Assembly: GCF_000972865.1 (NCBI RefSeq)
Contig: NZ_CP011144.1
Span: 2,294,001 to 2,358,000 of the forward strand
DNA: 64,000 nucleotides
Reading direction: 5' to 3'
Source: Pseudoxanthomonas suwonensis
GTDB lineage: Bacteria; Pseudomonadota; Gammaproteobacteria; Xanthomonadales; Xanthomonadaceae
Below the pieces are notes generated by a model, which was not told where the DNA came from, made no database searches, and saw only the letters and a list, made by a program, of their open reading frames with translations. The translations under genes were made by a program, and so were the position numbers. Positions 1-64,000 of this stretch are shown in pieces (within the stretch, counting starts at the first letter, position 1; every line of letters begins with the position of its first letter).

Positions 1-651
1 TGCGTTGCGCTCGATGCGCTGCAGCTGCCGCGCCAGCCAGCCGTCGGCTGGCGTGTCGGTGGAGACCCAGACCGTGTCCGCAGGTGGCAGGGTCGCTGGC
101 GCGGCCGGAGCGGCACCGAGTTGGACCAGGCGGCGGTCGGCCTGGCGCCGGACCGCGCCGATGCCCTGCTCGAACCCGCTACGCGTCACCGGCGCCAAGG
201 TGGCCGGCATTTCCCGGTGCGCCTGCTCCAGGTCGGCGACCGCCCGGTCGCGGATCGCCTCCACCTCGGCCACCGTGGTGGCCCGCGACAGCTCCCGTTG
301 CACGCCCGTGTCCTCCATCTCGATGGACGGCGCGACGGCGGTGCCGCCGAAATCCACCAGCTTGCCGACGAAGAAGGTGAGCAGGCACAGGATCACGAAC
401 AGTCGCATCGGCGCCACGTACGGTGCGCGGCGGCCGGCGAGGTAGTCGTTGGCCAGGGTGCCGGGCGACAGCAGCCGCCGCAGCGTGCGGAAGATGCGCC
501 CGTCCAGGTGCCAGAACGATTCGAACACGTCCTCGACCGCGTGGGCGAAGCTGCGCACCGGGCTGTGCGCGGCCTGGCCGCAGGCATGGCAGAACAGCCC
601 CTGCAGCGGCGCGGTGCAGTTCTCGCAGGCCGCAGGAGGGCTCTGGCTCAT
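1..651 (-). CDS. DUF3667 membrane protein, C-terminus beyond window
   Basis: The reading frame is open from the ATG at 651 to the left edge, giving 217 codons without a stop. Near the N-terminus a zinc-ribbon-like pair is visible: CENC at about residues 9-12 and CHAC followed by GQ at about 21-26. A segment HLDGRIFRTLRRLL leads to a hydrophobic stretch (MRLFVILCLLTFFVG) that should be membrane-embedded. This layout is that of the DUF3667 family, whose function is unknown. The rest reads as a soluble, charged, coiled-coil-like region. It is divergent from the MATE gene, with 98 bases between the two starts. The C-terminal membrane segments expected for the family would lie outside the window. 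Confidence 0.8.
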   Translation of the reverse strand, partial: MSQSPPAACENCTAPLQGLFCHACGQAAHSPVRSFAHAVEDVFESFWHLDGRIFRTLRRLLSPGTLANDYLAGRRAPYVAPMRLFVILCLLTFFVGKLVDFGGTAVAPSIEMEDTGVQRELSRATTVAEVEAIRDRAVADLEQAHREMPATLAPVTRSGFEQGIGAVRRQADRRLVQLGAAPAAPATLPPADTVWVSTDTPADGWLARQLQRIERNA

Positions 652-749
652 GGTGGGTGGTCTTGGTGGCGGTGCGTGGGCGGCAGGTAAGATAGCGGCC
701 CGCCGGAGCCCGGTGCCAGTGCCCGCCGCACGACCGCAGCCCGCGTCCA

Positions 750-2156
750 GTGCCTTCCATGTCCGCCTCCCCCGCGCCGCGCTTCGGCCGCGAACTGCGC
801 GCCACCGCCACGCTCGCCCTGCCGCTGGTGCTGGGCCACGTGTCGACCGGCCTGATCAACTTCGTCGATGCCGTCATCGCCGGGCACCACGGCACGCGCA
901 CGCTGGCCGCGGTCACGGTCGGCACCGCGTTGCTGTGGCTGCCGATGATGGTGCCGATCGGCACGCTGATCGCGTTGACCGCCTCGGTCTCGCAGCTGGA
1001 CGGCGCCGGCCGCCGCCACGAGATCGCGCCGGTGTTCCGCCAGGCGCTGTGGCTGGCGCTGGCGCTGGGGCTGCTGATGTTCGCGTTCCTCAGCGCGGTG
1101 CCGCTGGCGCTGGGCGCGTTCGGCATCGCCGCGGACATCATCCCGGGCGCGACCGCGTTCTGCCACGCGGTGCGCTGGGGCGTGCCGGCGCTGACCCTGT
1201 TCTTCTGCATGCGCTACCTCAGCGAAGGCCTGCACTGGACGCTGCCGACCATGCTGATCGGCTTCGGCGGGCTGGCGGTGCTGGCGCCGCTGGGCTATGC
1301 GCTGACCTTCGGTATCGGCCCGCTGCCGGAGATGGGCGCGGCCGGGCTGGGCGCGGCCTCGGCCACGGTGATGTGGCTGCAGGCGCTGGCCTTCGCCGCC
1401 TACCTGTGGACCTCGCCCCGGTTCGCGGCGCTGGGCCTGTTCTCGCACCTGGAACCGCCGCGCCGGGCGGTGATCGGCGGCCTGCTCGCCACCGGCCTGC
1501 CGATCGGGGTGACCGTGCTGATGGAGGGCGGGCTGTTCATCGCCACCGCGCTGCTGATCGCGCGGCTGGGCGAGGTGCCGGCGGCCGCGCACCAGATCGC
1601 GATCAACGTCGCCGCGCTGTGCTTCATGGTGCCGATGGGGCTGGCCGAGGCGACCACCGTGCGCGTCGGCCACGCCCTGGGCGCCGGCGACCCGGCCGGC
1701 GTGCGCCGCGCCGCCCGCGCCGGCTACGTGATCGTGCTGGCCACCCAGCTGTGCTCGGCGGCGATCCTGCTGCTGGGCCACGACGCCATCGTCGCGGTCT
1801 ACACCCGCGACGCGGCGGTGGCGGCGCTGGCCTCGGTGCTGCTGCTGTACGCGGCCGCGTTCCAGTTCCCCGACGGCATCCAGGTGATGTCGGCCGGCTC
1901 GCTGCGCGGCCTGCGCGACACCCGGGTGCCGATGTTCCTGGCCATGGTGTCCTACTGGGGCCTGGGCATGCCGCTGGGGGCCGGGCTCGGCCTGGGCCTG
2001 GGCTGGGGGCCGCAGGGCATGTGGACCGGCCTGATCGTCGGCCTGGCCGCGGCGGCGGTGCTGATGGGCGCGCGCCTGGCCTGGCGCCTGCGGCACCTGC
2101 CGCCGCCGGTGCCGCCCACGTCCTCGTCCGTCGGCACCCTGACTTCAGGCGCATGA
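750..2156 (+). CDS. MATE family efflux transporter
   Basis: A 468-residue polytopic membrane protein with about twelve hydrophobic segments in two similar halves, the usual size for MATE (multidrug and toxin extrusion) exporters. The N-terminal part LALPLVLGHVSTGLINFVDA is the typical first helix with the conserved Pro. The second half repeats the pattern (GLPIGVTVLMEGGLFIATAL, then AAAHQIAINVAALCFMVPMG, a MATE signature). Such proteins export cationic compounds using Na+ or H+ gradients. Two starts are possible, 750 or the internal ATG at 759; neither has a strong ribosome site. It is closest in type to NorM, but substrate cannot be told from sequence. It is followed by sppA after 67 bases on the same strand. 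Confidence 0.9.
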   Translation: MPSMSASPAPRFGRELRATATLALPLVLGHVSTGLINFVDAVIAGHHGTRTLAAVTVGTALLWLPMMVPIGTLIALTASVSQLDGAGRRHEIAPVFRQALWLALALGLLMFAFLSAVPLALGAFGIAADIIPGATAFCHAVRWGVPALTLFFCMRYLSEGLHWTLPTMLIGFGGLAVLAPLGYALTFGIGPLPEMGAAGLGAASATVMWLQALAFAAYLWTSPRFAALGLFSHLEPPRRAVIGGLLATGLPIGVTVLMEGGLFIATALLIARLGEVPAAAHQIAINVAALCFMVPMGLAEATTVRVGHALGAGDPAGVRRAARAGYVIVLATQLCSAAILLLGHDAIVAVYTRDAAVAALASVLLLYAAAFQFPDGIQVMSAGSLRGLRDTRVPMFLAMVSYWGLGMPLGAGLGLGLGWGPQGMWTGLIVGLAAAAVLMGARLAWRLRHLPPPVPPTSSSVGTLTSGA

Positions 2157-2223
2157 AAGGCACCGGCGCAGCGGCTATCCTGCATGCCGTGGTCCGTATC
2201 CCGCCTGCCGGAGCCGTTGTCCG

Positions 2224-4128
2224 ATGAACCCGCCCCCCCTGCCGCGCCGCAATCCCGTCGCCACCTTCTTCGTCGGGCTGTGGGACGTGATGAACTTCAC
2301 CCGCCGGCTGATCGTGAACCTGCTGTTCTTCGGGCTGCTGTTCCTGCTGCTGATCGTGTTCGTCGCCGCGGTCGGCAAGGGCCGCGGCGTGCAGCCGCTG
2401 AAGGAGCGCACCACCCTGGTGATCGCGCCGGAAGGCCGGATAGTGGAGCAGTACACCGCCGACCCGGTCTCCCGCGCGCTGTCGCGCGCGCTGGGCGACC
2501 GCTCCAGCGAGGAAGTGCAGCTGCGCGACCTGCTGCGCGCGATCGAGGCGGCCAGGGACGACAAGCACATCGAGCGCGTGCTGCTGCAGCTGGACAAGCT
2601 GCAGCCGTCGGGCATGGCCTCGATGCGCGAAGTCGCCTCGGCGCTGGCCGAGCTGCGCGCCTCGGGCAAGCAGGTGGTCGCCTTCGGCGAAGGCATCAGC
2701 CAGGGCCAGTACCTGCTGGCGGCGCAGGCCGACGAGATCTACCTGGACCCGATGGGTGGACTGCTGCTGGAGGGCCTGGGTCGCTACCGCCAGTACTTCC
2801 GCACCGGCCTGCAGGACAAGCTGGGCGTGGACGTGCACCTGTTCCGGGTCGGCGAGTTCAAGTCCGCGGCCGAGCCGTACATCCTCGACGCGGCCTCGCC
2901 GGAAGCCAAGGAAGCGGACCTGTACTGGATGAACGACGTCTGGCAGCGCTACCTGGCCGACGTGGGTGCTGCGCGCAAGCTCGATCCGGCGCAGCTGGCC
3001 GCGCAGATCGACGCGCTGCCCGACGGCATCGAGGCGGCCGGCGGCGACATCGCCCGCCATGCCTTGGAAATGAAGCTGGTCGACGGCCTGAAGACCCGCG
3101 AGGAAGTCGACACGCTGCTGGCCGAGCGCGGCGTGGCCGACGAGGACGACGACCGCGGCTTCCGCAACGTCTCGCTGGGCGGCTACCTGACCCAGCTGGA
3201 TAGCCGGCGCCTGCCGGTGGACAAGCGGCCGCAGGTGGCGGTGGTGGTGGCCGAAGGCGAGATCACCGGCGGCGACCAGCCGGCCGGCCGCATCGGCGGC
3301 GAGTCCACCGCCGCGCTGCTGCGCCATGCGCGCGACGAGGACCAGATCAAGGCGGTGGTGCTGCGGGTGGATTCGCCCGGCGGCGAGGTGTTCGCTTCCG
3401 AGCAGATCCGCCGCGAGGTCGAGCTGCTGAAGGCCGCCGGCAAGCCGGTGGTGGTGTCGATGGGCGACCTGGCCGCCTCCGGCGGCTACTGGATCAGCAT
3501 GAACGCCGACCGGATCTACGCCGATCCGTCGACGATCACCGGCTCGATCGGCATCTTCGGCCTGATCCCCAACTTCACCCGCACCCTGGACAAGATCGGC
3601 GTGCACACCGACGGCGTGAGCACCACCCGCTTCGCCGGCGCGTTCGACGTGACCCGGCCGATGGATCCGGAAGTGGGCCGGGTGATCCAGGCGGTGATCG
3701 ACAAGGGCTACGCCGACTTCACCGGCAAGGTCGCCGCCGCGCGCGGCAAGCCGGTCGAGGAAGTCGACGCGGTCGCCCGCGGCCGGGTGTGGAGCGGCGC
3801 ACAGGCCAAGGAACGCGGCCTGGTCGACGAACTGGGCGACCTGCGTGATGCGGTCGCCGATGCGGCCGCGCGTGCCGAGTTGGGCGAGAAGGGCAAGTTC
3901 CGGGTGACCTACATCGACAAGCCAGCCACGCCGTTCGCGCAGTTCCTGGCCAGTTTCGCCGGCAGCCGGATCGGCGCGGCGCTGCTGCAGGATTCGGGCC
4001 TGGCCCGCGCCGCGCTGGTGCGGACGATGCCGGAGACCGAGGCGCAGCTGCGCTTCGTCGAGAACGCGCTGAAGGACCGCAACGGCGCGCCGGTGAAGTC
4101 GCTGGCCTACTGCTTCTGCGGGCTGTAG
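2224..4128 (+). CDS. sppA: signal peptide peptidase SppA, long form
   Basis: A 634-residue protein, the length of the long (67-kDa) SppA class. One N-terminal membrane anchor (about residues 27-50) is followed by two tandem ClpP-like serine protease domains facing the periplasm. The catalytic Lys lies in GEFKSAAEP (Lys213) of the first domain, and the nucleophile is the Ser in DLAASGGYW (Ser419) of the second; these match the Lys209/Ser409 dyad of the E. coli enzyme. It digests signal peptides left in the membrane after cleavage by leader peptidase. All expected active-site residues are present. Confidence 0.95.
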   Translation: MNPPPLPRRNPVATFFVGLWDVMNFTRRLIVNLLFFGLLFLLLIVFVAAVGKGRGVQPLKERTTLVIAPEGRIVEQYTADPVSRALSRALGDRSSEEVQLRDLLRAIEAARDDKHIERVLLQLDKLQPSGMASMREVASALAELRASGKQVVAFGEGISQGQYLLAAQADEIYLDPMGGLLLEGLGRYRQYFRTGLQDKLGVDVHLFRVGEFKSAAEPYILDAASPEAKEADLYWMNDVWQRYLADVGAARKLDPAQLAAQIDALPDGIEAAGGDIARHALEMKLVDGLKTREEVDTLLAERGVADEDDDRGFRNVSLGGYLTQLDSRRLPVDKRPQVAVVVAEGEITGGDQPAGRIGGESTAALLRHARDEDQIKAVVLRVDSPGGEVFASEQIRREVELLKAAGKPVVVSMGDLAASGGYWISMNADRIYADPSTITGSIGIFGLIPNFTRTLDKIGVHTDGVSTTRFAGAFDVTRPMDPEVGRVIQAVIDKGYADFTGKVAAARGKPVEEVDAVARGRVWSGAQAKERGLVDELGDLRDAVADAAARAELGEKGKFRVTYIDKPATPFAQFLASFAGSRIGAALLQDSGLARAALVRTMPETEAQLRFVENALKDRNGAPVKSLAYCFCGL

Positions 4129-4140
4129 CGCGCAACCTTC

Positions 4141-4164
4141 CGCGGCGCCGGATCCGGCGCCGCG
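4141..4164. terminator. perfect 24-bp palindrome after sppA
   Basis: A perfect GC-only inverted repeat (CGCGGCGCCGGA and its complement) begins 13 bases after the sppA stop. It could form a strong hairpin ending sppA transcription, but no T-run follows, so it is not a classical intrinsic terminator. Confidence 0.4.
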
Positions 4165-4191
4165 GCCGTGCCATTCCGACGTCCCTGCCTC

Positions 4192-4532
4192 TGTAGGAGC
4201 CGACTTCAGTCGGCGACACGGGCGTCGGGATCATGAGGACGTTGCCTGTCCGGCGTCGTCGGGTCGCCGGCTGAACCCGGCTCCTACAACAGCCACCGCG
4301 CGGCCGCTCTTCTGTAGGAGCTGACTTCAGTCGGCGACACGGGCGTCGGGACCATGAGGACGTCGCCTGTGCCGGCGTCGTCGGGTCGCCTGCTGAACCC
4401 GGCTCCTACAACAGCCCCGGCGCGACCGCTCTTCTGTAGGAGCTGACTTCAGTCGGCGACACGGGCGTCGGGATCATGAGGACGTCGCCTGTGCCGGCGT
4501 CGTCGGGTCGCCTGCTGAACCCGGCTCCTACA
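4192..4532 (+). repeat. tandem array of three REP-like units (period about 122 bp)
   Basis: Three units at 4192-4288, 4313-4410 and 4435-4532. Each opens with TGTAGGAGC(T/C)GACTTCAGTC and closes with CGGCTGAACCCGGCTCCTACA, so the ends are inverted repeats. The interior (CACGGGCGTCGGGA, CATGAGGACG, CGCCTGTGCCG) is nearly identical between units. A linker of about 24 bases separates them. The array lies between the convergent 3' ends of sppA and the small lipoprotein gene. The interior ATG gives spurious reading frames only. Confidence 0.9.
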
Positions 4533-4551
4533 GGACAGCAACGGCGCCGCC

Positions 4552-4809
4552 TCAGCCGCCTTCGGCGTCCTCGGCCTGCGCCTGCTGCCGCTCGGCCGCT
4601 TCCTGCAGGGTCTGCTCCACCGCGCGCGCCTTGTCCTGCGGCGCCTGGATGGCGTCGCGCAGTTCGGTGTGTGCCTGCGCCTGCGGTTCGGGCGGCCGTT
4701 CGGTCGGCGGCGGTTCGGCGCGGCAGGCGGCCAGTGCGACCGCGCACAGGACCAGGGCGGGCACGCCGATGGCTGATGCGTTGCGGAAGGGACGGTCGGA
4801 CCTGGACAT
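4552..4809 (-). CDS. small lipoprotein, 85 residues
   Basis: The N-terminus has a short basic segment, a hydrophobic stretch ([10 protein letters not shown]) and the lipobox LAAC with Cys at about residue 29, so the mature protein of about 57 residues should be lipid-anchored. The mature part is Pro/Glu/Gln/Ala-rich and low-complexity, with a likely helical tail ([18 protein letters not shown]). I do not recognise the family. It is divergent from the SDR gene, with 41 bases between starts. The signal peptide with lipobox and the GC-typical codon pattern make it a likely real gene despite its size. Confidence 0.65.
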
Positions 4810-4850
4810 CGACGCGCTCCGGGACGGGAGGAGCGGGCTATCCTACGCCC

Positions 4851-5627
4851 ATGCAGACGAACCGGTGGCGGCTGGACGGGCAACTGGCGCTGGTGACCGG
4901 CGCCAGCGCCGGCATCGGCCTGGCGATCGCGCGCGAACTGGCCGCGCTGGGCGCGCACCTGCTGCTGGTCGCGCGCGACGAGGATCCGCTGCAGGACGCG
5001 CGCGACGAACTGGCCGATCGCCATCCGGCGCAGGACATCCTGGCCATGGCCGCCGACGTGGCCGACGACGAGGACCGGCAGGCGATCCTGGACTGGGCCG
5101 AGGACCAGGGCGAGGGCCTGCACATTCTGGTCAACAACGCCGGCGGCAACCTCACCAAGGCCGCGGTGGACTACACCGAGGACGAGTGGCGCGGGATCTT
5201 CGAGACCAACCTGTTCTCGGCCTTCGAGTTGTCGCGCTATGCGCATCCGCTGCTGTCGCGACACGCGGCTTCCAGCATCGTCAACGTCGGCAGCGTGTCG
5301 GGCCTGACCCACGTGCGCAGCGGCGTGGTCTACGGCATGAGCAAGGCCGCGCTGCACCAGATGACCCGCAACCTGGCCGCCGAATGGGCCGAGGACGGCA
5401 TCCGCGTCAACGCGGTGGCGCCGTGGTACATCCGCACCCGCCGCACCTCCGGCCCGCTCTCGGACCCGGACTACTACGAGGAAGTGATCGGGCGCACGCC
5501 GATGCGCCGGGTCGGCGAGCCGGAGGAGGTGGCCGGCGCGGTCGCGTTCCTGTGCCTGCCGGCGGCCAGCTATGTCACCGGCGAGTGCATCGCGGTGGAT
5601 GGCGGCTTCCTGCGCTACGGGTTCTGA
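4851..5627 (+). CDS. SDR family oxidoreductase
   Basis: A 258-residue short-chain dehydrogenase/reductase. The Rossmann nucleotide-binding motif TGASAGIG lies at about residue 16, the NNAGG motif in the middle, the catalytic Ser in NVGSVSG, and the YxxxK pair in [10 protein letters not shown]. The C-terminal [12 protein letters not shown] is the classical SDR ending. The overall pattern, including [11 protein letters not shown], is closest to the tropinone-reductase-like group, but the substrate cannot be inferred. The ATG at 4851 is chosen because the family motif begins directly after it and a GGGAGGAG sequence lies upstream; the frame stays open further upstream only through the divergent lipoprotein gene. 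Confidence 0.9.
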
Positions 5628-5641
5628 GCCGCCGGCTCTTC

Positions 5642-5856
5642 TGCAGGAGCCGACTTCAGTCGGCGACACGGGCGTCGGGATCATGAGGGCGTCGCCTGTG
5701 CCGGCGGCGTCGGGTCGCCGGCTGAACCCGGCTCCTACAACAGCCGAAGTGCGGCCGCTCTTCTGTAGGAGCTGACTTCAGTCGGCGACACGGGCGTCGG
5801 AATCATGAGGACGTCGCCTGTGCCGACGGCATCGGATCGCCGAAGAATCGCTCCTG
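5642..5856 (+). repeat. two REP-like units, the second degenerate
   Basis: Units at 5642-5739 and 5764-5856 have the same orientation and 122-bp period as the array at 4192. The second has lost most of its right arm (GAAGAATCGCTCCTG instead of the usual end). They fill the space between the SDR gene and the DJ-1/PfpI gene. Confidence 0.85.
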
Positions 5857-5948
5857 CCCGCAAGCAGCACACGCCGCCTTGATCCTGGTTCTACATCGCC
5901 GCGCCAGCATTGCCGCCCATCGTGTGACGGTTCGGCGGGAGATGCGGC

Positions 5949-6998
5949 ATGTGGAAGTGGATCAAGCGGCTGGCGTTGTCGGGACTCGCAGTGGTGGTCG
6001 TGCTGGCGGCGGCCATCGGCCTCTGGTGGCACGGCCTGGACCTGGACAGCCAGCCGCTGGCCGACCCCGGCAGCACCGTGGCCGAGCTGGCGTTCCTCCA
6101 TGCGCCGGCCGAACCCCGCGGCCGGGTACTGGCGGTGGTTACCAGCACCGCATCACTCGGCGACAGCGGCCGACGCGGCGGCTACGAACTGACCGAGCTG
6201 TCGCGCGCGTACTACACCTTCCTCGCCAACGGCTACGAGGTGGACATCGCCAGCCCGGACGGCGGCGAGCCGCCGATGCGCACCGACGACGACATGGTCG
6301 CGGCCGACTACGCCTTCCTCAACGATCCGCAGGCGCGGCGCAAGCTGGCCGCCACCCTGCCGCTGGCCTCGGTCGATCCGTCCGCCTATGCGGCGGTGTA
6401 CTTCGTCGGCGGCAAGGGCACCATGTTCGACTTCCCCGGCAACCCGGCGATCCACGATCTGGTCCGCACCGTCTACCAGTCCGGCGGCGTGGTCGGCGCG
6501 GTCTGCCACGGCCTGGCCGCGCTGCTCGAGGTGGTGCTGGACGACGGAACGCCGTTGCTGCGCGACCGGCGCGTCACCGGCTTCACCAACGCCGAGGAAC
6601 TGTTCCTGATCAAGGACGCGCGCGCGGTGTTCCCGTTCCTGCTGCAGGACGGGCTGGAGCGGGCCGGCGCGCAGTTCGTCGAAGGGGCGATGTACCTGGA
6701 CAACACCGTGGTCGACGGCCGCGTGGTAACCGGGCAGAACCCGTGGTCGACCTGGTCGGTCGCCGAGGCGATGGTGCGGGCGCTGGGCCACGAACCGGTC
6801 GTGCGCGAACGCAGCGGCGAGGAACTGGCGGTGCAGGTGCTGCACGCCTACCGGCGCGACGGCATCGACGCGGCGCTGCGGCTGAGGAAGCAGCTGCCCG
6901 ATGCCGACAAGCGGCTGCTGCTGATGCACGCACTGGTGGCCGCCATGCAGGGGCACCCGGGCGATGCCTGGCGGCTGCAGCGGCTGGCGCGGGGATGA
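5949..6998 (+). CDS. membrane-anchored DJ-1/PfpI (type 1 glutamine amidotransferase-like) protein
   Basis: A 349-residue protein. One N-terminal membrane segment (about residues 10-28) is followed by a DJ-1/PfpI domain. The nucleophile elbow is GAVCHGLAAL with Cys186, and an upstream VYFVGGKGTMFDFP matches the Hsp31/YhbO-like group. The C-terminal 80 residues (from about GQNPWSTW onward) add a helical extension. Members of this superfamily act as glyoxalases, chaperones or amidases, but the activity here is not determined by sequence. The N-terminal anchor suggests the domain is exposed to the periplasm, which is unusual for the group. It is followed by the two-component genes after 97 bases. 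Confidence 0.8.
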   Translation: MWKWIKRLALSGLAVVVVLAAAIGLWWHGLDLDSQPLADPGSTVAELAFLHAPAEPRGRVLAVVTSTASLGDSGRRGGYELTELSRAYYTFLANGYEVDIASPDGGEPPMRTDDDMVAADYAFLNDPQARRKLAATLPLASVDPSAYAAVYFVGGKGTMFDFPGNPAIHDLVRTVYQSGGVVGAVCHGLAALLEVVLDDGTPLLRDRRVTGFTNAEELFLIKDARAVFPFLLQDGLERAGAQFVEGAMYLDNTVVDGRVVTGQNPWSTWSVAEAMVRALGHEPVVRERSGEELAVQVLHAYRRDGIDAALRLRKQLPDADKRLLLMHALVAAMQGHPGDAWRLQRLARG

Positions 6999-7095
6999 AG
7001 CGCGGCCTGGCGCCGCCGCGGGACGCCTGCGCGACTGGGTACACTCGCAGCGGTGCCGGCATGCGGCGGCCGGCATGCCCGGGCGGGATGGAAGG

Positions 7096-7809
7096 ATGCG
7101 GACGCAAGAACGGCCACTGAAGGTGCTGCTGGTCGAGGACGATGCCGACATCGCCGCCGGCATCGGCGACTACCTGGGCGTGCATGGCCTGGAGGTGGAT
7201 TTCGCCTATACCGCCGCGCAGGCGCGCTCGCGCCTGCAGGCGCAGGCATTCGACCTGGTGGTGCTGGACGTCAACCTGCCCGACCAGGACGGCCTGTCGC
7301 TGTGCCGCTCGCTCAAGCGCGAGCACGGGCTGCGCGCGCCGGTGCTGTTCCTGACCGCGCGCGGCGCGCTGGAGGACAAGCTGGGGGCGTTCGACTCCGG
7401 CGCGGTGGATTACGTGGTCAAGCCGTTCGCGCCCGCCGAACTGCTGGCCCGCGCGCGGGCGATCGTGGCGCACGTGCCGGCCAGCGGCGGCGTCGGCCTG
7501 CGCGCCGGCGCCTATGAGCTCGACCTGAGCGGGCATCTGCTGCGCCGCGGCGATGCGACCCTGCCGCTGCACGCCACCGGCTTCGCGCTGCTGCGCAGGC
7601 TGATGGAGGCCAGCCCCGGCTGCGTGCCGCGCGAAGAACTGTGCGCGCTGCTGTGGGAGGACGGCCCGCCCGGCAGCGACCCGTTGCGCATGCACGTCTA
7701 CCAGCTGCGCCAGCAGCTGGTACGCCGCTTCGGCGAGCCGCTGATCGGCACCGTGCGCGGCGTGGGCTACCGCTTCGTCGCGGAGGCGCCCGGCGATGCG
7801 GCGGCATAG
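7096..7809 (+). CDS. OmpR-family response regulator
   Basis: A 237-residue two-component regulator. The receiver domain (residues about 9-120) has the acidic pair Glu-Asp-Asp at 14-16, phospho-acceptor Asp58 in VVLDVNLP, the Thr in FLTARG and Lys109 in YVVKPF. The winged-helix DNA-binding domain is typical OmpR/PhoB type and ends with the usual RGVGYRF motif. The ATG at 7096 is preferred because LLVEDD begins just after it; the frame upstream overlaps intergenic sequence. The gene overlaps the next by 14 bases, indicating translational coupling with its sensor kinase. Confidence 0.93.
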   Translation: MRTQERPLKVLLVEDDADIAAGIGDYLGVHGLEVDFAYTAAQARSRLQAQAFDLVVLDVNLPDQDGLSLCRSLKREHGLRAPVLFLTARGALEDKLGAFDSGAVDYVVKPFAPAELLARARAIVAHVPASGGVGLRAGAYELDLSGHLLRRGDATLPLHATGFALLRRLMEASPGCVPREELCALLWEDGPPGSDPLRMHVYQLRQQLVRRFGEPLIGTVRGVGYRFVAEAPGDAAA

Positions 7810-8998
7810 CCTGCAGCAGGCGCTGGCGCGCCGTTGGATGGCCTTCGCCGCGGTGCTGTCGCTGTCGTCGGCCGCGATCGCGCTGCTGCTGCTGTTCGTG
7901 CTGGAGGACAGCTTCATCGACCGGCGCCTGCGTGCGGTGGCTGCCACGGTGGCCGATCCCGCCGCCGCGCCGGCTTCGCTGCCCGCCGGTTTCCAGGTGC
8001 TGGAATGGACCGGCCTGCCGGCGGACCTGCGCACGCCGCTGGACGCGCGCAAGCCGGGCAGCATCGCCGAATTCCGCCGCGCCGACGGCCGCTACGTGCA
8101 CGCGCTGTCGTCGCGGACCGCCGACGGCCGGCCGTTCGTGCTGGTGTACGACGTGACCGACGAACTGACCATCAATCCGCGCCTGCCGGTCGGCCTGGCC
8201 TATGCGTTCGCGCTGCTGTCGCTGTCGTTGCTGTGCGCCTACGTGCTGGCGCGCGCCTTCGTCGCGCGCACGGTGCAGCGCGTGCGCGGATTGATGCGGC
8301 AGGTGCTCGACAGTCCCGATCCGCAGGCCCTGGAGGCGCTGGCGCAGCGCGAGCCGGTGCGCGAGTTCGGCGAGCTGCTGCGGCTGCATGCCGGCGTGTG
8401 GCGCGAGCAGCGCGCCGCGGTGGAGCGCGAGCGCGAGACCCTGGCGTTCCTGGCCCATGAACTGCGCACGCCGCTGCAGTCGGCGCGTACCAGCGTGGCG
8501 CTGCTGGCCGAATCGCCGGCGCATGCGCCGGCGCTGGCGCGGATGCAGCGCGCGGTGGAACGGCTGACGCGAGCCAGCAACGCCATCCTCTGGCTGGCCG
8601 GCGATGCCGCCCTGGAAGGTGGACGCACGCATGCGGCGACCGGCCTGGCCGGGCTGGTCGAGGAGCTGCGGCCGCTGGCGGCGGTGCGCGGCCAGTCGAT
8701 CGAACTGCGGGTCGACCCCGGGCTGCATTGGGACGCGCCGTGGGAGCCGGTCGAGGCGTTGCTGGCCAACCTGCTGCTCAATGCGATCCAGCATGGCGGC
8801 GAGGGCGTCATCGCGCTGGAAGCGGACGAGGGCGGGCTGGTCCTGCACAATCCGCCGCCCGCGGCCGCGTCGTCCGGTTTCGGCCTGGGGCTGCGGATCG
8901 TGGAGCGGCTGGCGGCCCGGATCGGCTGGCAGGTCGCGCTCGCGCAGCGGCCGGAAGGTGCCTGCTGCGAGGTGCGCTGGGCGCCGTCGCCGGACTAG
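7796..8998 (+). CDS. sensor histidine kinase
   Basis: A 400-residue membrane kinase. Two membrane segments (about residues 15-37 and 135-157) flank a short periplasmic sensor region of about 95 residues. The dimerisation/phosphotransfer motif is FLAHELRTPL with His221, and the ATP-binding domain has an N-box (NLLLNAIQHG) and a G2-type glycine motif (GFGLGLRIV). The usual DxGxG box between them is not evident; the segment reads LVLHNPPP instead. It is presumably the partner of the overlapping response regulator. The signal is unknown. Confidence 0.9.
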   Translation: MRRHSLQQALARRWMAFAAVLSLSSAAIALLLLFVLEDSFIDRRLRAVAATVADPAAAPASLPAGFQVLEWTGLPADLRTPLDARKPGSIAEFRRADGRYVHALSSRTADGRPFVLVYDVTDELTINPRLPVGLAYAFALLSLSLLCAYVLARAFVARTVQRVRGLMRQVLDSPDPQALEALAQREPVREFGELLRLHAGVWREQRAAVERERETLAFLAHELRTPLQSARTSVALLAESPAHAPALARMQRAVERLTRASNAILWLAGDAALEGGRTHAATGLAGLVEELRPLAAVRGQSIELRVDPGLHWDAPWEPVEALLANLLLNAIQHGGEGVIALEADEGGLVLHNPPPAAASSGFGLGLRIVERLAARIGWQVALAQRPEGACCEVRWAPSPD

Positions 8999-9059
8999 CC
9001 ATGGCGGCCGCCACCAAGATGCGTCGCCGTGGCGTTGCTTCCCGGGAGCCGGTGACCCA

Positions 9060-9753
9060 TGTAGGGGCCCACTTCAGTGGGCGACACGGGCGTCGGGATC
9101 ATGAGGGCGTCGCCTGTGCCGACGGCGTCGGGTCGCCGGCTGAACCCGGCTCCTACAACTGCCACGACGCGGCCGCTCTTCTGTAGGAGCTGACTTCAGT
9201 CGGCGACACGGGCGTCGGGATCATGAGGGCGTCGCCTGTGCCGACGGCGTCGGGTCGCCGGCTGAACCCGGCTCCTACAACAGCCGCGTCGCGGCCGCTC
9301 TCCTGTAGGAGCTGACTTCAGTCGGCGACACGGGCGTCGGGATCATGAGGACGTTGCCTGTGCTGGCGGCGTCGGGTCGCGGGCAAGCCTGGCTCCTACA
9401 CCGGTAGCGTCGGCTGTTCTGTAGGAGCCCAGCTTGCTGGCGACACGGGCGTCGGGACCACGAGGGCGTCGCCTGTGCAGATGGCGTCGCGTCGCCGGCT
9501 GAACCCGGCTCCTACAACAGCCGCGGCGCGACCGCTCTCCTGTAGGAGCTGACTTCAGTCGGCGACACGGGCGTCGGGATCATGAGGGCGTCGCCTGTGC
9601 CGACGGCGTCGTGTCGCCGGCTGAACCCGGCTCCTACAACAGCCGCGGCGCGGCCGCTCTCCTGTAGGAGCTGACTTCAGTCGGCGACACGGGCGTCGGG
9701 ACCATGAGGGCGTCGCCTGTGCCGGCATGGCGTGTCGCAAGACGGGCTCCCAC
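9060..9753 (+). repeat. largest REP-like array, six units
   Basis: Units start at 9060, 9182, 9304, 9420, 9541 and 9663, a period of 116-122 bases, each about 97 bases long. Left arms differ between units (CCCACTTCAGTGGG at 9060, TGACTTCAGTC in most, CCAGCTTGCTGG at 9420), yet each keeps a self-complementary core between GTAGG(A/G)GC and GCGAC. The last unit is degenerate at its right end. The array fills the space between the convergent kinase and EEP genes. Confidence 0.9.
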
Positions 9754-9780
9754 GGAACCGCGGCGCACGATGGGCACCGC

Positions 9781-10602
9781 TCAGGTCCGCAGCGCGCTCT
9801 CCGGCACCTCGATCTCCATCGCCAGCGCCAGGTGGTCGGAAAACGCGGCGGGGAAGGCCTGCGAGCCCAGGCAGCGCAGGTCGCCGCTGACCAGGATGTG
9901 GTCGATCGCGCGCTGCGGCTTCCAGCTGGGGAAGGTCGGCACCACGCACTCGGGCGGGCGCAGGGTGGTCTTGCGGTAGAGCACGCCCATCTCCGGCTGG
10001 TCGGGCAGGCAGTTGAAGTCGCCCATCAGCACCGAGTTGGGATGGTCCTGCAGCACCTCGGCGATGAACGACAGCTGTGCCAGCCGCGAGCGGGCGCCCA
10101 GCGACAGGTGCGCCACGGCCACGGTCAGGCCCTCGCGGTCGTCGCCGAAGTGCGCCAGCAGCACGCCGCGGCCCTTGATCCGGCCGGGCAGGGCATGGTC
10201 GGCGGTGCGCACCGGCTCGAGCTTGCTGAGCAGGCCGTTGGCGCTGGAGGCCACGCCGCCGACGCTGCGGTTGGGCTGGTGGGTCCAGTAGTGGAAGCCG
10301 GCGCGCTGGGCCAGGTAGTGGGTCTGGTTGGTGAAGCCCGAGCGCAGGCTGCCCGGGTCGCTTTCCTGCAGGCCGACGATGTCGTGGCCGCTGGCCAGCT
10401 GCGCGATCGCGTCCAGGCTGGTGCGCTTGCTGCCGGCCGGCAGCGCGTGCGACCAGCTGCGGGTGAAGTAGTCGCTGTAGCGGCGCGTGCTGGAACCGGC
10501 CTGGATGTTGGCGCTGAGCAGGCGCAGCGTGCGCGCGTCGGCCGTCGCGGCGGCGGCGGCCGGGCGCGTGTCGGGGACGGGTGCGGGCGTGGGGGAGCCC
10601 AT
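9781..10602 (-). CDS. endonuclease/exonuclease/phosphatase family protein
   Basis: A 273-residue EEP-fold protein. Visible motifs are LRLLSANIQ at the start of the domain, the metal-binding Glu in VGLQES, LMGDFNCLP (the conserved GDxN) and DHILVS plus FSDHLAL near the end, the catalytic Asp-His pair. Together these are the full EEP metal-dependent phosphodiesterase set. The Ala-rich N-terminal 25 residues are probably a linker; no clear signal peptide is visible. The substrate (nucleic acid, phospholipid or inositol phosphate) cannot be chosen. Its start lies 18 bases after the stop of the upstream dsbA gene, so the two are probably co-transcribed. Confidence 0.85.
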   Translation of the reverse strand: MGSPTPAPVPDTRPAAAAATADARTLRLLSANIQAGSSTRRYSDYFTRSWSHALPAGSKRTSLDAIAQLASGHDIVGLQESDPGSLRSGFTNQTHYLAQRAGFHYWTHQPNRSVGGVASSANGLLSKLEPVRTADHALPGRIKGRGVLLAHFGDDREGLTVAVAHLSLGARSRLAQLSFIAEVLQDHPNSVLMGDFNCLPDQPEMGVLYRKTTLRPPECVVPTFPSWKPQRAIDHILVSGDLRCLGSQAFPAAFSDHLALAMEIEVPESALRT

Positions 10603-10620
10603 GCGGGGGGAGGCGGCGCG

Positions 10621-11439
10621 TCAGTTCGCGCCGCCACGCTCCTGCGCCACCAGCCAGTCGACCGTGTTGAGCATCTTCTCGTAGCCCTGCTGGTCCACCG
10701 AGACGGTGTACTTGCCGTTGACCACCAGCGACGGGGTGCCTTCGACCCGGGTCTTCACCGCGAACTGCCTGGCCCGGTTCATCTTGGCGTCCACGCCGAA
10801 GCTGTTGTAGGTGTCGGCGAAGCGCTTGGCGTCCACGCCGTACTGGGCGTAGAACGGCGCGATCTGCTCGGCGGTGACGTTGTTGTTCACCGGCAGGCTG
10901 CGCTGGACGTGGATCGCGTTGAACATCGCGTCGTGGCTCTGCGGCAGCACGCCCAGCGCCTCGGCGGCGTAGAAGGCGCGCGCGTACGGCAGCCAGTAGC
11001 CACCGAACGCGGCCGGCACCTGGATCGCCGACACGTCGGCCGGCTGGCGCTTCTTCCAGGACTGGAACACCGGTTCGAACTGGGCGCAGGCCGGGCAGGT
11101 ATAGCCGAACACCTCGGCGACTTCGATCCTGCCGGCGGCCGGCTGGAACGGCTGGCCGTTGGCGATCTCGACGTAGTCCACGCCGGCGACCGGCGCCGGG
11201 CCACGCGGGGCGGCCGGTGCCGGCGCCTGGGCGGCTTCGGCGGCCGGCTCGGCCGCAGCCTGTTCGGCCGGCGGCGTGGCTTCGGCCGGCGACGCGGTCT
11301 CGGCGGGCGCGGTTTCGGGAGTGGCCGCGGTGGCGGGTGGTGCCGGCGTAGCGTCCGGCGCCGGGGCTTGCGGGCCGGAACAGGCGGTCAGGGCCAGCAG
11401 CAGCGGCAGGGTCAGGCTGATGAAGTGGCGTTTGCTCAT
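10621..11439 (-). CDS. dsbA: thiol:disulfide interchange protein DsbA, lipoprotein form
   Basis: A 272-residue protein. A lipoprotein signal peptide with lipobox LTAC (Cys at about 20) is followed by roughly 70 residues of Ala/Pro/Glu-rich linker and then a DsbA thioredoxin-fold domain. The active site is FGYTCPAC, and the cis-Pro loop reads VEGTPSLVVNGKY. It should catalyse disulfide formation in periplasmic proteins while tethered to a membrane. The start at 11439 is chosen over the upstream ATG because AGGAGAG lies at the right distance. It is a paralogue of the next upstream gene. Confidence 0.9.
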   Translation of the reverse strand: MSKRHFISLTLPLLLALTACSGPQAPAPDATPAPPATAATPETAPAETASPAEATPPAEQAAAEPAAEAAQAPAPAAPRGPAPVAGVDYVEIANGQPFQPAAGRIEVAEVFGYTCPACAQFEPVFQSWKKRQPADVSAIQVPAAFGGYWLPYARAFYAAEALGVLPQSHDAMFNAIHVQRSLPVNNNVTAEQIAPFYAQYGVDAKRFADTYNSFGVDAKMNRARQFAVKTRVEGTPSLVVNGKYTVSVDQQGYEKMLNTVDWLVAQERGGAN

Positions 11440-11510
11440 GGGTGCTCTCCTGGAAACGGAAGGGTGGGGCATGGGCCGTCAATGCCGGGTCGGCATCGCC
11501 GGCCGCCGGA

Positions 11511-12152
11511 TCAGGGCCCGGCCTGGGCCTGGCGCTCGCGCGCCACCAGCCAGTCGGTGATGCGCAGCATGTCCTCGAAGGAGCGGCCGAGCACCCGGTA
11601 GCGGCCGTTGACGACCACCGCCGGGGTGCCTTCCAGGTCCCAGGCGCGGGCCAGCTCCGCGGCCCGGCGCAGCTGCGCGTCCACCTGGGGGTCGGCCATC
11701 GCCGCGCGGAAGCGGTCCTCGTCGACGCCGTAGCGGGCATAGAACGTCGCCAGTTCCTGCGCGCTGGGGTTGCGCGGCAGCGCGCCGGTCTTGTGGACCG
11801 CGTCGAACACCGCGTCGTGGGTGCGCGACGCCAGCCCCAGGTTCAGGGCGGCGAAGTAGGCGCGGGCCCAGGCGTCCCAGGGGCCGCCGAAGGCCGCCGG
11901 CACCGCGACGAAGTCCACGTCGCGCGGCAGCTTGGCCTTCCACGGCTTCAGCAAGGACTCCAGGTGCGCGCAGTGCGGGCAGGAGTAGCCGAACACCTCG
12001 GCCACTTCGACCCGGCCCGGCTTGGCCGCCCAGGGCTGGCCGCCCGGGATCTCGACGTAGTCGCGGCCGGCCTGCGGCGGCTCGGCCGCGCCAGCCGCGG
12101 CGGGCAGCCAGGCCAGGGCCACAAGCAGGAATCCGGTCAGCAGGGCCTTCAT
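11511..12152 (-). CDS. dsbA: thiol:disulfide interchange protein DsbA, soluble form
   Basis: A 213-residue DsbA. A Sec signal peptide (MKALLTGFLLVALAWLPAAA, cleavage near AGA-AEPP) precedes the thioredoxin fold with active site FGYSCPHC, the same CPHC as E. coli DsbA, and the cis-Pro loop LEGTPAVVVNGRY. It is the soluble counterpart of the lipoprotein DsbA downstream (71 bases apart); the two share WLVAxER endings and the domain-opening motif VDYVEI/RDYVEI. The start at 12152 has GGAGAC seven bases upstream. Confidence 0.92.
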   Translation of the reverse strand: MKALLTGFLLVALAWLPAAAGAAEPPQAGRDYVEIPGGQPWAAKPGRVEVAEVFGYSCPHCAHLESLLKPWKAKLPRDVDFVAVPAAFGGPWDAWARAYFAALNLGLASRTHDAVFDAVHKTGALPRNPSAQELATFYARYGVDEDRFRAAMADPQVDAQLRRAAELARAWDLEGTPAVVVNGRYRVLGRSFEDMLRITDWLVARERQAQAGP

Positions 12153-12195
12153 CGATGGGTCTCCGGGTGGGGTGGACGCTTCCGGCATCCGGCGG

Positions 12196-12224
12196 AAAAA
12201 ACGACGCCGGCCACGGGGCCGGCG
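12196..12224 (-). terminator. intrinsic terminator after cytochrome c4
   Basis: On the minus strand an 8-bp perfect GC stem (CGCCGGCC, 4-base loop, GGCCGGCG) at 12205-12224 is followed by a run of six T at 12201-12196. This is a classical rho-independent terminator. It separates cytochrome c4 from the dsbA genes, so those need their own promoter. Confidence 0.75.
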
Positions 12225-12292
12225 CGAATTATGGGCAATGGAGCCGGGAGAGATGGACCGCGGCCATCAGACCGCGCCGGCGCCGCGAAGTT

Positions 12293-13081
12293 TCAGTAGC
12301 CCGGCCCGGCGGCGGCGACCTCGACGTCGTCGGCCCGGTCGTGCAGGCCCTGCAGGTAGCTGGCCAGCGCGCCGATCTCCTGGTCGGTGAGCTTGTTGGC
12401 GACCTTGGCCATGATGTGGAACGAGGCCGGATCCTTCTCGCTGGTGGTGCCGGCCCGGTATTCCTCCAGGCGGCGCACGGTGTACTCGGCCATCTGCCCG
12501 CCGACGTGCGGGTACGGCGGACCCGGGTTGCCGGCGCCGCTGGGGCCGTGGCAGGCCGCGCAGGCCGGGATGCCGCGCTCGGCGTCGCCGGCGCGGAACA
12601 GCTGCTGGCCGATCTCGAAGTACTTCAGGCCGGCGTAGGCGCCGTCGGTGACCTCGCTGTCGTCGGCCACGCCGGCGGCCGCCTTCTGCCGGGCGTAGAA
12701 CGCGCCCACGTCGCGCATGTCCTGCGGGCTCAGGGCCTGGGCGAACGGGATCATCACCGCGGCCAGGCCGCCGTGGCGCTCGCCGCTGGCGAACAGGGCC
12801 AGCTGCTTGGCGATGAAGCGCTCGCTCTGGCCGGCGATGCGCGGGTACATCGGATCGACCGAATTGCCGTCGACGCCGTGGCAGGCGGCGCAGGGCGCGG
12901 CGATGGCCTCGCCGGCCTCGGCGTCGCCCCAGTGGGTCTTGCTCAGGTCCACCTCCAGCGGCGCGGTCTGCACCGGCGCGTTGTCCGGTACCGGCACCAC
13001 CGTGGTCTGGGCGGCGTAGGCGGCGACGGCGGTGACCGCGACGGCCAGTCCGGCAAGGGCGAAAACGCGAGCGTGGCGCAT
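12293..13081 (-). CDS. di-heme cytochrome c4
   Basis: A 262-residue exported cytochrome. A signal peptide (cleavage near AYA-AQT) is followed by two homologous cytochrome c domains, each with a CAACH heme-binding motif, and by distal Met ligand candidates in each half. The length and double-domain layout match cytochrome c4, a periplasmic electron carrier to terminal oxidases. The start at 13081 is preferred because CGGAGC lies eight bases upstream and the signal peptide begins there. It is transcribed away from engB, with 160 bases between the starts. Confidence 0.92.
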   Translation of the reverse strand: MRHARVFALAGLAVAVTAVAAYAAQTTVVPVPDNAPVQTAPLEVDLSKTHWGDAEAGEAIAAPCAACHGVDGNSVDPMYPRIAGQSERFIAKQLALFASGERHGGLAAVMIPFAQALSPQDMRDVGAFYARQKAAAGVADDSEVTDGAYAGLKYFEIGQQLFRAGDAERGIPACAACHGPSGAGNPGPPYPHVGGQMAEYTVRRLEEYRAGTTSEKDPASFHIMAKVANKLTDQEIGALASYLQGLHDRADDVEVAAAGPGY

Positions 13082-13241
13082 GCTAAAGCTCCGGGAACCC
13101 GATCCAGGCGGCCGCCCCACATGGGAATGGCGACCGCGAAACGTCGGGATTATCCCTGCCGCGGGGCGCGACGGTCAACGAAACGGCCCGGCGCCGGCCG
13201 CCGTGGACGAAGCCCGGCCCGCGCCGTGCGATCCTATGCCC

Positions 13242-13844
13242 ATGTCCAATCCACTCGAGAAGGCCCGCTACCTGGGCTCGGCGCACACGCCCGCACAACT
13301 GCCGCCCGACGGCGGCTTCGAGGTGGCCTTCGCCGGCCGCTCCAACGCCGGCAAGTCCAGCGCGCTCAACGCCCTGACCCGGCAGAACGCGCTGGCGCGG
13401 GTGTCCAAGACCCCGGGCCGCACCCAGCAGCTGGTCTATTTCGAAGTGGCGCCGGAGCGCTACCTGGTCGACCTGCCCGGTTACGGCTACGCCAAGGTGC
13501 CGATGGAGATGAAGGCGCACTGGCAGGGGTTCCTGGACAGCTGGTTCAAGCGCCGCGAGGCCTTGCGCGGGCTGGTGGTGGTGATGGACATCCGCCATCC
13601 GCTCAAGGACTACGACCGGCAGATGCTCGACTACGCGGTGGCGCGCGGCCTGCCCGCCCACGCCCTGCTGACCAAGGCCGACAAGCTCGGCCGCGGCCAG
13701 CAGGCGCAGGCGCTGCAGGGCGTGCGCAAGGAGCTGGCCGCGGCCGGCATCGGCCAGGTTGGGGTCCAGACGTTCTCGAGCGAGACCAAGCAGGGCGTGG
13801 ACGAGGCGCGCGCGGTGGTCGCCGGCTGGCTGGAGCTGTTGTAG
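13242..13844 (+). CDS. engB: ribosome biogenesis GTPase EngB (YsxC/YihA)
   Basis: A 200-residue TrmE-Era-type GTPase. G1 is GRSNAGKSS, the G2 Thr lies in SKTPGRTQ, G3 is DLPGYGYAKV and G4 is LTKADKL. These motifs are those of EngB, which acts in assembly of the large ribosomal subunit. The usual length is 195-210 residues. The stop codon TAG at 13842-13844 is part of the first GTAGGAGC arm of a repeat array, so the present C-terminus (GWLELL) is fixed by the repeat. An alternative ATG lies six bases upstream of the chosen start. Confidence 0.95.
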   Translation: MSNPLEKARYLGSAHTPAQLPPDGGFEVAFAGRSNAGKSSALNALTRQNALARVSKTPGRTQQLVYFEVAPERYLVDLPGYGYAKVPMEMKAHWQGFLDSWFKRREALRGLVVVMDIRHPLKDYDRQMLDYAVARGLPAHALLTKADKLGRGQQAQALQGVRKELAAAGIGQVGVQTFSSETKQGVDEARAVVAGWLELL

Positions 13845-14179
13845 GAGCCGGGCTTGCCCGCGACGCGACGCCGCTGGCCCAGGCGACGCCCTCGTTGTCC
13901 TGACGCCCGTGTCGCCGACTGAAGTCAGCTCCTACAGAAGAGCGGCGTCGTCGCAGCTGTTGTAGGAGCCGGGTTCAGCCGGCGACCCGACGCCATCGGC
14001 CCAGGCGACGCCCTCGTGATTCCGACGCCCGTGTCGCCGACTGAAGTCAGCTCCTACAGACGAGCGGCCGCGCGGTGGCTGTTGTAGGAGCCGGGTTCAG
14101 CCGGCGACCCGACGCCGTCGGCCCAGGCGACGCCCTCGTGGTTCCGATGCCCATGTCGCCAGCAAACTGTGCTCCTGCA
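13840..14179 (-). repeat. three REP-like units overlapping the engB stop
   Basis: Units at 13840-13936, 13961-14058 and 14083-14179, in inverse orientation to the arrays at 4-9 kb (GTAGGAGCCGGG arm first, GACTGAAGTCAGCTCCTAC arm last). The period is 121-122 bases. The first unit overlaps the last codons of engB. The third ends with a CCAGCAAACTGTGCTCCTGC variant. The array lies between convergent engB and the VIT-family gene. Confidence 0.9.
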
Positions 14180-14216
14180 GTGGGCGGTGGCTGCCAGGGA
14201 TGGGGATGCGGGCGGC

Positions 14217-14930
14217 TCACACCGCCACGTCGAACAGCCCGCCGATCAGGTGCGAAGCCGCCATCGCCAGCGCGCCCCAGAAGCCGACCCGCAGCGCGCC
14301 GCGCAGCACCGGCGCGCCGCCGAGGCGGGCGGCCACGCCGCCGGAGAGCAGCAGCCCGGCGAGGGTCACCGCGGTCGTGACCGGGCCCACGCGCGCCTCC
14401 GGCGCCAGCAGCGCGGCGCCGATCGGCAGCGCCGCGCCGGCGGTGAATGCGGCGGCGGAGGCCAGCGCGGCCTGCAGCGGACGCGCGCGCAACGCCTCGG
14501 TGATGCCGAGCTCGTCGCGCGCATGGGCGCCGAGCGCGTCGTGGACGGTGAGCTGCTCGGCCACCTGCCGGGCCAGTTCCGGGCTCAATCCGCGGCGGAC
14601 GTAGATGCGGGCCAGTTCGGCCAGTTCATGGTGCGGTTCGGCTTCCAGTTCCCGGCGCTCGACCTCCAGGTCGGCCGCCTCGGTATCGGCCTGCGACTGC
14701 ACCGAGACGTACTCGCCGGCGGCCATCGACATCGCCCCGGCGACCAGCGCGGCCACGCCGGTGGCCAGGACCACCTCGGTGCCGGCGCCGCTGGCGGCCA
14801 CGGCGACCACCACGCCGGCCACCGAGACGATGCCGTCGTTGGCGCCGAGCACCGCCGCGCGCAGCCAGCCCACGCGCTGGGAGCGGTGGCGTTCGGGATG
14901 GCGGCTGTGCGAGGCGTGGCGGTGCGGCAT
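14217..14930 (-). CDS. VIT1/CCC1 family metal transporter
   Basis: About 237 residues. The motif GWLRAAVLGANDGIVSVAGV opens the first membrane helix and AGAMSMAAGEYVSVQSQ follows; both are signatures of the VIT1/CCC1 family of Fe/Mn transporters. The central cytosolic stretch is acidic (EVERRELEAEPHHEL), and three more hydrophobic segments lie in the C-terminal part. The His-rich N-terminus (HRHASHSRHPERHR) could bind metal. The start is uncertain: in-frame ATGs also occur at 14951 and 14978, none with a clear ribosome site. The direction of transport is not shown by the sequence. Confidence 0.85.
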   Translation of the reverse strand: MPHRHASHSRHPERHRSQRVGWLRAAVLGANDGIVSVAGVVVAVAASGAGTEVVLATGVAALVAGAMSMAAGEYVSVQSQADTEAADLEVERRELEAEPHHELAELARIYVRRGLSPELARQVAEQLTVHDALGAHARDELGITEALRARPLQAALASAAAFTAGAALPIGAALLAPEARVGPVTTAVTLAGLLLSGGVAARLGGAPVLRGALRVGFWGALAMAASHLIGGLFDVAV

Positions 14931-15111
14931 GCGCGCAGCGTAGCCAGCCATGGCGATGCGCGGCGGGCCGAGAAGCATTCGCGCATCGGTGGAACGCAGA
15001 AAGCGCGCGCCGGGGACGATGTGCGGAAGCGGTCACAGGCTATAGTGCGGCCCGTGCGACGGCGGCCGGGGAGGCGTCCGTCCTGTCCCGTCCGCATCGC
15101 GCGAGCCGCCC

Positions 15112-16512
15112 TTGTCGAGTCCCAGCCATACCGCCGATACCCCGATCACCCAGCGCGACCAGCTGGTCGAGTACATCGCGTCCGGGGAGAAGGCCAGGGG
15201 CGATTGGCGCATCGGCACCGAGCACGAGAAGTTCGGCTTCCTGGATGACCCCGGACCGGGTCCGGGGCAGGCCTACCGGCCGCCGCCGTTCGACGGCGAG
15301 CGCGGCATCGAGGCGCTGCTCGAAGGCCTGGTCCGCTTCGGCTGGACGCCGGTGCAGGAAAGCGTCGATGGCGGGCCGGCCAAGACCATCGCCCTGCTCC
15401 GCGACGGCGCCTCGGTCACCCTGGAACCGGCCGGCCAGCTGGAGCTGTCCGGTGCGCCGCTGGAGACCATCCACCAGACCTGCGTGGAGGTCGGCAGCCA
15501 CCTCAACGAGGTGCGCCAGGTCGCCGACGAGCTGCGGCTGGGCTTCCTCGGCATGGGCTTCCAGCCCAAGTGGCGGCGCCAGGACATGCCGTGGATGCCC
15601 AAGGGCCGCTACCGGATCATGCGCGACTACATGCCGAAGGTCGGCAGCCTCGGCCTGGACATGATGACCCGCACCTGCACCGTGCAGGTCAACCTGGACT
15701 ACGCCAGCGAAGCGGACATGGTGAAGAAGTTCCGCGTGTCGCTGGCGCTGCAGCCGGTGGCCACCGCGCTGTTCGCCGACTCGCCGTTCACCGAGGGCAA
15801 GCCCAACGGCTACCTCAGCTACCGCTCGCACATCTGGACCGACACCGATCCGGACCGCACCGGCATGCTCGACTTCGTGTTCGAGGACGGCTTCGGCTAC
15901 GAGCGCTACGTCGACTACCTGCTCGACGTGCCGATGTACTTCTCCTACCGCGATGGCGTCTATGTCGACGCCGCGGGCAAGTCGTTCCGCGATTTCCTCG
16001 CCGGCCGGCTGGACGTGCTGCCGGGCCAGTTGCCGACCCTGCGTGACTGGTCCGACCACATGACCACCGCCTTCCCCGAGGTGCGGCTGAAGAAGTTCCT
16101 GGAGATGCGCGGCGCCGACGGCGGGCCATGGAACCGGCTGTGCGCGCTGCCGGCGTTCTGGGTCGGACTGCTGTACGACGATGCGGCGCTGGACGCGGCC
16201 TGGGACCTGGTCAGGGATTTCAGCAACGCCGAGCGCCACGCGCTGCGCGATGGCGTGCCGAAGCATGCGCTGAAGCTGCCGTTCCGTGGGGCGAGCGTGC
16301 GCGAGCTGGCGGTCGAGGCGCTGAAGATCTCCGTCGCCGGCCTGCGCCGCCGCGCCGCGCTCAACGCCGACGGCATCGACGAGTCGCGCTTCCTGGAACC
16401 GCTGATCGAGATCGCCGAGAGCGGCCAGACCGCGGCGGAGCGCAAGCTCGAGCTGTTCCACGGCGAGTGGAACGGCGACATCGACCGCGTGTTCCGCGAA
16501 TTCGCCTACTGA
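15112..16512 (+). CDS. gshA: glutamate--cysteine ligase, plant/proteobacterial type
   Basis: A 466-residue enzyme making gamma-glutamylcysteine, the first step of glutathione synthesis. Recognisable parts are [12 protein letters not shown] (substrate and metal site, including the EHE motif), [12 protein letters not shown] and [13 protein letters not shown], typical of the GCS2/plant-like family found in xanthomonads. The start appears to be a TTG at 15112; no ATG lies between it and the conserved region. Glutathione from this pathway would feed the frmA/fghA system and the Grx4 protein elsewhere in the window. Confidence 0.92.
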
Positions 16513-16519
16513 GGTGGTC

Positions 16520-16549
16520 GCCGATGCCGCCGGAACCGGCGGCATCGGC
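16520..16549. terminator. bidirectional hairpin between gshA and the adhesin gene
   Basis: A 14-bp perfect GC-rich stem with a two-base AA loop (CCGATGCCGCCGG, AA, complement) lies 7 bases after the gshA stop and 24 bases before the stop of the convergent adhesin gene. It probably ends transcription from both sides, although no T-run follows. Confidence 0.55.
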
Positions 16550-16573
16550 CATCCCGCGTCTGCCCGCCGGGAC

Positions 16574-19500
16574 TCACAGGTCCAGGCCGAAGCCGACACC
16601 GCCGGATTTCTCGTCGCCGCTGAACGCCGCGCCCAGCGACAGCGAAGCGCGGCCGACGCGCTTGCCGTAGCCGACCGACAAGGCCTGCTCGCCGTTCTGA
16701 AAGCCGACGCCGACCGCGATTCGGCCGCGCGGACTGCCGCTGCCGGCGGCATTCATCGCCATGTTGAGCGAAGCCGAACTCATCGCGCCCTGGCGGTCGA
16801 TGCGGCGGTCCTGCTGCCCCAGGCGCCAATCGAGTTCGCCGCGGATCTGGCTGAGCTGTTCGTCCCAGGCGGCGAAGCGGCTGTCGGTGTAGGCATTGGC
16901 CGTGGTCAGCGTTTGCGAGGCGGTGCTGCTGGCATGGGTGCGCGCGGCCGACAGGGTCTGCTCGTCCTGTGCGCTGGCGAAAGCCCGGGCCGCCTCCAGC
17001 GTGCCCGCGTCGCCGGTCTCGACCAGGGCCTGGACCTGGGCCAGCGGCAGTCCGTCCGCGCCGGGATCGCCTTGTGGTCCCTGCGGTCCGGCCGGGCCCT
17101 GTGCGCCGGGAGCGCCGGGGGCACCATCCACGCCGGCAACACCCTGCGGTCCTTGCGGACCGGCGGGTCCCTGCACACCCGGCTCGCCCTGCGGCCCCTG
17201 CGGGCCGGCCGGTCCCTGCGGGCCAGCGGGCCCCTGCGCGCCGTCGTTGCCGGCGATGCCCGGTTCGCCCTGCGGGCCGGCCGGACCCTGTGCGCCCGGC
17301 GTGCCTTGCGGTCCCTGCGGCCCCGTCGCCCCCGTTTCGCCCTTCAGCGACGCGAGCCATTCGCTCTGCGTGCCGGCAAAGCCGTTGTTCACCGCCACCT
17401 CGTAGGCGCTGGCGCCCGCCGGGCCCTGCGGCCCGGTGCCACCGCCGCCGCCTGCGGCCAGTGCGGTCAGTTGCGCGTCCACCGCGTCGAAGGCCGCGCC
17501 GACGTTGTTGTAGCTGTTGCCCTGGATGCTGAAGCTGGGCGCGGTGAACACGCCGCCGGCATAGCCGGCGCCTCCGCCCATCCAGGTGGCGAAGCCGGCG
17601 CCGAGCACGTCCATCGAGGCGGTGAGCTGACGCAGGTTGACCGCGTCCTTCCCGTTCTGCGCGTCCTCCACGTCGGTGATGCGGCGATCGCCCACCGCCA
17701 CCGTGTCGTCCTCGTCGGCGACCGAATTGGGGCCGATGGCTACCGAGTTGCTGCCGGTGGCCAGTGCGTTGTCGGAGCCGTCGTTGGCGCCGTCGGCGAC
17801 GAAGTAGGGGTTGCTGGCGCCGGCCGTCACCCCGGCGATGGCGCTGTTGAGCTGGCCCAGGTTGACCGCGTCGGTGGCCTGGGTGCCGGCGGCGACGTTG
17901 ACGATCTGGCGCTCGTTGCCGGCGCTGCCTACCGATACCGTGTAGGCGCGGTCGGCGAGGGCGCCGTAGCCCAGTGCGGTGGCGCCGACCGCGGTCGCCC
18001 GGCTGCCCACGCCGAACGCGCTGCTGTAGTCACCGGCGGCCACCACCGCATTGCCCACCGCCACCGAGCCGGCGCCGAGCGCCTGCGAGGTCTCGTCGTC
18101 CTCACGCATGCCGTTGCCGTTGCGATCGAACCACCCGCCCACGGCGAGCGCGCCGGTCGCCGCGGAGCCCGTATGGGCGTAGAAGCCGATGGCGCTGCTC
18201 GAGGCGCCGTCTGCGGTGTTGAGGTAGCCGAACGCGCTGCTGCGGGTTCCGCTGGCGATGTTGCGCCAACCGAAGGCGAGGCTGTTGCCGCCGATGGCTT
18301 CGTTGTTGATGCCGATGGCCACCGTGGCGATGCCGCTGGCGGCGTTGGAGTAGCCGACTGCCGTGCTGCCGGTGTTGCCGGCCTGGTTGTGGAAACCAAC
18401 GGCGGTGCTGTTGCCGCCGCCGGCCACGTTCGAATGGCCGAACGCGCTGCCGTTGAGCCCGTTGGCCTGGTTCTCGAATCCGACCGCGCTGGTGAAGCTG
18501 GCGGTGGCGGCGTTGCCGTAGCCGAAGGCGCTGCCGCCGGAGCCGGCCGCGTTGTTGCGCTGGCCCACGGCGCTGCTGGAGTGCCCGCTGGCGACGCTGT
18601 CCACGCCGAAGACGGCGGCACGGATGCCGATGGCTTCCACGGCATTGCCCACCGCGACCGAGCCGATGCCCAGTGCACGGGTGGTCTCGTCGTGGTCGAT
18701 GTCGCCGCTGTTGTTGCGGTCGATCCAACCGCCCAACGCCAGCGCGCCGGTCGCATCGGCGCCGGTACGGGCGTAGAAGCCGAAGGCGCTGCTGGACACT
18801 CCGTCGGCGACGTTGCCGGTGCCGAACGCGGACGCCCGGCTGGCGTTGGCGCTGTTGTAGTGGCCGAACGCGCTGCTGTACAGCGCCGTGGCCCAGTTCT
18901 GGTGGCCGAACGCACTGCCGCCCTCGCCGCTGGCGGTGTTGTACCCGCCCAGCGCATGGCTGGCGAGCCCGCTGGCGGCGTTGTAGTGGCCGACGCTGCT
19001 GCTGTAGTCGCCGCTGGCAAGGCTGGACACGCCCGCGGCGATCGCGTCGGCGCCGGTCGCGCCATCGTTGCCGTAGTTGTCCGCCGCCGGATTGGCGGAA
19101 TTGACGCTGTAGAAGCGGGTCGGCGATCCGCCGCCACCGCCGGCACCCTCAATGGCCGCGTTGAGCTGGTCGAGGTTGACCGCGTCCGTGCCCTGGGTGC
19201 CGGCGGCGACGTTGACGATCTGGCGCTCGTGGCCGGCGCTGCCCACCGACACCGTGTAGGCGCGATCGGCCAGCGAGCCGAAGCCGATCGCAGTGCTGAA
19301 ATCGGCGAACGCGCTTGCGCCCACGCCCCAGGCGCTGGCGGAACGGCCGTCGGCCTGCGCGCCGATGCCCACCGCGACCGAATAGTCGCCGCCGGCCTGC
19401 GCGCCGTTGCCCAGCGCCACCGCGTTGAGGCCGTTGGCGCGGGTCGGTTCCAGCACGCCGTCCTCCTCGCCGTCGCCGTCCAGGTCGACCCACGTGCCGG

Positions 19501-21256
19501 TCAGGCCCCCGCCCACCGCCAGCGCGCCGCCGCGGTTGGCTTCCGCGCGCAGGCCCAGCGCGGTGCTGAGCGCTTCGTTGGCCCGGCTGCCCAGTCCCAT
19601 CGCCACCGCGCCCTCGTTGGCGTAGGTGCTCGCGCCCACGGCGACGCCGCCGGCGCTGACGTTGCCGGAGCCCATGCTGAGCGAGTCGCTGAGAACGTTG
19701 TAGTTGCCCTGGCCGATGGCGATGCTGGAACTGCCCCAGCCGGTGTCGTTGCCCAGGCCCAGGGCGATGTTCCCGTCGCCTTCGGTGGCGTTGTACGCGC
19801 CGAACACGACGCTGTCCTCGCCGCCGGCCTGGTTGTAGGCGCCCACGGCGATGCTGCCGTCGCCCCGGGCCAGCACGGCGCTGCCGATGGCGATCGAACG
19901 GGTGCCGGCGGCGGTCGCGCCGCCGCTGCTGGCGTCGCCCGTGCCGTCGCCGTCCAGGTCCAGGTCGTCGCCCGCGCCGTCGCCGCCGGCGAACGCCGAC
20001 ACCGCCAGGCTGCCCTGGCCCCAGGCGGTGGCCCGGGTGCCCAGCGCGGCGCTGTCGCTACCGTCCGCGCGGCTGCGGTAGCCGGCCGCGGTGGACTGGT
20101 TGCCGTGGGCGAGATTGCCGACGCCCAGCGCGCTGGCGGCATCGCCCTCGGCCCGGTTGACGTAGCCGAGGGCGGAACTGCCTTCCCCGCTTGCGAGGTT
20201 GCCGACGCCCGCGGCGATCGCGTTGAGGCCGGTGGCACCGTCGTTGTCGTGGTTGCCTGCGGCGGGATCGATGGAGTTGACGCTGTAGTAGTGCAGGTCG
20301 CCGCCGCCCGGGCCGCCACCGCCGACACCGGCGATCGCGGCATTGAGCTGGCCGACGTTGACCGCATCGGTATCCGTGGTGCCAGCGGCGACGTGGATCA
20401 CCTGCCTCGGCGCGCTGCTGGAACCGACGGCAACGGCATGGTCGCGGTCTGCAATGGCCTCGTGGCCGATCGCCGTGCTGCCGACGTTGAGGGCCTGGGA
20501 CCGGTAACCGAAGGCGCTGCTTGCGAACGCGCTGGCGGTGTTGTCGTAGCCCACGGCCGTCGCATGCTGACCATCGGCTTCGGCACCATAACCGACGGCC
20601 ACCGTGTCCGCTGCATTGGCGCGACTGCCGTGTCCCATCGCAATGCTGTTGCTGGCGTTCGCGGCGACCGCCGCATCGCGTCCGATCGCGATCGCGCTGC
20701 TGGCGTCTTCTCCCACCCGCGCGCCTGTCGTCGAACTCCAGCCCGAGCCGAGCGCCACCGAATGGGCCGCGCCTGCGGCGACTTGGCTGTACGTACCAAA
20801 CGCGACGCTGTAGACACTGCTGACGGTGTTGCGCATGCCGAACGCGCTGCTGGCCAGAGCGTTGGCGGCGTTCCCCATGCCGAAGGCACTGCTGTCTCTC
20901 GCATAGGCATTGTTGCCGTATCCGAACGCACTGCTGTACTCACCGCTGGCGACGTTGAGGAAACCGAAGGCGCTACTGATGGCACCCCTGGCGATGTTGG
21001 AGAAACCGAAGGCGCTGCTGCGAAGACCGCTGGCATTGTTCTCTACGCCATAGGCGCTCGCAATGCCGAAGCAAGTAGTGTTGTCCGTGCCGTGCTCGTT
21101 TCCCTGGTTGGTCCAGGGCGCCGACGTGTTCTGCGTGCCGTCGGGGTTCTGGCAAGGCTTGTCGGCGGCGAAGGCGGGCGCGGACAAGGCGGCCAACAGG
21201 GCCAGCGACAGCGGCGACGGCAGGGGCGAGTGGCGACGGGATGGGTGGTGGCGCAT
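16574..21256 (-). CDS. trimeric autotransporter adhesin (YadA-like) with collagen-like stalk and calcium-type loops
   Basis: A 1560-residue surface adhesin. A Sec signal peptide (cleavage near AFA-ADK) is followed by a very long head of YadA-like repeats of the type SSAFGxxNxAxG and SxAVG. The head is broken into modules by neck motifs ([19 protein letters not shown] and two closely similar [15 protein letters not shown] copies). Four Asp/Asn/Gly loops resembling calcium-binding EF/dockerin loops interrupt the head, at about nt 19921-19980, 19450-19494, 18684-18731 and 18088-18135. Near the C-terminus are the motif [19 protein letters not shown], about 32 Gly-X-Y triplets (nt about 17060-17350), a coiled coil, and a YadA-type anchor ending in FGLDL. 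The ATG at 21256 has GGAG upstream and starts the signal peptide. Confidence 0.93.
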
Positions 21257-21302
21257 GGCGGACTCCGGCAGGAATGCCGGCGGTATGCCGGGCATGGTTC
21301 GG

Positions 21303-21332
21303 GTATGCGAAACTCGGACGCACGACAGGACA
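21303..21332 (-). promoter_or_regulatory. putative ECF promoter of the adhesin gene
   Basis: Read on the minus strand: TGTCCTGT at 21332-21325, 15 bases, then CGCATAC at 21309-21303. The start codon of the adhesin is 46 bases further on. The same two elements with the same spacer precede three units of the secreted-protein cluster. Confidence 0.7.
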
Positions 21333-21368
21333 TGCCCGTGCACACGGCCGGGCCGGGGAGTCCGGGGG

Positions 21369-21932
21369 ATGAGCGGCGAAGGCGGTGCGGTCGAAGTGAC
21401 CCGGTTGCTGCAGCGCGCCCGTGCCGGCGAGGCCGGCGCGCTGGACGCCGCCTATGCGGCGGTCTACGAGGAACTCAAGCGCGCCGCCCGCCTGCAACTG
21501 CGCCGTGGCCGCGGCCCGCTGCAAACCACCGCCCTGGTCCACGAGGCCTACCTGAAGCTGGCCGGCGGCGCCGCGCTGGCGGCCAACGACCGCCACCACC
21601 TGCTGGCACTGTCGGCGCGGGCCATGCGCCAGGTGCTGGTCGACCAGGCCCGGCACGCGCAGGCGATCAAGCGCGGCAGCGGCCAGGACGCGCTGACCCT
21701 GACCGCCTCGGTCGGCTCCGGCGAGCAGGCGGTGGTGGAGGTGCTGGCCCTGGACGAACTGCTGGCCTCGCTGCAGAAGGTCGACGCGCGCGCCGCGCAG
21801 ATCGTCGAACTGCGCTACTTCGGCGGCTACGAGGAGGAGGAGATCGCCGACATGCTCGGCATCAGCTACCGCACCGTGCGCCGCGACTGGCGCAAGGCGC
21901 GCGCGTTCCTGCTGGCGGAGCTGGGCGTTTGA
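21369..21932 (+). CDS. ECF-like sigma factor with non-acidic region 2
   Basis: A 187-residue sigma-70 family protein of the ECF-like group. Region 2 contains [14 protein letters not shown] (residues 51-64), and region 4 contains the helix-turn-helix [21 protein letters not shown]. In canonical ECF factors the corresponding part of region 2 is acidic (Asp-Ala-Glu-Asp type) and contacts the core polymerase; here it reads Gln-Thr-Thr-Ala (52-55). Sigma factors with this change are known to be activated by phosphorylation of a Thr by a linked Ser/Thr kinase, for example in Vibrio and Xanthomonas. A kinase gene starts 2 bases after this stop. The ATG at 21369 follows GGGGG. The adhesin gene is divergent, 112 bases away. 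Confidence 0.9.
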
Positions 21933-21934
21933 GC

Positions 21935-24811
21935 ATGGACGAGACCGAGCGCAGGCGCCGCGCCCTGGCGATCTTCGAGGAAGCGGCGGACCTGGAAGGC
22001 GATGCGCGCGAACGCCGGCTCGGCGAGGCCTGCGCGGGCGATGCGAAGCTGCGGGCGCAGGTCGATGCCTTGCTGGCGGCCGACGCCAGCCCGGGCGAGC
22101 CGTTTTCGGGGAACGCGGCCGCCTGGAGCGATGCGTTGCAGGACGGTGTTGCCGGCGCAGGCGAAGACCCGATGCTGGGCCGCGATATCGGCGCGTGGCG
22201 CATCGTGGGCGTGGTCGGCCATGGCGGCATGGGCGCGGTGTACCGGGTCGAGCGCAACGACGGCGCCTACGCCCAGCAGGCGGCGCTGAAGCTGATCCGC
22301 AGCGGCGCCGATTCGATGGCCGCGCGCGAACGCTTCCTGCGCGAGCGCCAGACCCTGGCGCGGCTGCAGCATCCGCATGTCGCCACGCTGCTCGACGGCG
22401 GCTTCAGCGCCGCGGGCGATCCGTACTTCGTCATGGAATACGTGGACGGCATCCCCATCGACCGCTGGTGCGACGAACGCCGGCTCGACCTGCGCGAACG
22501 GGCCAAGCTGTTCCTGCAGGTGCTGGACGCGGTGCGCTACGCCCACCGCAACCTGGTGGTCCACCGCGACCTGAAGCCGTCCAACCTGCTGGTGGACGCC
22601 GATGGCCGGGTCAAGCTGCTGGACTTCGGCATCGCCAAGCAACTGGAGGCGGGCGACGCCACCCGCACCTCCGACCGCGCGCTGACCTTCGAGTACGCCT
22701 CGCCGGAACAGCTGCACGACGCGCCCATCACCACCGCCACCGACGTCTGGCAACTGGGCATCGTGCTGCACCGGCTGCTGTCCGGCGCGCATCCGTTCGG
22801 CCTGAGCCGCGACACGCCACTGGCCAGGCAACTGCAGCAACTGGAACGCGAGCCGGAGCCGTTGACCAAGGCGGCATCGCGCGCGACGGCCGAGCAGGCG
22901 GCGCAGCGCGGCGGACAAACACCTGCGGCCTTGGCCAAGGCCCTGCGCGGCAACCTGTCGGCGATCGTCGAAGCCTGCCTGCGGCGCGAGCCGGAGGCAC
23001 GCTACGCCTCGGCCGAAGCCATCGCCGCCGACCTGCGCGCGTGGCTGGACGACCGCCCGATCGCGGCCGTGCGCCTGGGCCGCGGCGAGCGCACGCGCTT
23101 GTGGCTCAGGCGCAACCGCGCGCTGGCGGTGTCGATGGCCGCGGTGGCGGTCGCCCTGCTGGCCGGCACCGGCGTGGCCCTGTGGCAGGCCCGCGAGGCG
23201 CGCGAGCAGGCGCGCCTCGCCGAGCGCGAGGGCGCGAACGCGCGCGCGGCGCTGGCGTTCCTGACCGACACGCTGGCCGCGGCCGGTCCCGAGCAGGCGA
23301 TGGCCACCGAGGTCAGCGTGCGCGAACTGCTCGACAAGGCGCGCGGGCAGCTGGACCGGCGCGGCGCGGTCGATCCGGCCATCCTGCAGCCGGTGCAGCG
23401 CATGCTCGGCCATCTGTACGGCAACCTCGGCGAACCGGAGATCGCGAACGACCTGTTCACGCGGGGATTGGCCGGGGTCGAGCCTGCCACGCGCGACGAA
23501 GCCCTCGCGCTCGCCAACGACCTCTCGGCCCAGGTCGATGCGCTGTCCTCGCTCGAGCGGGGGCAGGACGCGCTGGCGGCGGCGCGGCACGCGGTTGCGC
23601 TGCGCGAGCGGTTCGCGCCCGGCGATGCGCTGCAGCGGATGCGCGCGGCCGACGACCTTGCCACCGGCTATTACGCGGCGGACGACTACGACAGCGCGGC
23701 GACGCACTGGCAGCGCGCGGTCGAGGAGGCGTCGGTGCTGCCCGATGCGTCGGCCGGCGAAGTGATCGGCGTCCACCATAGTCTGGCCAACCTGCTGCGC
23801 GAGCAGGGCGATACCGCCGGCGCACTGAGGCTGACCGCGGAAGGGCTCGCGTCGGCCGACCGGCTGCAGGTGCCCGCCAGGTCGCCGCTGCGCGTCCCGT
23901 TGCTGCGGATCCGCGCCGATGCGCAGATCGCGAACGGCGACATCGCGGCGGCGGAGAAGACCGCGCGCGAGGGAATCGCACTGCAGTCGGCGGTCGTCGG
24001 TGGCGGTGGCGCGGAGATGGGGGCCTTGTACAACTCGCTTGGCCTGGTCCTTTTCGAGCAGGGCCGCTTCCGCGACGCGGCCGACGCGTTCGCCCGGGGC
24101 GGCGAGCTGCTCGCCGCCTCGGGCCAGGCGCCGATGAAGAGCGCGGCGACGATCGCGAACGTGGCCGGCGCGTGGGAGAGCGCGGGCGACTATGCGCGGG
24201 CGCGCGAGTTCTACGACCGTGCCGTCGCCCTGCTCGACCGCGCCGACGTGCCTGCGGAGAACATGGTCAGGCGCAGCCTGCTGCGCAACTACGCGCGGGT
24301 GTTGTTCTTCACCGGCCATGGCGACGACGCGCACGCGCTGCTCGAGCGGCTGCTGCAGCAAGCGCGCGCGCTGGACGGCGAGGATTCCCTGGAAACGGCC
24401 TGGGTCGTCTGGCAGCAACTGGTCCTGGCCCGACGCCAGCGCGATGCCGCGCGCGGACTCCCGCTGCTCGAGGACGCGCGCCGGCGCTGGGCCGCGCAGG
24501 TGCCGCCGGAGCACCTCGTGTTCGCGCATGCGCTGGTGACCGGCGCCGTGTTCGCCGAATCCGGCGGCGACTTCGCCTCGGCCGAGCGCGACCTGCGCGA
24601 GGCGATGCGGCGTTTCGAGGCGGCGGGCAACAAGCCGGTGGACCTGGCGACGACCCGTGCGACGCTGGCGCGCCTGCGGCTGGCGCAGGGCGACCGCGCC
24701 GAGGCGCGCCGCCTGCTCGACCAGGCATTGCCGGTGTTGCGCGAGGGCGTGCTGCCGACGCATGTCGGCCGCGCCGAGGCCGAGGCGCTGTCGACGCGGA
24801 TCGGACCATGA
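21935..24811 (+). CDS. transmembrane Ser/Thr protein kinase with periplasmic TPR-like region
   Basis: A 958-residue kinase. A helical N-terminal part of about 85 residues precedes a Hanks-type kinase domain with all key residues: GHGGMGAVY (about 95-103), Lys119 in ALKLI, HRDLKPSN (210-217) and DFG (Asp230-Gly232). It should therefore be active. One membrane helix lies at about 395-415 (VSMAAVAVALLAGTGVALW). The rest, about 540 residues, is built of TPR-like helical repeats and should face the periplasm as a sensor. It is translationally linked to the sigma factor gene, so phosphorylation of that sigma factor is the simplest inferred role. Confidence 0.93.
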   Translation: MDETERRRRALAIFEEAADLEGDARERRLGEACAGDAKLRAQVDALLAADASPGEPFSGNAAAWSDALQDGVAGAGEDPMLGRDIGAWRIVGVVGHGGMGAVYRVERNDGAYAQQAALKLIRSGADSMAARERFLRERQTLARLQHPHVATLLDGGFSAAGDPYFVMEYVDGIPIDRWCDERRLDLRERAKLFLQVLDAVRYAHRNLVVHRDLKPSNLLVDADGRVKLLDFGIAKQLEAGDATRTSDRALTFEYASPEQLHDAPITTATDVWQLGIVLHRLLSGAHPFGLSRDTPLARQLQQLEREPEPLTKAASRATAEQAAQRGGQTPAALAKALRGNLSAIVEACLRREPEARYASAEAIAADLRAWLDDRPIAAVRLGRGERTRLWLRRNRALAVSMAAVAVALLAGTGVALWQAREAREQARLAEREGANARAALAFLTDTLAAAGPEQAMATEVSVRELLDKARGQLDRRGAVDPAILQPVQRMLGHLYGNLGEPEIANDLFTRGLAGVEPATRDEALALANDLSAQVDALSSLERGQDALAAARHAVALRERFAPGDALQRMRAADDLATGYYAADDYDSAATHWQRAVEEASVLPDASAGEVIGVHHSLANLLREQGDTAGALRLTAEGLASADRLQVPARSPLRVPLLRIRADAQIANGDIAAAEKTAREGIALQSAVVGGGGAEMGALYNSLGLVLFEQGRFRDAADAFARGGELLAASGQAPMKSAATIANVAGAWESAGDYARAREFYDRAVALLDRADVPAENMVRRSLLRNYARVLFFTGHGDDAHALLERLLQQARALDGEDSLETAWVVWQQLVLARRQRDAARGLPLLEDARRRWAAQVPPEHLVFAHALVTGAVFAESGGDFASAERDLREAMRRFEAAGNKPVDLATTRATLARLRLAQGDRAEARRLLDQALPVLREGVLPTHVGRAEAEALSTRIGP

Positions 24812-24914
24812 CGCAGCGCGCCCGGTTCGCCACGCGTCGCCGGCCCGCGCCCGGAACGAACGGGATCGGATAGTCTCGCCCGCGTCGGCACGTCTGCCGA
24901 AGGGAGACCTCGTC

Positions 24915-25382
24915 ATGGCCTTGTCGCTGCCGCGTGCCGTCGCCGTCGCCACCGCCGTGGCCGGCACGCTCGATATCCTGGCCGCCTTCCTCCTGGCGTG
25001 GCTGGCAGGGATCGGGCCGGCCGCCGTGCTGCGCTTCGTCGCGAGCGGTCCGTTCCCGGCCGCGACCAAGGGCGGCGCGCACTGGGCCGTCGTGGGACTG
25101 GCCGTCCACTACGGGATCATGACGGCGATGGCGCTGGTGTTCCTGGCCGCCGCCCGCCGGCTCCCGGCGATCGCCGCCCGGCCATTGGCCTGGGGGATGA
25201 CCTATGGCTTGGGCCTGTGGGTGGTCATGTACTGGATCGTGCGGCCGCTGCGCTGGCCCGGCATGTGGCCACGCATCGGGCTGGCCACGACGGTGCCGGA
25301 ACTCGTCTGTCACATGGTGCTGGTGGGCCTGACCTTCGGCATCGTCGCCCGCGCGATGCTCGCCAGGCCCGGCCGCAGCTGA
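24915..25382 (+). CDS. small integral membrane protein, 155 residues
   Basis: Four hydrophobic segments are visible, near residues 8-35, 58-82, 90-110 and 128-148, with little soluble sequence. AGGGAGACC lies just upstream of the ATG at 24915. The layout resembles small YagU/DUF1440-like membrane proteins, but I cannot assign it firmly. It follows the kinase gene by 103 bases on the same strand and could be read through from it. No copy of the TGTCCTGT/CGCATAC promoter lies before it. Function unknown. Confidence 0.7.
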   Translation: MALSLPRAVAVATAVAGTLDILAAFLLAWLAGIGPAAVLRFVASGPFPAATKGGAHWAVVGLAVHYGIMTAMALVFLAAARRLPAIAARPLAWGMTYGLGLWVVMYWIVRPLRWPGMWPRIGLATTVPELVCHMVLVGLTFGIVARAMLARPGRS

Positions 25383-25435
25383 CTGCACGGGAGGCGTGGC
25401 GTCCCTGCCACGATCCGGCCCCGCGCCACCGCCGC

Positions 25436-27082
25436 TCACTGCAGCTTGAACGCACCGGTCAGGGTCACGCCGTAGATCGCGCCGTCGCGGCCGATGCGCC
25501 AGCTCGGGCCCTGCGCGGTACCGCCGCTCCTGTCTTCGATGTCCCAGCGGCCGTCGATGTCCAGGTTGTGGCCGGGCAGGCGCGTGGTCCAGAGCAGGGT
25601 GCCGGTGCGGCCGTCGAGTCCGTGCACGCGGAAGTCGTGCTTGCCGTCCCCGGCGGGCACGCGTTCGGACAGGTAGAACGCGCCGCCGGACGAGGCCAGC
25701 AACCGCGTTTCCGCCGGGACGGGGCGGCGCCAGGCCGGCTTGCCGTCGGCCAGCCGATGGCCCCACAGCTCGCGGTCGCCGCCGCTGCGGACCTCGACCA
25801 CCAGCACGTCGCCCGCGGCGATGCGGGTGGCGACCCGTCGGCCGCGGACGGGGGCCGTGGTCCACAGCGTGGCGCCGGTGCGCGGATCGAGCGCGCGCAG
25901 TCCCTCGCCATCGGGATCGCGGCCGATGCCGACCGTGCCCAGCAGTCCGTCGACGCGGATGATCACCTTGCCGCCGGCGACCATCGGCGTGCCGTCGTCG
26001 GAGCGGTAGGCCACCGTGTTGTTGGTGTTGCGCTCGACCATGGGCTGGTCGGTGTGCCGCCACAGCGTCTGGCCCGTGCGCAGGTCGATGGCGTGCAGCT
26101 GCCGGGTCGGGAAGCCGGGCTGGCCCAGGCTGCGCGCGGTCACGAACATCACCCCGCCGGACGCGGCCGGCGCACTGAACGTGGGCTTGTACTGCGGGTC
26201 GAGGTCGTTGCCCATGGCCAGGCCGAAACCGCGGTTCTGCCACAGTTCGCGGTCCAGCGCGGGCGACAGCGCGGTGATGTAGCTCACGCCCTCGGGCGTG
26301 GACTGGTTGACCACGGTGAACACCTCGCCCGGGTGGCGCATCGGCCCGCGCCTGGCGGGCGTGAGCGTGCGCACGATGCGCCCGGCCCGGACGTCGATGA
26401 CGTAGTGGTCGGTCGGGCCGCCGTCGTTGCGCGGATAGACCAGCAGCACTTCGCCCGACGGCAGTTCATGGAACCCCACGCTGCCCATCGAGCCGCGCCG
26501 CCCGCCCTCCCGGCAGATGCCGGCGATCCGCCAGACGGTCTTGCCGGTGCCCGCGTCCAGTGCGGAGATGCCTTCGTTGCCGTCGTTGTTGCAGCTGCCG
26601 GTCAGCACCAGGTTGCCGACCAGGAACGGCGACCACGCGCCCCACCAGCCCGGCTTGGTCTCCCATGCCTTCCGCGGCGCGGCGAGGATCGGCGGCGCGG
26701 GGAACTCGCGGCTGTTGCAGGTGGTGCCGTAGGTGCGGCTCATCGTGGACGCGTCGGCGCAGACCACGGCGGGCGCGGCGGCGCGCAGGCGGGCGATGGC
26801 GGCCTCGCGCGCGGCGGGCGAGTCGTCCGCGACGGGCACCGGCCCGACCGCGACCGGTACCCCGTCCTGCGGCGCCGTGGCCGGCTGGCCGTCCAGCCCC
26901 TGTTCGAGCGGCCGGGCGACGGTGTGCGCCGTCTTGTCCTCGGCCTTCTTCCTGATCTCCTGTTTCGTCCGCTCGACGGTGCGCTTGAACAGGCCGCCCA
27001 GGTCCTGCGCGGTGGCGGGGCCGGCCGGCGACAAAGCGACGGCGGCCAGCAGGAAAAGGAAAATCAGGAGATGCTTCTTCAT
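25436..27082 (-). CDS. secreted PQQ-like beta-propeller protein with LFKRT N-terminal motif
   Basis: A 548-residue exported protein. Signal peptide (cleavage near ATA-QDL), then LFKRTVERTKQEIRKKAED (31-49), a charged helix, then a low-complexity stretch and a beta-propeller. PQQ-type blades are visible as repeated GxxLWxT motifs (TGKTVWRI, TGQTLWRHT, TGATLWTT, TGTLLWTT). Cys pairs near residues 107-122 and in GSCNNDG may form disulfides. No PQQ-binding or catalytic residues can be named; many such proteins are scaffolds. The same LFKRT motif occurs in the NHL-propeller protein two genes upstream. It starts 54 bases after the upstream lipoprotein gene and has no promoter motif of its own, so it is probably its co-transcript. 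Confidence 0.8.
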   Translation of the reverse strand: MKKHLLIFLFLLAAVALSPAGPATAQDLGGLFKRTVERTKQEIRKKAEDKTAHTVARPLEQGLDGQPATAPQDGVPVAVGPVPVADDSPAAREAAIARLRAAAPAVVCADASTMSRTYGTTCNSREFPAPPILAAPRKAWETKPGWWGAWSPFLVGNLVLTGSCNNDGNEGISALDAGTGKTVWRIAGICREGGRRGSMGSVGFHELPSGEVLLVYPRNDGGPTDHYVIDVRAGRIVRTLTPARRGPMRHPGEVFTVVNQSTPEGVSYITALSPALDRELWQNRGFGLAMGNDLDPQYKPTFSAPAASGGVMFVTARSLGQPGFPTRQLHAIDLRTGQTLWRHTDQPMVERNTNNTVAYRSDDGTPMVAGGKVIIRVDGLLGTVGIGRDPDGEGLRALDPRTGATLWTTAPVRGRRVATRIAAGDVLVVEVRSGGDRELWGHRLADGKPAWRRPVPAETRLLASSGGAFYLSERVPAGDGKHDFRVHGLDGRTGTLLWTTRLPGHNLDIDGRWDIEDRSGGTAQGPSWRIGRDGAIYGVTLTGAFKLQ

Positions 27083-27136
27083 GATGCGTACCCATTCGCG
27101 TTCGATGTCCCGGCCCTGTCATCCCCGGCCGTACCA

Positions 27137-28528
27137 TCAGTCCCTGCAGCTGTCGATGGGCGTGAGCGTGCACATCTCGTCGCCGGTCGTCTGCGCCAAC
27201 CCGCCACTCGTGCGGGTGGCGCCTTCGGCCTGAACCTGCATCGTGCCCGGCTTGCCCTCGCCATCGGGAAAGGTGATGGCATAGGTGCCCGATCCGCCCC
27301 AATGCACGCCCGCGGACGATGGCGTGCGCACGATCCTCGTGGTGCCGGTCAGTCCGCCGCTGAGTTCATGGCCGAACAACGGGCCGTTCAGCACGAAGCT
27401 GGTGCGGATGTCGCACACGTCCTGTTCGATCGGATCGTGGCCGCCGCAGCTGAAATGGAAGGACCTCCCGCCGCAGGAAGGCACCCGGTTCCTGAGTTCC
27501 TGCAGGGTCGTCCGGTTCAGTCCATCGATGTCCGCCTGCGCCTTGTCGACCAGCGGCCCCAGGGCGACGCCCACGATCTTGACCGCACCCTTGCCGGCGC
27601 TGGAGATCAGGTTGCCCAGCGTCCCGGATGCCGAGCCCACCGCGTTGCCGACGATGTGCGCCTTGGCGCCGTCGATCAGGTCCAGGATGCGGTCCTTCTC
27701 GCCCGGGTTCTGCTCGTAGAATCTCCTGGTCAACGGATTGGTCGGGTTCTCCGCACAGGCGCGCAGCCTGTCGAGTTCGTCCAGCATCTTCGGGGTCTTG
27801 TCGGAAAGCCTGGCGAATGCCTCGGCGGCCTTCAACGCATCCAGCGCCTTGGTGATGCCGCCGCCCGCCTTTTCGCCGAAGGCCGTTCCCACGACGGCAT
27901 CGCGCGCCTCGTCCCCCGCCTGGCCGATGGCCCAGTTGTAGACGATCTCCATGAAGCCGCCGTCGTCGTTGACGGCATTGGGTCCGGCGTATTCGCGCAG
28001 TTGCTGGGCATGGGCCGAAGCGATGAAGAAGTCGATCAGGCCCATCGAGGGAGCGGCCCGCGCCGGTTCGGCGAGCGACGCAAGCGCTTCCGGCGGCAGG
28101 TCGGCCAGATCGACGTAGTAGCGGAACGTGCCGGATATCCGCTGCGGCGTGATCGAGGATGCAAGCACTTCGAACGGCTTGACCTCGTCCGCGCCGACGC
28201 GCCGGGCGCGGATGCCGGCGCGGTACACGTCGCCCCAGGGATAGGTCATGACCAGCTGCACCAGCCCGGGCTCCGGTTGGCTGGTCTGCGAGGTGGTCAG
28301 CGCCAGCAAACGCGCTTCGGCCGGCTCGATGCCGGCGGCGATGAGCCGTTCGACGACGGCCGGGTCCGGCGTGCCGTGCGGGTCCGGTGCCGGCGCGGGA
28401 CCAGTGGGCAAGTCCTGGGCCGCGGACATCGTGGCGGGCGCGTCCTGCGGGCCGCGCGAACATGCGGTCGCCAGCAGCAGGCCGGCGCAACACAGCAGGA
28501 CCGTGGCGACGGAGTTCCGGTACGACAT
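27137..28528 (-). CDS. lipoprotein of unknown function, 463 residues
   Basis: A lipobox is present (LLATACSRG, Cys at about 23). The mature protein has a Pro/Ala linker, then a region beginning DPAVVERLIAAGIEPAEARL, a helical middle part with a Gly/Ala-rich hydrophobic stretch (GNAVGSASGTLGNLISSAGK), and a Cys-containing beta-rich C-terminal part with GGSGTYAITF and the ending CTLTPIDSCRD. A similar ending (TLTPAEPCD) occurs in the lipoprotein at 30286-31959. I do not recognise the family. It is the first gene of a two-gene unit with the PQQ-propeller gene and has a putative ECF promoter upstream. Confidence 0.75.
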   Translation of the reverse strand: MSYRNSVATVLLCCAGLLLATACSRGPQDAPATMSAAQDLPTGPAPAPDPHGTPDPAVVERLIAAGIEPAEARLLALTTSQTSQPEPGLVQLVMTYPWGDVYRAGIRARRVGADEVKPFEVLASSITPQRISGTFRYYVDLADLPPEALASLAEPARAAPSMGLIDFFIASAHAQQLREYAGPNAVNDDGGFMEIVYNWAIGQAGDEARDAVVGTAFGEKAGGGITKALDALKAAEAFARLSDKTPKMLDELDRLRACAENPTNPLTRRFYEQNPGEKDRILDLIDGAKAHIVGNAVGSASGTLGNLISSAGKGAVKIVGVALGPLVDKAQADIDGLNRTTLQELRNRVPSCGGRSFHFSCGGHDPIEQDVCDIRTSFVLNGPLFGHELSGGLTGTTRIVRTPSSAGVHWGGSGTYAITFPDGEGKPGTMQVQAEGATRTSGGLAQTTGDEMCTLTPIDSCRD

Positions 28529-28558
28529 GGCGCGTCCTCGGTGATGGTCTTGTCTGCT

Positions 28559-28588
28559 GTATGCGTAGACACGCCGGGAGACAGGACA
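28559..28588 (-). promoter_or_regulatory. putative ECF promoter of the lipoprotein/PQQ-propeller unit
   Basis: On the minus strand TGTCCTGT at 28588-28581, 15 bases, CGCATAC at 28565-28559, then 30 bases to the ATG at 28528. Both elements and the spacer length equal those before the adhesin. Confidence 0.7.
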
Positions 28589-28733
28589 ACCGCTTGGCGC
28601 GCGTGGTCGGTCGGTAGTCGAGCAAGCGCAAGTCGCGGGCGATGCATTCAGGCCTTCCTCGCGCAGGCGGTCGGGTTCAGCCCGAGGCGCGGGACGGAAT
28701 CATGGCGCGATGTCCGGGTTGGACTGGGGCAGG

Positions 28734-30110
28734 TCAGTACGCCCAGGTGCGCACGCTGCCGTCGGTGTCGAAGCGCCGCACCTGGTGTTCGTCGAGCACG
28801 AACAGGGTGCGGTCGGGGCCGTAGCAGATGTTCTTCGAGGCGCGGAAGCTGGCGTGCGCGGCGGGGCCGTCGTAGGGCGCTTCGTCGTGGCCGGGGCGGT
28901 AATCGTCGAACGAGCCGGACCTGGCGAAGGACTGGCCGCTCAGGACCACCAGCCTTCCGCGGCTTTCGTCCAGCCGCATGATCTGGCGCCGCGCGTTGTC
29001 TTCGAGCAGGCGGGTGGCGACCACGATCCGGCCCTGGTCGTCCACGGTGAGCGCCCAGATCGTGTCGATGTTCTGGCCCACTGGGCTGCGCCCGGCCTTG
29101 AGCGTGTAGTAGACGCGGCGCGCCTGCCCGTCGGGGCGGATGCGCCAGAGGGTGATGCGCATGTCGTGCGTCGGATGCGCGGCGATCAGCCCGCCGCCGG
29201 CGACCAGCTCGCCGTGCACCGGGTCCCAGGCGATGTTGTCGACGTTGATGCGGTCTTCCGGCGCCTTTTCGCCGCAGGTGCCCTGGTCGTTGCCGACGAC
29301 GGTCGTGCGGCGGCCATCGGGCGCGATGCGCAGCAGTTCGCAGCGCTGCCTGTCGGACACCCAGACGTTGCCGGACGGGTCCAGCACCGGCATGCCGGGT
29401 CGGTCCATGACGCTGGCGACGGGCCGGGCGCGGCCGTCGGGCGTGACGCGCAGCACCGCCTCGCGCGAACTGACCAGCAGCGTACCGTCCGGTGCCAGGC
29501 TGAAATTCGGGCTCGGGAACACCGTGTGCCGGCTGCCGTCGGGGCGGGTGACCAGCGGAGTGATCGCGCCGTCGGGCGCGATCCGCCACCAGCCGGTGCC
29601 GGCGACGCCGCCTGCCACATCCAGCCCGCCCTCGCCGGCCAGCACCAGGCTGCCGTCGGCGGCGCATTGCAGCCCGTCCATGGTGCCGAAGAACGGCTTC
29701 TCCGGCGACAGGTACGGATTGACCGCGATCACCTGCTGCGGAGCGCCCTCGGCGGGGATGAACTTGCGTCCATGCCCAGGCTGCAGCCAGCGCAGCTGCG
29801 GGACGCCGCCGATGCGGGTGTCCGCGCGCGGCGCGTTCCAGGCGACGCCGACCGACTGCGCGGATGGCGTCGCCGTCGAAGCCGGTTTTTCGTTCGCCGC
29901 CTGTTGGGCGGGGCGCCTGGTCGCGTCCTCGGCGTTGCGCAGCGCTTCGTCCTTCAGCCGCTTGGCGGTGCGCTTGAACAGTGCATCGAGCTCTCCGGCA
30001 TCGGCCTGGCCGACGGGTGCGAGGCAGGCGGCAGCCGCCAGCAGCAGTGGCATGGCCAAGGCGTGGAACCGGCGGCGCGATCGGGCCTTGTCGGCGTGGA
30101 GGGTGGTCAT
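28734..30110 (-). CDS. secreted NHL/SMP-30-like beta-propeller protein with LFKRT N-terminal motif
   Basis: A 458-residue exported protein. A long signal peptide (hydrophobic core about 18-33, cleavage near ADA-GEL) is followed by LFKRTAKRLKDEALRNAED (44-62), which matches the PQQ-propeller protein in 11 of 19 positions. The rest is a propeller with NHL/SMP-30-type blades (FSLAPDGTLLVSSR, VLDPSGNVWVSDR, TVDDQGRIVVATR, CYGPDRTLFVLDE). It has 205 bases of non-coding DNA downstream and its own putative ECF promoter. No catalytic site can be assigned. Function unknown. Confidence 0.78.
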   Translation of the reverse strand: MTTLHADKARSRRRFHALAMPLLLAAAACLAPVGQADAGELDALFKRTAKRLKDEALRNAEDATRRPAQQAANEKPASTATPSAQSVGVAWNAPRADTRIGGVPQLRWLQPGHGRKFIPAEGAPQQVIAVNPYLSPEKPFFGTMDGLQCAADGSLVLAGEGGLDVAGGVAGTGWWRIAPDGAITPLVTRPDGSRHTVFPSPNFSLAPDGTLLVSSREAVLRVTPDGRARPVASVMDRPGMPVLDPSGNVWVSDRQRCELLRIAPDGRRTTVVGNDQGTCGEKAPEDRINVDNIAWDPVHGELVAGGGLIAAHPTHDMRITLWRIRPDGQARRVYYTLKAGRSPVGQNIDTIWALTVDDQGRIVVATRLLEDNARRQIMRLDESRGRLVVLSGQSFARSGSFDDYRPGHDEAPYDGPAAHASFRASKNICYGPDRTLFVLDEHQVRRFDTDGSVRTWAY

Positions 30111-30203
30111 GGCGTCGGTCTCGGAGGTGGCGCGGCGATCCCAGGGCTGGCGGCTTGCCCGATCGGCGGAGCGGGCCGCCCTGTCCGATGCCTGGTGTCC
30201 GGG

Positions 30204-30233
30204 ATATGCGTGGAATCGGGACGGGACAGGACA
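30204..30233 (-). promoter_or_regulatory. putative ECF promoter of the NHL-propeller gene
   Basis: On the minus strand TGTCCTGT at 30233-30226, 15 bases, CGCATAT at 30210-30204 (last base differs from the other three copies). The start codon is 93 bases away, so the leader would be longer than for the others. Confidence 0.65.
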
Positions 30234-30285
30234 GGCGAGTGCCGGCGACCTGCTTGCAGGCCGGCCCGGCTGTCCAGCAGCCGGG

Positions 30286-31959
30286 TCAATCGCAAGGCTC
30301 GGCCGGCGTCAGCGTGTAGTGTTCCGAATCGACCGCGCAGTGCTCGCCCCTGGCGTTGACGCAGCCCGGCCCGGTGCCGACCAGCGTGCCGCCGCTGTCA
30401 TCGGCGCTGACCGTGTAGGTGCCGTCGCCGTGCACGGCGAAGCCGCTCATGCGGCCCTCGTAGCGGTAGGAGCCGCCGGTGTCGCTGGAGGGCGTGAACG
30501 TCATCGTGACCCCGCTGCCGCTGATCGTGAACGCCTCCCCCAGGTCGCAGATCTTGCCGCTGCCGCGGAATTCGCCCGCCCCGCCCACTGCCGTGTACGC
30601 GCGCTTCTGTTTGGTGTCGAACTCGAGCGTGGCCCGGCCGACGCCGCGCTTGCTGCGCGCCTCGAAGGCGATGCTTGCGGACTCGTCCTTCTTCGCCGGC
30701 GCGGTGTAGCCGTATTGCGCGTCGGCGGGCACCTTCTCGCCCTCGCGGGCGAGGCTGTCGCCGCCGCTCAGCGCGGCGCGCACGCTGCCGCCGGTCTGCG
30801 CGCCGTCGGACTTCGCGCGCGGCCTGGCGGTGACCTGGAATCTGGTCGAGGGCCTGGCGCCCTTGCGCCTGGCCGGATCGCTGCCCACGTCCAGCCTGAC
30901 GCAGCGGCCGCTTTCCCAGGGCGCCTGCTTCATGCCGCGCAGCATGACCTCGGCCATCAATGTCTGGATCAGCTGCGCGCCCTGGACCAGCTTCTGGGTG
31001 CGTTCGACCTCGTCCATGCGGAAGATGCTGTAGCCGCTCTCGCCGCGGTTCTCGAAGGTCTCGCTGCCGCCGCGGGACCAGCCGGTCGTGAGCTGGACGT
31101 GCTGGCTCTCGTAGTTCTCGAAGCCGCCCATGTCGATGCGCATGCTCGACGACGAACCGTCCGGGCCGTCGATCAGGTTCGCGTCGTCGTCCAGCCAGCG
31201 CTCGTAGACGAAGTGCGAGCGCACGTAGCCGCCGGTGCCGGCCTTGCCCGACACCCTGACCGAGGAATCGATGTCCGATTCCACCTTCACCTTGCCCGAG
31301 GCGTCCGGGCAGGCATCCACCTTCATCTTGAGCTTGACCTTGCCGGTCAGGCCGTCGTCGACCTTGCCGTCGAACTCGAAGGCCTGGGTCAGGCTGCCGT
31401 CCTCGCCGACCCGCACCTCGAAGCTGCCGTCCTTGTCCTGCGTGCGCCCGAACCCGTTCTTGGCCGCTTCCGCCAGCTGCTCGTCGGACATCTCGCTGAC
31501 CACGCTGGAGATCATCCCGCCGGTCAGCAGGCCGCCGAAGCTGCCCAGTCCCAGGCCCAGGAAGCCGCTGCTCATGCCTTCGCCGGTGAACGCGGCCGGG
31601 ACCATCCTCGGCACCTGCGCCTGCGCGCCGCGAGCCTTGCGTTCGTAGTCCTCGGCCAGCGCCTGCAGGGCGGCGACCGTCTGCGCCTCGCCGCCGAGCG
31701 CCTGCTCGGCGCCGGCGGCGTGCAGCACCTTGTAGTGCAGCCAGTAGTCGAGCGGGCGCAGCGCCTGCAGCGACGGTTCCGAGCCTTCGGCCAGGAAACG
31801 TTCGACCTCGGCGCGGGTCGGGGTGAGGCCGGCCGGTTGCGTCGCCGCCTCCGAGCGCGCGGACGGCGCGTCGGCCGGCTTCGAACAGGCCGCCAGCGCC
31901 AGCGCGGAGGCGAGCAGCAGGAGACGGCGGGCGGCGACCAGGCTCATGACGGGATTCAC
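30286..31959 (-). CDS. lipoprotein of unknown function, 557 residues
   Basis: A lipobox is visible (LALAACSKP, Cys at about 25). The mature protein starts with a charged helical part (PTRAEVERFLAEGSEPSLQ), then a Gly-rich stretch (GFLGLGLGSFGGLLTGG), followed by a long beta-rich, acidic region with Ser/Gly-rich strands. Its C-terminal part (about the last 120 residues) looks like a small beta-barrel with GDGTYTVSADDSGGTLVG and ends in TLTPAEPCD, like the lipoprotein at 27137-28528. Not recognised. Its ATG overlaps the stop of the upstream gene by 4 bases, so the two are translationally coupled. Confidence 0.75.
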   Translation of the reverse strand: MNPVMSLVAARRLLLLASALALAACSKPADAPSARSEAATQPAGLTPTRAEVERFLAEGSEPSLQALRPLDYWLHYKVLHAAGAEQALGGEAQTVAALQALAEDYERKARGAQAQVPRMVPAAFTGEGMSSGFLGLGLGSFGGLLTGGMISSVVSEMSDEQLAEAAKNGFGRTQDKDGSFEVRVGEDGSLTQAFEFDGKVDDGLTGKVKLKMKVDACPDASGKVKVESDIDSSVRVSGKAGTGGYVRSHFVYERWLDDDANLIDGPDGSSSSMRIDMGGFENYESQHVQLTTGWSRGGSETFENRGESGYSIFRMDEVERTQKLVQGAQLIQTLMAEVMLRGMKQAPWESGRCVRLDVGSDPARRKGARPSTRFQVTARPRAKSDGAQTGGSVRAALSGGDSLAREGEKVPADAQYGYTAPAKKDESASIAFEARSKRGVGRATLEFDTKQKRAYTAVGGAGEFRGSGKICDLGEAFTISGSGVTMTFTPSSDTGGSYRYEGRMSGFAVHGDGTYTVSADDSGGTLVGTGPGCVNARGEHCAVDSEHYTLTPAEPCD

Positions 31960-33212
31960 AGGTTGCGCAGCAGGCCCTTAAGCAGCTTCTTGCCGGTGCC
32001 CTCCTCAGGCTTCTGCTGCGGTTGCGGCCTGGCCTGCGACGGATCGCCCGCATCCATGCCGTCGATCCCGCCCAGGTCCATGCCCAGCAGCGCGCCGGCG
32101 GTGGACTTGGTGCGCACGCGCACGTTCCACTCCGGGTTCCACGGCAGCTTCGGGTCGGCCGGCTTCGGCGGCCAGGCGATGTTCGTCTCCGGACCGTAGG
32201 CGATCATGCTCAGCAGCGGGGCCGAGGCGTCGCCGCCGGGGTTGGCGAAGATGCCCTTCGGGACCGCGCAGGAGGTGGCGGACGGCGGCAGCAGCACCTT
32301 CTCCTTGAGCCAGCGGTCGACCTGGCCGCCGGTGAGGAAGTCAATCACGCCCTGGCCGGCGTCGGGCACCTCGGCGCTGCTCCAGAGCACGATGGTCTTG
32401 TCCTGCAGGCTGAGCGCGTGCAGGAAGTAGGCCTGGGCGCGGTCCACCGGCTGCCAGGCCAGGGTCACGCCGCTGGCGGGCTCGCCGGATTGGGTCAGGG
32501 CGATCTTCGGCATGAAGTCGGCCGACGGCTGCAGCTCGAACTGCAGCGACTCGGGCACGCCGGGGCCGGTGATGCGGTGCGCGCCGGCCAGCGAGGCGTT
32601 GGCCGGGGCCCGCTTGGGCGCCTTCGGGTTGGGCCACAGCACGTAGGACGGATCGGGGCGAATGCCGCGCTCGGGCGCGTAGCGGCCCTGCATCGGATCG
32701 CCGCTGACCTCAAACCTGCCGTCCTTGGCGCGCATGCGCAGTTCGCGCGGCTGGCCGGCGCGCACCTCGCCGCCGCAGCCCCAGTAAAGCTTGATATGGA
32801 TCTCGGCGTCGGGCATGTCGAGGGTGCCGCCCTGCTCGAGCGTGTGCACGACGGCCGGCGGCGGCAGCAGTGGCAGCGACGGTCCCAGGCCCAGCCCAGC
32901 CGGCACCTGCTGTTCGGCCGCCTGTCCCGGCGCGGGCCGGTTGAGCATGGCGACGTCGAAGAACTTGCCGGGCAGCGCCGGGCGCCGCGCGTCGGGATAG
33001 CCGAGCACTTCGCCCTTGCCGCCGCCCATCATCCGCGCGGCCATGCCGCCCAGGCCGCCGATCGCGCCCATGTCGGGCATGCCGGCCATGTGGTGGGTGG
33101 AGACGTCGATCCAGACCTGGGTCGGCGGGCCGGGCGGCGCGCTGCCGGCGGGCAGGGCGACCAGCAGGGCGGCGGCGAGGGCGAGCGGAAGGGTGCGGCG
33201 GCGGGTGTCCAT
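31956..33212 (-). CDS. secreted Met-rich protein of unknown function, 418 residues
   Basis: A Sec signal peptide (cleavage near GSA-PPG) is followed by a Met/Gly/His-rich segment (THHMAGMPDMGAIGGLGG, then MMGGGKG) that could bind metal, a Pro-rich linker, and a beta-rich region with a fibronectin-III-like strand pair (SGVTLAWQPVDRAQAYFLHA). The C-terminus is Pro/Gln-rich and ends in a basic amphipathic tail (GKKLLKGLLRNL). I do not recognise the family. It is the first gene of the unit with the 557-residue lipoprotein and has a putative ECF promoter close upstream. Confidence 0.75.
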   Translation of the reverse strand: MDTRRRTLPLALAAALLVALPAGSAPPGPPTQVWIDVSTHHMAGMPDMGAIGGLGGMAARMMGGGKGEVLGYPDARRPALPGKFFDVAMLNRPAPGQAAEQQVPAGLGLGPSLPLLPPPAVVHTLEQGGTLDMPDAEIHIKLYWGCGGEVRAGQPRELRMRAKDGRFEVSGDPMQGRYAPERGIRPDPSYVLWPNPKAPKRAPANASLAGAHRITGPGVPESLQFELQPSADFMPKIALTQSGEPASGVTLAWQPVDRAQAYFLHALSLQDKTIVLWSSAEVPDAGQGVIDFLTGGQVDRWLKEKVLLPPSATSCAVPKGIFANPGGDASAPLLSMIAYGPETNIAWPPKPADPKLPWNPEWNVRVRTKSTAGALLGMDLGGIDGMDAGDPSQARPQPQQKPEEGTGKKLLKGLLRNL

Positions 33213-33239
33213 GGCGGGAGCCTCGGGTGCGTGTCGGAG

Positions 33240-33269
33240 GTATGCGCGGAAAGTGGCGCCTACAGGACA
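33240..33269 (-). promoter_or_regulatory. putative ECF promoter of the Met-rich protein/lipoprotein unit
   Basis: On the minus strand TGTCCTGT at 33269-33262, 15 bases, CGCATAC at 33246-33240, then 27 bases to the ATG at 33212. It is the fourth copy of the motif in the window. Confidence 0.7.
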
Positions 33270-33315
33270 CGCAGTGAGGATCGCCCTGGGGACAAGGGGG
33301 GGGGCGGCGTCCGGC

Positions 33316-34530
33316 TCAGGACGCCCAGAGTTTTACCAGCTCGCGGAAGCCCCACTGCGCGGGCGACTCGATGCCGACGATGCGTTCGTCGCAGCCGGGC
33401 GCGGACAGGTCCAGGTCGCGCTGCAGGATCTGGGTGCGCGAGCGGGCCGAGAAGAACACCCGCACCAGCGGCGCGGACAGCGCCTCGGGGCGCTGCTCCA
33501 GCACCACCGCCAACCGTTCGCTGGACAGCCGCACCAGCGTGCCGATCGGGTAGATGCCCACGCTGGCGATGAACGCCTTGAGCACCGCCGGGTCGAAGTG
33601 TCCGCGCCACGAGGCCATCTTCCGCAGCGATTCGCCGGGGTCCCAGCCTTCCTTGTACGGCCGGTTGGAAGTGATCGCGTCGTACACGTCGCAGACTGCA
33701 CTCATCCGGGTCAGCAGCGGCGTGGACTCGGCCGGCAATTGCGCCGGATAGCCGCCGCCGTCGTACTTCTCGTGGTGGTGGCGGACCATGTGCAGCACGG
33801 TGGCGTTCTCCAGGCCGCTGTCGCGCAGCAGGCGCTCGCCTTCCTCCGGATGGGTGCGCATGACCGCGAACTCGTCCTCGGTCAGGCGCCCGGGCTTGTT
33901 GAGGATCTCCAGCGGCATGCAGGCCTTGCCCATGTCGTGCAGCAGGCCGCCCATCGCCGCCTCGCGGCAGCGGTCGTCGTCCAGGCCGAGCTGGCGCGCC
34001 AGCCCGACCATCAGCGCGCTGACCGCCACCGAGTGCAGGTAGGTGTAGTCGTCGGCGGTCTTGAGCCGGGCGATGCTGATCAGCGCGCCGGGATGGCGGT
34101 CGACCGAGGCGGTGATCTCCTCGGCCAGCGGCATCATCGCCCCGGGATCGATCATGCGGCCCATCCGCACCTCGCGGAACATGGCTTCCACCGCGTCGCG
34201 CCCGGCCTGGCAGATGTTGCGCGCCCGGGTCAGCTCCGAGGCCAGGTCGGGCCTGGCCGCGACCGCGGGGCGCGGCGGGGCATCGGCTGTGACGGTGTCG
34301 ACGACCGGCGCGGTGTCGGTGGCGACTGCGGTATCCGTGGCGTCCGCCACGTCCTCACCACGGCTGGCGTCGATGTCCACCGTCTCCACCTCGCTTTCGC
34401 GCAGGCGGTCGATGTCGCGGTCGCTGGCGACGAACGACGAGCGCCAGAACGGGTGTTTCAGCCACGGGCCGTTCAACCGCTGGACATGCATCCCCGGCCG
34501 CAACTGGTCGACATGGATCGTCTTGAGCAT
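33316..34530 (-). CDS. HD-GYP domain protein (cyclic di-GMP phosphodiesterase family) with DUF3391
   Basis: A 404-residue protein. The N-terminal part (MLKTIHVDQLRPGMHVQRL) is a DUF3391 domain, common before HD-GYP domains. The HD-GYP domain runs from about residue 150 to 320, with the metal-binding HDMGK motif and the signature HHEKYDGGGYP, both intact. Such proteins hydrolyse cyclic di-GMP and so lower biofilm and adhesion signals. No receiver or membrane segment is present, so the regulation is not evident. It lies next to the secreted-protein cluster but on a separate unit, divergent from frmR by 156 bases. Confidence 0.92.
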   Translation of the reverse strand: MLKTIHVDQLRPGMHVQRLNGPWLKHPFWRSSFVASDRDIDRLRESEVETVDIDASRGEDVADATDTAVATDTAPVVDTVTADAPPRPAVAARPDLASELTRARNICQAGRDAVEAMFREVRMGRMIDPGAMMPLAEEITASVDRHPGALISIARLKTADDYTYLHSVAVSALMVGLARQLGLDDDRCREAAMGGLLHDMGKACMPLEILNKPGRLTEDEFAVMRTHPEEGERLLRDSGLENATVLHMVRHHHEKYDGGGYPAQLPAESTPLLTRMSAVCDVYDAITSNRPYKEGWDPGESLRKMASWRGHFDPAVLKAFIASVGIYPIGTLVRLSSERLAVVLEQRPEALSAPLVRVFFSARSRTQILQRDLDLSAPGCDERIVGIESPAQWGFRELVKLWAS

Positions 34531-34654
34531 CGTCTTCCGGATTTCCGTTCCGCGTTCCACCGGGGATTCCGCGGAACATGCCTGCGCCACCGGTATCGGC
34601 CGCGCGGGCAGAGACTTGAAAAGGTCTGGCCTGGCTGTCATGTGCCAAGGTTGA

Positions 34655-34669
34655 TACTGTACCCCAGTA
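34655..34669. promoter_or_regulatory. putative FrmR operator
   Basis: A perfect inverted repeat TACTG-TACCC-CAGTA with a C-tract in the centre lies 18 bases upstream of frmR. Inverted repeats around a C/G tract are typical of operators for CsoR/RcnR/FrmR-family repressors. Binding here would block expression of the whole frm operon. Confidence 0.65.
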
Positions 34670-34686
34670 CTGGATAAGGCCCAGCC

Positions 34687-34962
34687 ATGCCGCACAGTCC
34701 CCACGAGAAGAAGCGCGTGCTGGCCCGGGTCCGCCGGATCCGGGGCCAGTCCGAGGCGCTGGAGCGCGCGCTGGAGGCCGGCGCCGACTGCGGCGCGGTG
34801 CTGCAGCAGATCGCGGCGATCCGCGGCGCAGTCAACGGCCTGATGTCGGAGGTGATGGAAGCCCACATCCGCGAGGAGTTCGGCCAGCCGGCCACGTCCG
34901 ATGCCCAGCGCAAGGCCCGGGTCGAGGAGATGACCGGGCTGGTGCGCTCGTACCTCAAGTAG
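34687..34962 (+). CDS. frmR: formaldehyde-responsive repressor FrmR (CsoR family)
   Basis: A 91-residue all-helical repressor. Pro2, Cys35 and His60 are all present; in E. coli FrmR, Pro2 and Cys35 are cross-linked by formaldehyde to release DNA. This pattern, with frmA next, favours a formaldehyde sensor over a copper or nickel sensor of the same family. An inverted repeat just upstream is the likely operator, so it would control itself and the downstream genes. Confidence 0.92.
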   Translation: MPHSPHEKKRVLARVRRIRGQSEALERALEAGADCGAVLQQIAAIRGAVNGLMSEVMEAHIREEFGQPATSDAQRKARVEEMTGLVRSYLK

Positions 34963-36129
<1,167 letters not shown>

Positions 36130-36134
36130 GCAGC

Positions 36135-36677
36135 ATGCGCGCGGTGCAACTGCAGGCGCACGATCCGGCCTGGGCGGACGAGGCCCGGGCCGAGGCGTTG
36201 GCGTTGGCCGGGGTGCTCGACGACGGGCTGCTGGCCGTGCACCACATCGGCTCCACCGCGATCCCCGGCCTGCCGGCCAAGCCGGTGATCGACCTGCTGG
36301 CCGTGGCCCGCACGCTGGCGGTGTTCGACCGGCGACGCGGCGGCCTGGAAGCGCTGGGTTACCGCTGGCGTGGTGAGAACGGCCTGCCCGGACGCCGCTA
36401 TCTGACCCGGGAGGATCCGGGAAGCGGACGCCGCCGCGTGCAGCTGCACGGCTATGCCGAGGGTGCGGCGGACATCGTCCGCCACCTGGCCTTCCGCGAC
36501 TTCCTGCGCTCCGATCCCCGCGCCGCATCCGACTACGCGCGGGAAAAGCTGCGTTGCCAGTCGCTGCATCCCGACGACACCGGCGCCTACAGCGACTGCA
36601 AGGCCGACTGGATCCGTCGTACCGAATCGATCGCGCTGGCGGCCATGACCATGGCCGCCGCCAGCCAGACAGGATGA
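36135..36677 (+). CDS. GrpB/UPF0157 nucleotidyltransferase-like protein
   Basis: A 180-residue protein with [21 protein letters not shown], the signature of the GrpB (UPF0157) family, a branch of the nucleotidyltransferase fold; a conserved Arg/His region follows ([15 protein letters not shown]). The function of the family is poorly known. It begins 5 bases after frmA and overlaps fghA by 4 bases, so it is translated as part of the formaldehyde operon. This is not the usual frmRA-fghA content. Confidence 0.85.
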
Positions 36678-37573
36678 TGCCCATGCAACGGATCGAACAC
36701 CGCGCCTGCTCCGGCGGCTGGCAGGACGTATACCGGCACGACTCGAAGGTGCTGGACTGCGCGATGAATTTCGCCGTGTACCTGCCGCCGCAGGCGCAGG
36801 AACGACGCCTGCCGGTGCTGTATTGGCTGTCCGGGCTGACCTGCAGCGAGCAGAACTTCATCACCAAGGCCGGCGCGCAGCGCTACGCGGCCGAGCACGG
36901 GGTGGTGATCGTCGCCCCGGACACCAGTCCGCGCGGCGACGGCGTGGCCGACGCCGACGGCTACGACCTGGGCAAGGGCGCCGGCTTCTACCTCAACGCC
37001 ACCCGCGAGCCCTGGGCGGCGCACTACCGCATGTACGACTACGTGGTCGAGGAGCTGCCGGCGCTGGTCGAGGCGGACTTCCCGGTCACCGATGCGCGCG
37101 CGGTCAGCGGGCACTCGATGGGCGGGCACGGGGCGCTGGTGGTGGCCCTGCGCAACCCGGGCCGCTACCGCAGCGTGTCGGCGTTCTCGCCGATCGTGGC
37201 GCCGTCGAAGGTGCCGTGGGGCGAGAAGGCGTTCTCCGCCTACCTAGGCGATGACCGCGAGGCGTGGAAGGCCTGGGACGCCAGCGAACTGGTGAAGACG
37301 GCGCAGGAGAAGCTGCCGCTGCTGGTCGACCAGGGCGGCGACGACGAATTCCTGGACGCCCAGTTGCGTCCGCAGCTGCTGCAGGCCGCGGCGGTCGCTG
37401 CCGGCCATCCGCTGCAGCTGCGCATGCGGCCCGGCTACGACCACAGCTACTACTTCATCGCCAGCTTCATCGGCGAGCACATCGCCCACCATGCCGCGGC
37501 GTTGCACGGCGAGGCGAAGGTGCACGCGGGCGTGGCGCACGGGCGCCACGACGGCTGCAGCGGCGGGCATTGA
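36674..37573 (+). CDS. fghA: S-formylglutathione hydrolase
   Basis: A 299-residue esterase-D-type alpha/beta hydrolase that splits S-formylglutathione to formate and glutathione, completing formaldehyde detoxification. The nucleophile elbow is SGHSMGGHG with Ser at about residue 148, and the catalytic His lies in GYDHSYYFI. The motif [16 protein letters not shown] at about 50 is typical. The C-terminal tail ([18 protein letters not shown]) extends some 15 residues beyond the usual end and is His-rich. Possible starts lie at 36674, 36677 and 36683. It is coupled to grpB by a 4-base overlap. Confidence 0.95.
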
Positions 37574-37639
37574 GTGCGCGATGGTGCCCGGCAAGGGGCG
37601 TTCCGCCGCGCGCTGCAGGCGGCGGTTCGGCGCTTTCCG

Positions 37640-37736
37640 TGTATGAGCCGGGTTCAGCCGGCGACACGGGCGTCGGGAATATGAGGGAGTCGCCTGTGCC
37701 GACGTGGCGTGTCGCCGGCTGAACCCGGCTCCTACA
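37640..37736. repeat. single REP-like unit
   Basis: One unit with matching arms on both sides (GAGCCGGGTTCAGCCGGCGAC and its inverse), so it can fold into one long hairpin. The left end reads GTATGAGC instead of GTAGGAGC. It sits between convergent fghA and the Dph6-like gene. Confidence 0.85.
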
Positions 37737-37756
37737 CAGAATCGGGGCGCGGGTGG

Positions 37757-38437
37757 TTACCGCGAAGCGAGGCTGAAGTCGGTATAGGCGAAGCGGTCAT
37801 CGCGCAGCACGGTGTCGCCGCGGCGCAGTTCCAGCGGCGCGGCGAACATCGGCCCGGCCCACACGCAGGTGTGGAATTCGCCGTTCTCGCCGCAGGGATC
37901 CGCGCCGGCCGGCAGTGCCTGCAACAGCGCGGCGTCGAAAGCGCGGCCGGCGAAGCCCTGGTCCAACTGCCGGGTGTCCACGCAGCACAGGTGCGCGCGC
38001 AGGCCGCCGGCCTGCATTTCCCGCGCCAGCGCCGCGGTGTCGGCGCCGAACAGCGGAGTGAGCAGTTCCCACCCGGCCGCCGCCAGGCGCTGCTCGCGCC
38101 AGGTGCGGATGTCGGCCAGGAACAGGTCGCCGAAGGCGGCGGTGCGCAGGCCGGGCCAGCGTTGCGCGGCTTCGGCCAGCGCCTGTGACATGGCCGCGTC
38201 GTAGGCGGCGTTGTCGCAGAGCGCGGGGATGTCCGCTTGCAGCAGCGGCAGCCCTGCCGCGGCTGCCTGCGCACGCAGCACGTCCACGCGCACGCCCTGC
38301 ATCGAGGCGCGCGCGTACTCGCGCGTCACCGTCGACAGCAGCGCGACGACTTCGAGGTCGTCGCGTTGGCGCAGCGCGTGCAACGTCCAGGCCGCGTCCT
38401 TGCCGCCGGACCAGGCCAGCAGTACCGGCGTGGTCAT
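37757..38437 (-). CDS. Dph6-like ATP-pyrophosphatase (adenine nucleotide alpha-hydrolase)
   Basis: A 226-residue protein with the PP-loop SGGKDAAW at about 10-17, followed by VALLSTVTREYARASMQGV, as in the DUF71/Dph6 family of ATP-dependent amide-forming enzymes. The conserved ENGEFHTCVWAGP near the C-terminus is also typical. Bacteria make no diphthamide, so the bacterial substrate is unknown. The gene starts one base after the stop of the upstream small gene, suggesting an operon. Confidence 0.85.
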   Translation of the reverse strand: MTTPVLLAWSGGKDAAWTLHALRQRDDLEVVALLSTVTREYARASMQGVRVDVLRAQAAAAGLPLLQADIPALCDNAAYDAAMSQALAEAAQRWPGLRTAAFGDLFLADIRTWREQRLAAAGWELLTPLFGADTAALAREMQAGGLRAHLCCVDTRQLDQGFAGRAFDAALLQALPAGADPCGENGEFHTCVWAGPMFAAPLELRRGDTVLRDDRFAYTDFSLASR

Positions 38438-38438
38438 C

Positions 38439-38780
38439 TCAGCCGTGGCTGACGTTGCGCAGTTCCCAGCGGTTGCCGGCCAGCAGCCGCAACCGGTGCT
38501 GGAGGAGGTCGCCAGGGATCGTAGTCAGTGCGACCAGGTCGATGCTCAGGTTCCGCTGCTCGCCGCTGACGCTGGCGGCGGGATCGGTGGCACCCAGCGA
38601 GGGATCGACCTCGTCCGGCTCCGGCTGCAGGGCACGCCAGCGTTCGAACAGTGCCGGCGTGCGCAGCGCGTCCTGCAGCTGTTCGGCGAAGGCGTCGGCG
38701 CCGTGGGCGCTGAACGACAGCGACGGCTCGCTGCCGCGGGCCTGCGCGGGATCGGGCAGGCGGATCTGGTATCGGGGCAT
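38439..38780 (-). CDS. conserved hypothetical protein, 113 residues
   Basis: A soluble protein without signal peptide or membrane segment. It begins MPRYQIRLPDP, with a Ser/Ala/Glu-rich helical middle (DAFAEQLQDALRTPALFERW) and an ending of beta strands (LSIDLVALTTIP, RLRLLAGNRWELRNVSHG). TTGGAGCAG lies upstream of the ATG at 38780, which decides the start over a longer open frame that runs into the repeat unit. Family not recognised. It is coupled to the Dph6-like gene, with one base between stop and start. Confidence 0.65.
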   Translation of the reverse strand: MPRYQIRLPDPAQARGSEPSLSFSAHGADAFAEQLQDALRTPALFERWRALQPEPDEVDPSLGATDPAASVSGEQRNLSIDLVALTTIPGDLLQHRLRLLAGNRWELRNVSHG

Positions 38781-38884
38781 CGGCTGCTCCAAGGGTGACG
38801 ATGCGGGCAATCTAGCAGCGCGCGTGCAAAGCCGGCGTGGTGGCCCGGTGGTGTCCCCGAATCTGCGGGCCGGCCGGGTCTCCT

Positions 38885-38980
38885 GTGCAGGAGCGGGCAT
38901 GACCGCGACACGACGCCGTCGGCACAGGCGACGCCCTCGTGTTTCCGACGCCCATGTCGCGGTCATGCCCGCTCCTACAC
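38885..38980. repeat. single REP-like unit, GCGGGCATGACCGC variant
   Basis: Arms read TGCAGGAGCGGGCATGACCGCGAC and the inverse GTCGCGGTCATGCCCGCTCCTAC. The core is a variant of the usual arm and differs from most arrays, but the outer GAGC/GCTC and CGAC are kept. Confidence 0.8.
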
Positions 38981-39041
38981 ACACACGGGAAGCGCCTGCG
39001 GACCTGGGTGTGCACAGGCACCCCCGGGTCGCCGCGCCCGC

Positions 39042-39983
39042 TCAGGCGAACTTGTGCGGCGCCGCGGCGAAGCCGACCACCACCGCGCCCTTGCCGACGT
39101 TGACCATGCCGGTCAGGCTCATCACGCTCTCGTGCAGCTCGATGTCGTTGGCCGCGCAGACCTCGCGCAGGCGGGCGTAGCCGGGCAGCGCGCGCAGTTC
39201 GGCCAGCTCGCCGCCGTAGCTCACGCACAGGGTCGGGGTCATCAGGCCGACGTGGATGCGCTGGATGGTGAAGTCGAACAGCTTCTGCACCGCCGGCTCG
39301 AAACCCTTGATCTTGCCGGCCGGCGCGGTCTCGCCGCGGTGGCAGTGCAGCACCGGCTTGATGTCCAGCGCCGTGCCCAGCGCGGCGCTGAACAGGCTGA
39401 CGCTGCGGTCGCCCTTGGTACGGGCGCGGTTGCGCAGGTAGTACAGGTCGCGCGGCACCATGTAGCCGTGGGTGTTGAGCGCCAGTTCCTCCAGCCGCTC
39501 GCGGATCTGCTGCACGCCGGCGCCGGCCCGGCGCATGCGCACCGCTTCGACCACGCCGATGCCCTGGGCGGCGAACAGGTTCTGGCTGTCGATCACCCGC
39601 AGCGCGAACGGCGAGTTGTAGCCGGCCGCCTGGCGGATCGGCTTGTAGTCGTTGAGGATGGCGAAGCTGGCCTGCACCGCGTGCTCGTGGATCGGGCTGC
39701 GGGTCTTGGTCACGGTCAGGCAGAACACGTGGTCGTAGTCGACCACGAGCTTGCCCAGGAACAGGTCGCGGATCTGTTCCACCGAGTAGGGGACGGTCTC
39801 GGCCTCGTGGCCGCGTTCGGCCACGTGCGCGTGCAGGAAGCTGAGCGTGGCCTCCTCGTCGCGGTGGTCGGCCAGCACCGCGTCGCCGATGCGCACGGTG
39901 ATCGGCAGCAGCACCACGTTGTTGCCCTGGATGTACTCGGCCGGCAGGTCGCAGGTCGAATCGACCACGATTCCGATGCGCAT
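39042..39983 (-). CDS. DegV family fatty-acid-binding protein
   Basis: A 313-residue DegV-type protein. The N-terminal MRIGIVVDSTCDLPAEYI is the family signature and VPYSVEQIRDLF follows as the SxP-like motif region, with YMVPRDLYYLRNRAR as the conserved middle. DegV proteins bind fatty acids; in Gram-positive bacteria they serve as FakB for fatty-acid kinase. No FakA-like gene is visible in the window, so the role here is open. The gene stands alone, flanked by a repeat unit downstream. Confidence 0.88.
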   Translation of the reverse strand: MRIGIVVDSTCDLPAEYIQGNNVVLLPITVRIGDAVLADHRDEEATLSFLHAHVAERGHEAETVPYSVEQIRDLFLGKLVVDYDHVFCLTVTKTRSPIHEHAVQASFAILNDYKPIRQAAGYNSPFALRVIDSQNLFAAQGIGVVEAVRMRRAGAGVQQIRERLEELALNTHGYMVPRDLYYLRNRARTKGDRSVSLFSAALGTALDIKPVLHCHRGETAPAGKIKGFEPAVQKLFDFTIQRIHVGLMTPTLCVSYGGELAELRALPGYARLREVCAANDIELHESVMSLTGMVNVGKGAVVVGFAAAPHKFA

Positions 39984-40067
39984 GAGCCCCTCCCGTAACG
40001 GCCTGCACGTCTTGAGCGTGAACCCTATCGCAAAAGCGCGGGGTCTGGCGAATGCCGGAAGCCGGCG

Positions 40068-40697
40068 TCAGCGGCGGCGTTCCACGCCTACCGGGATCGC
40101 GTCCACGCCGGCCAGCGGCCCTTCACGCAGCAGGCCCGGATCGTCCAGCACCGCCAGCATCAGGTCGTGGCTGTCGTTGCCCCAGAACAGGTCCGGGCCG
40201 ACGGCCAGGGTCGGCACGCCGAACACCCCGGCCTCCAGCGCCGCGTCGGTGTTGGCGCGCAGGCGCTGCTTGACCGCCGGGTCGGCCAGCACGGCCGCGG
40301 GATCGTCGAACCCGAGCCCGGCGGCGACCCCGGCCAGCGCCTGCGGCGTGTCGAGGGTGCGTCCCTCGTGCCAGATCGCGTCGAAAATCGCATCGATCGC
40401 CTGCGGGGTGCAGTCGGCGGCCACGCACAGGCGCAGCGCGGCCAGCGGGTTGAACGGATGCGCCGGCGGGAACACCAGCGGCACGCCCTCGCGCCGCGCC
40501 TGCCACAGCGCCTGCCGGTAGATGAACTCGCGCTTGCCCGGGATCTCGGCCGGGCCGCGGATCTGCAAGGCGTGCAGCACCGCGCCGAACACGATCGGCA
40601 CCGCCTCCACCCGCCCGGCCTCGACCAGCGGCCGCATCTTCTGCCAGTGCAGGTAGGAGAACGGGGAGACGAAATCGAAGTACCAGCGTGGCGTCAT
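40068..40697 (-). CDS. 2-hydroxychromene-2-carboxylate isomerase family (DsbA-like fold)
   Basis: A 209-residue protein of the HCCA isomerase/kappa-class GST family: MTPRWYFDFVSPFSYLHWQK is the typical opening, with the Ser of SPFSY as the catalytic/glutathione-contacting residue, and FGVPTLAVGPDLFWGNDS the typical end. These enzymes isomerise aromatic pathway intermediates with glutathione; no aromatic degradation genes are near, so the substrate here is uncertain. It is probably co-transcribed with the DUF1761 gene 46 bases upstream. Confidence 0.85.
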   Translation of the reverse strand: MTPRWYFDFVSPFSYLHWQKMRPLVEAGRVEAVPIVFGAVLHALQIRGPAEIPGKREFIYRQALWQARREGVPLVFPPAHPFNPLAALRLCVAADCTPQAIDAIFDAIWHEGRTLDTPQALAGVAAGLGFDDPAAVLADPAVKQRLRANTDAALEAGVFGVPTLAVGPDLFWGNDSHDLMLAVLDDPGLLREGPLAGVDAIPVGVERRR

Positions 40698-40743
40698 GTC
40701 GTTCTCCCGGAGCGCCTCGTGGCCGGGACCGGCGGCGGCCGGC

Positions 40744-41136
40744 TCAGTGCCAGAGGCCGAGGATCAGCCCGTACAGCGCGAACTGCAGCGTGTGGTAGCC
40801 GCCATCGATCAGCCACAGCTTGAGCGAGCGGCCGGCGAACAGGTAGTTGATGCCGAAGCTGGCCGCGACCCAGCACAGTCCCGCCGCCAGTCCCGCGCCG
40901 ACCGCGTAGCCCAGTGCCGGTGCCGGGCCCAGGAACGCGGCGAAGACCGCGGCCGCGACCAGGCTCAGCACGAAGGCGCCGCCGAACACCAATGCCGGAT
41001 GCCCGTTGGGCTTGTCCGGGTCCACTCCGGCCTCGCGGCACCAGGCCTGCTTGAACAGCGGCCCGTACCAGATCCCGCCCAGCAGGAACGCCGATGCCGC
41101 CGCGGCCAGTACCGCCCACCCGTTCAGATCAGTCAT
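40744..41136 (-). CDS. DUF1761 membrane protein
   Basis: A 130-residue protein with four hydrophobic segments. GGIWYGPLFKQAWCREAG after the first helix and INYLFAGRSLKLWLIDGGYH before the last are the conserved parts of DUF1761. The function is unknown. It lies upstream of the isomerase-family gene on the same strand. Confidence 0.8.
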   Translation of the reverse strand: MTDLNGWAVLAAAASAFLLGGIWYGPLFKQAWCREAGVDPDKPNGHPALVFGGAFVLSLVAAAVFAAFLGPAPALGYAVGAGLAAGLCWVAASFGINYLFAGRSLKLWLIDGGYHTLQFALYGLILGLWH

Positions 41137-41222
41137 TGCCGTCCCTCCCGACGCGATGCCCGAAGCAGCTTACGCCGATGCCGCCGCGCCGGTGCTGTCC
41201 GGCGCGGCGGCGTGGTGCGCGA

Positions 41223-42538
41223 TCACGGGCCGTGGCTGTAGGCCGGCGGCAGCCCGCCCTCGCCGGTGCCGCGCAGGTAGCGGTCGCGCAGTTCGGTCTG
41301 GCGCGAGCGCATCGGCATGGCGCGGCCGCCCAGCCAGACCTGCTGTGCGGTGTGGATCACGTCCAGTGGATCGCCGCTCCACAGCACCAGGTCGGCGCTG
41401 CGGCCCACGGCAATCGTGCCCAGGCGGTCGCCCACGCCCAGCGCCTGCGCCGGCACCCGGGTCAGGCCGGCCAGGCCGGCTTCCCAGGGCAGGCCGTTGG
41501 CCACCGCATTGCCGGCCAGCTGCCGCACCTTGCGCGCGTTGTGCGAGGCGTCGCCGGCCTGGGTGAAGGCCACCTCCACGCCGGCGGCCTGCAGCAGCGC
41601 CGCGTTGCGCAGGGTCGCGCCGATCTGGTCGAAGTTGCCCGGCAGGTTGCCGAGCGCGTCGAGGAACACCGGCACCTGCGCCTGTGCCAGCTGCGGCGCC
41701 AGCTGCCAGGCCTCGGCGCCGCCGGCGATGGCGATGCGCACCCGCTCGCGCGCGGCCCAGCGCAGCAACTGGCGGATGTCGGCAGCACGGTCGACCTTGA
41801 CCACGATCCGGCCCTGGCCGCCGAGATAGCGGGCCAGCACCGCGCGCCCGGCCGGGGTCAGCAGCGCGTGCGGCGAATCGGCCGGCACCCGGCCGCGCGC
41901 CTCGGCGACCATCTGGTCCAGCAGCATCCACTGCGCCGCGCGCGACTTGCCGCTCAGGTCCGAGGCACCGGCGCCCAGGCGCACGAACAGCGCGCGCGGC
42001 CCGATCGGATCGGCGCTGCCGTCCAGCCGCACCACGCCGCCCTGGCCGGCGACGAAGGCCTTGCCGGTGTCGGCGGCCAGCAGGGTGAAGCCCAGGCCTT
42101 CCACCCGCGCCACCGGCACCAGCATCGAGGCCGGGTTGTAGGCCAGGGTCACGTCGAATTCCGGCCGCATCGGCTGGTCTTCCAGCGACACCGCGTTGTC
42201 GACCGTCGGCGCCTCGCCGGAGACCTCCTCCAGGCCGATGCCGGTGATGCCGCCGAACAGGGCCGGAGTCAGCGGCTTGCCGGCCGCATCCACGGTGGTC
42301 ACGCCGGCCGGCGCGGCCAGCCCGGCGCCGACCGCGCGGATGGTGCCGCCCTGGACCAGCACGTCGGTGCCCTGCAGGGTGCCCTGCGGCCCGGCGGTGT
42401 GCACGGTGGCGTTGCGGATCAGCACGTCTTGCGCGCCGACGTTGGCGGCCACGCCGAGCAGTCCGGTGGCACACAGGCCGGCGTGGAGCAGTCCCGTGCG
42501 GATCCGGCGGGCAAGGCGCCGGGTTGCGAGTGAGCGGC

Positions 42539-42542
<4 letters not shown>
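41223..42542 (-). CDS. amidohydrolase-like protein lacking metal-binding residues
   Basis: A 439-residue exported paralogue of the amidohydrolase encoded directly upstream. The frame (DVLIRNATVHTAGPQGTLQG, VVLDA-type strands, DLVLWSGDPLDVIHTAQQVW) is that of imidazolonepropionase-like amidohydrolases. Where the partner has the zinc motif DVHSHLG, this protein reads ALFGGITGIG, and the His of the partner's HVHCYRADE and FHHGVEAYK are also missing. It is therefore probably not a normal metal-dependent hydrolase, but may be a partner subunit. Start is GTG at 42542, in a 4-base overlap with the upstream stop and with GGAGGT upstream. Confidence 0.85.
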
Positions 42543-43987
<1,445 letters not shown>

Positions 43988-44112
43988 GGATTTTCCCCGG
44001 GATGGAACCTAAGGGGACCGAACCTAAACGGACTGCGCCCGGCACGCAATGTGCCGATGGCTGGCATGCGCGGACGCGGGTCACGGATCGCGTTGCCCGC
44101 TACCGCCGCTGT

Positions 44113-44373
44113 TGTAGGAGCCGGGTTCAGCCGGCGACGCGACGCCGCCGGCCCAAGCGACGCCCTCGTGTCTCCGACGCCCGTGTCGCCGACTGAAGTC
44201 AGCTCCTACAGAAGAGCGGCCGCGCCGTGGCTGTTGTAGGAGCCGGGTTCAGCCGGCGACCCGACGCCGCCGGCACAGGCGACGCCCTCGTGATTCCGAC
44301 GCCCGTGTCGCCAGCAAGCTGGGCTCCTACAGGAGCCAATACCGTCGCTGTTGCAGGAGCCGGGCTTGCCTGC
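44113..44373 (-). repeat. two REP-like units plus a partial third
   Basis: Units at 44113-44210 and 44235-44331 (period 122) and a left arm only at about 44350-44373. The second unit ends with CCAGCAAGCTGGGCTCCTAC. They fill most of the 461-base space between the divergent amidohydrolase and DUF924 genes. Confidence 0.85.
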
Positions 44374-44448
44374 GCAGCCGACCATGCACGCGGTAGCGAT
44401 GGGAAATGCGGCATGCTGGCCGGCGACGGCATCCGGAAGGAGGACACG

Positions 44449-44988
44449 ATGACGACCACGGCCGGGGAAGTGGTGCGGTTCTGGCGCCAGGCCGGGATGC
44501 AGGCCTGGTTCAACGGCGGCGAAGCGTTCGACCGCGAATGCGAGACGCGCTTCCTGGCCGCGCACCTGGTCGCGGCGCGGCGCGGGCACGAGGACTGGCT
44601 GGACAGTGCCGACGGCGCGCTGGCGCTGCTGGTCCTGCTGGACCAGATCCCGCGCAACGTGTTCCGCGGCAGCGGCCATGCCTTCGCCACCGACGGCCTG
44701 GCCCGCCACTACGCCGACCGCGTGCTGGCCGCCGGCCACGACACCGCGTTCGAGCCGGACCTGCGCGCGTTCTTCTACCTGCCGTTCGAGCATTCGGAGG
44801 AACTGGCCGACCAGCAGCGCTCGGTCGAGCTGTTCCGCCCGCTGGGCAACGAGGTCTACCTGAAGTACGCGATCGAGCACCAGGAGGTCATCGCCCGCTT
44901 CGGCCGCTTCCCGCACCGCAACCGCGCGCTGGGCCGGGAAAGCACGCCGGCCGAACAGGCTTGGCTGGACGCCGGTGGCGGATTCTGA
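44449..44988 (+). CDS. DUF924 family protein
   Basis: A 179-residue all-helical soluble protein. VVRFWRQAGMQAWFNGGEAF and LVLLDQIPRNVFRGSGHAF, with RAFFYLPFEHSE, are the conserved blocks of DUF924. The structure of this family is TPR-like, and the function is unknown. AGGAGG lies 6 bases upstream of the ATG at 44449, deciding the start over the longer open frame, which runs through repeats. The gene stands alone between two repeat arrays. Confidence 0.88.
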   Translation: MTTTAGEVVRFWRQAGMQAWFNGGEAFDRECETRFLAAHLVAARRGHEDWLDSADGALALLVLLDQIPRNVFRGSGHAFATDGLARHYADRVLAAGHDTAFEPDLRAFFYLPFEHSEELADQQRSVELFRPLGNEVYLKYAIEHQEVIARFGRFPHRNRALGRESTPAEQAWLDAGGGF

Positions 44989-45018
44989 CGGTCGAGGCGC
45001 TCGCCGTTCTCAGGCGTG

Positions 45019-45359
45019 TGTAGGAGCCCACTTCAGTGGGCGACACGGGTGTCGGAATCATGAGGACGTCGCCTGTGCCGACGGCGTCGTGTCGCCGGCT
45101 GAACCCGGCTCCTACAACCGCTGCGGCGCGGCCACTCTCCTGTAGGAGCTGATTTCAGTCGGCGACACGGGCGTCGGGATCACGAGGGCGTCGCCTGTGC
45201 CGGCGGCGTCGTGTCGCCGGCTGAACCCGGCTCCTACAACCGCTGCGGCGCGGCTGCTCTCCTGTAGGAGCTGACTTCAGTCGGCGACACGGGCGTCGGA
45301 ACTACGAGGACGTCGCCTGCGCCGACGGCATCGCGTCGCGGGCAAGCCCGGCTCCTACA
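45019..45359 (+). repeat. three REP-like units
   Basis: Units at 45019-45116, 45141-45238 and 45263-45359, period exactly 122. Left arms are CCCACTTCAGTGGG, TGATTTCAGTC and TGACTTCAGTC; the last right arm is CGGGCAAGCCCGGCTCCTAC. The array lies between convergent DUF924 and the Grx4 fusion gene. Confidence 0.9.
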
Positions 45360-45380
45360 GCGACAGCATCATGCGGCGCT

Positions 45381-46307
45381 TCAGTAGCGCGGCACGCTGC
45401 CATCCACCTCGCTGGCCCAGCGGTCGATGCCACCCTCGACATTGAACACGTTGCTGAAGCCCTTGCCGCGGAACTCCTCCGCAGCCTGCCCGCTACGGCC
45501 GCCGTGGTGGCACAGGAACGCCAGCCGGGTGTCCTTCGGCAGCGCCTCCAGCTCGGCGCGGCCGTCGTCGTCGAAGCTGCGATGGGCGACGGCGACCGAG
45601 GCGATGGCGCGCTCGTCGGCCGGACGCACGTCCACCAGCACCAGCTCGCCGGCGCGGACCTGGCGGTCGGCTTCGGCCGGGGTGATCGCCTGGGCGGGTT
45701 TCGGCGCGTTCGGGTTGTCGATCGCCAAGCCCTGGCCGCGGAAGTCGTCGACCCAGTCGATGGTGATGCCGTTGGCGCGGCGCGCGCTGGCCGGGTCGAA
45801 CTGGATGCGCAGGCCGGCGGTCTCCACCACGATGGCGTCGTCATTGCGCGGCGCGATCTGGAAGCGCGGCTGGAAGCGCGCGTCGATCGCCAGCGCCAGC
45901 GCGGCGTTGCCGGCGTCGGCCAGCGCACCGCGCAGCTTCTCGGCCGCGGCGTCGGTCACGGTGACCTGCGGCGGGGTGCGGTCCGGCGCCGGCAGGCCCA
46001 GCAGCTGCGACAGTTCGCCGCTGGAGGACAGCTGCTCGATGATGTCGCTGCCGCCGACCAGTTCGCCGTCGATGTACAGCTGCGGGATGGTCGGCCAGTT
46101 GCCGAACACCTTGATGCCCTCGCGGATCTCCTGGTCGGCCAGCACGTTGACGTGGGCGTACTCCACGCCCAGGTCCTCCAGCACGCCGGTGGCCTTGGCC
46201 GAGAAGCCGCACTGCGGCATGCCGGGCTGGCCCTTCATGAACAGCACGACGCGGTGGGCCTGGAGCAGCGATTCGATGCGCGAACGCAGGGCGGGATCGA
46301 GGGACAT
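45381..46307 (-). CDS. Grx4-type monothiol glutaredoxin fused to a HesB/IscA-like and a rhodanese domain
   Basis: A 308-residue three-domain protein. Residues 1-105 are a CGFS glutaredoxin (PQCGFSAKA, WPTIPQLYIDGELVGG), the class that carries [2Fe-2S] clusters with glutathione. Residues about 112-200 resemble a HesB/IscA A-type carrier (VTVTDAAAEKLRGAL, GITIDWVDDFRGQGLAIDNP) but contain no Cys. Residues about 205-308 are a rhodanese domain with active-site loop FLCHHGGRSGQA, Cys as nucleophile. The protein should join iron-sulfur and sulfane-sulfur handling. The ATG at 46307 starts the glutaredoxin directly. Confidence 0.92.
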   Translation of the reverse strand: MSLDPALRSRIESLLQAHRVVLFMKGQPGMPQCGFSAKATGVLEDLGVEYAHVNVLADQEIREGIKVFGNWPTIPQLYIDGELVGGSDIIEQLSSSGELSQLLGLPAPDRTPPQVTVTDAAAEKLRGALADAGNAALALAIDARFQPRFQIAPRNDDAIVVETAGLRIQFDPASARRANGITIDWVDDFRGQGLAIDNPNAPKPAQAITPAEADRQVRAGELVLVDVRPADERAIASVAVAHRSFDDDGRAELEALPKDTRLAFLCHHGGRSGQAAEEFRGKGFSNVFNVEGGIDRWASEVDGSVPRY

Positions 46308-46370
46308 GGGGGGACTCGCGGACAGTGGACTGCAGGCCGCGCATTCTACGCCCCGTGGCATCATGCGGCG

Positions 46371-47150
46371 ATGAGCGGGCCGGCAACACTGCATCGCGTT
46401 CCCCGCCGCCCATGGGCCTGGGTGGCCTGGCTGGCCGCCTCGCAGCTGGCGGTGGCCGTGCTGTGGTGGCGGCTGGGCTGGACCTGGGGCCTGCCGGCGC
46501 TGCTGCTGTCGCATGCGCTGTTCGTGGTGCCGGTGTTCCTGCCACGGGCCCGGCTGTACGCGCCGGTGCTGGCGCGCCTGCCGGCGACGGAACGGACGGT
46601 CTGGCTGACCATCGACGACGGCCCCTCGGACGACACCGCCGCGATCCTGGACGCGCTCGACCGCCACGGCGCCCGCGCCACCTTTTTCCTGGTCGGCCGG
46701 CGCGCGCAGGCGCGACCGCAGCTGGTGGCCGAGATCCGCCACCGCGGCCACGGCATCGGCAACCACAGCCACACCCACCCCGCCGGCCGCTTCTGGGCGC
46801 TGGGGCCGCGGGCGATGGCGGCCGAGGTCCGCCACGCGCAGCAGGCGCTGGGCGGGCTCACCGGCGCGCCGCCGCGCTGGTTCCGTTCCGTGGTCGGGCA
46901 CAGCAACCCGTTCCTGGCCGCGCCGCTGCGTGAACACGGCCTGGCCCGGGTGGCGTGGAGCGCGCGCGGCTACGACGCGGTCGACAGCGACCCGGTGCGG
47001 GTGCTGCAGCGGATCGGCCGCGGCCTGCGCCCCGGCGCGATCGTGCTGCTGCACGAGGGCGCAGCGCACGGGCGCAGCGTGGAGATCGTCGAGGCGACGC
47101 TGTGTCTGCTGGAAGAGCGCGGCTACGCGACGGCGGAGCCGCCGCAATGA
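46371..47150 (+). CDS. polysaccharide deacetylase family protein
   Basis: A 259-residue protein. Two or three N-terminal membrane segments (to about residue 60) are followed by a NodB-like deacetylase domain: TIDDGPSDDT (Asp pair), GNHSHTHPAGRFW (metal His pair), WSARGYDAV and VLLHEGAAHGRS. The key Asp-His-His triad is present. Such enzymes remove acetyl groups from peptidoglycan or surface polysaccharides. It is coupled to the next gene by a 4-base overlap. Confidence 0.9.
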   Translation: MSGPATLHRVPRRPWAWVAWLAASQLAVAVLWWRLGWTWGLPALLLSHALFVVPVFLPRARLYAPVLARLPATERTVWLTIDDGPSDDTAAILDALDRHGARATFFLVGRRAQARPQLVAEIRHRGHGIGNHSHTHPAGRFWALGPRAMAAEVRHAQQALGGLTGAPPRWFRSVVGHSNPFLAAPLREHGLARVAWSARGYDAVDSDPVRVLQRIGRGLRPGAIVLLHEGAAHGRSVEIVEATLCLLEERGYATAEPPQ

Positions 47151-47839
47151 CCGCGACGTCGTCCACCGCCGGCACGACCGCGACGGGCGTCGGCGACAAC
47201 GCCGCGAAGACCGTGCTGCTGGCTGGTGCCACCGGCCTGGTCGGGCGCCACGTGCTGGCGCTGTTGCTGGCCGATCCGCGCGTGGCGCGGGTGGTGGCGC
47301 CGGTGCGCCGACCGCTGCCACCGCATCGGAAACTGCTGGACGTGCCGGTCGACTACGACGACTTGCCGGAGGATGCGCCGTGGTGGGCGGTTGACGCGGT
47401 GGTCTGCACGCTGGGCACCACCATCGCCGTGGCCGGCTCGCGCGAGGCGTTCCACCGCATCGACCACGACTATCCGCTGCGGGTGGCCGAACTGGCGCGC
47501 AGCCATGGCGCCGGTGCCTACGCGCTCAACTCGGCCAAGGGCGCCGATCCGGGTTCGCGCGTCTTCTACAGCCGGGTCAAGGGCGAGCTCGAGCGCGATT
47601 TGGCCACGCTCGGCTACCCGTCGCTGACCTTCGTGCGCCCGGGCCTGATCGGTGGGGAACGCAGCGAGAAGCGGACCGGCGAGGGGATCGCGACCGTGGT
47701 GCTGGGTGCACTGCATCCGGTGCTGCCGCGCGCCTGGCGGATCAACCCGGCGCCGCGCATCGCCGAAGCCCTGGTCGAAGCGGCATTGCACGCACGGCCG
47801 GGCCAGCACGTGGTCGACTCGGCGACGTTGGCCGATTGA
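47147..47839 (+). CDS. NAD(P)H-binding (HTATIP2-like) oxidoreductase
   Basis: A 230-residue Rossmann-fold protein of the atypical SDR group. The dinucleotide motif VLLAGATGLVGRHVLALLL lies at about residue 23, followed by VDAVVCTLGTT, YALNSAKGADPGSRVFYSRVKGELE (Tyr/Lys pair) and FVRPGLIGGERSE. This is the HTATIP2/YwnB-like group, whose substrates are mostly unknown. The 20 N-terminal residues are Thr/Ala-rich and probably disordered. It overlaps the deacetylase gene by 4 bases. Confidence 0.87.
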   Translation: MTATSSTAGTTATGVGDNAAKTVLLAGATGLVGRHVLALLLADPRVARVVAPVRRPLPPHRKLLDVPVDYDDLPEDAPWWAVDAVVCTLGTTIAVAGSREAFHRIDHDYPLRVAELARSHGAGAYALNSAKGADPGSRVFYSRVKGELERDLATLGYPSLTFVRPGLIGGERSEKRTGEGIATVVLGALHPVLPRAWRINPAPRIAEALVEAALHARPGQHVVDSATLAD

Positions 47840-47841
47840 TG

Positions 47842-47988
47842 CCCCCTCTCCCCCATCGCAAAGCGATGGGGGAGAGGGTTGGGGTGAGGGGGGCTCTTGC
47901 TCTTGTGTACGCCTGAAACACGAGTACGCCGGCACGGCCTACCCCCTCACCCCGGCCCTCTCCCCCGCTTTGCGGGGGAGAGGGGGCA
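47842..47988. repeat. second repeat family: CCCTCTCCCC/GGGGAGAGGG hairpin pair
   Basis: Two hairpins (47843-47878, with CCCTCTCCCCC and its complement around a short loop, and 47955-47985, with a GCTTTGC loop) face each other, flanked inside by TTGGGGTGAGGGGGG and CCCCCTCACCCC. The two halves are inverted copies, so the whole 147 bases can fold as a nested hairpin. It lies between convergent genes. It is unrelated in sequence to the GTAGGAGC family and resembles CCCTCACCCC-type extragenic elements of other proteobacteria. Confidence 0.85.
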
Positions 47989-47999
47989 TTGCCAGGCCC

Positions 48000-48719
48000 T
48001 CACTCGCGCCAGGCCACGACCCGCCAGTTGTTGAACGGCGTGTTGCCATACAGCGGCGAGAACTCGCTGCGCAGGCCGGCGGCGTCGAAGCGCGCGCGCA
48101 GCATCTCCGCATCGGGGAGTTGCCGCGGTACCGAACTCATCCAGCGCAGCGCGCGCGCCAGGCGGTCGCCGGCGCGGGTGATGTGCGCGCGCCGGCTGCC
48201 GTCGTCCAGGCCGGTGCGGATCACCAGTTTCGCGCCCGCTTCGAGCATGCCGGCCATGGCATCGACGATCTCGGCCTGGCGCTGCGGCGCGAAGAACTGC
48301 AGCACGTCCAGCATCGCCACGCTGCCGCGGTGCGGCGGCAGCGCACGCGCCAGGTCCAGGGTCTCGAAGCCGGCGTCGACGAGGCCGGCGCGCGCGGCGG
48401 CACGGCGCGCCGAGACGATCTTGCGCGCATCGTTGTCCACGCCGAAGTAGCGCACGCCGATGCCGTCCTGTTGCAGTGCGTGGGCGAGCAGGCCGATGCC
48501 GCAGCCCAGGTCCAGCAGCGGCGCGCGGGTGCCGCGCAGCGCCTCGCACACGCCCGGGTACAGCGGATCGCTGCGCAGCTTGGCCCCGGCGTAGTAGTAG
48601 TGGTAGCGGTTGCCCAGTGGCCAGTCGGGCAGGAACGCGCGGGCGATGCGCCGGGCGCGGTCGCGCGGCAGTGGCCGGCGTGCGGCGTCGGATTCGCCCG
48701 CCGCCGTCGCGTCGCTCAC
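48000..48719 (-). CDS. class I SAM-dependent methyltransferase
   Basis: A 239-residue protein. The SAM-binding motif I is LLDLGCGIGLLA, followed by FGVDNDARKIVSARR (acidic motif II) and VAMLDVLQFFAP. The middle YHYYYAGAKLRSDPLYPGV is characteristic of a small group with unknown substrate. The start is probably the GTG at 48719, which overlaps the stop of the SGNH hydrolase gene by 4 bases; longer starts would lie wholly in that gene. The operon order is aminotransferase, SGNH hydrolase, methyltransferase. Confidence 0.85.
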   Translation of the reverse strand: MSDATAAGESDAARRPLPRDRARRIARAFLPDWPLGNRYHYYYAGAKLRSDPLYPGVCEALRGTRAPLLDLGCGIGLLAHALQQDGIGVRYFGVDNDARKIVSARRAAARAGLVDAGFETLDLARALPPHRGSVAMLDVLQFFAPQRQAEIVDAMAGMLEAGAKLVIRTGLDDGSRRAHITRAGDRLARALRWMSSVPRQLPDAEMLRARFDAAGLRSEFSPLYGNTPFNNWRVVAWRE

Positions 48720-49369
48720 CGGCGCAGCGCCTCGCGCGCCGCCGGCAACGCCAGCGCGGTCCACAGCGCATACATCGCCGCCGAGGGGTGCAGGCCGTCG
48801 TCGACCAGCATCGCCGCCTCGCCACCGCGCTCGCGGCTGACTGGGGCGATATCGATCCAGCGCGCGCCGGCGTGCCCGGCCTCTTCGCGGCAGACCGCGT
48901 TGAACGCGTCGATCTGCGCGGCCACCAATGCCGGATCGCGCGACTGGGCGAAGGCGAACGGGGTCACGCCCCAGTCCGGGATCGCCAGCACCAGCACCCG
49001 CGCCGGATCGCCACCGGCGTAGCCGATCGCGCGCCGCAGCAACGCGACGAACTGGTCGCGGAACTCGTCCAGCGGCCGGCCTCGATACTGGTTGTTGACC
49101 CCGACCAGCAGGCTGACCAGCGCGTGCTCGACGCCGATCGGCGCCTGCGCGTGGGCTGCGTCAATGCCGGCGTCGAGTTCGTCGCTGGTCCAGCCGGTGG
49201 TGGCGATGATCCGCGGCTCGCCCAGTTCGATGCCTTCGCCGCGCAGCGCCGCGGCCAGTTGCACCGGCCAGCGCCCGGCCGGCTCGACGCCTTCGCCGAT
49301 CGTGTAGGAATCGCCCAGCGCCAGGTAGGCGGGCGCGGCGGCGGAGGCGGGACCGGCCGGCTCGACCAT
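48716..49369 (-). CDS. SGNH/GDSL hydrolase
   Basis: A 217-residue cytoplasmic-looking esterase. Block I is LALGDSYTIGEG with the nucleophilic Ser, block III is LLVGVNNQY (Gly-x-Asn), and block V is VDDGLHPSAAM with the Asp-His pair. These are the four SGNH consensus residues. No signal peptide is present. The substrate is unknown. It starts 8 bases after alaA and overlaps the methyltransferase gene, so all three are likely one unit. Confidence 0.9.
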   Translation of the reverse strand: MVEPAGPASAAAPAYLALGDSYTIGEGVEPAGRWPVQLAAALRGEGIELGEPRIIATTGWTSDELDAGIDAAHAQAPIGVEHALVSLLVGVNNQYRGRPLDEFRDQFVALLRRAIGYAGGDPARVLVLAIPDWGVTPFAFAQSRDPALVAAQIDAFNAVCREEAGHAGARWIDIAPVSRERGGEAAMLVDDGLHPSAAMYALWTALALPAAREALRR

Positions 49370-49377
49370 CGTCCCGG

Positions 49378-50655
49378 TCAGGCCGCTGCGTTGCGGGTCT
49401 TGGCCTTCAGCGGCACGACCTTGGTCGCGGCCTCGGCGCGGCGCGCCAGGGCGCGGTCGATGCGGCCGAACACCTCGCGCATCACTTCGGCCTGCGGCAG
49501 CAGGGTGACGCGGAAGTGGTCGCGGTAGGGCACGTTGAAGCTGGAGCCGGGCACGATCAGCACGTCCTCGGTTTCCAGCAGTTCCAGCGCGAACCGGTGG
49601 TCGTCGAAACCGCGCGCGGCCGGGCCGACCACCGAGGGGAACGCGTACAGCGCGCCCTTGGGTTCGACCAGCGTGAGGTGTTCGCTGGCAGCGCAGGCCT
49701 CGACCACCGCGCGGCGGGTCTCGTACAGGCGGCCGCCCGGCGCGCACAGCGCGCTGATCGTGTCCGGGCCGCCGACCGCGGCGGCGATCGCGTACTGGCC
49801 GGCCACGTTCGCGCACAGGCGCAGGCCCGACAGCAGGTCCATCGCATTGCGGTACTCGGCGGTGCGCGCGTGCGCGCCGGTGAGGATCGCCCAGCCCACG
49901 CGCCAGCCGCAGGCGCGGTGCACCTTGCTCAGGCCGCTGAAGGTGATGCACGGGTGGTCGCCGGCCAGCGGCGCCAGCGGCTCGAACGCCGCACCGTCGT
50001 ACAGCACCTGGTCGTAGATCTCGTCGACCAGCAGCAGCAGGCTGTGGCGCTGGGCGATCGCGACCAGGCGCTCGAGCAACTCGCGCGGGTAGACCGCGCC
50101 GGTGGGGTTGTTCGGGTTGATCAGCACGATCGCGCGGGTGCGCGAGGAGACCAGGCCCTCGACCTCGACCGGATCGGGCAGGAAGCCGTTCTCCGGCGCG
50201 CAGCGGTAGTACACCGGGCGGCCGTCGTTGAGGATGGTGGCGGCCGACCACAGCGGGTAGTCGGGCGAGGGCACCAGCACCTCGTCGCCGGGGTTGAGCA
50301 GCGCGCGCAGCGACATGTCGATCAGCTCGGACACGCCGTTGCCGATGAACACCCGGTCGCTGTCCACGTGCGGCGCGTTGCGCGCGCGGTAGGCCGAAGC
50401 CAGCGCCTCGCGCGCGGCCGGCAGGCCGAGCTGGTGGGTGTAGGGATCGGTGTGGTCGATGTCGTCGATGATCGCGCGCTGCAGGTGCGCGGGGGCGCGG
50501 AAACCGAACGCGCCGGGGTTGCCGATGTTGAGCTTGATCAGCTGGCGCCCCTCCGCTTCCAGCGCGTGGGCTCGCCGGGCCAGTTCTCCGCGGATCTCGT
50601 AGCGGACTTCTGACAGGCGCTCGCGGACGCTGAGCGGTTTCTCGGTGGGCGACAT
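49378..50655 (-). CDS. alaA: alanine-type PLP aminotransferase AlaA
   Basis: A 425-residue fold-type I aminotransferase. VRYEIRGELARRAHALEAEG and LIKLNIGNPGAFGFRAP match the start of E. coli AlaA (glutamate-pyruvate aminotransferase). The PLP Lys lies in TFSGLSKVHRACGWRVGW, with NPNNPTGAVYP and VDEIYDQVLYDG as further cofactor-binding motifs. The C-terminal 20 residues (from AEAATKVVPLKAK) form a short extension. Role: alanine synthesis from pyruvate. First gene of the unit with SGNH hydrolase and methyltransferase. Confidence 0.92.
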   Translation of the reverse strand: MSPTEKPLSVRERLSEVRYEIRGELARRAHALEAEGRQLIKLNIGNPGAFGFRAPAHLQRAIIDDIDHTDPYTHQLGLPAAREALASAYRARNAPHVDSDRVFIGNGVSELIDMSLRALLNPGDEVLVPSPDYPLWSAATILNDGRPVYYRCAPENGFLPDPVEVEGLVSSRTRAIVLINPNNPTGAVYPRELLERLVAIAQRHSLLLLVDEIYDQVLYDGAAFEPLAPLAGDHPCITFSGLSKVHRACGWRVGWAILTGAHARTAEYRNAMDLLSGLRLCANVAGQYAIAAAVGGPDTISALCAPGGRLYETRRAVVEACAASEHLTLVEPKGALYAFPSVVGPAARGFDDHRFALELLETEDVLIVPGSSFNVPYRDHFRVTLLPQAEVMREVFGRIDRALARRAEAATKVVPLKAKTRNAAA

Positions 50656-50777
50656 GGCGGCAAGCGGGCGGGTGGGGGGTGGGTTGGCATGTTAGCGGAA
50701 AAAAACCGCGCAAGTGCCTGTCTGGCATGGGAATGGGCGTGGTATCGATTTCACCCGAAATCGTCCCGGGCGGCGTT

Positions 50778-50994
50778 TGATAGGAGCCGGATCAGCCGGC
50801 GACGCGACATCGTCGGCACAAGCGACGCCCTCCCATTTCCGACGCCCGGGTCGCGGTCATGCCCGCTCCTACAAGGAGAACCGCCGTGCCGCTGCCTTTG
50901 CAGGAGCCGGGTTCAGCCGGCGACCCGACGCCGCCGGCACAGGCGACGCCCTCGCATTTCCGACGCCCCTGTCGCGGTCATGCCCGCTCCTACA
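50778..50994 (-). repeat. two REP-like units, mixed arms
   Basis: Units at 50778-50873 and 50899-50994. Left arms are CCGGATCAGCCGG and CCGGGTTCAGCCGG; both right arms are the GCGGTCATGCCCGCTCCTAC type also seen at 38885. They lie in the divergent 385-base space between alaA and rsgA. The first unit begins TGATAGGAGC. Confidence 0.85.
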
Positions 50995-51040
50995 CACACA
51001 GAAGGGCGCCACCCACTGCGTTCCGGACTGCGCGAATACA

Positions 51041-52168
51041 ATGCCGGCCATGGACTCGACCGACCTCGACTACGCCCCCCTGCGCCGCATCGGCTGGCCG
51101 TGGGCGGGCGCAGCCGAGGATCCGGCCTGGCAGGCGCTGGCTGCCGCCCACCCCGGCGCCCGCCCGGCGCGGGTGAGCGAGCAGCACCGCACCGGCTACG
51201 TACTGGCCGACGCGCCGGACGCCGGCTTCCGCGCCGAGTCACCGCCGGAATGGCAGCGGCGCCCGGTGTTCACCGCCGACGGGATACCGCTGCACGAGCG
51301 CGCCGCGGTCGGCGACTGGGTCCTGCACGACGGCCGCCGCATCCTCGCCCTGCTGCCCCGGCGCAGCGCGATCAAGCGCGCCGCTGCCGGCGAGCACTAC
51401 CAGCAGCAGGTGATCGCGGCCAACGTCGATACCGCGTTCGTGGTCTGCGGCCTGGACGCCGACTTCAACCCGCGCCGGATCGAGCGCTACCTGCTGCTGG
51501 TCGGCGGTGGCGGGGTGCAGCCGGTGGTCGTGCTGACCAAGGCCGACCGCGACGGTGCCGACGCGGAGACCGCGCTGGCGGCATTGGCCGACCTGCGCAC
51601 CCAGGGCGTGCCGGTGCTGGCGCTCAACGCCAAGGATCCCGAAGCCGTCGCCGCGTTGACCCCATGGCTGGGTCCGGGCGCCACCGTGGTGCTGGTCGGC
51701 TCCTCTGGCGCCGGCAAGTCGACCCTGAGCAACAGCCTGCTCGGCGAGCAGCGGATGAAGACCGCCGAAGTACGCGAGCACGATTCGCGCGGCCGCCACA
51801 CCACCACCCACCGCGCGCTGATCGCGCTGCCCGCCGGCGCCTGCCTGGTCGACACGCCCGGCATGCGCGAGCTCAAGCCCACCGGTGAGGAGGAGTTGGC
51901 CGATGGCGGCTTTGCCGACGTCGAGGCGCTGGCCGCGCAGTGCCGCTTCAGCGACTGCGCCCACCGCAGCGAGCCCGGTTGCGCGGTACGCGCGGCGATC
52001 GAGGCCGGCACGCTCGACGCGGCGCGGGCGGCCAACTACCTCAAGCTGCGCGACGAGGTCGCCGGCGCCGCCGACCGCCTGGCCACGCGGCTGGCGCAGA
52101 AGGCCGACGCGCGGGTGCAGAACAAGACGTTGCGCAAGCGCCTGGAGGAGAAGTACCCGCGGCGCTGA
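51041..52168 (+). CDS. rsgA: ribosome small subunit-dependent GTPase RsgA
   Basis: A 375-residue circularly permuted GTPase. An OB-like N-terminal part is followed by G4 (VVVLTKADRD), G1 (VGSSGAGKST) and G3 (LVDTPGMREL), in the permuted order typical of RsgA/YjeQ. The C-terminal zinc finger is CRFSDCAHRSEPGC (Cys, Cys, His, Cys). The protein releases assembly factors from the 30S subunit. Starts are possible at 51041 or 51050 (both ATG). The usual length is about 350, and here the N-terminus is slightly longer. Confidence 0.95.
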   Translation: MPAMDSTDLDYAPLRRIGWPWAGAAEDPAWQALAAAHPGARPARVSEQHRTGYVLADAPDAGFRAESPPEWQRRPVFTADGIPLHERAAVGDWVLHDGRRILALLPRRSAIKRAAAGEHYQQQVIAANVDTAFVVCGLDADFNPRRIERYLLLVGGGGVQPVVVLTKADRDGADAETALAALADLRTQGVPVLALNAKDPEAVAALTPWLGPGATVVLVGSSGAGKSTLSNSLLGEQRMKTAEVREHDSRGRHTTTHRALIALPAGACLVDTPGMRELKPTGEEELADGGFADVEALAAQCRFSDCAHRSEPGCAVRAAIEAGTLDAARAANYLKLRDEVAGAADRLATRLAQKADARVQNKTLRKRLEEKYPRR

Positions 52169-52177
52169 CGGCTGTGT

Positions 52178-52517
52178 TGTAGGTGCCGGGCTTGCCCGCG
52201 ACGCGACGCCATCGGCACAGGCGACGCCCTCATGATCCCGACGCCCGTGTCGCCGACTGAAGTCAGCTCCTACAGAAGAGCGGTCGGCCGCGGCTGTTGT
52301 AGGAGCCGGGTTCAGCCGGCGACCCGACGCCGTCGGCCCAGGCGACGCCCTCGTGATTCCGACGCCCCGTGTCGCCGACTGAAGTCAGCTCCTACAGAAA
52401 AGCGGTTGGCCGCGGCTGTTGTAGGAGCCGGGTTCAGCCGGCGACGCGACGCCGCTGGCCCAGGCGACGCCCTCGTGATTCCGACGCCCATGTCGCCGAG
52501 CAAGCTGTGCTCCTACA
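52178..52517 (-). repeat. three REP-like units after rsgA
   Basis: Units at 52178-52274, 52298-52396 and 52420-52517, in the inverse orientation. The first left arm is CGGGCTTGCCCG after TGTAGGTGC. The last right arm reads CGAGCAAGCTGTGCTCCTAC. They separate rsgA from the broken DUF1704 gene. Confidence 0.9.
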
Positions 52518-52585
52518 GAAGGGCGGGACCGGCGCATCGCGGCGGGGCGCATGCCCGCGCCGGCCGCCTGCGTTATCGTCGCGCG

Positions 52586-53847
52586 ATGGACCCGGTGCCG
52601 CCCGACATCGCCCGCCACGCCGCGCTCGACGCGCGCCTGGTCAAGGCAGGTGCGCGGGATCAAGCTGCTGAGCCTGGCCAGCTGGCCGGCGTCGGGTGCA
52701 GGCGGATTTCCTCGAAGGCTGGCGGCGCGGGCAGCCGGCGTTGCCGGCGGTGTCCTACCCGAAGCTGGATTTCGCCGACTGAAGTCAGCTCGTCGAGCTA
52801 GCCGCGATCGCCGCCGAGGCCGACGCCACGCACCCGCTGGGTGCCTACCTGCGCGAATCGGCCGCCAGCTGGGACCGCGCCGCGCGCCTGCTCGAAGCGC
52901 TGGGCACCGCGCAGGCCTGCGCCGAGTCGGTGGCCCTGTTCGGCCGCCCGGACGAACCGCTGCCCGGCGACGGCCCGACCACCCGCGAGGCCGCGCGCCA
53001 CTTCATCCAGATCGCCGGCGAACTGGACCACGAGCTGCTGGCGCCGCAGGAACAGGTGCCGGTCTCGGCCACTGCGCTGGCACTGCAGCTGCAGGGCGAC
53101 CTGGACGACTTCTTCGCCGGCCGCGTGATCGAGATCCAGCTGGACCCGGCCCTGATCGCCAAAGCCGCCGCCGGCGCCACCCGCATCCGCCTGCGCGCCG
53201 GCGCCGCCTTCAGCGACTACGACCGCCGCCAGCTGTTCCACCACGAAGCGCTGGTGCATTCGCTGACCGCGCTCAACGGCCGCGCCCAGGCGCAGCTGCC
53301 GAGCCTGGGGCTGGCCTCGCCGCGGGTCACCACCACCCAGGAAGGCCTGGCCACCTTCGCCGAGCAGATCACCGGCAGCATCGACATCCAGCGGATGAAG
53401 CGGATCAGCCTGCGCATCGAGGCCATCGCCATGGCCTTGGAAGGCGCCGACTTCCTGCAGGTGTTCCGCTACTTCCTCCAGGCCGGGCAGAACGAGGCCG
53501 AGAGCTTCGCCTCCACCCAGCGCGTGTTCCGCGGCGTGCCGGTGGCCGGCGGCTTCGCCTTCACCAAGGACACGGTCTACCTGCGCGGCCTGATCGGCGT
53601 GCACACCTTCTTCCGCCGCGCGCTGGCGCAGGACCGGCTGCGCCTGTGCCGCTGGCTGTTCGCCGGCAAGATGACCCTGGAGGACGTGGTCCGCTTCGAG
53701 CCGCTGTTCGCCGACGGCACCCTGGCGCCGCCGCGCTGGCTGCCGCCGTGGATCGAGCGCGCCAGCGGCCTGGCCGGGATGCTGGCGTTCTCGCTGTTCG
53801 CGAACCGGATCCGGATGGACCGGATCGACGACTGCCCGCTGGATTGA
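52586..53847 (+). pseudogene. disrupted DUF1704 gene (QEGLA motif protein)
   Basis: The intact part, from about 52801 to 53847, encodes a DUF1704 protein of the group annotated as flavohemoglobin expression-modulating, with the signature TTQEGLATF. The true N-terminus starts at ATG 52586 (MDPVPPDIARHAALDARLVK) but leaves frame twice, once near 52650 (GCAGGTGCG) and once near 52695 (GTCGGGTGC), each by one extra G. In the restored frame a TGA follows inside CGCCGACTGAAGTCAGCTC at about 52774-52792, which equals the right arm of the repeat family. A GTG at 52930 could restart a 305-residue fragment. The extra G bases might be sequencing errors; the TGA would remain. Confidence 0.8.
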
Positions 53848-53952
53848 GCGTGTGGGCGGTTTCCCGGCGGCGATTGCTTCCGGGAAACCGGATCGTCCCG
53901 CCGTTGGAGTGCGACGGGATCGGCACTCGATACGGCGAACCACTTCGGCTTT

Positions 53953-54169
53953 TGCAGGAGCACAGCTTGCTGGCGCCCCGGGCGTCGGACTCCGAGGGCG
54001 TCGCCTGTGCCCATGGCGTCGGGTCGCCGGCTGAACCCGGCTCCTACAACAGCTACGGCGCGGCCGCTCTTTTGTAGGAGCTGACTTCAGTCGGCGACAC
54101 GGGCGTCGGAAGCACGAGGGCGTCGCCTGTGCCGACGACGTCGCATCGCGGGCAAGCCCGGCTCCTACA
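53953..54169 (+). repeat. two REP-like units
   Basis: Units at 53953-54048 and 54073-54169. The first left arm reads CACAGCTTGCTGGCG; the second is the usual TGACTTCAGTC and ends with CGGGCAAGCCCGGCTCCTAC. They fill the space between the broken DUF1704 gene and the convergent TonB-dependent receptor gene. Confidence 0.85.
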
Positions 54170-54245
54170 AGAACGCGCCGGCGGATGCTCGCTGAAGCAG
54201 TGCCGGAACACCGCGTCACCCGGTGCCGGCACGTCGCCCCGGGCC

Positions 54246-56678
54246 TCAGCGGAAGTCGCAGCGCAGGGTCAGCCCGAGCGTACGCGGCGCGCCGGCCGCG
54301 GCGGTGTAGGTGCCCAGCAGCTGACCGCCGCTGAGATAGTGGCGCCGGTCCAGCGCATTGCGCGCCCAAAGCGAGACGTCCCACTGGTACGCGCCGCGGT
54401 CGACGCGCCAGCCGGCGACCAGGTCCAGGAGGCCGTAGGCCGGCAGCAGGTTGTGGCGCGAGTTGTCGAGGCTGCCGTACACCTCGCTGCGCCAGGACGC
54501 GACCGCCGAGACGTAAGGCTCGACGCCGTCGCGCCGCCAGCGGTAGTCGCCGCTGGCGTTGAGCGTCCAGCGCGGCGCGCCGTTGAGCGGCCGGCCGCCC
54601 AGGTCGCAGCCGCCGGACGGGCCGGGCGGCGTCTCCACCGCGCACGGCGCGTTGGCGAAGCTGCGGTAACGCGCGTCGGTGTAGGCGCCGTTGAAGGCCA
54701 CCGTCAGCCCGTCGGCCGGCACCGCACGCAGGTCCCACTCGATGCCGCGGCTCTCCACCCCGGCGACGTTGGTCAGCAGGAAGGCCACCGTGGTCACGCC
54801 GGTGGCCGGATTGGTGTACGGCACGATCGCGTTGGCCTGGTAGTCCTGCAGCCGGGTCAGGAACAGGTTGAGGTCCAGTTGCAGGCGCCGGTCCCACAGG
54901 GTGTTCTTGAGGCCGATCTCCAGGGTGTCGGCGGTTTCCGGCGCCACCAGCAGCGATTGCCGGGCCTGCGCCAGCGGCAGGGCGATGGTCTGCGCGGTGG
55001 GCGCGTTGAGGTTGATCGCACCGGACTTCTCGCCGTGCGCCAGGCTGGCGTAGCCGAGGATGCCGTCGCCGAACCGGTAGTCGATGCCGAGCAGCGCCGA
55101 CGGGCTGGTGTCGGCGAAGCCGAACCCGCCCGAGTCCCAGGCGCCGACCTGGCTGTCGCGCACGGCCCGCAGCGCGGCGGCCAGCGCCGGCGGCAGCCCG
55201 GCGAAATCGCTGCCGCCCTGCGGCGGCTGGCGGACGATGCGCGCCTGCTTGTCCTCGTGGGTGATGCGCAGCCCGGCGGTCACGCCCAGGCGCTCGCCCA
55301 GACGCCAGTTGCCCTGGCCGAACAGCGCGGCGCTGCGCGTGCGCAGCCGGCCGTGGGTGGTGCTGTGCACGTCATCGAGCACGCCGCGCAGGCTGCCGGC
55401 CACCGGGCCGACCAGCGCCGCGTCGGCGTACGGACCGAACGCGCTGACGTAGGTGTTGCGCGTGTCCTGGTCGAGCAGGAACACGCCGGCGACATAGTCC
55501 AGCCGCCTACCCGTCGGCGAGGCCACGCGCAGTTCCTGCGAGGCCTGGCGGTAGTCCACGTCGTAGCCGGCGTGGTCGACGATCGGATACGGGCTCAGGT
55601 CCACGTCGTTGCGCGGCGCATAGTCCCAGAACCGCCAGGCGCTGACCGAGGTCAGCCGGTGGCCTCCGTCCAGGTCGTAGTTGGCCTCGGCCGAGGCGCC
55701 TCCCTGTTCGACCCGCATCGCCAGGCGGCCGTCGATGTCGACGCTGTAGTCGCCGGCGCCGGGCGCGGGCAGGAACGGGCGGTACAGCGGCGAGGCCGCG
55801 CCGATGTCGTAGAGCAGGGTCGCGCCCTGGGTGTCGTCCTGGCGGTTGTAGTCGGCGATCACGCGCACCTCCAAGGCCTCGCGCGGACGGAACAGCAGCT
55901 GCCCGCGCACGCCGTGGCGGCCGATGCCGTTGAGGTCGGCGCCGTCGTGCAGGTTGCGTATCCAGCCGTCGTCGCGGGTCGCGTAGGCGGACAGGCGGCC
56001 GGCCACCGTCTCCCCCAGCCGGTCCGATACGGTGGCGCGGACCTGGCCATAGCCGCGCGTGCCCGCCGAGAGCGAGACGCCGTGCTCGGGCGCGAACGCG
56101 GGCTGCCGGCTGCCGATGTTCAGCACGCCGGCGGTGGCGTTCTTGCCGAACAGGGTGCCCTGCGGGCCGCGCAGCAGTTCGACCTGCTCGATGTCGAGCA
56201 GGTCGAACACGACCATGCCCGGGCGGCCCAGGTAGACGTTGTCCAGGACCAGGCCGACGCTGCCTTCCAGGCCGTCGTTGGCCGGGTTGTTGCCGATGCC
56301 GCGCACCGCCACGCTGGACTGGCGCGGGTTCCAGAACGCGACGCTGGTGCCGGGCAGCAGCCGTTGCAGGTCCTGGACCTGGTAGATGCCATTGCGCTCC
56401 ATGTCGCTGCCGGCGACCACGGTGATCGCGGCCGGCACGTCCTGCACCGGCTCGGTCCGGCGCCGCGCGGTGACCTGCACGGCGTCCAGTTCGGTCGCCG
56501 CGACGGGCGCGCGCTCGGGCTCGGCCGCCGCGGCCTGCGCGTCGCGGGCCGCGGCGGTCTCCTGCAGCGCCAGGCAGCCGCCCAGGGCCAGGACGAATGC
56601 GCGGGGCAGGCTGCAAGCGGGGGCAAAGCCCGCGCGGGGGCGGTGCCTGGATCGACGGTTCGCGTCCTTTGCGGTCAT
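54246..56678 (-). CDS. TonB-dependent outer membrane receptor
   Basis: An 810-residue receptor. After a long N-terminal signal region (basic, then PRAFVLALGGCLALQ) comes the plug domain with LDAVQVTARRRTEPVQDVP, MERNGIYQVQDLQRLLPGT, the VRGIGNNPANDGLEGS segment and QVELLRGPQGTLFGKNATAG, all classic TonB-receptor blocks. The rest is a 22-stranded barrel with C-terminal LGLTLRCDFR. It resembles siderophore/pesticin-type and sugar-type receptors of xanthomonads; the ligand cannot be chosen. No FecR, sigma or transport genes lie next to it. Confidence 0.92.
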   Translation of the reverse strand: MTAKDANRRSRHRPRAGFAPACSLPRAFVLALGGCLALQETAAARDAQAAAAEPERAPVAATELDAVQVTARRRTEPVQDVPAAITVVAGSDMERNGIYQVQDLQRLLPGTSVAFWNPRQSSVAVRGIGNNPANDGLEGSVGLVLDNVYLGRPGMVVFDLLDIEQVELLRGPQGTLFGKNATAGVLNIGSRQPAFAPEHGVSLSAGTRGYGQVRATVSDRLGETVAGRLSAYATRDDGWIRNLHDGADLNGIGRHGVRGQLLFRPREALEVRVIADYNRQDDTQGATLLYDIGAASPLYRPFLPAPGAGDYSVDIDGRLAMRVEQGGASAEANYDLDGGHRLTSVSAWRFWDYAPRNDVDLSPYPIVDHAGYDVDYRQASQELRVASPTGRRLDYVAGVFLLDQDTRNTYVSAFGPYADAALVGPVAGSLRGVLDDVHSTTHGRLRTRSAALFGQGNWRLGERLGVTAGLRITHEDKQARIVRQPPQGGSDFAGLPPALAAALRAVRDSQVGAWDSGGFGFADTSPSALLGIDYRFGDGILGYASLAHGEKSGAINLNAPTAQTIALPLAQARQSLLVAPETADTLEIGLKNTLWDRRLQLDLNLFLTRLQDYQANAIVPYTNPATGVTTVAFLLTNVAGVESRGIEWDLRAVPADGLTVAFNGAYTDARYRSFANAPCAVETPPGPSGGCDLGGRPLNGAPRWTLNASGDYRWRRDGVEPYVSAVASWRSEVYGSLDNSRHNLLPAYGLLDLVAGWRVDRGAYQWDVSLWARNALDRRHYLSGGQLLGTYTAAAGAPRTLGLTLRCDFR

Positions 56679-56839
56679 CGGGCAGCCTGGGAGGAAGGGG
56701 GAACTTCCTGGGCCGGCACGCCACTTCGTGCGGCGGCCGGCTGCTGCGCATGGTCGCAGATTGCAACTTTCCGGACACGCCAGGCCGCTCGCGGGCTGAA
56801 GCCGGCTCCTGCGAATGCCAGGGCGCAGCGGCTCTCCCG

Positions 56840-57183
56840 TGTAGGAGCGGGCATGACCGCGACCCGGGCGTCGGAACCACGGGGGCGTCGCCTGTGCCTG
56901 CGGCGCCGGGTCGCCGGCTGAACCCGGCTCCTACAAAAAGGCAGCGGCGCAGCGGCTCCCCTGTGTAGGAGCGGGCATGACCGCGACCCGGGCGTCGGAA
57001 CCACGGGGGCGTCGCCTGTGCCTGCGGCGTCGCGTCGCCGGCTGAACCCGGCTCCTACAAAAAGGCAGCGGCGCAGCGGCTCTCCGGTGTAGGAGCGGGC
57101 ATGACCGCGACCCGGGCGTCGGAACCACGGGGGCGTCGCCTGTGCCTGCGGCGTCGCGTTGCCGACTGAAGTCGGCTCCTACA
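56840..57183 (+). repeat. three REP-like units with exact 124-bp period
   Basis: Units start at 56840, 56964 and 57088 and are nearly identical, including the linker (AAAAAGGCAGCGGCGCAGCGGCTC). The left arm is GCGGGCATGACCGC; the right arm is CGGCTGAACCCGGCTCCTAC, but CGACTGAAGTCGGCTCCTAC in the third. A further right-arm remnant (GGGCTGAAGCCGGCTCCTGC) lies just before the first. The array fills the space between the receptor start and the RidA gene. Confidence 0.9.
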
Positions 57184-57223
57184 TGAAGAGCGGCCACTCG
57201 GGGTTCCGATACCGGGCCGTTGT

Positions 57224-57619
57224 TCAGGGCGCCGGCCGCTTGTAGGCCACGCAGTCCACCTCGACCTTGCAGTCCACCACCATCCGCGACTCCACGCAGG
57301 CGCGCGCCGGCGGATGCTCGCCGAAGTAATGCTTGAACACCGCGTTGAACGCGTAGAAGTCGCGCGCGTCGTCCAGCCACACGCCGCAGCGCACGACGTG
57401 CTCGGGGCCGTAGCCGGCCTCGGCCAGGATCGCCAGCACGTTGCCGATCACCACGTGCGCCTGCTCGGTGACGTTGCCGGCGACCAGTTCGCCGTCGCGC
57501 ATCGGCACCTGGCCGGAGACGTACAGCCAGCCGTCGGCCTCGACCGCGCGCGAGAACGGCATGTGCTGCCGGCCCTGGCCGACGCCGCCCTCGGCGCCGT
57601 AACGCTTGATGTCGCTCAT
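57224..57619 (-). CDS. RidA family deaminase
   Basis: A 131-residue RidA/YjgF-type protein: FSRAVEADGWLYVSGQVPM and the Arg-containing PPARACVESRMVV. RidA proteins hydrolyse reactive enamine/imine intermediates that PLP-dependent dehydratases release. It is the last gene of an operon whose first gene encodes such a PLP enzyme (61444-62724), which fits. The start is the ATG at 57619, 26 bases after the upstream stop. Confidence 0.9.
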   Translation of the reverse strand: MSDIKRYGAEGGVGQGRQHMPFSRAVEADGWLYVSGQVPMRDGELVAGNVTEQAHVVIGNVLAILAEAGYGPEHVVRCGVWLDDARDFYAFNAVFKHYFGEHPPARACVESRMVVDCKVEVDCVAYKRPAP

Positions 57620-57645
57620 GTCTTTGCTCCGTGGAACGTAGGAAA

Positions 57646-59172
57646 TCAGTGCGGTGCGAGGAAGCGGCCGTGGCGTTCGCCGGCCACCTCGCGCCCGTCG
57701 TAGGCCAGCCGGCCGTTGACCCAGACCGCGTAGATGCCCGCGGCCGGCCGCACCGGGTCGTGGAAGTCGGCCACGTCGCGCACCGTGGCCGGGTCGAACA
57801 GGACCAGGTCGGCGCAGGCGCCCTCGCGGATCAGGCCGCGGTCGCGCAGGCCGAAGCGCGCGGCCGGCAGCCCGGTCATCTTGTGCACGGCGGTGTGCAG
57901 CGGGAACAGCTTTTCGTCGCGTGCGTAGTGGCCGAGCACGCGCGGGAAGGTCCCCCATAGCCGCGGATGCGGGCGCGGGTCGCGCGGCAGGCCGTCGGAA
58001 CCGACCATGGTCAGCGGGTGCGACAGGATCCGGCGCACGTCGGCCTCGTCCATGCAGTGGTAGACCGCGCCGGCCGGCTGCAGCCGGCGCGCGGCGCCGA
58101 GCAGGGTGGTGCGCCAGTCGGCGGCGATCTCGGCCAGCAGGCGGCCGCCCTGGTCCGGATGCGGTTCGGACCAGGTGACCAGGATGTCGTAGGCGTCTGT
58201 GACCTGCTTCAGGTCCAGGGTCGAGGAGCTGGCCGCGTACGGATAGCAGTCGCAGGCCACATCGTGGCCGTGCGCGCCGCGCTCCAGTGCGGCCAGTACC
58301 TCGCGGCTGCGGCCCCAGTTGTCGGCGCCGGCGCACTTGAGATGCGAGACCCGCACCGGCGCGCCGCTGTGGCGGCCCACGGCGAAGGCCTCGTCCAGCG
58401 CCGGCACGATCCGCGCGAACTCGTCGCGCAGGTGGGTGGCGTAGGCGTGGCGGTGGCTATCCAGTTCCTCGGACAGCGCCAGCACTTCGCGCTCCGGCGC
58501 CTGGAACGCCGAGGCGTAGGCCAGGCCGGTGCTCAGGCCCAGCGCGCCGGCGTCCAGGCTCTCGCGCAGCTGCGCGCGCATCGCGGCGATCTCCGCGTCG
58601 CTGGCGGCGCGGTCGACGCGGTCCAGGTGGTTCTGGCGCAGCGCGGTGTGGCCGACCAGCGCGGCCACGTTCACCGCCGGCCGCGCCGCTTCCACCGCGG
58701 CGCGGTAGTCGGCAAAGCGCGGGTAGGCGAATTCTTCGTCAGCGCCGAGCAGGTTCATCGGATCGGGCACGGCATCGCCGGCGGGGCCGTGGCGCGGCAC
58801 CACCGGGCTGGCACTGATCCCGCAGTTGCCGACCACCACCGTGGTCACGCCCTGGCTGAGCTTGGCCGGCATCGCCGGGTGGCGGATCACTTCCAGGTCG
58901 TCGTGGGTGTGCACGTCGATGAAGCCGGGCGCCAGCGCCAGGCCCGCGCCCTCGACGATGCGCGCGGCGGCGCCCGCCAGCGCGCCGGGCGCGGCGACTG
59001 CGACCACGCGGCCGTCGCGCACCGCCACGTCGCCGTGCACGCCCGGCGCGTCGCGGCCGTCGAGGACCAGCACGTCGCGGATGAGCAGGTCGAACGCCGG
59101 CAGGTCGCCGGCAGGTTGGCGGGAAGCGGACCGGGTCGCGCCACGGGGATTGCGGGAAGCGGAGCCGTTCAC
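57646..59172 (-). CDS. D-aminoacylase (N-acyl-D-amino-acid deacylase)
   Basis: A 508-residue amidohydrolase. FIDVHTHDDLEV is the metal motif, VVGNCGISASPV contains the Cys typical of D-aminoacylases, and HLRDE, VSHLKCAG and MVGSDGLPRDPRPHPRLWGT carry further His and Asp ligands of the family. It removes the acyl group from N-acyl-D-amino acids. The start is probably GTG at 59172, one base after the stop of the regulator gene; the N-terminal 25 residues are variable. It belongs with the D-amino-acid permease and dehydratase genes. Confidence 0.92.
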   Translation of the reverse strand: MNGSASRNPRGATRSASRQPAGDLPAFDLLIRDVLVLDGRDAPGVHGDVAVRDGRVVAVAAPGALAGAAARIVEGAGLALAPGFIDVHTHDDLEVIRHPAMPAKLSQGVTTVVVGNCGISASPVVPRHGPAGDAVPDPMNLLGADEEFAYPRFADYRAAVEAARPAVNVAALVGHTALRQNHLDRVDRAASDAEIAAMRAQLRESLDAGALGLSTGLAYASAFQAPEREVLALSEELDSHRHAYATHLRDEFARIVPALDEAFAVGRHSGAPVRVSHLKCAGADNWGRSREVLAALERGAHGHDVACDCYPYAASSSTLDLKQVTDAYDILVTWSEPHPDQGGRLLAEIAADWRTTLLGAARRLQPAGAVYHCMDEADVRRILSHPLTMVGSDGLPRDPRPHPRLWGTFPRVLGHYARDEKLFPLHTAVHKMTGLPAARFGLRDRGLIREGACADLVLFDPATVRDVADFHDPVRPAAGIYAVWVNGRLAYDGREVAGERHGRFLAPH

Positions 59173-59173
59173 G

Positions 59174-60040
59174 TCAGTCTCCCAGCGGCAGGCGCTCGTC
59201 GTCGCCGCCGCGCCAGGTGTCCAGGGCCAGCTTGATCCGGCGCAGCCGCTCGCGGTTGCCGGCCGGGTCGAGCAGGGCCACGGTGGTGGCCAGCACGTCG
59301 ATCGCCAGCAGCGTCGCGTAGCGCGAGGCCGAGGGCTTGAACACGAAGTCGGTCTCTTCCAGCGCTAGTGGCAGCAGCCACTGCGCGCGCGCGGCCAGCG
59401 GCGTGCCGTCGCGGGTGATCGCGGCCAGCCGCGCGCCGTAGCCGGCGGCGATCGCCAGTGCGTCGAGCAGCTCCGGGTTGCGCCCGCTCACCGACAGCGC
59501 CAGCACCACGTCCCCCGGTTCCAGGGTGGCGGCGAGCATGCGCATCGCCACCGCATCGCTGCACGCGGCCGCCGGCAGGCCGAGCCGGGTCAGCCGGTGC
59601 TGCAGCTCCTGCGCGAACACCGCCGAGCTGCCGCCCATGCCGAACACGTGCACGCGCCGCGCGCCGGCCAGCGCCTCTGCCAGCCCGCGCACCACCTGTT
59701 CCGACAGCCCGGCCAGGTTGCGGCGCAGGACGCCCTCGATGTCGCTGCCGATCTGCGCGTGCAGCGCCGGCAGCGGCGGCGCGTCCGCATCGTCCAGGAA
59801 GCGGCGGCCGACCGCGCCGGCCTCGGCCAGCCGCGCGCGCAGCTCGCGCACATGCGCGCAGCCCAGCGCCTTGGCGAAGCGCGACACCGCCGCCACGCTC
59901 ACGCCCGCGCGCTGCGCCAGCTCGCCCACGCCGGACTGCGCCGCGGCCGGGATGTCGGCCAGGATCGTCTCGGCGATGCGCCGCTCCACCGGGCTGAACC
60001 CGTCCAGGCGCTGGCGCAGCTGGTAGACCAGGTCGTGCAT
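59174..60040 (-). CDS. MurR/RpiR family transcriptional regulator
   Basis: A 288-residue regulator. The N-terminal helix-turn-helix domain includes SPVERRIAETILADIPAAAQ and AGVSVAAVSRFAKALGC, typical of RpiR. The C-terminal SIS domain contains HVFGMGGSSAVFAQEL and LALSVSGRNPELLDA, a phosphosugar-binding fold. In this operon the ligand is more likely a D-amino acid metabolite or an unrelated compound; only the fold can be read. It lies between permease and D-aminoacylase genes and probably controls the operon. Confidence 0.9.
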   Translation of the reverse strand: MHDLVYQLRQRLDGFSPVERRIAETILADIPAAAQSGVGELAQRAGVSVAAVSRFAKALGCAHVRELRARLAEAGAVGRRFLDDADAPPLPALHAQIGSDIEGVLRRNLAGLSEQVVRGLAEALAGARRVHVFGMGGSSAVFAQELQHRLTRLGLPAAACSDAVAMRMLAATLEPGDVVLALSVSGRNPELLDALAIAAGYGARLAAITRDGTPLAARAQWLLPLALEETDFVFKPSASRYATLLAIDVLATTVALLDPAGNRERLRRIKLALDTWRGGDDERLPLGD

Positions 60041-60056
60041 GTTCAGTCCTGCCTGT

Positions 60057-61412
60057 TCAGAGCAGCATCGCCAGCGCCGCGGTGAATGCCAGCGCGATGA
60101 TCGAGATCAGCGTCTCCAGCACCGTCCAGGTCTTGAACGTCTGCGCCACCGACATGTTGAAGTACTCCTTGATCAGCCAGAACCCGCCGTCGTTGACGTG
60201 CGACAGGATCAGCGAGCCGGCGCCGGTGGCCAGCACCAGCAGTTCCGGGTGCGGATAGCCGGCGGCCAGCGCGATCGGCGCGACGATTCCGGCGGCGGTG
60301 CTCATCGCCACCGTGGCCGAGCCGGTCGCGATCCGCATCAGCGCGGCCACGGTCCAGCCCATCATCAGCGGCGACAGCTCGAAGCGCTGCGACAGCGCGG
60401 TGATCTCGGCGGCCACGCCGGTCTTGACCAGGATCCCGTTGAGGCCGCCACCGGCGCCGACCAGCAGGGTGATCGCCGCGGTCGGCGCCAGGCACTCGGT
60501 CGAGAACTTGAGGATCTGCTCGCGGTTGAAGCCGCGCATCAGGCCCAGGGTGACGAAGCTCAGCAGGGTGGCCAGCAGCAACGCCACCACCGAGTTGCCG
60601 AGGAAGCGCAGCCACTCGTTGGCCTGGGTGCCCGGCGTGGCCAGCACGTCGGCCCAGCCGCCCAGCAGCATCAGGCCCACCGGCAGCAGCAGGGTGGCCA
60701 CGGTGATGCCGAAGCCGGGCAGCTGCTCGTCCGGCACGCGGCCATGGCCCTCGTCCAGCAACGCCGCTTCCATCGGGTTGTGCGCCGGCAGCTGCACCCG
60801 CGGCGCGACGAATTTCGCGAACACCGGCCCGGCCAGTGCCGCGGTCGGCAGGCCGACAATCAGCGCGTAGAACACGGTCTGGCCGACGTCGGCCTGGTAC
60901 TCCTTCACCGCCAGCATCGCTGCCGGATGCGGCGGCACCAGCCCGTGCACCACCGACAGGCCGGCGACCATCGGCAGGCCGACCAGCAACAGCGGCACGC
61001 CGGTGCGGCGGGCGACGTTGAACACGATCGGCACCAGCAGCACGAAGCCGACCTCGAAGAAGATCGGCAGGCCGATGCCGAACGCCACCAGCATCATCGC
61101 CCAGTGCACGTTCCTCGGGCCGAACCAGCCGATCAGCGTGCGCGCGATGCGCTCGGCGCCGCCGGACTCGGCCATCATCTTGCCCAGCATGGTGCCCAGC
61201 GCCACGATCAGGGCGATGTGGCCCAGGGTGCGGCCCACGCCCTGCTCGTAGGCGGCGACGATCTCGCCGGCCGGCATGCCCGCCGCCAGCGCCAGGCCCA
61301 GCGAGACCAGGGTCAAGGTGATGAACGGGTTGAGCCGGTAGCGCGCGATCAGCACGATCAGCGCGCAGATCGCGATCGCGGCGTAGAGCAGCAGCAGGCT
61401 TCCGGAAGTCAT
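60057..61412 (-). CDS. GntP/DsdX family permease
   Basis: A 451-residue polytopic protein with about twelve hydrophobic segments. FGIGLPIFFEVGFVLLVPIV and LVPPHPAAMLAVKEYQADVG are conserved in the GntP family of proton symporters, which includes gluconate transporters and DsdX, a D-serine importer. Because the neighbours are D-aminoacylase, D-amino-acid dehydratase and RidA, a D-amino-acid (or N-acyl form) substrate is more probable than gluconate. Gaps to its neighbours are 16 and 31 bases. Confidence 0.9.
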   Translation of the reverse strand: MTSGSLLLLYAAIAICALIVLIARYRLNPFITLTLVSLGLALAAGMPAGEIVAAYEQGVGRTLGHIALIVALGTMLGKMMAESGGAERIARTLIGWFGPRNVHWAMMLVAFGIGLPIFFEVGFVLLVPIVFNVARRTGVPLLLVGLPMVAGLSVVHGLVPPHPAAMLAVKEYQADVGQTVFYALIVGLPTAALAGPVFAKFVAPRVQLPAHNPMEAALLDEGHGRVPDEQLPGFGITVATLLLPVGLMLLGGWADVLATPGTQANEWLRFLGNSVVALLLATLLSFVTLGLMRGFNREQILKFSTECLAPTAAITLLVGAGGGLNGILVKTGVAAEITALSQRFELSPLMMGWTVAALMRIATGSATVAMSTAAGIVAPIALAAGYPHPELLVLATGAGSLILSHVNDGGFWLIKEYFNMSVAQTFKTWTVLETLISIIALAFTAALAMLL

Positions 61413-61443
61413 GCGCGGCGTCGGTCCGGTGGAAGAGAGAGGG

Positions 61444-62724
61444 TCAGAAGTACGTGCGCACGACGCCGGTCACCCGCCAGGCGTCGTCCACGCGTAGCAG
61501 GTGCCGCCACTTGTCGAAGGTCAGGCACGGGTGGCAGATGTCGAAGCACAGCAGGTCGCCGACCCGCAGGTCGTCGTCGTCGGCCAGTTCCAGGAACGCG
61601 TGCTGGTCCATGATCGCGGCCAGCCGCCAGTGCGCGGGTGCGGGCTGCGGCGCCGCGTCGCCTTCGCGGTAGCGCAGCACCGGCAGCGGCAGGCCGGCGT
61701 CGAACGCCGCGTCGCGCTTGCCCAGGCCGACGATGGCCCGGCCCGGCTCGGGCCGCGACTGCACGCAGGCCCACAGCTGCAGCGCCGGGCGCAGGCCTTC
61801 GGCCAGCTGCCGCGCCACCGGATTGGAGGCATGGATGCGCGCGTCGGCCTCGCGGTAGGCGCCGGCGTCGTGGGTCAGGTAGCAGCCCGGGCGCAGCAGC
61901 ACGCGCACGCCCGGATCGCGCGCCACCTCGGCGAACTCCTCGGCGACCACGTCGTACCAGGCCGAGCCGGCGCCGGACAGCAGCGCCCGCGGCTCGGCGA
62001 AGGCGCCTTCCACGCGCAGCGCCTGCAAGGTGGCGAGCGTGCGGCGGAGCAGGGCGCGGATCCCGGCTTCGTCCTTGAGCACGCCCTCGTAGGTTTCCAC
62101 CCCGACCAGCGCCAGCGACTGCGGCCACTGGGCGATCGCATCGACCACCTCGCGCACCTGTGCCTCGTCGCGCACCCCGGTGCGGCCGCCGGCCACACCG
62201 ATCTCCAGCAGCAACCGCAGGCGCCGGCCCTGCGCGGCGAAGAACGCGCCCAGCGCCTGCGCATTGGCTGCCGAGTCGACCAGGCAGCAGAACTCGAAGT
62301 CCGGGTCAGCCAGCAGCCCCGAGACAATAGCCATGTTGGCGCGGTCGACCAGCTGGTTGGCCACCAGTACCCGGCGCAGCCCATGCCGGTACGCGTCGCG
62401 CACCTGCGGCGCGGTCGCCAGGGTGATGCCCCAGGCCCCGGCGTCGAGCTGCATCGCGAACAGCTCCGGGCTCATCGTGGTCTTGCCGTGCGGGGCCAGT
62501 TCGACCCCGTAGGCGTCCATGAACCGGCGCATCCAGGCAAGGTTGTGCTGCAGCGCCGAGTCGCGCAGCACCGCCACCGGCAGGCTGACCTCGCCCTCGA
62601 GGATGCGCCAGCCGGCCGCGTCCGCCTCGAGGGGTTCGCTGCCGGCCGCGCCGGCGCCCAGTCCCTTGCCGATGAGCCGGGTGGCGGAAGATTGAAATAA
62701 ATTATCGTTATGGGTCAGAGGCAT
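61444..62724 (-). CDS. D-threonine aldolase/D-serine dehydratase-like (DSD1) PLP enzyme
   Basis: A 426-residue fold-type III PLP enzyme. The PLP Lys lies in [13 protein letters not shown], further cofactor contacts in [15 protein letters not shown] and [13 protein letters not shown], and the zinc-type His/Cys in [16 protein letters not shown], which together mark the DSD1 group (D-serine dehydratase or D-threonine aldolase). The product of a D-amino-acid dehydratase is an enamine that RidA would hydrolyse. The start at ATG 62724 is preferred over 62796, since the family sequence begins after about 30 residues and the longer form has no ribosome site. Confidence 0.88.
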
Positions 62725-62981
62725 GCAGGAGTTCCCGGCACGATCAGCCAAATGCCTATGTACCACAGCCGCAAAGCGGGTGGAAAAGATTTTCATGGAA
62801 GCCGGCGGGCGAGGTTCGCCGCCAATGTGCCCCAGGTGGGCGCCGCGCCGGCCTGCGACCGGTGTCAGGCCCCTGGTCCACCGCTTTGTGCCCGTTCCGT
62901 CAGCCGGTGCGGGGCCTGGGGCCGGGACCCGGCTGCGGCCAGCCGCGTAGAATCCCGTGCCTGCCCATCGCCGTGACGGAC
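62725..62981. other. divergent intergenic region of the D-amino-acid operon and maeB
   Basis: These 257 bases hold the promoters of both genes. Together with the first 37 bases of the DSD1 gene (about 62688-62724, containing TGAAATAAATTATCGTTAT), this is the least GC-rich part of the window, suggesting promoter or operator DNA. No exact inverted repeat that could be called a binding site was found. No other gene is evident. Confidence 0.4.

Positions 62982-64000
<1,019 letters not shown>

Follow-up and report, generated by a model that had tools for sequence, protein, structure and literature searches.

Four identical two-box elements probably define an ECF43-type regulon of an adhesin and exported proteins in Pseudoxanthomonas suwonensis

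The window analysed here, a 64-kb stretch of the Pseudoxanthomonas suwonensis genome, raises the question of which factor reads the same pair of short sequence blocks ahead of four separate units. The sequence TGTCCTGT-N15-CGCATAC stands on the minus strand at 21303..21332, 46 nt upstream of an adhesin gene, at 28559..28588, 30 nt upstream of a lipoprotein/PQQ-propeller pair, and at 33240..33269, 27 nt upstream of a Met-rich protein/lipoprotein pair. The fourth copy, TGTCCTGT-N15-CGCATAT, lies on the same strand at 30204..30233, 93 nt upstream of an NHL-propeller gene. All four sites were located correctly in the initial annotation and match with zero mismatches where none is expected (100 shuffles), and the distances agree with ORF starts at 21256, 28528, 30110 and 33212, the adhesin start being taken as the ATG at 21256 and not the longer GTG frame. 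Its statement that the window holds no other copy also stands, and allowing up to three mismatches adds none. Across the whole genome (one contig of 3,891,720 bases), TGTCCTGT-N15-CGCATAY has four exact matches, all in the window, and the reversed control pattern has none; the matches are non-random in position, with 4/4 lying within 12 kb of the sigma factor gene described below. No near-match carries one mismatch and four carry two, and at up to three mismatches there are 57 matches versus 52 for the reversed control. The four exact sites alone rise above the genome background, and no further regulon members in this genome can be claimed through the relaxed motif. The identity of the boxes, with nothing further found, would also suit chance or the recent copying of a stretch of DNA. 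Such an origin is barely credible given four observed sites against an expectation of zero and the presence of boxes at orthologous positions in other genera. Nor do the sites represent one duplicated block, since their 15-nt spacers and flanks vary from copy to copy.

The genes behind the boxes all lie on the minus strand. The adhesin (16574..21256) is a trimeric autotransporter with YadA head and stalk repeats (PF05658, 194.6 bits; PF05662, 117.3 bits) and collagen-like repeats; its C-terminal YadA anchor has no Pfam match at E 0.01, a short barrel being visible by eye only. The second unit begins with a predicted lipoprotein (27137..28528) that has an N-terminal lipobox by eye and no Pfam family at E 0.01, followed 54 nt behind by an exported PQQ/BamB-type beta-propeller protein (25436..27082) with a signal peptide by eye. 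The third box precedes an exported NHL-type propeller protein (28734..30110), whose NHL match falls below the Pfam cut-off. The last unit joins an exported Met-rich protein (31956..33212; no Pfam family at E 0.01), with homologues in 45 of 247 family genomes, to a lipoprotein predicted by eye (30286..31959) whose gene shares 4 nt with the Met-rich gene. The predicted structure of the Met-rich protein (pLDDT 76) had fibronectin-III-like matches that were weak, with a best E of 4.7e-4 and no TM above 0.25 among the top four, and for that of a lipoprotein (pLDDT 75) no match was convincing (best E 2.8e-4, TM 0.09/0.16); neither was used.

The initial annotation assigned all four boxes to an ECF sigma factor encoded on the plus strand at 21369..21932, and called this the only sigma gene in the window. 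The latter holds for PF08281 (sigma region 4), for which one of 25 genome matches falls inside, at 2315753-2315911. The protein, of 187 residues, scores 183.8 bits against TIGR02999 (cut-off 126.15) and 138.7 bits against PF07638, comprises sigma2 and sigma4 domains only, and has no match at E 0.001 in a PDB sequence search. It contains a QTTA motif (Q52-A55) and a recognition helix RTVRRDWRK (168-176). Its stop codon is followed after 2 nt by a gene that the initial annotation does not mention, which encodes a Hanks-type Ser/Thr kinase (21935..24811, plus strand) with GxGGMG, HRDLKPSN, DFG and SPE motifs recognised by eye, one hydrophobic stretch that by eye is a membrane helix, and a C-terminal TPR domain. 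Its position suggests that it is the cognate kinase of the sigma factor. In 30 of 35 loci of this sigma factor a kinase adjoins the sigma gene, one of the five exceptions being at a contig end; L082 is among the loci without a kinase beside the sigma gene, yet its boxes are intact, and L113 and L116 also lack one directly beside it. Thr54 is present in 35/35 sigma rows, while 16 of the 35 have Glu or Asp at the first position of the QTTA motif. Like classical RpoE-type ECF sigma factors, the window factor appears with two-box promoters of fixed spacer; unlike them, it has a kinase gene and not an anti-sigma gene beside it, and its -35 box is TGTCC and not AAC-containing. An AAC-containing -35 box is usual for ECF promoters.

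Activation of a sigma factor by a Ser/Thr kinase is best known from ECF43 factors. The QTTA motif, the domain make-up and the adjacent kinase give the window sigma factor the hallmarks of this type, for which PMC13147305 and PMC8999054, in the parts available, describe replacement of the DxxD/DAED motif of sigma2.2 together with a conserved Thr (QTTA/STTA). In Xanthomonas citri, the ECF43 pair EcfK-PknS controls a type VI secretion system (PMC13147305, available sections). As in the window, an ECF sigma factor adjoins a transmembrane Hanks-type kinase and carries a Thr in the sigma2.2 motif, although that motif is QATE in EcfK and the window output is an adhesin with exported proteins; the same sections describe no promoter box. 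EcfP-PknT of Vibrio parahaemolyticus, which governs polymyxin resistance, is likewise a kinase-coupled ECF43 sigma, in which STTA replaces the acidic DAED and the second Thr is phosphorylated (PMC8999054, available sections); its regulon differs from that of the window.

By analogy with EcfK and EcfP, we propose that the window sigma factor would most likely be made inactive, its sigma2.2 having QTTA where acidic residues would otherwise contact core RNA polymerase. The membrane kinase may use its TPR ectodomain to sense a cue from outside and phosphorylate Thr54, rendering the sigma factor active. RNA polymerase would then be directed to all four promoters simultaneously, with TGTCCTGT as the -35 and CGCATAY as the -10 element, and the trimeric adhesin and five exported proteins would be produced as one surface programme, possibly with a role in biofilm formation. 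The literature found, so far as the texts were available, names type VI secretion and polymyxin resistance as the only ECF43 outputs and gives no target promoter; the sources searched (including PMC13147305, PMC8999054 and PMC8103513) hold neither such a regulon nor an ECF43 promoter box in those parts, though a published motif is possible. As the initial annotation proposed, this adhesin and secreted-protein regulon is apparently undescribed, and appears to be a real ECF43-type regulon whose promoter is readable. Being local and having a sharp, conserved box, such a regulon would offer a convenient reporter of the phosphorylation switch, and the box predicts targets, unlinked ones among them, in related genomes. 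The regulon would also tie surface adhesion to exported proteins, several of which lack a Pfam family.

Across the family, the boxes track the sigma gene. The relaxed pattern TGTCCNNT-N15-CGCATAY, itself drawn from genomes with the sigma factor and counted by eye, is present in 11 of the 14 genomes that have an orthologue and in 17 of the 233 that do not (Fisher p 1.5e-9); with the window's own genome excluded, the former count is 10 of 13. Genomes with the sigma factor hold 17 matches to this pattern (reversed control 0), and the 233 others hold 18, in 17 genomes (control 11). The exact motif of the initial annotation is found in 4/14 and 2/233 genomes, respectively; the matches in G145 and G134 lie inside called ORFs and were regarded as chance matches. 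Among 16 selected genomes, TGTCC-N18-CGCATAY has 19 matches versus 3 for controls, 13 of them within 12 kb of the sigma gene. Five of the six distant matches precede genes for small exported proteins (signal peptides by eye) and the remaining one lies inside an ORF from a simple gene caller. TGTCSGGT-N15-CGCAT has 67 matches in the 247 genomes. Counted by eye, 13 of these fall in six of the 14 genomes with the sigma factor (control 1); the 54 in the other 233 compare with 40 for the control and give no clear enrichment.

The boxes could instead be promoters read wholly or partly by another sigma factor. The likeliest candidate is the paralogue at G000:C1:2140095-2140640, which has a recognition helix (ERSVRRDWQK) resembling that of the window factor. 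Some genus members that lack the window sigma have close relatives of this paralogue and keep box-like elements before the Met-rich (Met) gene. Two of them, G010 and G215, carry TGTCCTGT-N15-TGCATAC or TGTCCTGT-N15-CGCCACC before a Met gene of 76% identity, and in G155/G113 TGGCCGST-N15-CGCTCTA stands before the Met gene; these elements may be relics or sites of another sigma. We consider this alternative improbable: the boxes follow the local sigma gene, with a match in 17 of 233 orthologue-less genomes, though some TIGR02999-like match is present in 205 of 247, and box changes accompany changes in the helix of the local sigma (see below).

Reading by the adjacent sigma factor is also favoured by recurrence of the boxes before homologues of the module genes in other genera. 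Of the 55 upstream regions judged, 23 contain a box, as against 11 among 443 other ORFs; in this count downstream genes of a unit were retained as misses, 13 further homologues of unknown start (10 lipoA, 2 lipoB, 1 PQQ) went unjudged, and the adhesin start of L081 and L082, both with a box beside the sigma gene, is wrongly placed. Without the window's own six regions the proportion is 19/49. The 23 regions have a spacer of 15, while other spacers from 10 to 20 occur in 0-6. Similar boxes precede the divergent adhesin in other genera and Met-gene homologues across genera, where spacer 15 is found in 18 of 30 Met upstream regions versus 0-2 for other spacers. When adhesin and Met upstream regions are read from the -10 element, 21 of 35 have CGCATA 30-70 nt before the start, a range chosen after inspection of the list; the octamer 15 nt upstream begins TG(T/A)(C/A)C in 21/21, and four CGCATA at greater distances do not fit. 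Raw counts over the 31 loci L081-L111, noisier as they disregard gene positions, give 32 matches at spacer 15 (reversed sequence 1), 18 at spacer 11 and 1-11 at the other spacers from 8 to 22. Four loci (L099, L103, L107 and L110) have the sigma factor and no clear box. The pattern does not generalise to the 48 distant loci L112-L159: L113 and L116 account for 13 of the 16 spacer-15 matches there, and the other 46 loci have only three. An ECF43-like sigma locus of the same family, in G153, has no such boxes, its 13 loose spacer-15 matches comparing with 10-12 at spacers 12, 14 and 18 and including none of TGTC type; an HRD-K-P-N kinase motif pattern found nothing there, so this locus may not be kinase-linked.

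The -35 box changes together with the recognition helix of the sigma factor in the sequences compared. At the Ser168 loci with recognisable boxes (L098, L111 and G237), TGACC or TGAAC stands before adhesin or Met genes in 6/6 cases, one of them at a Met gene that is unlinked to the sigma gene and 0.54 Mb away from it; these loci form one clade and so count as one event. Four Gln171 paralogues (L113, L116, L127 and the second sigma of L084) adjoin TGTCG boxes. Position 168 is not a strict determinant, because L090 retains TGTCC with Leu168, and at L103, with Ser168 and Gln171, no box is recognisable. Such matched changes offer a natural set for testing how insulated sigma factors diverge. Covariation of the upstream block with sigma region 4.2 also bears on whether the two blocks might be the operator of an activator or repressor rather than -35 and -10 elements. 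Two conserved blocks at fixed spacing would suit a dimeric regulator as well; by eye, however, they are neither inverted nor direct repeats, and their spacing and the 27-93 nt leaders suit promoters, which together with the covariation makes an operator very unlikely. Box recurrence, tracking and helix covariation support the proposal of the initial annotation that the factor at 21369-21932 reads all four boxes, and we regard it as highly probable that this sigma, ECF43-type and kinase-activated, uses them as promoters to switch on a surface programme.

A broader reading is tentative and has rather less than an even chance: that a Lysobacterales ECF43 branch reads TG(T/A)C(C/G)NNT-N15-CGC(A/T) through a helix code. 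Base 3 would go with residue 168 (T for Arg, A for Ser) and base 5 with residue 171 (C for Arg, G for Gln). Sigma factors with a kinase beside or near them would then be portable modules, insulated from one another, that time and again control trimeric autotransporter adhesins together with exported or EAL-domain-like proteins. A general code is made less likely by L103 and L109, which have Gln171 without a TGTCG box, and by the 46 box-less distant loci; at L109 the sole box-like match near the Met gene overlaps the predicted gene start and has C, not G, at base 5. Trimeric autotransporter adhesins are also found beside the Gln171 paralogues in L084, L116 and L127.

A single kinase-linked sigma factor of the ECF43 type, encoded on the plus strand at 21369-21932, most likely reads all four minus-strand promoters at 21303-21332, 28559-28588, 30204-30233 and 33240-33269, and to that extent the inference of the initial annotation holds. 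Each promoter combines a -35 element (TGTCCTGT), a 15-nt spacer and a -10 element (CGCATAY); all four were recovered as reported, with 0 mismatches, and no further full copy lies in the 64 kb. Genome-wide (a single complete contig of 3.89 Mb), the exact pattern occurs only at those four sites, and there is neither a site differing by one mismatch nor a match to the reversed control pattern. The boxes precede minus-strand start codons by 27-93 nt, and the adhesin and each exported-protein unit carry one, as had been described. The 15-nt spacers and flanks vary among the copies, so a single duplicated block does not account for the boxes.

The sigma factor matches TIGR02999 and PF07638 well over cut-offs, and a PF08281 search, in which just one of 25 genomic matches falls within the window, agrees with its earlier designation as the only sigma gene there. 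A gene for a 958-aa Hanks-type kinase with kinase and TPR matches starts 2 nt past its stop codon; the single hydrophobic stretch of the kinase is, by eye, a putative membrane helix. Divergent from the sigma gene lies a YadA-type adhesin of 1560 aa with collagen-like repeats (16574-21256, minus strand). Past the kinase, also on the minus strand, are a lipoprotein and PQQ-propeller pair (27137-28528 and 25436-27082), an NHL-type propeller protein (28734-30110) and a Met-rich exported protein (31956-33212, here the Met gene) overlapping a second lipoprotein (30286-31959), all with export signals recognised by eye. The two lipoproteins seem to have a common C-terminal stretch of ~115 aa, as the first one's terminal part at sigma locus L098 matches within a homologue of the second. 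An N-terminal segment (LFKRT...K.E...AED) seems to be common to the two propellers: at L087 the beginning of the PQQ protein matches inside an NHL homologue.

By its sequence, the sigma2.2 motif (QTTA, with T54) is of the ECF43 form. Published accounts describe ECF43 sigmas as kinase-linked: the acidic DAED motif has given way to another sequence, and phosphorylation of a Thr restores the charge (PMC13147305, PMC8999054, PMC8103513). T54 is kept in 35/35 aligned rows of the sigma, with QTTA in 18 and Glu or Asp at the first motif position in 16. The kinase gene adjoins the sigma in 30/35 loci, the exceptions being L081, L082, L094, L095 and L106, of which L106 lies at a contig end. L082 (10001-12059) has the motif ETTA and intact adhesin and Met gene boxes. 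We infer each of promoter activity, phosphorylation and a sensed signal. In the parts of the literature covered by a non-exhaustive search, neither this regulon nor an ECF43 box was found described.

Across 247 family genomes searched with the sigma, 14 including the present one carry an orthologue (best match ≥71% identity; the next genome, G103, reaches 64%). The boxes track it, a check that the initial annotation had proposed. The pattern TGTCCNNT-N15-CGCATAY, relaxed on these same sigma-carrying genomes, gives 17 matches in 11/14 of them (control 0) versus 18 matches in 17/233 others (control 11; Fisher on genomes, p 1.5e-9), and the exact motif occurs in 4/14 versus 2/233. The three remaining carriers have variants: TGTCCGGA in G008, TGAACGGA and TGACCGGT in G237, and TGGCCGGT-N15-CGCTACA upstream of the Met gene in G225. 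A set of 16 selected genomes holds 19 matches to TGTCC-N18-CGCATAY (control 3), of which 13 lie ≤12 kb from the sigma gene; of the other six, five precede small exported-protein genes, including three tandem genes in G037, and one is inside an ORF as called. At L077 (7592-9500), three tandem genes for related small exported proteins, ~190 kb from the sigma gene of that genome, each carry TGTCCGCT-N15-CGCATAC.

The boxes also precede orthologous genes in other genera. The best 80 of 549 relatives in named genomes gave 79 loci, 31 of which (L081-L111, 55-79% identity) were treated as the sigma, from Luteimonas, Pseudoxanthomonas, Thermomonas, Lysobacter, Rhodanobacter, Arenimonas, Dokdonella and Solimonas as well as from unclassified bins; one organism may underlie both L081 and L082, two bins whose adhesin box is identical. 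In these loci, three more genomes and the window, the six target genes have homologues with TGTC(C/G)N3-N15-CGC(AT/TA/TG) upstream in 23/55 judged regions (19/49 minus the window's own six) versus 11/443 other ORFs, bearing out the expectation of conserved upstream boxes; other spacers of 10-20 give 0-6 of 55. Boxes precede the divergent adhesin in L081, L082, L087, L089, L090, L092, L102, L105, L106 and G212; at L082, L083, L086, L088, L091, L096, L097 and L100 they stand before the Met gene. TGNCC-N3-N15-CGC(A/T) occurs in 18/30 Met gene upstream regions (other spacers 0-2). Most of 16 loci keep an element like GAGTTTCGCAYA (window 21303-21320) next to the sigma gene on its 5' flank, including some where no adhesin homologue turned up; it is absent in G242 and weak in G103 and G060. 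Read in reverse (TRTGCGAAACTC), it may form part of the promoter of the sigma gene itself.

Several results run against a strict pairing. No sigma orthologue was found in the genus members G010 and G215, and upstream of their Met gene (76% identity) TGTCCTGT persists 15 nt ahead of TGCATAC and CGCCACC; the box-like elements of such sigma-less members (L170, L171) lie 34-64 nt before the Met gene, with TGTCCTGT intact and the -10 altered. G155 and G113 have TGGCCGST-N15-CGCTCTA at the Met gene. These elements may be relics after sigma loss; alternatively, they may serve a paralogue, relatives of which are present in the sigma-less genomes and whose recognition helix (ERSVRRDWQK) is similar. The Met family occurs in 45/247 genomes, many without the sigma; target and sigma are therefore not inseparable. 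No clear box was found at sigma loci L099, L103, L107 and L110, the boxes did not recur at a sigma locus of G153, and the 46 loci of L112-L159 other than L113 and L116 hold just 3 spacer-15 matches.

For reading by the sigma itself, the -35 element and recognition helix were compared, with CGCATA before adhesin and Met starts as anchor to avoid selecting by -35. It lies 30-70 nt ahead of the start in 21/35 regions (a range set after the list was viewed), and 21/21 of these have TG(T/A)(C/A)C at the beginning of the octamer 15 nt upstream; four CGCATA lying farther away do not fit. TGTCC accounts for 17, all at Arg168 loci save L090, whose Leu168 shows that Arg168 is not required. The other four, TGACC or TGAAC, are confined to three Ser168 loci (L098, L111, G237), where such boxes occur in 6/6. 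At L098 and L111 the change affects two separate promoters in the same way, and in G237 the Met gene lies 0.54 Mb away from the sigma and carries TGACCGGT-N15-CGCTATC. As these Ser168 rows form one clade (support 96/93), this represents one event, moving several promoters together. L103, with Ser168 and Gln171, has no recognisable box.

For four paralogous Gln171 sigmas, box base 5 is G, yet at L109, likewise Gln171, the one box-like match has C there and overlaps the predicted start of the Met gene. TGTCGGGT-N15-CGCAT, searched genome-wide in the G form alone (local lists admitted C too), lies ≤5 kb from the sigma gene in 5/5 matches in Rhodanobacter sp. A1T4 and 3/3 in a Luteibacter bin. At L127, and likewise beside the second sigma of L084, TGTCG boxes stand ahead of the adjacent adhesin. 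At L116 (5726 and 5800), with a Gln171 ECF43-like sigma, one box precedes a 1768-aa ORF that by eye resembles an adhesin with a signal peptide of the ESPR type; a second box precedes an EAL-domain-like protein (by eye). L113 (8819-13310) likewise combines a Gln171 ECF43-like sigma with TGTCG boxes before EAL-domain-like ORFs.
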